A DNA stretch of 35,050 nt from contig NZ_JANWXB010000154.1 of the NCBI RefSeq assembly GCF_025055495.1, positions 1 to 35,050 of the forward strand, read 5' to 3'. Under the pieces are notes generated by a model that worked only from the letters and a program-made list of their open reading frames with translations, had not been told where the DNA came from and did no database searches. The DNA comes from Thermoflexus sp. (GTDB lineage: Bacteria > Chloroflexota > Anaerolineae > Thermoflexales > Thermoflexaceae). The position numbers were made by a program, and so were the translations under genes. Shown here piece by piece: positions 1 to 35,050 of this stretch; position 1 is the first letter of the stretch; every line of letters starts with the position of its first letter.

Positions 1-29
1 AACCCCCAAATGAAAAATGGACAAAGCAC

Positions 30-35
30 TATAAT
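30..35 (+). promoter_or_regulatory. -10 promoter element upstream of the epimerase gene
   Basis: A perfect TATAAT lies about 55 nt upstream of the epimerase ATG. It is embedded in the short motif CAAAGCACTATAATAG that recurs elsewhere in the window. No good -35 hexamer is present at 16-18 nt, so this is only a candidate -10 box. Confidence 0.35.
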
Positions 36-89
36 AGCCTCTGCTGTGCCTTTAGATGAAAATCCTGGTGGCTATGGCGGGAGGTTTCG

Positions 90-1121
90 ATGCCCTCTCA
101 AGCGTTGATCACCGGCGGCGCCGGTTTCATTGGATCCAACCTGGCGGACGCCCTGGCTTCCGAGGGCTGGGTGGTGTGGATCTTCGACCTGCTGGCCCGC
201 CCCGGGGTGGAGCGGAACCTGGCCTGGCTCCAGGATCGCCACGGGGGTCGCATCCGCTTCGTCCGCGGCGATCTCCGGGATTTCCCGGCCGTCGCGGAGG
301 TGGTGCGACAGGCCGAGGTCATCTTCCACCTGGCCGCCCAGGTGGCCGTCACCACTTCCCTGATTGATCCCCGCACGGACTTCGAGATCAACGCTCTCGG
401 CACCCTGAATGTCCTGGAGGCGGCCCGCCAAGCCCGCCATCGCCCGATCATCCTTTACACCTCCACCAATAAGGTTTATGGCGCGATGGAAGAGGTGCCC
501 GTGGTGGAGGAGGCCACCCGCTACCGGTATGCGGACCGGCCGTTCGGGATCGACGAGCGCCAGCCCCTGGATTTCCACTCCCCCTATGGCTGCTCGAAAG
601 GGGCGGCGGATCAATACGTGCGGGACTATGCCCGGATTTATGGGCTCCCCACCGTTGTGTTCCGGATGTCCTGTATCTACGGCCCTCGCCAGTTCGGCAC
701 GGAAGACCAGGGGTGGGTGGCCCACTTCGTGATCTCGGCCATGACGGGGCGGCCGATCACGATCTATGGAGACGGCAAACAGGTGCGGGATCTATTGTTT
801 GTGACCGACCTGATCGCCGCTATGCGGGCCGCCGTGGAGCGCATCCATCGGACCGCCGGACAGGTCTACAACATTGGGGGAGGGCCGGAGAACACCCTCT
901 CGGTCTGGCATGAATTCGCCCCCCTGCTCTCGGAGATCCTGGGCCGTCCCCTGGACCCTCCAAGCTTTGGTCCATGGCGCCCTGGGGATCAGAAGGTGTA
1001 TATCAGCGATATCCGAAAGGCGATGCAGGACTTGGACTGGCGGCCCCGGGTCAACGTGCGGGAGGGCCTGACGCGTCTGGTGGAATGGGTGCGAGAGGGT
1101 GTTCTGATCCCCGCACAGTAG
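90..1121 (+). CDS. NAD-dependent sugar nucleotide epimerase, CDP-paratose 2-epimerase-like (extended SDR)
   Basis: This 343-aa cytoplasmic enzyme probably interconverts a nucleotide-activated sugar for surface glycan synthesis. The N-terminus carries the extended-SDR Rossmann motif TGGAGFIGSN (about residues 8-17). The catalytic YxxxK is YGCSK with Tyr166 and Lys170, and the Ser/Thr position lies in YTSTNKVYG (about 123-131). The STNKVYG stretch and the FGTEDQGWVAHF stretch near residue 205 resemble the CDP-paratose/CDP-tyvelose epimerase subgroup more than GalE or dTDP-glucose dehydratase; that assignment is from family knowledge. The ATG is preceded by GGGAGG at 79-84 with a 5-nt spacer. 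Glycosyltransferase genes follow on the same strand. Related possibilities are UDP-glucose 4-epimerase or GDP-mannose 4,6-dehydratase; the SDR family is certain, the substrate is not. Confidence 0.85.
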   Translation: MPSQALITGGAGFIGSNLADALASEGWVVWIFDLLARPGVERNLAWLQDRHGGRIRFVRGDLRDFPAVAEVVRQAEVIFHLAAQVAVTTSLIDPRTDFEINALGTLNVLEAARQARHRPIILYTSTNKVYGAMEEVPVVEEATRYRYADRPFGIDERQPLDFHSPYGCSKGAADQYVRDYARIYGLPTVVFRMSCIYGPRQFGTEDQGWVAHFVISAMTGRPITIYGDGKQVRDLLFVTDLIAAMRAAVERIHRTAGQVYNIGGGPENTLSVWHEFAPLLSEILGRPLDPPSFGPWRPGDQKVYISDIRKAMQDLDWRPRVNVREGLTRLVEWVREGVLIPAQ

Positions 1122-1222
1122 AAACTGAACGCTGAATCGTTGATTGCTTTGTCCGTTTTTCATTCAGGGGTTTTGGGGGGCGGTGCAGGGGACCCTTGGC
1201 CCCCACATCGCCCCCGAAAGAT

Positions 1223-1272
1223 CTTTTCTCCCCCTCCCCAACGCCCAGAGGGCCTTGGGGAAGGGGAGAAAG
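1223..1272. repeat. Dispersed hairpin element, copy 1
   Basis: The arms at 1223-1241 and 1255-1272 are near-perfect inverted repeats of the CTCCCC-TCCCCAA / TTGGGGAAGGGGAG type around a 13-nt loop. The element lies in the 250-bp gap between the epimerase and glycosyltransferase genes. There is no T-tract, so termination is not clear. The same arm sequence recurs near 10.5, 18.6, 19.8 and 34.2 kb. Confidence 0.7.
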
Positions 1273-1371
1273 GGGGAGGGGCCATAGCCCTCCGGACGGG
1301 CTTCGGTTCCTCGAATCCCCAGTTGATAATTGGACAAATCACTTACATGACCGGCCAAGGCATCCGCATTT

Positions 1372-2529
1372 ATGAAGATCCTGGTGGCGCTTACTTATTA
1401 CCGTCCTCACATCAGCGGCCTGACCATCTACGTAGAGCGAACCGCCCGAGCCCTGGCGGCCCGCGGACATGAGGTCCAGATCCTGACCTCCCAATATGAC
1501 CGGCGCCTCCCCCAGGAGGAGATCCGGGATGGGGTGCGGATCCGGCGGGTCCCGGTATGGTTTCGGATCAGCAAGGGGGTCATCATGCCCACCATCGGGA
1601 TCTGGGCTACCCGGCTGGCCTGGTGGGCCGACGTGCTCTGGCTGCACCTGCCCCAGTTCGACGCCGCTGGCATCGCCCTTCGCGGACGCCTCTTCCGGAA
1701 ACCGGTCGTCCTCACCTATCACTGCGACGTCACCCTTCCCCCTGGCCTGATCAACCGCCTGGCCAATGTCGCGGTGCACGTCATGGATCACCTGGCCGCC
1801 CGGCTCGCCGACGTCATCGTGACCTACACCGAAGATTACGCCCGCCACTCCCCCTACCTTTCCCGCTATATGCACAAGGTGCGCATCATCCCGCCCCCGG
1901 TGGAGATCCCCACCCCTCGACCGGAGGCCGTGGCGGCCTTCCGGGCCCGCTGGGGGCTGGAGAACCAGGTGGTGATCGGGATGGCCGCCCGGCTGGCAGC
2001 CGAGAAGGGGGTGGAATATCTCCTGGAGGCCCTCCCCCAGATCCTCGCCGTCCACCCTAACGCCCGGGTCCTCTTCGCCGGGCCCTATCAAAACGTCCTC
2101 GGGGAGGAGGCCTACGCCCGACGGCTGGCGCCCCTGTTTGAGAAATATCGAGACCACTGGACCTTCGTGGGGGTGCTGGAACCGGAGGAGATGGCCGCCT
2201 TCTTCGCCAGCTGCGACGTGGTGGTGTTGCCTAGCCTGAACGCCACCGAATCCTTCGGCTTGGTTCAGGTGGAAGCCATGCTGTGCGGCACCCCCGTCGT
2301 CGCCAGCGACCTCCCAGGGGTCCGGGTGCCCACCCAGACGACCGGGATGGGCCGGACAGTTCCCCCTCGGGACAGCCGGGCCCTGGCGCAGGCCATCCTT
2401 CAGGTGTTGACCAACCGTTCAGCCTTCTGCCGGCCCCGGGAGTGGGTGGAGCAGTATTATCACACGGAGAAGACAGCCGCCGCCTATGAAGCGCTATTTC
2501 GGGAACTGATGGAAATATATCGCCGATGA
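1372..2529 (+). CDS. Glycosyltransferase family 4 (GT-B fold)
   Basis: This 385-aa retaining glycosyltransferase likely transfers a sugar from a nucleotide donor onto a lipid-linked or surface glycan at the inner face of the membrane. The N-terminal half begins MKILVALTYYRPHISGLTIYV, typical of the GT4 acceptor domain with its glycine-rich loop. The C-terminal donor domain carries the EX7E signature in ATESFGLVQVEAM (Glu293 and Glu301) followed by GTPVVASDLPG. Length is normal for the family. The start is fixed by this classical N-terminus, but no Shine-Dalgarno sequence is visible, so the mRNA may have a short leader. The stop overlaps the start of the downstream methyltransferase in ATGA, indicating translational coupling. 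The leader and first codons resemble the sequence at 18-75. Acceptor and donor cannot be read from the sequence. Confidence 0.9.
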   Translation: MKILVALTYYRPHISGLTIYVERTARALAARGHEVQILTSQYDRRLPQEEIRDGVRIRRVPVWFRISKGVIMPTIGIWATRLAWWADVLWLHLPQFDAAGIALRGRLFRKPVVLTYHCDVTLPPGLINRLANVAVHVMDHLAARLADVIVTYTEDYARHSPYLSRYMHKVRIIPPPVEIPTPRPEAVAAFRARWGLENQVVIGMAARLAAEKGVEYLLEALPQILAVHPNARVLFAGPYQNVLGEEAYARRLAPLFEKYRDHWTFVGVLEPEEMAAFFASCDVVVLPSLNATESFGLVQVEAMLCGTPVVASDLPGVRVPTQTTGMGRTVPPRDSRALAQAILQVLTNRSAFCRPREWVEQYYHTEKTAAAYEALFRELMEIYRR

Positions 2530-3317
2530 CCCCTGACTTCCTCTGGCTCCACCTGAAAGAAGTCCCGGCCTTCCGGGCGCTCCTGCGAGGGGTAGAGGCC
2601 CGGTTCTATCAGGGCCTGGAAATGCCCGCGCCGATCCTGGATCTGGGCTGTGGGGATGGCCATTTCGCCAGCCTGGCGTTCCCCGGAAAAGCCCTGGTGG
2701 GGCTGGACCCCGGATGGAAGGCGCTGAGAGAGGCCGCCGCCCGACGCGCGTATCGATGGGTGGTCCAGGCAGAGGGGGCCCGCCTGCCCTTCCCCTCGGG
2801 CTTCTTCGGGACGGTGATCAGCAACTCGGTGCTCGAGCATATCCCGGATGTGGAGGCCGTCCTGCAGGAGGTGGCCCGGGTCCTCCGGCCCGGAGGATAC
2901 TTCCTGTTCTGCTCGCCCAGCCATCGTTTCGTGGAGTTCCTTTCGGTTTACCGGCTGTTCCGCCGGATGGGCTTACGGTGGGCCGCCGAAGCCTATGGAC
3001 GGTTTTTCAACCGGATCTCCCGCCACTACCATTGCGACGCCCCGGAGATCTGGGCGGCCCGGCTGGAGCGGACCGGCCTGCGCCCCCTGTGCTGGTGGTT
3101 TTATTTCTCCCGGGGCGCCACGGCCCTCTTAGAGTGGGGCCACCCCTACGGGCTCCCCTCGTTGCTGTATAAAACGCTTTTCGGGCGCTGGATCCTGGCC
3201 CCGTGGCGGTGGAGCCTGTGGCCGGTGGAACGGGTGCTGCGGCCTTTCTATGAAGAGCCCCCGGGCGCTGAGGGTGCGTATTTCTTTATGATCGCCCGCC
3301 GTCCCGATGGGCGATAA
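2526..3317 (+). CDS. Class I SAM-dependent methyltransferase
   Basis: This 263-aa protein has a Rossmann-type methyltransferase domain. SAM-binding motif I is ILDLGCGDGHF (about residues 37-47), followed by the acidic strand end VGLDPG. The region ISNSVLEHIPDVEAVLQEVARVLRPGG (motifs II-III, roughly 97-125) is of the Methyltransf_11/UbiE-like type. The C-terminal 110 residues are rich in aromatics and Arg and may contact membrane-bound substrate. The ATG overlaps the TGA of the glycosyltransferase by 4 nt. A methyl transfer onto a sugar or lipid-linked glycan is inferred from the neighbours only; the substrate is unknown. Confidence 0.87.
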   Translation: MTPDFLWLHLKEVPAFRALLRGVEARFYQGLEMPAPILDLGCGDGHFASLAFPGKALVGLDPGWKALREAAARRAYRWVVQAEGARLPFPSGFFGTVISNSVLEHIPDVEAVLQEVARVLRPGGYFLFCSPSHRFVEFLSVYRLFRRMGLRWAAEAYGRFFNRISRHYHCDAPEIWAARLERTGLRPLCWWFYFSRGATALLEWGHPYGLPSLLYKTLFGRWILAPWRWSLWPVERVLRPFYEEPPGAEGAYFFMIARRPDGR

Positions 3318-3353
3318 CGGATTGCCGGTCGGCCCGCGCAGGAGGCTATAACC

Positions 3354-5213
3354 ATGCGGCGCAGCGCGCTCCCCATCGGGCTCCTGATCAGCGCCTATCT
3401 GATGGCCAGCCTCTTTTACAACGTCACCATCCCGCCCTGGGAGGCCCCCGATGAGGTCGGCCATTTTCTGTATATTGTCCACATCCTCCAGACCCGATCG
3501 CTTCCCCGAATGGAGATCGGACAGCTGGGCCAGGCCCATCAGCCTCCTCTCTACTATCTCCTCGCCGCCCTCCCGGTCTCTCTGGCGGACCTGCAGGATC
3601 CCACGGGGGCCTTTCGACCAAACCCCCGGTTCATCTGGGCTGGAGGCGATCAGCCGAACGTTAGCCTGCATGACGAAGTGGAGTCCGAGTGGCCTTACCG
3701 TGGCTGGGCGCTGGGTATCCGCCTGGCGCGGCTCTTCTCCGCTTTGCTCGGCGCATGCACGGTTTTCCTGATCTATCACATGGCCCGTCTGGTCTTTCCG
3801 GGATCCCCGGCGATCCCCCTTTTGGCTGCCGGCATCGCCGCCTTCAACCCGCAGTTCCTGTTTATCTCCTCCGCTGTGAACAACGACAACCTGCTGATCC
3901 TGGCGACAACGGGGTTGCTATGGCACGCCCTCCTGATGCGACGCCGGATGCTGTCATCGCCCAACATACCGCTTCGATGGTGGCTGGGCTTAGGGGGATG
4001 GATCGGGATCATCGGGATCACGAAGCTGCTGGGAGGCGCTCTGGTCGCCTTCACAGGGCTGGCGCTGGTGATCTGGGGCTGGCGTGCCCGGTGCCTCCTC
4101 CCCACGCTCCGGGGACTGATCGGGGCCCTCCTCCTGGCGGCCGCCATGACCTCCTGGTGGGGGATCCGCAACCAGGCGCTCTACGGGGATCCCCTGGGCT
4201 GGCAGATCTACCGACAGGTGTTCGCCGTGAACCTGCGCACGACGCCCTTCTCGTTAGAGGAGCTGGAACCCTTCCTGCGAACCCAGTTCCGATCCTTCTG
4301 GGGCGTGTTCGGCTGGATGTCCATCGAGAGCCCAGCGTGGTTTTACTGGATCCCCCTCGCCGGCCTCGCGCTGGCAGGGGTGGGATGGCTGATCCGGGCC
4401 GTGATCCGAAGGCCCCAGCCCGTCGATGCCGGCGGCGCGCTCTTCTTGATGCTGGCGGTCCTGGCCCACGAGGCGCTGATGCTGGGGATCGCCCAGCAGG
4501 CCAACGCCTCGATATGGCAGGGCCGTTATCTCTTTCCGGTGATCGGCCCGATCGCCATCCTGATGGCCGGAGGGCTGCTGAGCGGGGTGCCCTCCCGATG
4601 GCCTCGCCTCCTCCCGGCCATCGCCCTCGCCCTCAGCGCCGCCTGGCTGGCCCTCGCGGTTTATATCGCCCATGCCGTGATCCGAAACGCCTACCCGCCG
4701 CCGCTTCGCACGCCGCCGGCGACGATCCCGAATCCCGCGGACATCCAGTTCGGCGACATGTTCCGCCTGCGTGGGTTCGACATCCGGCAGCGGCCGGGTA
4801 GCCTCCGGGTGGTCCTGTATTGGGAGGCGCTGCGTCGACCGGACTTCGACTATTCGGTGTTCGTGCACCTGATCGGGCCCGACGGAAGGCTGATCGGCCA
4901 GCGAGACCACGCGCCCGGAGCGGATGTGGGTCGCCCGCCCACGGCGTGGAGCCCCGGCGAGATCGTCGTGGATCCCCACCCCATCCCCCTCCCGGCCTTC
5001 TTCTCCGGCCAGGGGGAGGTTCGGATCGGGGTATATCGCTGGGCGACCGGCGAGCGCCTGCCCGCCCTCCGCGATGGCTCGCCCGCCGGGGATTCTGTGA
5101 CGCTGTCTGTGGTGGAGATCCACACGCCATGGATTCCGGTCCTGATCGGGGCGGGCATCCTGGGGGCGATCGCAACGGCAGGCGTCGTGAAGGTCCGACG
5201 GCGGAAGCGCTGA
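3354..5213 (+). CDS. Polytopic membrane glycosyltransferase-like protein (DUF2142/GT39-type)
   Basis: The 619-aa protein has an N-terminal membrane segment, then the acidic loop PPWEAPDEVGHF (Glu30, Asp33, Glu34, His37) and HQPPLYYLLAALP. Both fit the first extracytoplasmic loop of DUF2142/PMT-type (GT-C) enzymes, which use polyprenyl-phosphate sugars. FNPQFLFISSAVNNDNL follows in the next helical region. About ten hydrophobic segments extend to roughly residue 440. The last ~180 residues form a predicted soluble domain (around YWEALRRPDFDYSVFVHLIGPDG), probably beta-rich and outside the cell. AGGAGG precedes the ATG, and the gap from the methyltransferase is 36 nt. The protein likely adds a sugar from a lipid carrier at the outer membrane face. 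Donor and acceptor are unknown. Confidence 0.8.
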   Translation: MRRSALPIGLLISAYLMASLFYNVTIPPWEAPDEVGHFLYIVHILQTRSLPRMEIGQLGQAHQPPLYYLLAALPVSLADLQDPTGAFRPNPRFIWAGGDQPNVSLHDEVESEWPYRGWALGIRLARLFSALLGACTVFLIYHMARLVFPGSPAIPLLAAGIAAFNPQFLFISSAVNNDNLLILATTGLLWHALLMRRRMLSSPNIPLRWWLGLGGWIGIIGITKLLGGALVAFTGLALVIWGWRARCLLPTLRGLIGALLLAAAMTSWWGIRNQALYGDPLGWQIYRQVFAVNLRTTPFSLEELEPFLRTQFRSFWGVFGWMSIESPAWFYWIPLAGLALAGVGWLIRAVIRRPQPVDAGGALFLMLAVLAHEALMLGIAQQANASIWQGRYLFPVIGPIAILMAGGLLSGVPSRWPRLLPAIALALSAAWLALAVYIAHAVIRNAYPPPLRTPPATIPNPADIQFGDMFRLRGFDIRQRPGSLRVVLYWEALRRPDFDYSVFVHLIGPDGRLIGQRDHAPGADVGRPPTAWSPGEIVVDPHPIPLPAFFSGQGEVRIGVYRWATGERLPALRDGSPAGDSVTLSVVEIHTPWIPVLIGAGILGAIATAGVVKVRRRKR

Positions 5214-5317
5214 CGTGGAGCCTGATGTCGGCATGGCGTGCCGTCTTGCGGCAGGTCACTGTCCCCCTCATAATAGGGCGCGAGCGCAAGGCTGGGACGA
5301 AGGAGGTGAAGCGGCGA

Positions 5318-7300
5318 ATGGCAAACCGTCCGCTCCGTGCCATCGCGGATCTCACACTGGTCACGGGCGCAGTTCTGGCTGTCTTCGCCCAGCTCCGGCT
5401 GGACGCCAGCCCCCGGGACGCCCCGGATCCCTGGGGGCTGGTGCTTTACGCGGGGTCCTTCCTCCTGATGGTTTGGGCGATCCACCGTGCGCCGGAGCGG
5501 CTGGAGGCCGAGCGCCCTCCTCAGGAAAGACCTACCTTCTCTTCCCGCTCCTATCGCCCCGTGTGGCTGGCGCTGAGCCTGGGCGGGATGATCCTGGCGT
5601 TCCTCGACTCCGGCGGCAACCGGTTCCGCCCGCTCGGGGTCACCGCCTGGATCGTGGCGGTGATCGCCTGGTTCCTGGCGTGGTGGAACGCCCCGCTCCC
5701 CCGCCTGCCCCGCGATGGGTTTCGCCTACGCGGACATCATCTGCTGTTCCTGCTGATCCTCGCCCTTGGGATTGGCTTCCGCTACTGGGACCTCCCCAAC
5801 CTCCCCCGGGATGTCAATAGCGACCACGCGGAAAAGCTGCTGGATGTCCGGGATGTCCTCAACGGCGAATACCGGATCTTCTTTCCTCGGAACACCGGCC
5901 GGGAGGCCTTTCAGTTTTATCTGGCCGCCGCCACCATCCGCCTCTTCGATATGCCGCTGCACAAATACGCGCTACAGGTCGGCACGGCCTTTATCGGGGT
6001 GCTGTTGCTGCCCGCCCTCTACCTCCTGGGCGCCAGCCTGTGGGGACGATGGGGAGGGCTGTGGACGATGTTCTTGGGGGCGATCGCCTCGTGGGCGGTG
6101 ATCCCCGCCCGAGTGGGGCTGCGCTACCCCTTCCTGCCAACCTTCGCGGCCTGGTCGCTGGCCTTTCTGATCCGGGGGCTCCGCTCCGGGCAGCGAACCG
6201 ACTTCCTCTGGATGGGCTTCTTCCTGGGCATCGGATTGTATGGCTATTCCCCCTTCCGGGGAATGCTGGCCGCCCTGCCCGCCGCCTTCCTGGTGACCTG
6301 GCTGGCGCAACGAGGCTGGCGGACGACGATAGGATGGCAACGGGCGAAGGACTTCCTCATCGGGATGCTGACCGCAGCCCCCATCCTGGCCCCCATGCTC
6401 CGCTTCATTGTGGATTATCCGGAGTTCTTCTTCTACCGGCTGATGACCCGGGTCTCCACGTGGGAGAAGCCGATTGAGGGAAATCCCCTGCTCATCCTGG
6501 CCGACAACCTCCGCCGGGCGCTGTTGATGTTCCACTGGACCGGCGATGAGGTCTACGTCGCCACGATCCCCCTGCGGCCGATGCTGGATCCCCTCATGGG
6601 CGCCCTGCTCGCCCTGGGCGGGGTCGCGGTGATCCTCTGGATGCTCCACCATCGGGATCCGGTCCCGCTGGCCATGCTGGCGGCGGGGTTGGTGATGCTG
6701 CTTCCTTCCGCCTATAACCTGTCCTTCCCGCGAGAGAACCCGAGCACCGTGCGGGCAGCGGGCGCCCTGCCGGCTGTCCTTGCCTTCACCGCCCTGGTCC
6801 CCGCCCTGTGGACTGCGGGACGAAGCTCCTCCCGCTTTGAGCAGGGGATGAGGTGGGGTGCCGCCATCCTGCTGGCCCTGGCCCTGATCCGGATCAACGC
6901 GGACCGCATTTTTCGGGAATACGCCGCCAGCTATTGCCGCGCGGTCTTGAACGCCTCGGAGGCCGCGGAGATCCTGCGAGGATTTTATCTGGGAGGTGGA
7001 CCGGAGACCAACGCGTTCTACGTGGCGTATCCCTACTGGTTCGACTCCCGGCTGATCGGGATGTGGCTGGGGGATATCGACTGGCCTCACACCATCTGGC
7101 ATGAGGATCTCCCTCAGGCCCTGGAAGGCCATCGGAGCCTGCCGGGCCCCCGGCTCTATCTGGTGCATCCGGAAGACCACGCCTCGCTCGCCGCGCTCCA
7201 GGCCGCCGATCCGGAAGGCTGGTGGGTGTCCCGGCCTCGCGCCCACTGCGAGGGATGGGGAATCATCGTGTTCCACGCTCCGCCAGGCCCCTCTCCGTAA
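5318..7300 (+). CDS. Polytopic membrane glycosyltransferase, GT39/ArnT-PMT-like
   Basis: This 660-aa integral membrane protein has many hydrophobic helices. Its first large loop carries the acidic signature LPRDVNSDHAEKLLD (Asp169, Glu172), then RNTGREAFQFYL, as in GT-C enzymes of the ArnT/PMT type that use polyprenyl-phosphate sugars. The reading frame is open back to 4820, but that part overlaps the preceding gene. The ATG at 5318 is chosen because AGGAGGTG lies at 5301-5308 with a 9-nt spacer and the N-terminus then enters a membrane helix. The C-terminal ~120 residues are soluble. The gene ends the glycan block; a strong hairpin starts at its stop codon. Substrate is unknown. Confidence 0.85.
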   Translation: MANRPLRAIADLTLVTGAVLAVFAQLRLDASPRDAPDPWGLVLYAGSFLLMVWAIHRAPERLEAERPPQERPTFSSRSYRPVWLALSLGGMILAFLDSGGNRFRPLGVTAWIVAVIAWFLAWWNAPLPRLPRDGFRLRGHHLLFLLILALGIGFRYWDLPNLPRDVNSDHAEKLLDVRDVLNGEYRIFFPRNTGREAFQFYLAAATIRLFDMPLHKYALQVGTAFIGVLLLPALYLLGASLWGRWGGLWTMFLGAIASWAVIPARVGLRYPFLPTFAAWSLAFLIRGLRSGQRTDFLWMGFFLGIGLYGYSPFRGMLAALPAAFLVTWLAQRGWRTTIGWQRAKDFLIGMLTAAPILAPMLRFIVDYPEFFFYRLMTRVSTWEKPIEGNPLLILADNLRRALLMFHWTGDEVYVATIPLRPMLDPLMGALLALGGVAVILWMLHHRDPVPLAMLAAGLVMLLPSAYNLSFPRENPSTVRAAGALPAVLAFTALVPALWTAGRSSSRFEQGMRWGAAILLALALIRINADRIFREYAASYCRAVLNASEAAEILRGFYLGGGPETNAFYVAYPYWFDSRLIGMWLGDIDWPHTIWHEDLPQALEGHRSLPGPRLYLVHPEDHASLAALQAADPEGWWVSRPRAHCEGWGIIVFHAPPGPSP

Positions 7301-7344
7301 AGGAAAAAGGGCAGGGGCTCAGGGTCCCTGCCCTTTTTCCTTTA
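7298..7344. terminator. Bidirectional intrinsic terminator
   Basis: A perfect 19-bp inverted repeat has arms at 7298-7316 and 7326-7344 and a 9-nt loop. The outer arms read AAAGGAAAAAGGGCAGGG and its complement, giving a run of T after the GC-rich stem in both directions. It lies between the end of the GT39 gene (+) and the end of the DoxX-like gene (-), so it can serve both. Confidence 0.92.
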
Positions 7345-7356
7345 GGGCTTCTCCCC

Positions 7357-7872
7357 TCAGGCCGGCCGTCGTCGCAGGGCGATCTCCTCCACCGGCTGGA
7401 GGATCACGCCGATCCAGAAGCCCAGAAGCATCGCCTGGGAGAAGAACATCACCAGGTTAAGGCCCGCGGTGGAGGGGCTGGTATGCCCTGCGGCCAGACC
7501 GAAGATGGCGTTCATCGTCATCCCACCCAGCAGGGCGATCGCCACCAGGATCCCCGCCACACGTCGCAACACTCCGTTCAAGCGATGGGCCAGGAACAGC
7601 AGATAGAGGGCGCCGGCGATCAGGCCCAGGCCGGCCAGCACCTCGCCCCACGGAACCAGGTTCCCGAACAACGTCGCGTTCGCGGTGGCCGGACCGGTGA
7701 GAAAGGCCTTCATCCAGGGATAAGGGTTCTTCTCCGCAAAGCGGGCCAGGGTCTGGGGCAGACCGGCGACAAACTGGCCGCCCGTCTCCAGCTTCCTCAG
7801 GCCGCTGCTCAACCATTCGTAGCCAAGGACGATCTGAATAAGCAGCAACCAGACACGCGCCAGCCGATCCAT
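7357..7872 (-). CDS. DoxX/TQO-small-subunit-like membrane protein
   Basis: This 171-aa protein has four hydrophobic segments. The region GNLVPWGEVLAGLGLIAGAL near the middle, preceded by a loop containing FAEKNPYPWMKAFLTG, resembles the DoxX/DoxD family, which includes the small subunit of thiosulfate:quinone oxidoreductase and many uncharacterised membrane proteins. It probably sits in the cytoplasmic membrane. GGGAGG lies about 6 nt before the ATG on the minus strand. No partner subunit is adjacent, so an electron-transfer role is only inferred. The gene converges on the glycan block and shares its terminator. Confidence 0.78.
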   Translation of the reverse strand: MDRLARVWLLLIQIVLGYEWLSSGLRKLETGGQFVAGLPQTLARFAEKNPYPWMKAFLTGPATANATLFGNLVPWGEVLAGLGLIAGALYLLFLAHRLNGVLRRVAGILVAIALLGGMTMNAIFGLAAGHTSPSTAGLNLVMFFSQAMLLGFWIGVILQPVEEIALRRRPA

Positions 7873-8223
7873 TGCAGGCCTCCCGTCGGAGGATTTTTCC
7901 GCTTCTCATCGTAATCGAAAAAATCCTACCTCGATAGAGACCTGTGTCCGGATTTTCTCAGGACATCTGTCCTGCCCGGACCTTACTCGCCTATCAACGG
8001 CGCCAACAGAGTGCACCGTCCGCCACGAGCAGGCATTACCGGCCCGGGAAGGGAGGAGGAAGAGGGGAGGATCTGAAGGTTCGTTACGGGGTTCAGCCCC
8101 CTGAACGTCCCAAGGCCTGGCCCTCAGCGTTCCGACCGGGCCCACCTCCGGACCCTCCGGGGCATCGTCCCCGGCGACACGGTGAAAAGAAAACCATCTC
8201 CCTTCGCTCCGGCTCGAGGGAAT
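7873..8223. other. Gene-free stretch with a perfect palindrome
   Basis: No credible gene is seen in these 351 bases. They hold the leader of the DoxX-like gene (-), a palindrome at 7960-7975, and a short GC-rich inverted repeat with arms at 8157-8162 and 8169-8174 that lies beyond the small membrane protein gene but lacks a T-run. Confidence 0.6.
7960..7975. promoter_or_regulatory. Perfect palindrome, candidate operator
   Basis: CAGGACA-TC-TGTCCTG is a perfect 7-2-7 inverted repeat about 90 nt upstream of the DoxX-like start codon. Its size fits a dimeric repressor site. No regulator is assigned and no clear promoter overlaps it. Confidence 0.35.
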
Positions 8224-8496
8224 TCAAACCGCCCCGCGACGGGAGGAAGAGGAAATAGAAATCGAGGAGACTCCCAGGAGAACCCCTGCTCCCAGCAGGC
8301 CGGGGATCACCGCCGTGGTTCCGATCTGCCCAAATCCAGGGGCAAGGAGCCGTCCTACGCCGTGGCCGATCGCAAATCCCAGGCACCCCAACAGGAGATC
8401 CAGGATCAGCCGCCTCGCCCCGCCGCCGACCATGATGTGCCGGAGCAATCCCGCCCCAATTCCCAGGAAGAGAATCAGCGCCGGCGTCGTCCACAT
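8224..8496 (-). CDS. Small membrane protein, possibly GlsB/YeaQ-like
   Basis: This 90-aa protein has three hydrophobic segments with many glycines, including LILFLGIGAGLLRHIMVGGG near the start. Gly-rich helices of this kind resemble the GlsB/YeaQ/YmgE (transglycosylase-associated) family, but the match is only by eye. The TGA of the upstream XRE gene and this ATG overlap by one base in TGATG, so translation is probably coupled. A GTG three bases upstream is a weaker alternative start. Tight pairing with a DNA-binding protein suggests a shared regulatory or envelope-stress role; this is inference. Confidence 0.6.
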   Translation of the reverse strand: MWTTPALILFLGIGAGLLRHIMVGGGARRLILDLLLGCLGFAIGHGVGRLLAPGFGQIGTTAVIPGLLGAGVLLGVSSISISSSSRRGAV

Positions 8497-9176
8497 CACA
8501 GGGTGATCTCCAGCAGATCCTCCGCGATATGCCGAAGGCGATCCGCCGGAAGCTCCGCCAGACGCATCGCCAGGCGAAGATAGGGCAGGTTGACCGGCGA
8601 TGTCACAAATGAGCGGACCTCCGGTGAGAGCGTTCGGAAGCGTTCCACCTGATCCAGCAGGAGAACCAACTGCCCAATCGGGCTGTCGGTGTCATAGAAG
8701 TCTGAAAGGGAAACCCCCAGATAGAGGCATAATCGCTCCAGCTCCACCAGGGGGATTGGACGCTCCCCTGATTCGTAGGCTCGAATCCGCCGGGGAGTGC
8801 ATCCCAGGAACGTCGCGACCTCCCGCAGGCTTTTACCCGCCCGTTCCCGGGCCTGGCGCAGGATCAGACCGATAATCCGATGACGGAGCGTAAGCAGTTC
8901 CGGGATCGCTTCCGCCATCCCATCTTCGCTCAGGGAGGCGACATGGCGATCGGGCTCCAGAAGGGCGGAAAGGGGGCACTGAAAGAACCAAGCTAGGGCC
9001 TCCAGCTCCGGCAGCGTGAGATCCCTGCGGCCGGCCTCATAGGCCCGATAACGGGCCGGTGGAATCCCCAGCAACGCTGCGCAATCCTTGATGGTTTTCC
9101 CCGCTCTTTCCCGAGCTTGCTGAAGGGCAATCCCCAGGATCTTCCGACGGATGACCAAGCGCTCCTGTTCATTCAT
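8496..9176 (-). CDS. Tandem XRE-family helix-turn-helix regulator
   Basis: The 226-aa protein contains two XRE-type helix-turn-helix domains, about residues 10-76 and 98-163. They are clear copies of each other: QARERAGK occurs in both, then LGIPPARYRAYEAGRRD versus LGCTPRRIRAYESGERP, then LPELEAL versus LVELERL. A roughly 60-residue helical tail follows, with no enzyme motif. Cro/C1-type repressors normally bind as dimers; a covalent tandem could bind a site as one chain. AGGA lies about 10 nt before the ATG. The gene is coupled to the small membrane protein downstream. Its target is unknown. Confidence 0.85.
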   Translation of the reverse strand: MNEQERLVIRRKILGIALQQARERAGKTIKDCAALLGIPPARYRAYEAGRRDLTLPELEALAWFFQCPLSALLEPDRHVASLSEDGMAEAIPELLTLRHRIIGLILRQARERAGKSLREVATFLGCTPRRIRAYESGERPIPLVELERLCLYLGVSLSDFYDTDSPIGQLVLLLDQVERFRTLSPEVRSFVTSPVNLPYLRLAMRLAELPADRLRHIAEDLLEITL

Positions 9177-9498
9177 AAGCCGTGTTCCTGAGATCCAGTT
9201 TCGCCGTCTTCAGCCTTACCGCTTCATACCCGTTGGGGGCGGGGTCGAGGGCCTTCGCTCTGCGACCCAGCTCTCCAAGATAAGGTTGGAGCGTCGCTGC
9301 ACCCTCACCCGCCCCATCGCTCTTCAGGCTACGGGGAGTGAGAAGACGAACTGCATAACCATCAACCCACAGGTGGCTAGAGGATCGCGGCTCACATTAT
9401 AATCAGGAACGGCTGTTCTGGGTAGCGTTTTGAAGGGGGGAGAAGGATTTCAAGGCAGGCGGGCCGCCAAGCCTTGAAACCCCACCAGGAGGGTTTCC
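9177..9498. other. Divergent intergenic region with a TATAAT box
   Basis: These 322 bases separate the tandem-XRE gene (-) from the UbiA-type gene (+). A perfect TATAAT lies at 9398-9403 on the plus strand but has no good -35 partner. No tRNA, small gene or strong hairpin is seen. Confidence 0.45.
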
Positions 9499-10398
9499 GT
9501 GCGGGCCATTCCCATCCCTCAGAAAGGAGCGCTGATCGCCCTGGCGCAATCCATGCGGCCGCGCCAGTGGCTGAAGAACCTCTTCATCTTCGCACCCCTC
9601 GTCTTCGACGAGAAGCTCCTCCGCCCGGAGCCGCTGGGACGCACCCTGGCGGGCTTCATCATCCTTTGCCTGCTTTCCGGGGCCGTTTATCTCTTTAATG
9701 ACCTGCAGGATCTAGAAAGAGATCGTCAGCATCCACGCAAGCGCCATCGGCCTCTGCCATCCGGGGAGCTGGATCCGCGGGTCGCGTGGGGGGCCGCTCT
9801 CCTCATCCCCCTGGGTCTGGTTTATCCCTCCCTCGTTCTGAACCCATGGTTCGCCCTCATCGCCTATGTTTACTGGGGAATGAACCTGGCCTACTCGCTC
9901 TGGCTGAAGCACTTGGTGATCCTGGATGTATTGACCCTGGCCAGCGGCTATGTCCTGCGCGTTGCCGCCGGGGTGTTCCTGGTCCACGTAGAACGATTCT
10001 CGCCATGGCTTTACCTGTGCACGCTGCTGCTGGCCCTCTTCATTGGCTTCGCCAAGCGCCGTCAGGAGATCATCCTGCTCGGAGAAAACGCCCGCAACCA
10101 CCGGGCCATCCTGGAAGAATACACCGTCCGTTTCCTGGATGAGATGATGAGCGTGGTGATGGCGGCCACCATCGTGGCGTATTCTCTCTACACGTTCTCC
10201 GCTCCTAACCTTCCCTCCAACCACGCGATGATGCTCACCATCCCCTTCGTCCTGTATGGGATCTTTCGATATCTCTATCTGATTCATGTGAAAGGGGAAA
10301 CGGCACCGCCGGATGAGCTGGTGTTGAAGGATCGACCGTTGCTGCTTACAGTGATCCTCTGGGGGCTGATGGCGATCCTCATTTTATATCTCCTGTAA
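9499..10398 (+). CDS. UbiA-family prenyltransferase, decaprenyl-phosphate phosphoribosyltransferase-like
   Basis: The 299-aa polytopic membrane protein has the UbiA aspartate motif in YLFNDLQDLERDRQHPRKRH (Asn67, Asp68, Asp71, Asp75). The N-terminus MRPRQWLKNLFIFAPL and the LKDRPLLLT stretch near the C-terminus are typical of the branch that transfers 5-phosphoribose from PRPP to polyprenyl phosphate, the first step to decaprenyl-phospho-arabinose. The second Asp-rich region is altered relative to quinone-pathway UbiA enzymes. The start is a GTG with AGGAGGG at 9488-9494 just before it; an internal ATG is at 9553. The epimerase/reductase partners (DprE1/DprE2) are not in the window. A quinone or heme prenyltransferase is a less likely alternative. 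Confidence 0.82.
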   Translation: MRAIPIPQKGALIALAQSMRPRQWLKNLFIFAPLVFDEKLLRPEPLGRTLAGFIILCLLSGAVYLFNDLQDLERDRQHPRKRHRPLPSGELDPRVAWGAALLIPLGLVYPSLVLNPWFALIAYVYWGMNLAYSLWLKHLVILDVLTLASGYVLRVAAGVFLVHVERFSPWLYLCTLLLALFIGFAKRRQEIILLGENARNHRAILEEYTVRFLDEMMSVVMAATIVAYSLYTFSAPNLPSNHAMMLTIPFVLYGIFRYLYLIHVKGETAPPDELVLKDRPLLLTVILWGLMAILILYLL

Positions 10399-10473
10399 GC
10401 CAGAAAAGGTGCGGGACAGGCGGCTTCGCCGCCTATCCCGCCATATCCCAACCCCCAGCTGGCCAGGAGGCCT

Positions 10474-10505
10474 CCCTCCCCGAGGGCCAAGGGCCTCGGG
10501 GAGGG
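10474..10505. repeat. Dispersed hairpin element, copy 2
   Basis: The arms CCCTCCCCGAGG (10474-10485) and CCTCGGGGAGGG (10494-10505) are perfectly complementary over 12 bp around an 8-nt loop. It lies between the UbiA-type gene and the antiporter gene and has no T-run. Confidence 0.7.
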
Positions 10506-10625
10506 GAAAGAAGGACATCGGGTCTGGGATGTTGTCGAAGGCAGTGCCCCGGACCCCGAACCTCCGGGAGGGCGTTGGGCTCCCGGCCTTCAATCCAAAC
10601 ACAAAGCACAGGAGGGCGAACACCG

Positions 10626-11660
10626 ATGCCATGGTCCAGAGCGCTGCTGATCACTGTCCCAATGGCTGTGCTGGCGGCCGTGTTGAACGCGGGGCCGATC
10701 CCGGTGCTGATCCTGAGCGCTATTGCCCTGATCCCCTTAGCCGCCCTGATTGGGGAAGCCACCGAGGAGCTGGCCGCGCGAACTGGGCCGGTGGTGGGGG
10801 GATTGCTGAATGCCACGATGGGAAACGCTGCGGAGCTGATCATCGCCCTGGCCGGGATCCGCGCCGGGCTGCTGGACTTGGTGAAAGCCTCCATCACCGG
10901 GTGCATCATCGGGAACCTGCTCCTGGTGATGGGGCTCAGCCTCCTGGTTGGCGGATGGCGCCACGGCGTCCAGCGCTTCTCCCGGGAACGGGCAGGGGTC
11001 CTGGCGACCATGACGGTGATCTCCTTCATCGCCCTGGGGATCCCCACCCTGTTCAGCCGCACCATCGCTGCCCATCACCCGGAAGCGGTGGGGACGATGA
11101 GCCTAGAGGTGGCGGGGCTGATGCTAGCACTCTATGGCCTGAGCGTGGTCTATACCTTGCGCGCCCGCCAGCCGCTGTCGGCCCACGTCACCCACCCGGC
11201 CCGCTGGTCTCCGTCGCAGGCGCTGGGGATTCTGGCCGCCGCTACTGCTGGGGTGGTAGCGATGAGCGAGCTGCTGGTCCACGCCGTGGAGCCTTCGCTC
11301 AAGGCCCTCGGCCTGACGGAGTTCTTTGTGGGGATCATCCTGATCCCGCTGGTGGGGAACGTGGCGGAGCACTTCGTGGCGGTGCAGGTGGCGGCGGAGG
11401 ATCGCATCGATCTCTCCCTGGAGATCGCCGTGGGCTCCAGCTTGCAGATCGCCCTGCTGGTGGCCCCGGTGCTGGTCTTCGCCAGCCTGGCCATGGGGCA
11501 ACCGATGGATCTGGTCTTCCACCCGCTGGAGCTCGTCGCCGTGGTGATGGCCGGGATCATCGCGGCCTTCATTGCCCTGGATGGGGAGACCAACTGGCTG
11601 GAAGGCGCGCAGCTTCTGGCGGTCTATGGGATGCTGGGGATCGCCTTCTTTTTCGTGTAA
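10626..11660 (+). CDS. Calcium/proton antiporter (CaCA superfamily, CAX type)
   Basis: The 344-aa membrane protein has the two inverted alpha repeats of the CaCA family. Repeat 1 is LLNATMGNAAELIIALAGI with Glu70, and repeat 2 is IPLVGNVAEHFVAVQVAAED with Glu248. These GNxAE motifs are the ion-binding segments of Ca2+/H+ exchangers, which export Ca2+ using the proton gradient. About eleven hydrophobic segments are visible, and length is normal for CAX. The frame is open upstream to 10575, but the ATG at 10626 has AGGAGGGC at 10610-10617 with a good spacer. A hairpin follows the stop. The cation could also include Mn2+ or Na+. Confidence 0.9.
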   Translation: MPWSRALLITVPMAVLAAVLNAGPIPVLILSAIALIPLAALIGEATEELAARTGPVVGGLLNATMGNAAELIIALAGIRAGLLDLVKASITGCIIGNLLLVMGLSLLVGGWRHGVQRFSRERAGVLATMTVISFIALGIPTLFSRTIAAHHPEAVGTMSLEVAGLMLALYGLSVVYTLRARQPLSAHVTHPARWSPSQALGILAAATAGVVAMSELLVHAVEPSLKALGLTEFFVGIILIPLVGNVAEHFVAVQVAAEDRIDLSLEIAVGSSLQIALLVAPVLVFASLAMGQPMDLVFHPLELVAVVMAGIIAAFIALDGETNWLEGAQLLAVYGMLGIAFFFV

Positions 11661-11689
11661 GGGGCGGACCGCCTTGCCGTCCGCCCCTT
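11659..11689. terminator. Hairpin terminator after the antiporter gene
   Basis: An 11-bp inverted repeat (arms 11659-11669 and 11679-11689, core GGGGCGGAC / GTCCGCCCC, 9-nt loop) starts at the stop codon of the antiporter gene. It sits between two converging genes, so it may act on both. The T-tract is only two bases, which lowers confidence in intrinsic termination. Confidence 0.7.
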
Positions 11690-11701
11690 CCGACCTGCGC
11701 T

Positions 11702-12187
11702 TCAGGCAGAGGCGGGGGCCTCCTCCAACCCATACTCGCCTTCCACCGGCTCCGCCCCAGGCGTGGTGGGCTCGACCCGATAGCGATACCGGATGCGGGC
11801 GGTCTTCCGGAGCATGGCGCTGACCGAGCAATACTTCGTCACCGAGAGCTCGATCGCTCGCACCAGCGCCTGAGGATCGACGTTCCCTTTCACCACATAC
11901 AGGACGTCGATATCGGTGTAGACTTTGGGATGCTCGGAGGCGCGCTCGCCCCGAACCTCCATGGAAAACCCTTCGAGGGGCTGACGCTTCTTGCGCAGGA
12001 TGGACAGCACGTCCATCGCCGTGCACCCAGCGAGGGCGACCAGCAGCATCTCCATCGGGCGAGGCCCCTCATTGCGTCCCCCGGCCTCCGGAGCAGCGTC
12101 CATGATCACCGAATGGCCGCTTGGAGTGAAGGCCTCTAACTTCATCCCCTGAGGGTCCAACAGACTCAGCCGGATCTCAGTGCTCAT
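11702..12187 (-). CDS. OsmC-family protein
   Basis: The 161-aa protein has the OsmC/Ohr fold signature: NEGPRPMEMLLVALAGCTAMDVL with Cys55 and SVTKYCSVSAMLRK with Cys120, the cysteine pair that reduces organic hydroperoxides in this family. Length is typical. The start ATG at 12187 is preceded by AAGGAGG; the frame stays open further upstream but those residues do not belong to the family. It is the last gene of a minus-strand cluster containing two zinc ribbons and a CsoR/CstR-type repressor. It may act in peroxide or reactive-sulfur detoxification in the cytoplasm; YhfA-like members have no clear enzymatic role. Confidence 0.9.
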   Translation of the reverse strand: MSTEIRLSLLDPQGMKLEAFTPSGHSVIMDAAPEAGGRNEGPRPMEMLLVALAGCTAMDVLSILRKKRQPLEGFSMEVRGERASEHPKVYTDIDVLYVVKGNVDPQALVRAIELSVTKYCSVSAMLRKTARIRYRYRVEPTTPGAEPVEGEYGLEEAPASA

Positions 12188-12300
12188 GGGATCCTCCTTC
12201 GAACAGATCCGATGTTCAAGCGGAGCAAAAGGCAAAGCAAACCTCCGCCTTAGCTCCGGTGATCTCGGGCGAGGGCACCGCCCCCGCTGGAATCCAGCTA

Positions 12301-12552
12301 TCAGGTGCACACCCCTCGGGCTCCAGTGCGGAACCCACAGATGGGGCAGTAGACGTTGAAATAGCCATCATATTCGAGAGGAGCGAACCCACAGTTTGGG
12401 CAAAGATCCCCTGCCCGGTAGCTTTCCACGGCCTCTTCCGCTCTTCCTGGATTGTGAAGCGGAAACGGGAGAGAGCCTTCCGAAGAATCTGGCTTCTTTC
12501 TTCGACCCGATCCTTGTGATGAGCCCCCTGTCTGCCACCAATACTCCCCCAT
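12301..12552 (-). CDS. Small zinc-ribbon protein
   Basis: This 83-aa protein has a polar, low-complexity N-terminus and a C-terminal zinc ribbon with four cysteines in two CxxC knuckles: CPNCG (Cys51, Cys54) and CPICG (Cys69, Cys72), spaced by 14 residues. GGGGAGG precedes the ATG at a good distance. The protein is not recognised beyond the ribbon. It lies between the CsoR/CstR-type gene and osmC on the same strand with gaps of about 140 and 110 nt, so co-transcription is possible. Confidence 0.65.
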   Translation of the reverse strand: MGEYWWQTGGSSQGSGRRKKPDSSEGSLPFPLHNPGRAEEAVESYRAGDLCPNCGFAPLEYDGYFNVYCPICGFRTGARGVCT

Positions 12553-12691
12553 GGGGACCTCCCCTCTGGATCCCGGATGATTCTGACAGATCCGGTTGGC
12601 CTCCGCCCAAGGGGCCCGATCGATCCCTGGCCATAGTAGGGGCGGCGGCCCCGGGGGGCCGCCCTCATCGTTCCTAACCCCGAGGAGCTGC

Positions 12692-12958
12692 TCAAGGAAG
12701 CCGCTGGAGCGCGGCCAGGAGAGCCCGAACCGCCTCAGCGGAGCGGGCCGGATCCTCCCGGGCGCAGGCCTGGACGTAGGCCCGGACGGCGAAGAGAAAG
12801 GCCTGATGGGCCGCCGCCCGCAGCGCCGCCAGCTGCTCCAACACCTCCTGACAGTCCCGCTCCTCTTGAATCATCCGCTCCACCCCGCGGGCTTGACCCT
12901 GCAGACGCCGCAGGCGCCGGATCAACTGCTGTTCAGCTTCTGTGGAGATTCGGATCAT
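12692..12958 (-). CDS. CsoR/FrmR/CstR-family repressor, CstR-like
   Basis: The 88-aa all-helical protein matches the DUF156 family: LIRRLRRLQGQARGVERMIQEERDCQEVLEQ. Numbering coincides with M. tuberculosis CsoR. Cys36 and Cys65 are present, but position 61, a copper-ligand His in CsoR, is Tyr. Two cysteines 29 residues apart without that His is the pattern of CstR, the per/polysulfide sensor, rather than of Cu(I)-sensing CsoR; this is inference from family knowledge. The ATG at 12958 is chosen because the family begins here; upstream in-frame sequence overlaps the FmdB gene. The ribosome site is weak (GGTGAG). It probably represses the cluster, perhaps through the palindrome at 13313-13326. 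Confidence 0.85.
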   Translation of the reverse strand: MIRISTEAEQQLIRRLRRLQGQARGVERMIQEERDCQEVLEQLAALRAAAHQAFLFAVRAYVQACAREDPARSAEAVRALLAALQRLP

Positions 12959-13064
12959 ACAGCGCTCACCGGGCCTCAAAAATTGAAATAAAAGGGCTCT
13001 TCCCGTTCCCCAGCTGACGTCAAGCCCAGAGGGAGGCGACCCGGCCTCCCGCTCAGCGAATCCG

Positions 13065-13259
13065 TCAGGTGACCGGGCCGCAGGCCGTATCCCGGCGTGA
13101 CCCGCCATCCATCCCTCGGGCGGCAAACCGCGAGAGCCGTTTCTCCGCCTCCCGCCGGCCGCAATCCGGACACTCGATCTCTTCCACCGGGGTGTTCCAT
13201 CGGACCAGCTGCTCGAACTCGGCTCCGCAGGCACGGCATCGGTACTCGTAGAGCGGCAT
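13065..13259 (-). CDS. FmdB-family zinc ribbon protein
   Basis: The 64-aa protein starts MPLYEYRCRACGAEFEQLV, the hallmark of the FmdB/CxxC_CxxC_SSSS family. Cys8, Cys11, Cys30 and Cys33 form a zinc ribbon, and the C-terminal tail is basic. Family members are small putative regulators of unknown function. GGGAGGA precedes the ATG on the minus strand. It is the first gene after the promoter at 13327-13355 and lies 106 nt upstream of the CstR-like gene. Confidence 0.85.
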   Translation of the reverse strand: MPLYEYRCRACGAEFEQLVRWNTPVEEIECPDCGRREAEKRLSRFAARGMDGGSRRDTACGPVT

Positions 13260-13312
13260 CCCGTCCTCCCAACTTCAGGATCCCCGTATGAACCGGGCTC
13301 GAGCAAAATACG

Positions 13313-13326
13313 CTATACCCGTATAG
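13313..13326. promoter_or_regulatory. Palindrome at the transcription start, candidate CstR-like operator
   Basis: CTATAC-CC-GTATAG is a 6-2-6 inverted repeat immediately downstream of the predicted -10 box and about 54 nt before the FmdB start codon. CsoR/CstR repressors recognise TATACC...GGTATA-like sites, so it may be the operator of the CstR-like protein encoded in the same cluster. The spacer is shorter than in typical CsoR boxes. Confidence 0.5.
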
Positions 13327-13355
13327 AGGATAACCGAGCTGGCCAGACTGGTCAA
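13327..13355 (-). promoter_or_regulatory. Sigma70-type promoter of the FmdB-CstR cluster
   Basis: On the minus strand TTGACC (13355-13350) and TATCCT (13332-13327) are separated by exactly 17 nt, matching the -35 and -10 consensus at 5/6 and 4/6 positions. The expected start point falls in or next to the palindrome at 13313-13326. Confidence 0.55.
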
Positions 13356-13701
13356 ATTCGGAGGGCAGCTTACAGGCGGAGGTCCCTTAGGCCATGAGGA
13401 AAGATAAAAGGGGGTAAAGCCATTCCATCCGTCCAGCCGGCTCCTCATCGCGTAATTTCTATAAAATAAAATCTGGGGTGGCCCATATCCCTGAGTCATC
13501 GGAGGGAAACAAGACAACCCCTGGATCCGTTGCGTAAGCGACGTCGAATTCGCAGCATGCATTTGCAACGTGAGGAGGGAAAAAGGTCGGGGTGGTGGGT
13601 CAGGCGGCAACGCTGCCCCTTCCCCACCCAAGCTCCCGGCCTGCTGCGAAGCCCAATTCAGAAAGCGAGCGAGCATGACCTTGAGGGCCCAGGAGGATGC
13701 G

Positions 13702-14274
13702 ATGCCGGCCGCCAGCGAGCTTCGCCCGGGGATGGCGATCCGGTTAGAGGGAACACTGTTCCTGGTGATCGATGCGGTCTATCACTCCGGGACCGCGCAA
13801 CAGAAGGGCGTGGTGCACACCCGGTTGCGCAACCTGCGCACCGGGGTCGTAACGGATCGGCGCTTCCGGCCGGAGGAGCGGGTGGAGGAGGTCTCCCTGG
13901 AGCGCCGGGTGATGGAATACCTTTACAATGATGGCGAGATGTTCTATTTCATGGATCCCGAAACCTATGATCAGATCCCGATCCCAGCCGCGATGATCGG
14001 AGACCTGGAGATCTTCCTCCAGCCTAACCAGCGGATCCCGGTGGAATTCCATGAGGGGCAACCCGTTGCCGTGGCCTTCCCGGAAACCGTGGATCTCCGC
14101 GTGGTCCACACTTCCCCGCCTTTGCGCGAGCGCGAGAGCCACGTTTACAAGCCGGCCATCTTGGAAAATGGAATCGAGGTGTTGGTTCCCCAGTTCATCA
14201 CCGAAGGGGACATCGTGCGGATCAACGTTTACACCCGGGCCTATGTCGATCGGGTGGGAAAGCGGGTCAGTTAG
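13702..14274 (+). CDS. efp: Elongation factor P, variant tip loop
   Basis: This 190-aa cytoplasmic protein has the three-domain EF-P layout: an N-terminal KOW-like domain (MPAASELRPGMAIRLEGTLFLV), YLYNDGEMFYFMD in domain II, and a C-terminal OB domain with VPQFITEGDIVRINVYTRAYVDRV. EF-P enters the ribosomal E site and relieves stalling at polyproline. The tip loop of domain I reads HSGTAQQKGVVH, where E. coli has VKPGKGQAF with modified Lys34. Counting back from the shared LRNLxTG strand puts Gln33 at the modified position, and the loop appears one residue longer. No EpmA/B or EarP gene is in the window. AGGAGG at 13691-13696 selects the ATG at 13702. A YeiP/EfpL-like paralogue is an alternative. 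Confidence 0.88.
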   Translation: MPAASELRPGMAIRLEGTLFLVIDAVYHSGTAQQKGVVHTRLRNLRTGVVTDRRFRPEERVEEVSLERRVMEYLYNDGEMFYFMDPETYDQIPIPAAMIGDLEIFLQPNQRIPVEFHEGQPVAVAFPETVDLRVVHTSPPLRERESHVYKPAILENGIEVLVPQFITEGDIVRINVYTRAYVDRVGKRVS

Positions 14275-14803
14275 CCCCATGAAAGCTTTGAGGTCGGGCG
14301 GGCCGCCTTAGGACATCCCCCTCGAGGCTCCTCCTCGCGGCCTGAGGGACCATGGGAAACGCGGGCGATGAATTCGACGTCGCTTGCGCGAACGATGGAT
14401 TGCTCCCCGGGGATTGGGGGGCTTCATCGGCTCCCTCTCCAAGGGTTCGCCGTGCCCCTGCGAATGGAATTCACCGCACACGTATGGGAAGGGAAATCAA
14501 GAAGAGTCCGAGGATGGGCATGGCCGTTCAAGACGGCCCCGCCCATCTCAAACATCCCTCGGCTCATGCCCAAAACGGGTGCAAGCCAGAGAGCGAACCA
14601 CCCGACGGCGGGAAAGAGCCCGATCCCCCTTCCCCCTACTCTCTCTCCACGCTGCTTCGCGGCGTGGAGAGAGGGATGTAAGAAACATTTGGGATAATGG
14701 GGTTGGGAGCTTCGCCCCCCCGCCCCACCACTCCAAACCTCTGCCCGCCACCCGTCATCGGACCCAGCCAGCGGCACGCGTTCTGAACATGAGCCCAATC
14801 CCT
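14275..14803. other. 529-bp gene-free region with one hairpin
   Basis: Several short open frames overlap here on both strands, but none has a ribosome site plus a recognisable protein. The region contains the hairpin at 14641-14673 and otherwise unremarkable GC-rich sequence between EF-P and the end of the peptidase gene. Confidence 0.6.
14641..14673. repeat. Dispersed hairpin element, copy 3
   Basis: The arms CTCTCTCCACGC (14641-14652) and GCGTGGAGAGAG (14662-14673) pair perfectly over 12 bp. The core CGCTGCTTCGCGGC is identical to the core of the copy near 19.81 kb. Confidence 0.7.
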
Positions 14804-15193
14804 TTACTCCAGCCCTAATCGGCCCAGGGCCTCCTCGCTCAGGCCAAAATAGTGTCCTAATTCGTGCAGCAACGTGCGCCGGATCTCAGCTCGCAGCCGG
14901 AAGGGATCGCTGCCGAAGTCGGCCTCCAGAGGACGACGGAAAAGCAGGATCCGCGATGGCCAGGCGATAGAGGCCCGATCCCGTTCCGCCAGGGTAGGCC
15001 CCTCGAACATGCCATACAGACTCTCCCCAGGGGAAAGACCCAGCGCCTGCCGCTGCTCCGGGGTAGGCTCCTCTTCCAAGAGGATCGCCAAGTTATCTAC
15101 AGCCTGTCGCAGATCCGCCGGCAGGGTTGTGAGGATCTCCGCCCATATGCGCTCGACCAGTTCAGAAGTGATCCGAAGTCGCCGCCGTCGCAT
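14804..15193 (-). CDS. Zincin-like metallopeptidase (DUF1025/MMP family)
   Basis: This 129-aa protein ends with the zinc-binding motif TLLHELGHYFGLSEE (His110, Glu111, His114, possible third ligand Glu120). It also has SLYGMFEGPTLAERD and PSRILLFRRPLE, typical of the small PF06262 metallopeptidase family. Length is typical. The ATG at 15193 lies inside the 3-prime end of the DtxR-type gene (32-nt overlap), so translation is probably coupled. The frame is open further upstream but within that gene. The substrate is unknown. Confidence 0.85.
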   Translation of the reverse strand: MRRRRLRITSELVERIWAEILTTLPADLRQAVDNLAILLEEEPTPEQRQALGLSPGESLYGMFEGPTLAERDRASIAWPSRILLFRRPLEADFGSDPFRLRAEIRRTLLHELGHYFGLSEEALGRLGLE

Positions 15194-15875
15194 CCGGTAT
15201 CGTTTCCAGAGGGGGTTCGGGAGAGGACACCCGCACAAAAACGTGTTCGGCCAGATTGCGTCGGATCCGATGTTCCTGATCGCCCACGCGGATGCGCAGG
15301 CCAGCGCCCGGCACCCATTCCTCAACGATCACCCGGGCGCCGGGTCGCAGGCCCGCCCGGGCGGCCTGTCGCAAGGTCGAGGCCTCATCGGTCACCCGCA
15401 GCACTTCACAGGCCATCCCCAGCGGAACCTCGCTCAGCCGTTGGGCGGCCGGAAGCGGGATCTCCCCAGCCCGCGTGGGGATGGGATCGCCATGAGGATC
15501 ATAGGCTGGGTGACCCAGCATCGCGGCGATCCGCTCCTCCAGGGCTTCGCTGATCGCATGCTCCAGACGATCGGCCTCCGCATGGACCTCGTCCCAATCA
15601 TAGCCCAGGGCTTCCATGAGGAAGAGCTCCAACAGGCGATGGTGCCGGATCACCTCCAGCGCGATCCGGCGGCCCGCCCGCGTCAGGGCCACCCCTCGAT
15701 ACGGCGTGTAGTGAACCAGCCGGAGCCGGGCCAACTTCTTCAACATCCCGGTCACCGACGGCGGGGCCACGTTCAGGTATTCCGCCAGTCGGGTCGTCGT
15801 GACCGTCCCTTCCCGTTCGGCCAGGATGTAAATCGCCCGCAGATAATCTTCCATCGACGAACTCAGCCGGGGCAT
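15162..15875 (-). CDS. DtxR/MntR-family metal-dependent repressor, Mn-type ligands
   Basis: This 237-aa protein has a winged helix-turn-helix (about 5-65), a dimerisation/metal domain (66-140) and a C-terminal SH3-like FeoA-type domain (about 155-230). Its numbering matches C. diphtheriae DtxR exactly: His79, Glu83, His98, Glu105 and His106 are conserved, but Met10 is Asp10 and Cys102 is Asp102. Carboxylates at these two positions are the MntR pattern, so Mn(II) sensing is more likely than Fe(II); this is inference. The ATG at 15875 begins MPRLSSSMEDYLRAIYIL, the family N-terminus. The upstream frame is open but unrelated. GTTGACAAC at 15926-15934 upstream may be part of its control site. Confidence 0.88.
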   Translation of the reverse strand: MPRLSSSMEDYLRAIYILAEREGTVTTTRLAEYLNVAPPSVTGMLKKLARLRLVHYTPYRGVALTRAGRRIALEVIRHHRLLELFLMEALGYDWDEVHAEADRLEHAISEALEERIAAMLGHPAYDPHGDPIPTRAGEIPLPAAQRLSEVPLGMACEVLRVTDEASTLRQAARAGLRPGARVIVEEWVPGAGLRIRVGDQEHRIRRNLAEHVFVRVSSPEPPLETIPDATAATSDHF

Positions 15876-15925
15876 CGCCGCTCCGTTCGATCTGTGGTCT
15901 TTCTTTCGCCTTAATCTTACCTCAA

Positions 15926-15934
15926 GTTGACAAC
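15926..15934. promoter_or_regulatory. Short palindrome upstream of the DtxR-type gene
   Basis: GTTGACAAC is a 4-1-4 palindrome about 50 nt before the start codon. It could be a self-regulatory site, but it does not match a known DtxR or MntR box closely. Confidence 0.2.
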
Positions 15935-16133
15935 CTTTCGCCGGATGAAGGCAGCCCGTCGCCGGATCCGAACCCCCGAAGGGCCAGGCCTTTAAGGTCC
16001 GGCACGATCCCCAAGGCTCCGAATGGAGGAGAAGCCCTCGCTCCTTCGCCCCCAAACGATGAAGCATTCGGGAGCGCCTCCATATCCCAGCGGGTGGATC
16101 CCCTTGACTCGGCAGCAAAGGCCCTTTCCCTTC

Positions 16134-18377
16134 TTAGGGCATAGGCTGGATCCGGATCCGGCGGAACCCCATCGCCAGCGGACGCAAATCCCCCTCTCCC
16201 GGAGAGACCGCGTAGGCGAATCGGAAAGTCAGCTCATGGACCCCCCGGCGTGCCCATCCCTGCGGGATCCTCCAGCGAATGGCTCTCTCCTGACAATCCG
16301 GGAATGTCTCCTCGCCCAGCAAGGATCCGTTGAGGAAAACCTCCAGGCGCTGAACCTTTCCCGGCTGGCAGAGCGGGAAGGCGATCAGCTCCAGAGCCAC
16401 TTCTTCTCCGGGCTGATCCACCAGCCAGAGGGCATGGGCCTCCATGCCCTCCGCCCATATCCCCCAGCTTTCCGGGCCTGACCATCCATCCAGCAGCCAG
16501 AGGTTGGTGATGGCCGGCCCCTCGCGATCCGGGATGCGAAAGATGCAGATCGCATAGTTCCAGGGAGAGGGCACGGGAGGCGGATCAAAGCATCTTTCCA
16601 GAGGAAACGGCCAGCCCCACTTCGACCAGTCGGGAGGAGGATGATGGACGATCAGGAAGCGAAAGCCGTGCTGGCCCAGCCAGTCAGGGCGATGGCGGAA
16701 CAACAGTCCCCGCCCCCGTTGCAGCCTCTCGATCCAGCGGGGATGGAAAGGCGTGAACCCGGATAAGGTGGGGCGCCGATGGTATTCCGTGGCCATCACC
16801 GTGACCCGCGAAAGATGCAGGCCCGGCGTATGATCGGCGAAGGCGTCGATGACAGCTCCCGGTTCCGGATTACGCCGCAGCCACTCGAAAGCCGGGTGGG
16901 CGACATAGGGCCAGGGGAGCACCTGGGGAGGCCTCATCAGCGCCTCGAGGAGCCAGAGGAAAGTCAGCCCTCGTCGAAACCACGGGGAAGCGATCCGCGT
17001 CCAGGCCTCGGCGCCCGCGACCATAACTCCCAGCGCGGTCACGGCGATGAACCGCCATGTCGTCCCGACCATCTCCCAGAACGGCACGATGGCCCATAAC
17101 AGAAGAAAGGGCGTGAGGGCAAGAGGACGCCAGCCGTCTGGAAGGGTGGCTTCCAGGAACAGTTCCGGTTTACGGGCGTGGCCGATGCGCCAGATCGCTT
17201 CGTAAACCGCGGCGAGCTCGGAAGGCCATGGGATCCGAACGGGCATATCCCATTGCGCCGCGATCCCCGTGGCCAGCAACGCGCTGAAGAGGGCCGCTCG
17301 AAGCAACGGCTGGCTGCGCAACTGATGTCGGCGTGCTGCGACCCCCAGCAGGCCGAGCAGGCTGGTCCCTGCTGGGATCATCCCCAGGGTCAGGATCGGC
17401 CGATGAGAAGGCGCGGGGTGCCATCGCAGCCACGGGTGATACGGGTTCCAGACCAGCGCATCCATCCATCGATATCCATTGCCCAGTGCCGTCTCCAGAG
17501 TCTGGCCCAGCATCCGATCCTGGAGGAAGGCATATAGGAAAAGCGCCAGCCATGGACCGCTGATCAGCGCGGCCATCCCGGGCCCTCGAAAGAGGAACCG
17601 CCCCAGCCGCCCCTGACGCCACGCCCTCCAGCCATAGACCAGCGCGATCCCCCCGCCAAGGAAGATCAGATACGGATTGCCGGCGATCCCCAGGCCCCAT
17701 ACCCCTCCCGCCCGGATCAGCCAGCGGGGCGCCCACCCGGTTCGCCGAGCTTTCTCCAGCGCGAATCCGATCAGGGGAAGACAGGCCGTTCCCCAGGCGA
17801 CGGTGAGGTAATCCCCATAGATGTGCATCGCCGCAAAGGTGCCATTGAAGGCGGCATAAGCGACTCCAACCGCAGTGGCCAGCCAGCGATCTCGGGCGAA
17901 GAGACCAACCAGACGGAAAGCGCCCACGAAGGCCATGGAAAAAGCCAGCCATACCAGAACGTGGAAGGCAAAGGCATCACCCCCAAGCCATGCCCATGGG
18001 AGCATCAGGCCGATCAGGAACGGACCGTGGTGTTGTTTGGCGACATGCCAGCCCTGGGGGGCAAACGCTAAGGGATGGAACAGGGGGGAAACGTGTAGCT
18101 CCAGAAGCGCCCTTCGATACCATGCGAGCGCCCACATGACCTCCAGGGTGTCCTCGCCGGCCGGCACGCTCTGGAAGAATCTTATCGATGGCCATGCATA
18201 CTGTAACCAGAGGAACCAGATCCCAAGAGGCGCCAGCCAGGCACCGATGCGGACGTCGCTTCGACGGACGGAAGGAAATCCGGTAGAGAACCTTCGGAAC
18301 GACTGGATCAATTCCCTCCCCCAGGATGCGCCAATTTCCTCGTCCAGGCCGACAGATCTCCCGTTTCGGCAAACCAT
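16134..18377 (-). CDS. Large polytopic membrane protein, glycosyltransferase-like, unassigned
   Basis: This protein of about 747 aa has roughly ten hydrophobic segments beginning with IGAWLAPLGIWFLWLQYAWP, and a first loop containing EDTLEVMWALAWY and HHGPFLIGLMLP. The layout suits GT-C or YfhO-type membrane glycosyltransferases. The C-terminal ~270 residues are soluble; the final part (ITNLWLLDGWSGPESWGIWAEG) resembles a carbohydrate-binding beta-sandwich. The start is uncertain. The frame is open to 18497, but the first 40 codons overlap a hairpin repeat, so the ATG at 18377 is preferred although no ribosome site is seen. It is not linked to the glycan block at the start of the window. Donor and acceptor are unknown. 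Confidence 0.65.
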   Translation of the reverse strand: MVCRNGRSVGLDEEIGASWGRELIQSFRRFSTGFPSVRRSDVRIGAWLAPLGIWFLWLQYAWPSIRFFQSVPAGEDTLEVMWALAWYRRALLELHVSPLFHPLAFAPQGWHVAKQHHGPFLIGLMLPWAWLGGDAFAFHVLVWLAFSMAFVGAFRLVGLFARDRWLATAVGVAYAAFNGTFAAMHIYGDYLTVAWGTACLPLIGFALEKARRTGWAPRWLIRAGGVWGLGIAGNPYLIFLGGGIALVYGWRAWRQGRLGRFLFRGPGMAALISGPWLALFLYAFLQDRMLGQTLETALGNGYRWMDALVWNPYHPWLRWHPAPSHRPILTLGMIPAGTSLLGLLGVAARRHQLRSQPLLRAALFSALLATGIAAQWDMPVRIPWPSELAAVYEAIWRIGHARKPELFLEATLPDGWRPLALTPFLLLWAIVPFWEMVGTTWRFIAVTALGVMVAGAEAWTRIASPWFRRGLTFLWLLEALMRPPQVLPWPYVAHPAFEWLRRNPEPGAVIDAFADHTPGLHLSRVTVMATEYHRRPTLSGFTPFHPRWIERLQRGRGLLFRHRPDWLGQHGFRFLIVHHPPPDWSKWGWPFPLERCFDPPPVPSPWNYAICIFRIPDREGPAITNLWLLDGWSGPESWGIWAEGMEAHALWLVDQPGEEVALELIAFPLCQPGKVQRLEVFLNGSLLGEETFPDCQERAIRWRIPQGWARRGVHELTFRFAYAVSPGEGDLRPLAMGFRRIRIQPMP

Positions 18378-18449
18378 AACTTTGGGGCGTATCGGGGCGG
18401 GACAGGCCGCCTTCAACGGCTCGCCCTTCGATCTCTTTTTTCCTTTCCT

Positions 18450-18468
18450 CACGGCCCTTTGGGCCGTG
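18450..18468. repeat. Dispersed hairpin element, copy 4
   Basis: CACGGCCC (18450-18457) and GGGCCGTG (18461-18468) form an 8-bp stem with a TTT loop. The flanks TTTCCTTTCCT and GAGAGAAGG resemble the other copies. It lies inside the upstream open frame of the membrane protein gene. Confidence 0.6.
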
Positions 18469-18625
18469 GAGAGAAGGACAAGGGAGAAGGCTGGCATGGA
18501 TCAGGCTTCCGTGGGCCCATCGGTTATCCATCGTATAGGAAGTACGCCGTTCGCTTCCTCAGGAGCTTTGGGGGGGAGCCAGGCGCCCTCAGCACCCGGC
18601 CCCCCAAAGACGTCCTTCTCCCTCT

Positions 18626-18650
18626 CCTCGAGGCCTAAAGGGCCTCGGGG
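18626..18650. repeat. Dispersed hairpin element, copy 5
   Basis: CCTCGAGGCC (18626-18635) pairs with GGCCTCGGGG (18641-18650) at nine of ten positions. It is flanked by TCTCCCTCT and GAAGGGGGG and is related to the copies near 1.25 and 10.5 kb. Confidence 0.65.
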
Positions 18651-18753
18651 AAGGGGGGCCAAACTCCCATTGGAGAAGGGTTGGCCCCGCATCGGGAGAA
18701 GACCTGATCGTCCACCGCGCCCCTGGTTAAAAAGCTCAGACAGCTTCCGCGAA

Positions 18754-18783
18754 TTTCCATTTTCAAGCGTCTGGGGTTAGAAT
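18754..18783 (+). promoter_or_regulatory. Candidate promoter of the signalling block
   Basis: TTTCCA (18754-18759) and TAGAAT (18778-18783) match the -35 and -10 consensus at 4/6 and 5/6 positions with an 18-nt spacer. They lie about 85 nt upstream of the response regulator ATG. Confidence 0.4.
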
Positions 18784-18817
18784 AAGCCATAGATTCTGGC
18801 AACCGCGAGCCCGGCTT

Positions 18818-18843
18818 CCTCGGTTTAATATTTTGAACCGAGG
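18818..18843 (+). promoter_or_regulatory. Leader hairpin before the response regulator gene
   Basis: CCTCGGTT (18818-18825) and AACCGAGG (18836-18843) form a perfect 8-bp stem with an AT-rich 10-nt loop, just 12 nt before the Shine-Dalgarno region. It may influence translation or mRNA stability. Confidence 0.4.
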
Positions 18844-18867
18844 GGCGAGCGCGGTGAGGAGGGCTCC

Positions 18868-19764
18868 ATGAGCAAGGCGCGGATACTGGTCGTGGAAGAT
18901 GATCCGGACATCGCCAACCTGCTGAAGCTGTATTTCAGCTCACTTAGCTATGAGGTCCAGACGGCCATGCGGGGCCAGGAGGCGCTCGAAAGAACCCGCC
19001 AGCAGCTCCCCCATCTGATCATCCTGGATATCGTTCTCCCCGACATCGATGGCTATGAGGTCTGCCGGAGGCTGCGCACCAACCTGCGCACCAGCCATAT
19101 CCCCATCATCTTCCTCACCCAGCGAGACGAACGCAGCGACCGCATTGCCGGCCTCGAGCTGGGCGCCGACGATTATATCACCAAGCCCTTTGACATTGAG
19201 GAACTGCGCCTGAGGGTTCAGAACGCCATCCGACGGGCCGAGCGGGAAAGCCTCACCAACCCGGTGACCGGCCTCCCCAGCGGGCGTCTGATCGAGGATC
19301 AGCTCCGCGCCCTCCTCCGCCGCTCCGATTGGGGTCTGCTTTATATCGGGATCAATGGCCTGGATGCCTTTCGAGAGGTCTACGGCTTTGTAGCAGGGAA
19401 TGAGGTGTTGCGGTGGACGGCCATGCTGATTGGAGAGGTGGTGGATGAGCTGGGAACGCCGCAGGATTTCATCGGCCATATCGGGGGCGATGACTTTGTG
19501 GTGATCACGGAGGCCGGGCGGGCGGAGGCCATCGCCCAGGCGCTCCGTCGGCGCTTCGCAGAGGGGGTGGGCACTCACTATGCGTTCTCCGACCGAGAAC
19601 GGGGCTATCTGGTGTTGACCGATCGAGAGGGAAACGAGAAGCGCGTTCCATTGATGAGTCTGGCCATCGGGATCGTTCGGGCAAGCGACTCGATCTTCAA
19701 CGACATCCGGGAGCTCACGGAGATCGCAGCGGAAGCGCGGCGGAAGGAGATTCTGTTGCTCTGA
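18868..19764 (+). CDS. Response regulator with degenerate GGDEF domain
   Basis: The 298-aa protein has an N-terminal receiver domain (about 4-122): acidic pocket EDD at 10-12, phospho-acceptor Asp54 in LIILDIVLPDIDG, Thr84 and Lys106. A GGDEF-like domain follows (about 130-298) with NPVTGLPSGRLIEDQL and the active-site loop GHIGGDDF. Its fourth residue is Asp instead of Glu, and the usual DxDxFK metal site reads GINGLDAF, so diguanylate cyclase activity is doubtful. GAGGAGG precedes the ATG. It lies directly upstream of the multi-GAF kinase, 95 nt away, and probably works with it. It may act as a nucleotide-binding or protein-interaction output. Confidence 0.87.
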   Translation: MSKARILVVEDDPDIANLLKLYFSSLSYEVQTAMRGQEALERTRQQLPHLIILDIVLPDIDGYEVCRRLRTNLRTSHIPIIFLTQRDERSDRIAGLELGADDYITKPFDIEELRLRVQNAIRRAERESLTNPVTGLPSGRLIEDQLRALLRRSDWGLLYIGINGLDAFREVYGFVAGNEVLRWTAMLIGEVVDELGTPQDFIGHIGGDDFVVITEAGRAEAIAQALRRRFAEGVGTHYAFSDRERGYLVLTDREGNEKRVPLMSLAIGIVRASDSIFNDIRELTEIAAEARRKEILLL

Positions 19765-19806
19765 CGGGGAGGGGATTAACTGCGTAACTCCCATCCCATC
19801 TCACAT

Positions 19807-19838
19807 TCTCCCCGCGCTGCTTCGCGGCATTGGGGAGA
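19807..19838. repeat. Dispersed hairpin element, copy 6
   Basis: TCTCCCC (19807-19813) and GGGGAGA (19832-19838) flank the core CGCTGCTTCGCGGC, shared with the copy at 14.65 kb. It sits between the response regulator stop and the kinase start, only 6 nt before the kinase ribosome site. Confidence 0.65.
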
Positions 19839-19859
19839 GAGGGCGGAGGGAAACCTCAG

Positions 19860-22800
19860 ATGGTCTGGCGCCAGCGTCTGCGTTGGCTTCTAAGACCCAT
19901 TCACGCTCCATCCTCCGGTTCGGCGGCGCGAACGGAGGACGTCTCCTTCCTGGACCGATGGGCAGAACCGGTGCTCTGGATCGAGGCGGGAAGCGGGCGG
20001 CTGTTCCTGAACGCCGCGGCGCGCACCTGGCTGGGCGATCCTATCCCCTCTTCCCGCCACGATCTGGAGGGCCGCCTTCGCCCGTCAGGGGTGCTGGAGC
20101 GCTGGCTGTTGGGCTCCAGAGAGACCGCTGTGATCGGCAATCAAGGCGTCCGGGCCAGCGCCCTTCCGCTGACGCTGGACGGACGACCGGGTTTCCTGGT
20201 AGTTCTTCAGCCTATCCCCGAGGGCTCCAGAGCGACTCCGGAACCCTCGGCCTATCCCCGGGAACTGGCTCTGGTTACCGGGATCGCCCGCTTGCTGAGT
20301 GCCTCCCTCGATCTGGACTCCATGCTGGATGCCATCCTGTTCGCAATCCAGCAGGTGATCTCCTACGATCTCGCCGAGATCAACCTGTGGGAACCTGGAG
20401 AACGTCGGCTCCGCACTCGGGCCCGCGGGGGGGATCCCCAGGCGGTGGCCCGCCTTATGGAATCTGGAGGGGTTTACCGGCCCGACGAAGGTCTTACGGG
20501 CTGGCTGGCTACCCACCGGCGTTCCCTGTTGATCCGGGATCTGCGCGGCTTCACCGACGCGCGCCCTCGCCTGGACCTGGAGCTTTTCCCTGCGCGCGCC
20601 TTTCTGGGCGTGCCCCTGCAAACGGGGGAAGAATTCATCGGGACGCTGGAGCTCATCGCGTATCGCCCGGGCGCTTTCACCGAAGAACACCTGCGCCTCC
20701 TGGAGGCGATCGCTGCCCAGGCAGCCATCGCCATTCACAACGTCCGCCTCTACGAAGCCACCCGCCACTATGTCGAAGGGCTGGAGACCCTCTTCCGCAT
20801 CGCCGCCATCAGCGCCGCCTCCCCTTCCCTGGAAGCCTTCCTCCGGCAGTCTGTAGCGGAACTGGCAGGATGGTTCCGGGTGGAACGGGTGGTGGTCTTG
20901 CTTTATGACCCGAAACGCCAGGAGCTGGCCCCACACCCCGCCGGCCTCTATGGGCCATGGCCGCCGGAAGCCCTGGGGTTCCGCCTCCCGGTGCGGGACC
21001 CCGTGTTTGCACAAAGCGTGTTCCGTGGCGGGCGTCCCTTTCGCTCGAACCGGGCGTCGGAGGATCGTCGGGTGATCCCACCCTATCGGGAGCTGATCGC
21101 CCGCTTTGGCGTCCGCTCCGTCTTATCGATTCCCCTGACGACCCGGGAACAGCCCATCGGGGAGATCCACCTGATCAACCGGTGGGAGGGTCGATTCGCC
21201 CCGGAAGATGAACGTCTGGGGATGGCGATCGGCGTGGTGCTGGGGACCACCCTCCACAACCTTCAGGTGATCGAACAGGCCCGGCGCCGCGCCGCCCGCT
21301 TGCGAGCCCTGGTGGAAATCGGTCAGCGGATCGCCGCCACGCTGGACCTGGATGCGATCTTCGAGACCATTCGAGAAGAGCTTGGGCGCATCCTGGACAC
21401 CCGAAACTTCTACGCCGCACTCTATGAGCCGGAAACGGATGAGATCTCGTTTGCATTTTATATCCACCGCGGAGAGCGCCTGACCGAGCGGCCGAAGCGG
21501 CGCAGCGGCCGGGGCCTGACCGAATATGTGATCCGAACCGGCCAGCCCCTTCTACTGCGAGGCGATGTCATCGATCAGGCAAGGGCGCTGGGGATCGAGC
21601 CGGTGGGAACCCCCGCCCGGCTCTGGATGGGGGTCCCCATGCGGGTTGGCGATCGGGTGATCGGCATGCTGGCCATCCAGCATGAGGAGGACGAGAATGC
21701 TTTCGATGAAGAGGATCTGGAGCTCCTTCAGGCCATCGCGCACCAGACAGCCATTGCCGTGGAGAACGCCCGGCTCTATAGGGAGGTCCACGAGCGTCTG
21801 GAAGCCCGCATCCATCAGTTGACCGCGCTGAACCGCATCGGCCAGGAGCTGAACGCGAATCTGGATCTGGATCACATCCTGAACCTGGTGCTGGATTCGG
21901 CATTTCAGGTCACAGGAGCGGATTATGGTGAGATCCTGCTCTACGAACCGGAGAGCGGTCTCCTGCGCCCTCGCCTGCTCCGTAACCTCTCCCTGGAGCA
22001 ATTGCAGGCCCGGGGCCTGGACCGTCAGCGCCCCGGCGAGGGATTGATCGGCCAGGCCTTCCAGACCGGCCGGGTCGTTCTGGTCCCCGATGTCCGGCAG
22101 GATCCCTATTACATCGCGGGAACGCCAGATACCCTCTCTGAGGTGGCGGTGCCCATCTGGCATGGGACGCTGGTCGTTGGAGTGCTCGATCTCCAAAGCC
22201 GGCGACCCCATGGCTTCAGCGAGGAACAGATCGCCTTCCTGGAAGCCCTGGCGGCCCAGGCCGCGGTGGCCATTGGTAACGCCATGCGCCTGGCGGAGGA
22301 AGCCCAGCGGAGCGAGCGTTATCGCCAGCGCATCGAATTGATGCGGGGGATGCTGGAGGTGAGCCAGGCGCTGCGCTCGGAGCGGCCGTTAGAGAACGCC
22401 CTCGAGGCGGTCGCCTACGCCATCCAGGAATCCATTGGATTTGAACATGTGCTGATCAGCCTGCTGGAGGGCGAGCCCCCGATGCTGCGCCGGGTGGCCC
22501 AGGCCGGGCTTCCCCTTGTAGTGTTCGAGCGAATGCGCCAAGTCTCCCAGCCATGGCGGAACATGCAAATCCTGCTACGAGAGGAATTCCGGCTGGGAGC
22601 CTGTTATTACATCCCGTATGAACGGCAGCCAGAGAACCTGACGGAAATCCTGGATACCTGGACCGCCACGCCGACCCGGGAGCCGCGGCCTGACCCAACC
22701 CGCTGGCATCCAGAGGATCTCCTGATCGTCCCGATATACGGAACCGGCGGACGCCTGCTGGGGATCATCTCCGTGGATGAGCCCCGGGATGGCCGGGCCC

Positions 22801-25800
22801 CTACCCGCGAGACGGCGGAGATGCTGGAGCTGCTGGCCAGTCAGACCGGCATTATCATCGAGAACGCGCGCCTCTATGAGGGGCTGAAACAGCGGATCGA
22901 AGCCCTGACCCGTCTCAACGAGGCCAGCCGCCAGATCGCCGCCCGGCTGGAGCTGGGCGCTCTGTTAGAAGCCATCGCCCAGGCCGCTGCTTCCCTCAGC
23001 CAGGCGATCTGGACCGCAGTGATCCGAACAGAAGAAGGGGGATCTCTACAGGTTGCCGCTCGCTTCGCCCCTCAGGGAGCGGATCGCCTTGCTTCGCTGG
23101 AGACGCTCCTGAATTCCCCCTGGATCATCCAGGCCCTGTCCTCGGGCCGCGTCCTCTACCTCCGGGACCTGGAAGAGGTTCTGGATGGAGACCGCACGGA
23201 GGTGCGCTCGTTGCTCCTCGTGCCGATGCGGGCGGGAGGGGAGATCGTAGGGTGGATCGCGGTGGCCCATCCGGAGCGCGGCGCCTTCGATGAGACCGAA
23301 CAGATCCTCCTCCAGACTCTGGCGGAACAGGCCGCGGTGGCCCTGGAGAACGCCCGGCTTTACGAGCAAACCCGCCGCTTCGGCGAGGAGCTGGAAGCGC
23401 TGGTCCGCGAGCGAACCGAAGCCCTGGAAAAAGCCCTGGCGGACCTGTCAGCCCGCCATCGTCAGCTGGAGTTGCTTTATCAGGTCACTCTGGCGCTGAC
23501 CGCCAGCCTGGAGCTGGAGGCTATCCTTCAGCAAGCGCTATCGCTCCTCGTCGAGGAGGGAGAGACAGCTGCGGTGGTCCTGCTGGATCCCGAGCAGGGG
23601 CGCCTGCAGGTGCGAGCCGGAATCGGGCCGGGCAGCCCGCAGCTGCTGAAGCAATCCTGGTCCCTTCACGAAGATCCCGGTCCGATCCGGACCGCCATCC
23701 GCCAGCGACGGACTCAGAATGTGGTGGGGATCTCCCCAGATCTCCTTCCGGCGCCCTGGCAGGCGCTGCGCCCGGGCGCCGTTCTGGTGGTTCCCCTCAC
23801 CCTGGGCCTGGACGTCTTGGGCGCGCTTGTGTTCACCGACCCGGAGCCGCGGCAGTTTGAGCCGGAGCGGATCCAGCTTCTGGAGACCGTGGCCGCCCAG
23901 ATGGCCCAAGCCATCAACAACGCGGCCCTCTATATGCTGATCACTCAGCAGGCCGAGCAATTGGGTAACACCCTCCGGGCCGTTCAGGAAGAAGCCTCCA
24001 AGCGCCAGGCCATCCTGGAGTCCATTGCCGAAGGCGTGATGGTGGCCGATGCGCGGGGCGAGGTCATCATGATGAACGCCGCTGCCGAGCAGATCCTGGG
24101 GCTGCGCCGGGAAGAGGTCCTCGGCCGGCCGATCCATCATTTCACCGGCCTATACGGGCCCGCCTGGCAGGAGTGGATGGCCTCCCTGCGCCGATGGCTT
24201 TCCTCCCCCCGAGGACAACCGCCGACTCTGTTCACACGCCACGAGCTCGCCCCCGAAGGCCGTTTCATCACCGTCCACGCCGCTCCGGTGATGATGGGCA
24301 CCGAGTTCCTGGGCACTGTCTCGGTTTTCCGAGATATCACACCGGAGGTGGAGGCCGATCGCGCCAAGACCGAGTTCATCTCCACGGTTTCTCACGAGCT
24401 CCGCACCCCTATGACCTCTATCAAGGGCTATGTGGACCTTCTGCTCCTCGGATCGGGGGGGCCGCTTTCCGAGATGCAGTATCGCTTCCTGCAGATCGTG
24501 AAGGCAAACGCGGATCGGTTGAAGTTGCTGGTGGATGACCTGCTGGATATCTCCCGCATCGAGAGCGGCCGCCTTCAGTTAGATCTCCGTCCGGTGCCCC
24601 TGGAGGCAGCGGTGGAAGCCGTGGTAGCCGCTCTGAAGGCTCGCATCGATGAGAAGAACCAGCGCCTGGAGCTCGATCTCCCCGAGTTCCTCCCCCCCGT
24701 CCGGGCGGATAAGGATCGCCTGATCCAGATCCTGATGAACCTGGTCAGCAACGCCCACAAATACACACCAGAAGGCGGGCGGATCCGCATCCGGGCCCGC
24801 ATCGAGGACGAAGCGGTTCACGTGGAAGTCAGCGACACGGGGATCGGCATCCCTCCGGAGGCCCTTCCCCGCATCTTCGAGCGCTTTTATCGCGTGGACG
24901 ACCCGCGGGTCCAGGAGACCCCTGGAACAGGCCTGGGGCTTTCCATCGTGAAAGCCCTGGTGGAGATGCACGGCGGGCAGGTCTGGGTGGAAAGCGAGAT
25001 CGGCAAAGGATCCACGTTCCATTTCACGATCCCCATCGCCTCTGAGGCGCCTGCTCCAGCCGAGCGCCTTCCAGCTTCAGCGCCGGTCCCCGTCCGGGCG
25101 GACGGGGTTTCTCCTATCCTGATCGTGGAAGACGATCGCCATATCGCCGACCTGCTGGTCCAGCACCTAGAGCGCGCAGGATATCGAACCCTGGTCGCTC
25201 ATCGAGGTGAGGAAGCCCTACGCCTCGCCCGGGAGGAGCGTCCGCAGCTGATCACCCTGGACATTTACCTTCCGGACCTCGATGGCTTCACGGTTCTGGA
25301 GCGTCTGAAATCGGATCCGGCGACCGCCGAGATCCCCGTGGTCATCGTCTCCGTCATCGCCGATCGCCAGCGAGGGGTGAGCCTGGGAGCAGTAGACGTG
25401 CTGGGCAAGCCCGTGGACATGGAGCAACTGCTGCGGGTAGTGCATCAATATGCTCGACGGCATGCGCATATCCTGATCGTCGATGACGATGTGGGGACCC
25501 GCTCTCTGCTCCAGGATACCCTGCGCAATCACGGGTTCCAGGTCACCGCCTTCGGGAACGCTGTGGAGGCGCTCGCATGGATTGAGGCCCAGCGCCCCGA
25601 CTTGGTGCTGATGGACCTTAAGCCAGCCGGGATGAGCGGACTGGATGCCTTGGCGCGGCTGAAAGCCAATCCGAAGACCACGGACATCCCGGTGGTGATC
25701 ATGACGGCCAGCGCCACCGATCCGCTGGGGAAGCGCCGTCAGGCCCTGGCCATCGGGGCGACGGACTTCTTCCTCAAGCCGTTCCCGCTGGAGGAGTTTG

Positions 25801-25874
25801 TCGCTACCATCCGGCGTCTCCTCGCCGAACCATCCCAGGGAAAACCTGACACTGAGGGAAAGCACTTCCTGTAG
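19860..25874 (+). CDS. Giant hybrid sensor histidine kinase with seven GAF domains and two receivers
   Basis: This 2004-aa cytoplasmic protein has, in order, an N-terminal PAS-like region (about 25-125); seven GAF domains (approximately 135-307, 308-475, 480-640, 645-820, 825-1015, 1015-1170, 1205-1360); a PAS domain (about 1385-1490); HisKA with His1512 in SHELRTP; HATPase (about 1600-1725) with NLVSNAHKY, DTGIGIP and GTGLGLS; and two receivers with Asp1801 (TLDIYLPDLDG) and Asp1919. GAF ends repeat the A(V/I)A(I/V)xNAxLYE-type helix, so the array looks duplicated. No membrane segment is seen, so signals are likely intracellular. Only one cysteine, Cys915 in GAF5, was found. The ATG at 19860 is preferred over the upstream TTG because GGAGGG precedes it. 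It is flanked by two response-regulator genes. Ligands are unknown. Confidence 0.9.
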   Translation: MVWRQRLRWLLRPIHAPSSGSAARTEDVSFLDRWAEPVLWIEAGSGRLFLNAAARTWLGDPIPSSRHDLEGRLRPSGVLERWLLGSRETAVIGNQGVRASALPLTLDGRPGFLVVLQPIPEGSRATPEPSAYPRELALVTGIARLLSASLDLDSMLDAILFAIQQVISYDLAEINLWEPGERRLRTRARGGDPQAVARLMESGGVYRPDEGLTGWLATHRRSLLIRDLRGFTDARPRLDLELFPARAFLGVPLQTGEEFIGTLELIAYRPGAFTEEHLRLLEAIAAQAAIAIHNVRLYEATRHYVEGLETLFRIAAISAASPSLEAFLRQSVAELAGWFRVERVVVLLYDPKRQELAPHPAGLYGPWPPEALGFRLPVRDPVFAQSVFRGGRPFRSNRASEDRRVIPPYRELIARFGVRSVLSIPLTTREQPIGEIHLINRWEGRFAPEDERLGMAIGVVLGTTLHNLQVIEQARRRAARLRALVEIGQRIAATLDLDAIFETIREELGRILDTRNFYAALYEPETDEISFAFYIHRGERLTERPKRRSGRGLTEYVIRTGQPLLLRGDVIDQARALGIEPVGTPARLWMGVPMRVGDRVIGMLAIQHEEDENAFDEEDLELLQAIAHQTAIAVENARLYREVHERLEARIHQLTALNRIGQELNANLDLDHILNLVLDSAFQVTGADYGEILLYEPESGLLRPRLLRNLSLEQLQARGLDRQRPGEGLIGQAFQTGRVVLVPDVRQDPYYIAGTPDTLSEVAVPIWHGTLVVGVLDLQSRRPHGFSEEQIAFLEALAAQAAVAIGNAMRLAEEAQRSERYRQRIELMRGMLEVSQALRSERPLENALEAVAYAIQESIGFEHVLISLLEGEPPMLRRVAQAGLPLVVFERMRQVSQPWRNMQILLREEFRLGACYYIPYERQPENLTEILDTWTATPTREPRPDPTRWHPEDLLIVPIYGTGGRLLGIISVDEPRDGRAPTRETAEMLELLASQTGIIIENARLYEGLKQRIEALTRLNEASRQIAARLELGALLEAIAQAAASLSQAIWTAVIRTEEGGSLQVAARFAPQGADRLASLETLLNSPWIIQALSSGRVLYLRDLEEVLDGDRTEVRSLLLVPMRAGGEIVGWIAVAHPERGAFDETEQILLQTLAEQAAVALENARLYEQTRRFGEELEALVRERTEALEKALADLSARHRQLELLYQVTLALTASLELEAILQQALSLLVEEGETAAVVLLDPEQGRLQVRAGIGPGSPQLLKQSWSLHEDPGPIRTAIRQRRTQNVVGISPDLLPAPWQALRPGAVLVVPLTLGLDVLGALVFTDPEPRQFEPERIQLLETVAAQMAQAINNAALYMLITQQAEQLGNTLRAVQEEASKRQAILESIAEGVMVADARGEVIMMNAAAEQILGLRREEVLGRPIHHFTGLYGPAWQEWMASLRRWLSSPRGQPPTLFTRHELAPEGRFITVHAAPVMMGTEFLGTVSVFRDITPEVEADRAKTEFISTVSHELRTPMTSIKGYVDLLLLGSGGPLSEMQYRFLQIVKANADRLKLLVDDLLDISRIESGRLQLDLRPVPLEAAVEAVVAALKARIDEKNQRLELDLPEFLPPVRADKDRLIQILMNLVSNAHKYTPEGGRIRIRARIEDEAVHVEVSDTGIGIPPEALPRIFERFYRVDDPRVQETPGTGLGLSIVKALVEMHGGQVWVESEIGKGSTFHFTIPIASEAPAPAERLPASAPVPVRADGVSPILIVEDDRHIADLLVQHLERAGYRTLVAHRGEEALRLAREERPQLITLDIYLPDLDGFTVLERLKSDPATAEIPVVIVSVIADRQRGVSLGAVDVLGKPVDMEQLLRVVHQYARRHAHILIVDDDVGTRSLLQDTLRNHGFQVTAFGNAVEALAWIEAQRPDLVLMDLKPAGMSGLDALARLKANPKTTDIPVVIMTASATDPLGKRRQALAIGATDFFLKPFPLEEFVATIRRLLAEPSQGKPDTEGKHFL

Positions 25875-25984
25875 GAGCGACCCTAGGGGGTTGCCCTCCC
25901 CCAGAATTTGAAGGTCCTATAGGGGATTCTGGAGAAAGAGGCTCAGACAACGAATTGCGCGATCTGGTAGGAGGGATCCAGACG

Positions 25985-26362
25985 ATGGCTAGGATTCTGA
26001 TCGCCGAGGATGAACGGGACATTCGGGAATTGATCACTTTCACCCTGGAGTTCGGAGGCTTTCAGGTGATCGCCGCCGCGAACGGCCAGGAAGCGGTGGA
26101 GCTGGCCCGTCAGCATCGCCCTGACCTGATCATCTTGGATGTCCGCATGCCCAAGATGACCGGCTATGAGGCCTGTCGGATCCTGAAATCTCAGGAAGAA
26201 ACGCGCGCCATCCCGGTTGTATTTCTATCCGCGAAAGGGCAGGAAGCGGAGATCCGCCAGGGGATGGAAGCGGGGGCTGATGCCTACATTCTGAAACCCT
26301 TCGCCCCCGACGAACTCATTCAGCAGGTGCAAATGATCCTGGATCGCCATAACACGGAATGA
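25985..26362 (+). CDS. Single-domain response regulator (CheY-like)
   Basis: The 125-aa protein is a lone receiver: MARILIAEDERDI (acidic Glu8, Asp9), phospho-acceptor Asp52 in LIILDVRMPKMTG, Ser82 and Lys104 in ILKPF. No output domain follows. AGGAGG lies upstream of the ATG at 25985; the frame is open 10 codons further but without a ribosome site. It lies 110 nt after the giant kinase gene and is likely a soluble phosphoryl shuttle or output for it. Confidence 0.88.
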   Translation: MARILIAEDERDIRELITFTLEFGGFQVIAAANGQEAVELARQHRPDLIILDVRMPKMTGYEACRILKSQEETRAIPVVFLSAKGQEAEIRQGMEAGADAYILKPFAPDELIQQVQMILDRHNTE

Positions 26363-26396
26363 TGTCGCTCCGATCCAAAATCCTTCGGGCTCGCTG

Positions 26397-26480
26397 GTAG
26401 CTCGCCCTTCCGTAGCTCGCCCTCCCCAAAACCGAATTCGGAGGGCGGGCCTCCTGGCCCGTCGCGTTGTGTCACGCGAC
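26397..26480. repeat. Short direct repeat and hairpin before the hydrolase gene
   Basis: GTAGCTCGCCCT occurs twice, at 26397-26408 and 26412-26423, with a period of 15 nt. Further on, GTCGCGT (26461-26467) and ACGCGAC (26474-26480) form a perfect 7-bp stem with a 6-nt loop. No T-run follows. The function is not known. Confidence 0.5.
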
Positions 26481-26540
26481 CATCCAGGGAGCGAATCAGC
26501 GAGAGGCCAGCGAAAGAGGGAAAAGAGGGAGTAGATCGCA

Positions 26541-27335
26541 GTGAGCATTGCGACGGTCGGCGAGTATCTGATCCATTACGAGGCGTTGGGCCGGGGTCAG
26601 CCCGTGATCTTCCTGCACGGGTGGGTCGGGTCATGGCGTTACTGGCTGTCCACGATGCAGGCCCTCTCCCACCGATTCCGCACTTATGCGGTCGACCTGG
26701 TGGGGTTCGGGGACTCCGCTAAACCTCGCCAGGGAGCGGACTCCGTCTATCGTCTGGAGCGGTATGTAGAGCTGGTCCAGGAATGGATGGATCATCTGGG
26801 AATTCCCCAGGCCCACTTCATCGGCCACACCCTGGGGGCGATGGTCGCGATCCGAGTTGCCCTGCAACATCCCGACCGCGTAGGGCGGGTCCTGGCCGTT
26901 GGCTATCCGGTCTCCCTGGAGCTCCCGAAAGGGATTCTCGGGCCGGCGGGGAAAGGGATCCTGACCGAGCGGTTGAGCCGTCTCGCTCAGGAGTATCCCG
27001 AGGTGCAGCGGGAGCATCTGCGGGCGGATCCTGAGGCCATTGGTCTCTCGCTGGAGGAAGCCCTGACACGCCAGGACGCGCTCCGGGAGTGGCTTCGCCT
27101 GGCGGATCGTCCGCTGCTTCTGGTTTACGGCCGGCGGGATCCCTTGATCCCGCCTCCCCTCTTCTTGAACGGCAGCCTGGACGCCTCCATCCGCTTGATT
27201 ATCCTGGAGGAAGGGCGCCATTTCCCCATGTTGGATCTCCCAGCCCCATTCCAGCGCCTGGCCGAGGATTTCCTCACCCTGCCGGATCCTTCCCAGATCA
27301 CCCTGAAGGAAGAATGGCGGCGGCGATTTCGATAA
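26541..27335 (+). CDS. Alpha/beta hydrolase with Thr at the nucleophile position
   Basis: The 264-aa protein has the alpha/beta-hydrolase layout: oxyanion region FLHGWVGS, the nucleophile elbow IGHTLGA (Thr97 where Ser is usual), a possible acid Asp200 in YGRRDPL and base His227 in EEGRHFP. The elbow codon is ACC, read directly from the sequence. A cap region lies roughly at 125-185. A Thr nucleophile is rare in this fold, so the enzyme may be slow, act on an unusual substrate or be non-catalytic. The GTG start at 26541 follows GAGGGAG. It is followed by the AOR-family gene 87 nt later and may act in the same pathway. Confidence 0.82.
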   Translation: MSIATVGEYLIHYEALGRGQPVIFLHGWVGSWRYWLSTMQALSHRFRTYAVDLVGFGDSAKPRQGADSVYRLERYVELVQEWMDHLGIPQAHFIGHTLGAMVAIRVALQHPDRVGRVLAVGYPVSLELPKGILGPAGKGILTERLSRLAQEYPEVQREHLRADPEAIGLSLEEALTRQDALREWLRLADRPLLLVYGRRDPLIPPPLFLNGSLDASIRLIILEEGRHFPMLDLPAPFQRLAEDFLTLPDPSQITLKEEWRRRFR

Positions 27336-27422
27336 GAGGAACATCGTTCGCAGGCCTTTTCCCTTTCCGACCTCTATGCGCTAAGATGGTCTCCGTCTCC
27401 ATCCTGATCCCAGGAGGGGCCT

Positions 27423-29315
27423 ATGTTCGGATACGCCGGACGGATCCTTCACGTGGATCTCTCCGTGGGGCATCTGTGGGTGGAGGAACCGGAGGAGGCC
27501 TTTTACCGCACCTATTGGGGCGGCAGCGCCATGGGGCTTTACTATGTGCTGAAACATACGCCGCCTCGGATCGATCCCTTCGACCCGCGCAACACTCTCA
27601 CCGTCTTCCTCAGCGCTGCCACCGGCGTTCCGATCTCCGGCCAGAGTCGCGCCACCGTCAACGCTAAATCTCCCCTCACCGGCCTGATCGGCGATTCCCA
27701 GGCAGGGGGATTCTGGCCCGCCGAGCTCAAGTTCGCCCGCTTCGACGGGATCGTGATCTACGGCTGCGCCCCGAAGCCGGTTTACCTCTGGATCCACGAT
27801 GGCCAGGCCGAGCTGCGCGACGCCTCTCATCTCTGGGGACGCCTCACCGGCGAAGTGGAGCAGATGCTCTACGAAGAGCTGGGGGATGACCAGATCGAGG
27901 TCGCCCAGATCGGCCCGGCCGGCGAGCGCAGGGTCCGCTTCGCCGCCATTATGAACATGTCGAATCGGGCTCATGGCCGCACCGGGATGGGTGCAGTGAT
28001 GGGCTCCAAGAACCTGAAGGCCATCGCTGTCCGGGGCCGCTGGCGTCCTCCCGTTTATGATCCCCAGGCGCTCCAGCAATTAAATAAGCAGGGACCGACG
28101 GCTTATGAATCCAACCTTGCGGTCAAGAACCTGGGGATCTACGGGACGGCCAGCGTGCTGGCCGCGCAGAACGCCGCTGGCGGGCAGCCGACCCGCAACT
28201 ACACCAGCGGCTTCTTTGAGGAAGCCGACCGCATCACCGGCGAGCGGATGGCCGAAACTATCCTCAAAGAGCGCGACACTTGTTACGCCTGCGTGGTCCG
28301 TTGCAAGCGGGTGGTGGAGGCGGAATGGCAGGGCCGGAAGATCGATCCTTTCTACGGCGGGCCGGAATATGAGACCCTCTCCACCTTCGGATCCTACTGC
28401 GGGGTCAGCGATCTCGAGGCCATCGCCTTAGCGAACCAGATCTGCAACCAGTATGGAGTGGATACGATCTCTTGCGGGGCGACTATCGCGTTCGCCATGG
28501 AATGCTTCGAACGGGGGATCCTCACGGAGACCGAGGTGGGCTTCCCCCTGCGCTTCGGCGACGCGGAGGCGATGATCCGACTGCTGGAGAGGATCGTGCG
28601 GCGCGAGGGCATTGGAGATATCCTGGCGGAAGGCTCCGCGCGGGCGGCTCAGATCATCGGCCGCGGGGCAGAAGATTGCGTGGTCGCTGTGAAAGGCCAG
28701 GAGCTGCCGGCCCACATGCCTCAGGTCAAGCGCTCCCTCGCCCTGATCTATGCGGTCAACCCCTTCGGCGCCGATCACCAGTCCAGCGAGCACGACACGC
28801 TCTACATGCCCAAATCCCCCCGCCTTTTCCTGGACCGCCTCGCTGCCCTCGGCCTGACAGATCCGCAACCACCCCGGATCCTGAACGAGGCGAAGATCCG
28901 CTTCGCCTACGAGACCCAGAAATTCTACAGCTTCCTGGACACCGCGGACCTGTGCCAGTTCGTCTTCGGTCCCTCATGGCAGCTCTACGGGCCCGAGGAG
29001 CTGGTTGCCCTGATGCGCGCGGTGACCGGATGGGAGGTGACCCTGGAGGAAGCGATGCAGGTCGGGGAGCGCCGGCTGAACATGTTGCGAGCCTTCAACG
29101 CGCGGGAAGGAGTCGGGCGGGACCGCGATACGCTGCCCAGGCGGCTGTTTGAGCCCTTGAAGGGCGGGAAGACCGACGGCCTGAGCGTGGATCAGGCGGA
29201 GTGGGAGGCCGCCCTGACCCGCTATTACGAGATAGCGGGGTGGGATCCTCAGACCGGCATGCCGACCCGGGAGAAGCTGGCGGCGCTGGGACTGGAGTGG
29301 ATTCTCTCCGGGTAA
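27423..29315 (+). CDS. Aldehyde ferredoxin oxidoreductase family protein
   Basis: This 630-aa cytoplasmic enzyme begins MFGYAGRILHVDLSVG and has the AOR [4Fe-4S] ligands: Cys287, Cys290 and Cys294 in CYACVVRC and Cys511 in DTADLCQFV. The pterin-binding region includes GGFWPAELKFARFDGIVI and MGSKNLKAI. Glu317 in PEYETLSTFGSYCG and His452 in NPFGADHQ match the active-site region. The family uses a tungsten (or molybdenum) bis-pyranopterin to oxidise aldehydes to acids with ferredoxin as acceptor. Which of AOR, FOR, GOR, WOR or BamB-like this is cannot be told. AGGAGG lies 5 nt before the ATG. It follows the alpha/beta hydrolase gene. Confidence 0.92.
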   Translation: MFGYAGRILHVDLSVGHLWVEEPEEAFYRTYWGGSAMGLYYVLKHTPPRIDPFDPRNTLTVFLSAATGVPISGQSRATVNAKSPLTGLIGDSQAGGFWPAELKFARFDGIVIYGCAPKPVYLWIHDGQAELRDASHLWGRLTGEVEQMLYEELGDDQIEVAQIGPAGERRVRFAAIMNMSNRAHGRTGMGAVMGSKNLKAIAVRGRWRPPVYDPQALQQLNKQGPTAYESNLAVKNLGIYGTASVLAAQNAAGGQPTRNYTSGFFEEADRITGERMAETILKERDTCYACVVRCKRVVEAEWQGRKIDPFYGGPEYETLSTFGSYCGVSDLEAIALANQICNQYGVDTISCGATIAFAMECFERGILTETEVGFPLRFGDAEAMIRLLERIVRREGIGDILAEGSARAAQIIGRGAEDCVVAVKGQELPAHMPQVKRSLALIYAVNPFGADHQSSEHDTLYMPKSPRLFLDRLAALGLTDPQPPRILNEAKIRFAYETQKFYSFLDTADLCQFVFGPSWQLYGPEELVALMRAVTGWEVTLEEAMQVGERRLNMLRAFNAREGVGRDRDTLPRRLFEPLKGGKTDGLSVDQAEWEAALTRYYEIAGWDPQTGMPTREKLAALGLEWILSG

Positions 29316-29615
29316 GCGCCAGCCCCCCATCTTTGGGGTTTTCGGGAACTGGGCTGGGGGCCTTCGGCCCCCAGCCCCCGAAAAACCCCCCAAGATGGGC
29401 GAAGCACTAACGACGTAACTCTATATATTTGAGATGCGGAGCCTTCGGCCCTGCACCTCAAAACATCGTGAAGCGAGGCGCTAATCATTCTTTAACCGAA
29501 CGCTTGTGTATTGTTTACCTCACGCTAACGCTCCTCTAAGGTCCATCGCCTATGCTGAGGGCTGGAAAAACCCCCCAGGGGTGCCACTGGAAACTCTGAA
29601 GGAGGTGGATGAGCC
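29316..29615. other. AOR-Hsp20 intergenic region
   Basis: This 300-bp region holds the nested hairpin at 29326-29399, a copy of the GAAGCACTAA tail at 29401-29410 and the leader of hsp20. No CIRCE element (TTAGCACTC-N9-GAGTGCTAA) was found before hsp20, and no clear sigma70 promoter. Confidence 0.55.
29326..29399. terminator. Large nested hairpin after the AOR gene
   Basis: An inner 12-bp stem (29351-29362 and 29366-29377, TTC loop) reads GGGCTGGGGGCC / GGCCCCCAGCCC. Outer arms at about 29326-29346 and 29378-29399 pair imperfectly (CCCATCTTTGGGG... with ...CCCCCAAGATGGG). It may terminate the AOR transcript, but no T-run follows the outer stem. Confidence 0.6.
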
Positions 29616-30059
29616 ATGGCGCGCGAGCTGATGATCCGGGACCCGTTCGACCTGGCGTTCATGACCCTGCGCGAGGCGATGGACCGCATGTTCGATCAGG
29701 CTCTGATGCGGCCTTACAGCGGGTTCAGCACACCGGTGAACATCTATGAGCTGCCCGACCGCTATCATGTGAGCATCCTGATGCCGGGCGTGCGGCCGGA
29801 GAGCCTGGAGGTGCAGACGCTGGGCTCCTCCGTGATCATCCGCGGTGAAGTGACCCCGCCGGAGATCGAGCGTGAGAAGAACGTCGCGGCTCTGCGCTGC
29901 GAGTGGACGGGCGGGCGCTTCGCCCGGACGATCGAGTTTGGCGACCCAATCGACGCCGATCACATCGAGGCCCGGCTGGAGAACGGCGTCCTGCACCTCA
30001 CCGTCCCGAAGGCCGAGTCCGTCCGGCCGCGGGTGATCAAGGTGCAGGTGGCCCGCTGA
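29616..30059 (+). CDS. Small heat shock protein Hsp20
   Basis: The 147-aa cytoplasmic chaperone has the alpha-crystallin domain (about residues 38-140): PVNIYELPDRYHVSILMPGV, VIIRGEV and the signature ENGVLHLTVPKAE. The N-terminal 35 residues are a variable region, DPFDLAFMTLREAMDRMFDQ, as usual for Hsp20. The ATG follows AAGGAGGTG at 29599-29607. It holds unfolding proteins at high temperature. A bidirectional hairpin separates it from valS on the other strand. Confidence 0.94.
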   Translation: MARELMIRDPFDLAFMTLREAMDRMFDQALMRPYSGFSTPVNIYELPDRYHVSILMPGVRPESLEVQTLGSSVIIRGEVTPPEIEREKNVAALRCEWTGGRFARTIEFGDPIDADHIEARLENGVLHLTVPKAESVRPRVIKVQVAR

Positions 30060-30069
30060 TCCAACGCGT

Positions 30070-30098
30070 GGCGGGGCAGGCGGCTGGCCTGCCCCGCC
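30070..30098. terminator. Bidirectional hairpin between hsp20 and valS
   Basis: A perfect 12-bp stem (GGCGGGGCAGGC at 30070-30081 and its complement at 30087-30098) has a 5-nt loop. It lies between the converging ends of hsp20 and valS. T-runs are weak on both sides. Confidence 0.75.
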
Positions 30099-30101
30099 GT
30101 C

Positions 30102-32822
30102 TCATTCCTCCTTCAAGCGCTCCCATTCCGCCCGCAATTGTTCCCGCCGCGCTTTGAGCTCCTCCAGTTTACGACGCTCCTTCTCGACCACCGCCGCCGG
30201 CGCTTTCAACGCGAACTCCGAGGCCAGCAGGGACTCCGTCTTCGCGATCCGCGCTTCTACATCCGTTAGCTCTCGTTCCAGACGGGCCCGCTCGGACGCC
30301 CGATCCACCATCCCCGCCAGCGGCAGATAAATCCGGATCGAACCAGCGAGATAAGCCCGCGCCTCGGCTGGGGGCTCCGACAGATCCGCTAGCAGCACCA
30401 GCCGGTCCGGATCCAGACGCGCCAGCCCGGCCAGCAGACCTCGATGGGCCTCCAGCACAGGCAGGAACTCCCCAGCGGCGATCCACGCCGCGATCCGCCG
30501 TTCCGACGGCACCCGGTGCTCCTCCCGGGCATTCCGGATCGCCCGCACGGTCTCGATCAGCGCCCGCATCCCTGCCTCCGCCGCTTCATCCACCGGCCCG
30601 GGGAGGGGCCAGGAGGCCACGATCAGGGCCTCCGCGCCATCTGTGGCCCCGGTCCGCTTCAGATAGCCCCAGAGCGCCTCGGTGATGAAGGGCATGAAGG
30701 GATGAAGCAGTCGGAGGATCCCATCCAGCACGTAAACCAAAACCCCGCGGGTCCGCGCCTGATCGGCCGCCGTGCCCCGATAAAGGGGCTCCTTGGCCAT
30801 CTCGATATACCAGTCGCAGAACTCATCCCAGGTGAACTCATAGATGCGCCGGCCCGCCTCCCCGAAGTCGAAAGACTCCATCGCTTCGGTGACCGCCGCC
30901 ACTGTGCGATGGTAACGGGAGAGGATCCAGCGGTCCGGCAGGGTAAGCGAGAGATCGTCCATTGAGGGACGCCCGATCGGCCCAGTGAGGGCGCCCAGCA
31001 CGAAGCGGGCGGCGTTCCACAGCTTGTTGGCGAAGTTGCGGCTCCCTTCCACCCGCTGCAAGGAGAGGCGCATGTCATTCCCCGGGGTGGACCCAGTAGC
31101 CAGGGTGAAGCGCAGCGCGTCCGCCCCGTAATCCCGGATCACCACCAGGGGATCGATGACGTTGCCCTTCGTCTTGCTCATCTTCTCGCCCTTCTCATCC
31201 CGCACCAGGCCGTGGAGGTAGACGACCCGGAAGGGGATCTCCCCGGTCATGGCCAGCCCCATCATCACCATGCGGGCCACCCAGAAGAACAGGATGTCGT
31301 AGCCGGTCTCCATCACCGTGGTGGGATAGAAGTAGCGCAGATCCTCCGTGTCATCCGGCCAGCCCAGGGTCGCGAAGGGCCAAAGGGCGGAGGAGAACCA
31401 GGTGTCCAGCACATCCTCATCCTGGCGGATGCGGGCGCTGCCGCAGCGAGCGCAGACGGAGGGATCCTCCCGAGCGACCGTGATGTGCCCGCAATCGTCG
31501 CAATACCAAGCCGGGATGCGATGCCCCCACCAGAGCTGGCGGCTGATGCACCACGGGCGGATGTTCTCCAACCAGCGGAAGTAATCCTTCTCGAAGCGTT
31601 CCGGCAGGATTCGAATGCGCCCCTCCTTCACAACGCGAATGGCCGCCTCCGCCAGGGGCTTCGTGTGGACGAACCATTGAAGCGAGAGCAGCGGCTCCAC
31701 GATGGTGTCGCAGCGCTGACACCGGCCAGGAGCGTAGCGATGGGGTTCGATCTTCACCAGTAGGCCTTCCCGGCGCAGATCCTCCACTAACGCCTCCCGA
31801 GCTCGGAAGCGATCCATCCCAGCGTAGGGGCCGCCGTTCTCGTTGATCGTGGCGTCCGGGTTCATCACATTGACGCGAGGCAGCCCGTGCCGCCCCCCGA
31901 TCTCATAGTCCGTCGGGTCATGCCCCGGCGTTACCTTCACCGCCCCCGTCCCGAACCCGCGATCCACCGCCGGGTCGGCGATGATCGGGATCCGGCGGCC
32001 CAGGGCGGGCAACACGGCGATCCGGCCCACCAGACCGGCATAGCGCTCATCCTCGGGGTGCACCGCCACCGCCGTATCCCCCAGGATCGTCTCCGGGCGT
32101 GTGGTGGCCACCGTGATGAACGCTTTCGCGCCCTCCGCCCAGCGGCCGCTCCCCCATGGCGCAGCGGGGCCCTCCCAGCCGTTCCCCAGCAGCGGATAGC
32201 GGACGTAGTAGAGGAGCCCTTCTTCCTCTTCCTCCCGCTCCACCTCCAGATCCGAAAGGGCCGTCTCGCATCGCGGGCACCAGTTGATGAGATACTCGCC
32301 GCGGTAGATCAGACCCTGCTCGTAGAGGCGGACGAAGGCCTCGCGCACCGCCCGGGAGTAAATCGGATCCATCGTGAAGCGCTCCCGCGTCCAGTCGCAT
32401 GAAGCCCCCAGCCGGCGCAACTGGCGGGTGATGGTGCCCCCGTATTTCTCCTTCCAGGCCCACACCCGCTCCAGGAACCGCTCCCGCCCCAGCTGATGGC
32501 GGGTGAGGCCCTCCTTCGCGATCTCCCGTTCCACCATCACCTGGGTCGCAATGCCCGCGTGATCCGTCCCCGGCACCCAGAGGGTCGGATCTCCTTTCAT
32601 TCGACGATAGCGGATCATCAGGTCCTCGAGGGTCACGAACATGGCGTGGCCCATATGGAGCTCCCCGGTGATGTTGGGCGGGGGCATGGAGATCACAAAG
32701 GGGCGCTGGGCAGGGTCGATCTTCGGTGTGAAGAACCCCCGCTGCTCCCACCATCCGTAAATCGGTTCCTCGATCTCCTGCGGATTAAAGGTCTTGGGAA
32801 GCGCCATCGCTTCCATCGCCAT
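30102..32822 (-). CDS. valS: Valyl-tRNA synthetase
   Basis: The 906-aa class Ia synthetase charges tRNA-Val. The HIGH motif is HMGHA at 56-60, preceded by PPPNITGEL. KMSKT at 547-551 replaces the usual KMSKS. The editing (CP1) domain lies between them. A zinc-knuckle-like CDDCGH...CARCGS and VLDTWFSSALWPF lie near residues 430-480, and the C-terminal coiled coil (about 840-906) is typical of ValS. Length is normal. The ATG at 32822 follows GGGAGG with an 8-nt spacer; a second ATG at 32804 is also possible. The upstream leader contains a T-box riboswitch, so expression should respond to uncharged tRNA-Val. Confidence 0.96.
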   Translation of the reverse strand: MAMEAMALPKTFNPQEIEEPIYGWWEQRGFFTPKIDPAQRPFVISMPPPNITGELHMGHAMFVTLEDLMIRYRRMKGDPTLWVPGTDHAGIATQVMVEREIAKEGLTRHQLGRERFLERVWAWKEKYGGTITRQLRRLGASCDWTRERFTMDPIYSRAVREAFVRLYEQGLIYRGEYLINWCPRCETALSDLEVEREEEEEGLLYYVRYPLLGNGWEGPAAPWGSGRWAEGAKAFITVATTRPETILGDTAVAVHPEDERYAGLVGRIAVLPALGRRIPIIADPAVDRGFGTGAVKVTPGHDPTDYEIGGRHGLPRVNVMNPDATINENGGPYAGMDRFRAREALVEDLRREGLLVKIEPHRYAPGRCQRCDTIVEPLLSLQWFVHTKPLAEAAIRVVKEGRIRILPERFEKDYFRWLENIRPWCISRQLWWGHRIPAWYCDDCGHITVAREDPSVCARCGSARIRQDEDVLDTWFSSALWPFATLGWPDDTEDLRYFYPTTVMETGYDILFFWVARMVMMGLAMTGEIPFRVVYLHGLVRDEKGEKMSKTKGNVIDPLVVIRDYGADALRFTLATGSTPGNDMRLSLQRVEGSRNFANKLWNAARFVLGALTGPIGRPSMDDLSLTLPDRWILSRYHRTVAAVTEAMESFDFGEAGRRIYEFTWDEFCDWYIEMAKEPLYRGTAADQARTRGVLVYVLDGILRLLHPFMPFITEALWGYLKRTGATDGAEALIVASWPLPGPVDEAAEAGMRALIETVRAIRNAREEHRVPSERRIAAWIAAGEFLPVLEAHRGLLAGLARLDPDRLVLLADLSEPPAEARAYLAGSIRIYLPLAGMVDRASERARLERELTDVEARIAKTESLLASEFALKAPAAVVEKERRKLEELKARREQLRAEWERLKEE

Positions 32823-33049
32823 CCTCCACCTCCCTCTTCTGAATCCGGGGCCCTTTAGGAGTGGGAAGGGCCATCAAGGGTGGATCCTCTCCTTCTCACC
32901 CCCAACCCATTTCACTCTCTCCTCCTCACGGTCCAGGGGGCCACCCACAAAACACCTGATCGGGGCTGAAACGGTGAGCAGGACCAGAACCTGCAGAGGT
33001 CCGGAGAACGCGTCAGGGGTCCATTCTCCAGCTTCCCCTAACGCTCTCA

Positions 33050-33089
33050 AATAAAAACGCCCCCTCCGTCACAAGGACGAGAGGGGGCG
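33050..33089 (-). terminator. T-box intrinsic terminator
   Basis: On the minus strand CGCCCCCTC-T-CGTC, a CTTGT loop, then GACG-GAGGGGGCG forms a 13-bp stem with one bulge (plus coordinates 33058-33089), followed by TTTTTATT at 33057-33050. It is the alternative fold to the antiterminator of the T-box. Confidence 0.92.
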
Positions 33090-33340
33090 GACCTCCCGCG
33101 GTACCACCTTGCTTCAGGGGGATCGGAACCGCTCATCCCCCTGCGCTCGGGCTGCGGTAACGGGCAACGCCCGGGCCGGACTCAGGCCAGAGGTAGCGCT
33201 CCGGCGGTCATCCGGCCGGCTCCAGGGCGACCTTCGACACGGCGTGCGACAGGGACTTCCACCGGACCCCCTCGCTGGCGTCGCCGCCTGTGCCTACTCC
33301 TCCCCTTCATCGCCTTTCCGGAAGCGACGGCACGCGTTCA
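33050..33340 (-). promoter_or_regulatory. T-box riboswitch of valS, predicted valine specifier GTC
   Basis: Read on the minus strand, the leader contains the T-box antiterminator AAGGTGGTACCGCGG (complement of 33096-33110), where UGGU can pair with the ACCA end of uncharged tRNA. Upstream are AGTA (33298-33295) and GAA (33235-33233), consistent with the loop-E part of Stem I. They are followed by GTC at 33231-33229, a Val codon, as candidate specifier. A terminator follows at 33050-33089. Thus uncharged tRNA-Val should permit valS transcription. The exact 5-prime end and promoter are not visible. T-boxes are common in Firmicutes and reported in some Chloroflexota. Confidence 0.9.
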
Positions 33341-33394
33341 ACGCGCGACGTCTCCGAAATCCCAGTTCTTCCTTCCTGAATGGCCCTGGCCCCT

Positions 33395-33706
33395 TCAGAT
33401 GACCTGGAATCGCCCGGTGGCCTTCACAATCTTCTCCTTATAGTTCCGGATGTGGCGGAACAGCTTCTTTTTCAGGTCCTGCCACTCCGGGCTGGCGAGG
33501 ATGCGTTGCAACGTCTCCATGTCCTGGGCGATCGCGCCGGTGAGGATCTGGGGGCCTTCGCCATACATCGTATACCAGGCGTCCGTCGGCTCCATTCCCA
33601 GGCGCATCATCCCCGGCGCGAACTCGCGGACAATGAACTCAAAATATTCCTGCTCGTGGCCGGGTTTGATATCCCAGGCCATCAACAGCTTGACCATCTC
33701 GGCCAT
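33395..33706 (-). CDS. Conserved hypothetical protein, possible dimeric alpha/beta barrel
   Basis: This 103-aa protein (MAEMVKLLMAWDIKPGHEQEYFEFIVREF, later WYTMYGEGPQILTGAIAQDMETLQRIL) has the strand-helix pattern of small dimeric alpha/beta barrels such as NIPSNAP or ABM-like proteins. No catalytic residues can be assigned. The ATG at 33706 follows GGAGGGAG; the frame stays open upstream but the extra residues look non-coding. It lies just upstream of the T-box leader on the same strand. Confidence 0.75.
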   Translation of the reverse strand: MAEMVKLLMAWDIKPGHEQEYFEFIVREFAPGMMRLGMEPTDAWYTMYGEGPQILTGAIAQDMETLQRILASPEWQDLKKKLFRHIRNYKEKIVKATGRFQVI

Positions 33707-33790
33707 TGTAGCGCTCCCTCCGTGAACACGGGGGCTCCCAACCTTGCAATCCTCAGGCAAGAGGCGCAGGTAACAAGCTAAGTTGCTTAT

Positions 33791-33820
33791 ATTGTAGCAA
33801 TAGCCTCTGTTCTCCTGCAA
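33791..33820 (-). promoter_or_regulatory. Candidate promoter of the 103-aa hypothetical gene
   Basis: On the minus strand TACAAT (33796-33791) is a 5/6 match to the -10 box. TTGCAG (33820-33815) lies 18 nt upstream as a weak -35. A short TTGCT...AGCAA inverted repeat (33783-33800 region) overlaps the -10 box. Confidence 0.4.
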
Positions 33821-33934
33821 CTCCGATTTGACCAGGGATGAATCCCAAAAGAGATCTGCGTTCGCTGAAAAGGATCCATCCTGACCAAAATGGGACACAC
33901 CTCTGGTTAAAGCAATCGCCTTTTCTCCAGAAGT

Positions 33935-34156
33935 TTATCCCAGGCGGATCACCCCCGTGATCAAGAACACAAACAACCCCAACAAAAACAGGTCCGCCAG
34001 AAGGAGCCCAAGCAGGATGAGGCGTTGGGATGGGGTGAGCTGCTGAAGGAAAGCTAAACGCTCAAACAGGGAAACAGTAGGACGGCTCTCCATACTCTCC
34101 TCAATGGCCTCTCCCTCTGGGACCTCGGAGAGATGCTGACGGATGTCCTCAAACAT
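33935..34156 (-). CDS. Small single-span membrane protein
   Basis: The 73-aa protein has an acidic N-terminal half (MFEDIRQHLSEVPEGEAIEES) and a C-terminal hydrophobic segment (about residues 46-70, LILLGLLLADLFLLGLFVFL). This predicts a single membrane span. GGAGGAGG precedes the ATG. No family is recognised. It lies between the 103-aa hypothetical gene and the YacP-like gene on the same strand. Confidence 0.7.
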   Translation of the reverse strand: MFEDIRQHLSEVPEGEAIEESMESRPTVSLFERLAFLQQLTPSQRLILLGLLLADLFLLGLFVFLITGVIRLG

Positions 34157-34235
34157 GAATCGCCTCCTCCGTCAGAAGAACTTATTCCTTGTTGCGGATA
34201 GATGGAACGGAAGTTAGTCCGGGGAGCGATGGCCC

Positions 34236-34274
34236 CTCCCCTTCCCATGGCCAACAGGCCATGGGAAGGGGGAG
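34236..34274. repeat. Dispersed hairpin element, copy 7
   Basis: CTCCCCTTCCCATGGCC (34236-34252) pairs with the arm at 34257-34274 over 17 bp with one extra G, around an AACA loop. It is the most nearly perfect copy of the family. It lies between the small membrane protein gene and the YacP-like gene. Confidence 0.72.
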
Positions 34275-34349
34275 AAAACCTCTTTCGTGTGCTGGGCGAG
34301 GGGCCTTTAGCTTCCAACCCGGCACCCGAAAAACCCTTCGGCTAAAGCA

Positions 34350-34841
34350 CTATCTGTGTTCTGCGTCTTTCCCCTGGAACAATTTCATCCAGTATTGCAG
34401 CTCCCCCTCATTCACCTCTTCGGGCTTCTCCTTCTCAGCAGCCTGGGCGGACGGCTGCGCTCCGAGCTGGCGCTGCATATAGGCCAGGAACTCCGGTGCG
34501 GGCCAGACCGTTGCGCCCCGACGTCGAGCCGCCTCCTGCACCCTTCGATCCGAAGAAACCACCACCAGCCCGCGGGGATTGCGCTCCGCCCGGATCCGGC
34601 GGATCAGGATCTCATCCGCCGTGACCCCGGAAGGTGCAAAGTGAACCGTCACGCCACCCCGGGGGGTCCAGGAGGAGACATTGCCTGGCGCTCCCCGATC
34701 GAAAACCACCGTGATCCGCCGTCCCGTCCGCATGGCCAGCCGCTGGAGCCGCTCTACCAGGCGGGCCTCATCATCCGGATCCTCCAACTGTAAATCCGGC
34801 ATCGCCCCGATCAAATTGTGGCCATCGATCAGAAACGGCAT
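34350..34841 (-). CDS. YacP-like NYN-domain protein, predicted ribonuclease
   Basis: This 163-aa cytoplasmic protein has an NYN/PIN-like fold with conserved acidic residues: MPFLIDGHNLIG (Asp6, Asn9), VVFDRGAPG (Asp48), SGVTADEILI (Asp76, Glu77) and VVVSSDRRV (Asp98). In the DUF901/YacP family (Rae1 in B. subtilis) these form the metal site of a ribosome-linked RNase. The C-terminal ~35 residues are polar and charged. The ATG has only a weak GGGGA ribosome site. Its stop codon overlaps the AAAGCACTA tail motif. Confidence 0.85.
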   Translation of the reverse strand: MPFLIDGHNLIGAMPDLQLEDPDDEARLVERLQRLAMRTGRRITVVFDRGAPGNVSSWTPRGGVTVHFAPSGVTADEILIRRIRAERNPRGLVVVSSDRRVQEAARRRGATVWPAPEFLAYMQRQLGAQPSAQAAEKEKPEEVNEGELQYWMKLFQGKDAEHR

Positions 34842-35050
34842 GGATTATTCCCCAACACGTATGACGCCAGGTGGAACTTCCGAGCTCTCCCATAGGTTTT
34901 TGGGGGAGAGAGGCCTGGCCCGCTTCCCTGTCAAAAGATTTTGGGGTGGGGGGGAAAAGGGCCCTGGGCCAACCCCCCCCCCCCCCAAGCCCCCCCCAAA
35001 ACCACGGCCCGCCGGGCCCGACGGGGGGAGGTAAATTTAAGGGGCGGCGC
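34842..35050. other. Low-complexity end of the window
   Basis: No gene is seen. From about 34937 the sequence becomes G- and C-runs, including 14 consecutive C at 34973-34986, and loses normal structure. This looks like a poor-quality contig end rather than biology. Confidence 0.7.

Follow-up and report, generated by a model that had tools for sequence, protein, structure and literature searches.

The window, a stretch of 35,050 nucleotides from Thermoflexus sp., carries on its minus strand valS (30102-32822), which encodes a valine--tRNA ligase of 906 aa identified by Pfam and by NCBIfam NF004349 (1180 bits) and TIGR00422, both above cut-off. Upstream of this gene, a leader with a G+C content of 71% extends on the same strand from GGAAAGGCGATGAAGGGGAGGAGTAGGC... 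at 33319 to an intrinsic terminator at 33059, and 236 nt separate the terminator stem from the valS ATG. Using an E-value threshold, cmscan aligned the Rfam T-box family RF00230 to positions 33319-33070 of the minus strand with 68.8 bits and an E-value of 8.6e-15. The match is full-length, covering model positions 1-219 of 219, and takes in Stem I, Stem II, the Stem IIA/B-F-box region, Stem III, and the antiterminator. The curated gathering score of RF00230 is 93 bits, and because the sole good match falls under it, an Rfam scan of the window at the default gathering cut-off returned zero matches. A genome-wide RF00230 search recovered the same location together with five further T-boxes. The earlier note on this DNA had proposed a T-box before valS with a canonical T-box sequence, an antiterminator/terminator pair, and a GTC specifier candidate; the covariance model matches, though below its gathering score, and all three named elements are present. 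A BcKCsr2 match over the same stretch scored 20 bits where the cut-off is 40 and was regarded as chance, as were the remaining weak Rfam matches in the window, and a plasmid collection searched with the leader sequence gave no match. Elsewhere in the window, an ORF of 2014 aa carrying domains of a hybrid sensor histidine kinase occupies 19830-25874 on the plus strand.

The anatomy of the leader can be followed along the minus strand. In Stem I, the 5' strand of the specifier-loop S-turn reads AGUA (33298-33295) and is invariant in eight genus sequences, and the valine codon GUC (33231-33229), in the context GAA-G-GUC-G-CC, stands at the specifier position of the RF00230 alignment and is likewise invariant in the genus. 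The F-box CCGUUA (33163-33158), conserved in relatives, marks the F-box/Stem IIA-B region, for which pseudoknot pairing is predicted. The T-box sequence is AAGGTGGTACCGCG, and GGTGGNACCRCG has a single match in the window when both strands are counted. The antiterminator (33111-33072) consists of CAAGG/CCUUG, a 7-nt bulge UGGUACC, and GCGGGAG/CUCUCGU. Across 19 sequences its positions are paired in 98.1% of cells, three pairs are changed on both sides, and its covariation score exceeds those of all 500 shuffles. The intrinsic terminator stem (33088-33059), followed by the U-tract TTTTTATTT, covaries in relatives as well. For both structures, relatedness among the sequences inflates scores of this kind. 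The two structures share 33088-33072 and so cannot coexist, and the terminator is the more stable, with folding energies of -26 to -30 kcal/mol versus -12.5 to -17.3 kcal/mol for the antiterminator. An antiterminator with a 7-nt UGGNACC bulge that is mutually exclusive with an intrinsic terminator is as expected for a class I T-box.

The five other T-boxes of the same genome carry the specifiers UGG (trpS), UUC (pheS), AUC (ileS), UGG (trpE), and CUC (ilvE/leuS region). Including valS, the specifiers match their genes in six of six cases, and the specifier frame is therefore secure, with GUC in the specifier loop of the valS Stem I read in the same frame as the other five. On contig C296 (L005 568-2339 and beyond), two tRNA-Ala genes precede the Leu (CUC) T-box, and downstream of it lie a small membrane-protein-like ORF, ilvE, and a leuS-like gene. 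The trpE T-box on contig C419 (L006 1501-1929) was split in two by Rfam because about 130 nt lie between its F-box region and its antiterminator; a tandem T-box was considered for this contig and rejected, as both partial hits are accounted for by a single trpE T-box carrying an insertion ahead of its antiterminator.

The host, a hot-spring bacterium, belongs to Thermoflexus (NCBI class Thermoflexia), in the Chloroflexota, and hence lies outside Firmicutes, as the earlier note had held for this T-box; its ValS shares 91% protein identity with the one from Candidatus Thermoflexus japonica HRbin22. Eight Thermoflexus sequences, of which two come from the same genome, were aligned: conservation is almost complete along the leader but not in either flank, and the specifier, T-box, F-box, and terminator are intact throughout. 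These elements and their conservation are seen directly in the alignment. A further Thermoflexus genome, G007, also carries a valS T-box, and outside the genus an RF00230 match was found upstream of valS in 17 of the 22 class genomes read; in one of the 17, L033, the match is about 800 nt upstream of the gene. Nearly all the class alignments shown have GUC as the valS specifier, with GUA in L026. In another class member, a Molybdenum/tungsten cofactor riboswitch match lies near valS (L025 1418-1300, minus strand). Each of the class genomes tested (11/11) yielded between 5 and 7 T-box matches. Only one of the six T-boxes in this genome passes the gathering cut-off, as does one in G004, and none of those in G001, G003, G005, or G008 does; at the curated threshold, most Thermoflexus T-boxes are missed. 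The earlier note had added that T-boxes outside Firmicutes are less common and help trace transfer; in this class, T-boxes are routine, so nothing points to a recent transfer to valS. A GC-rich, strongly folding leader that scores under the gathering score might in principle resemble T-box motifs by chance. This explanation is refuted by the E-value of the match, the gene-matched specifiers throughout the genome, and the conservation of the T-box before valS across the class, and we give it practically no weight.

Taken together, the element before valS is almost certainly an ordinary class I transcriptional T-box riboswitch that reads uncharged tRNA-Val. From the known mechanism of the family, we infer tRNA binding and read-through for this leader as follows. 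The nascent leader would capture tRNA-Val(GAC), with the GUC specifier pairing with the anticodon and the Stem I and Stem II regions contacting the tRNA body. The free ACCA end of an uncharged tRNA would pair with UGGU in the bulge (33106-33103) and stabilize the antiterminator, allowing RNA polymerase to continue into valS. With a charged tRNA, formation of the terminator with its U-tract, the more stable of the two structures, would end transcription.

The predicted pairing of UGGU with the ACCA 3' end draws on the tRNA-Val(GAC) of a one-contig relative in the same genus, G004, which ends in ...CCGCCC-A and whose discriminator A73 fits UGGU; the corresponding gene of the window's own genome is not in the assembly. 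Among the matches read, the tRNA-Val genes of this assembly have UAC and CAC anticodons and tRNA-Val(GAC) is absent, and the relative's locus, used as a query, retrieved no orthologue from this assembly. In G004 (L174 1501-1893), tRNA-Val(GAC) lies about 80 nt upstream of a low-scoring T-box (29.8 bits, UGGA) that precedes thrS, and this tRNA-Val(GAC)-thrS leader segment is likewise absent from the window's assembly, which comprises 427 contigs and is 93% complete. The simplest reading is that tRNA-Val(GAC) lies on a missing contig.

One part of the leader departs from the family pattern. In the RF00230 alignment, this leader has a degenerate Stem II S-turn, with UGAC/CUGAG in place of AGUA/GAA; valS leaders across Thermoflexus have UGAC or UGAAC against CUGAG or CUCAG at this position, and AGUA on the 3' side occurs in none of the eight genus valS sequences. 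Within this genome, the T-boxes of trpS, pheS, ileS, and trpE retain the Stem II S-turn. Because a number of relatives in the class have full T-box matches and likewise lack AGUA/GAA, the Stem II S-turn was regarded as common but not obligatory and was not treated as defining class I membership. An A-minor motif in this S-turn favors C at the third position of the specifier (TBDB, PMC7778990), and the valS specifier GUC still ends in C. We tentatively raise the idea, doubtful as it is, that the Thermoflexus valS T-box swapped the canonical Stem II S-turn for another internal loop (UGAA/CUGAG-like, possibly with tandem sheared G-A pairs), which might clamp the codon-anticodon helix slightly differently in a thermophile.

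The stretch between the terminator and valS (32823-33058, minus strand) is a spacer whose character emerged from the genus alignment and from repeat searches. The earlier note had described a gap of about 230 nt that could hold another element; the length is borne out by the 236 nt measured, and the second element is not, as the spacer is not conserved in the genus. It does not align across the eight Thermoflexus sequences, is of intermediate length in G001 and G008, and measures just a few tens of nucleotides in G003, G004, and G006, where the T-box stands directly before valS. Strings of TGGGACCGCG that follow some valS starts fall within the coding region and were taken to be coding sequence. 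In the sister species G005, the spacer contains a palindromic repeat bounded by the terminal inverted repeats TTAGGACTTACGCAGTT and AACTGCGTAACTCCTAT. Searching the window's spacer against its own genome gave short matches only and led to a dispersed repeat, whose core CYCTGGRCCGTGAGGAGG occurs 86 times in this genome versus 2 times for a control. Matches to the repeat end sequence number 403 in G005, 39 in the window's genome, and 32 in G004, and reversed controls gave none. Dispersed palindromic repeats of this kind, with terminal inverted repeats (AACTGCGTAACTCCTAA ends, GGGCCGTGGGGAGG core), are also represented at 19778-19794 of the plus strand of the window, and the repeat looks like a MITE-type family expanded in one species. 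The window's spacer holds one exact match to the core, 22 nt long (32921-32942), although the core pattern was itself drawn from this spacer, and local alignments of the spacer with the repeat stay at about the level of the best shuffle (29 against 25, 28 against 30). Judged by these matches, any repeat copy in the window's spacer would be at most a 22-nt remnant.

These observations bear on two other accounts of the region. The length of the gap and the core match within it could be taken to indicate a second conserved regulatory element downstream of the T-box. Such an element is highly improbable, since it would have to reside in a spacer that cannot be aligned across the genus and nearly vanishes in three genomes, that matches Rfam families at chance level only, and that is close to shuffle level in its similarity to the repeat; growth by insertion, given the repeat in the G005 spacer, is a simpler account. 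The other account holds that the leader is decayed, its RNA persisting without a tRNA response while valS is expressed mainly from another promoter. Directly after the terminator lies a weak promoter-like site, TTGAGA-16-GAGAAT (33050-33023, minus strand; 9 of 12), where 0.1 such sites in the spacer would be expected from shuffles, and the degenerate Stem II S-turn and the long spacer point in the same direction. However, this site was not seen in the spacer of the sister species, and decay is at odds with a T-box that is far more conserved than its flanks and retains its specifier, T-box, F-box, and terminator in all eight genus sequences. Decay of the leader accordingly seems very unlikely, and a working class I T-box remains our reading of the locus.

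T-boxes in Chloroflexi have been established since 2008, and a T-box survey by Vitreschak and colleagues reportedly appeared in the RNA journal in that year. Our literature search found no paper naming both T-box and Thermoflexus. For two Chloroflexi genomes, Wels et al. (2008) listed six T-boxes (ileS, trpE, trpB-like; PMC2494555). The present genome resembles those of Dehalococcoides, from the same phylum, in that ileS and trpE are preceded by T-boxes here too, but a valS T-box is not reported in that list (PMC2494555). According to Wels et al., ileS, leuS, and valS are the most widespread T-box targets (PMC2494555), and TBDB collects 23,535 T-boxes and covers 3,632 species (PMC7778990). The element shares with class I members of RF00230 the AGUA/GAA specifier loop of Stem I, the F-box, the UGGN bulge, the terminator/antiterminator switch, and an aminoacyl-tRNA synthetase target, and differs from them in its GC-rich leader, its sub-gathering score, and a Stem II S-turn without AGUA. 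Like the valS T-boxes of Firmicutes, it has a Val specifier before valS, but it belongs to a different phylum. The mechanism is no surprise, and the value of the finding lies in annotation and in tracing T-box ancestry. A well-supported valine T-box is added to a phylum with few described in print, and genomes of the class have about 5-7 T-boxes each, many of which escape annotation because GC-rich leaders score below the Rfam cut-off.
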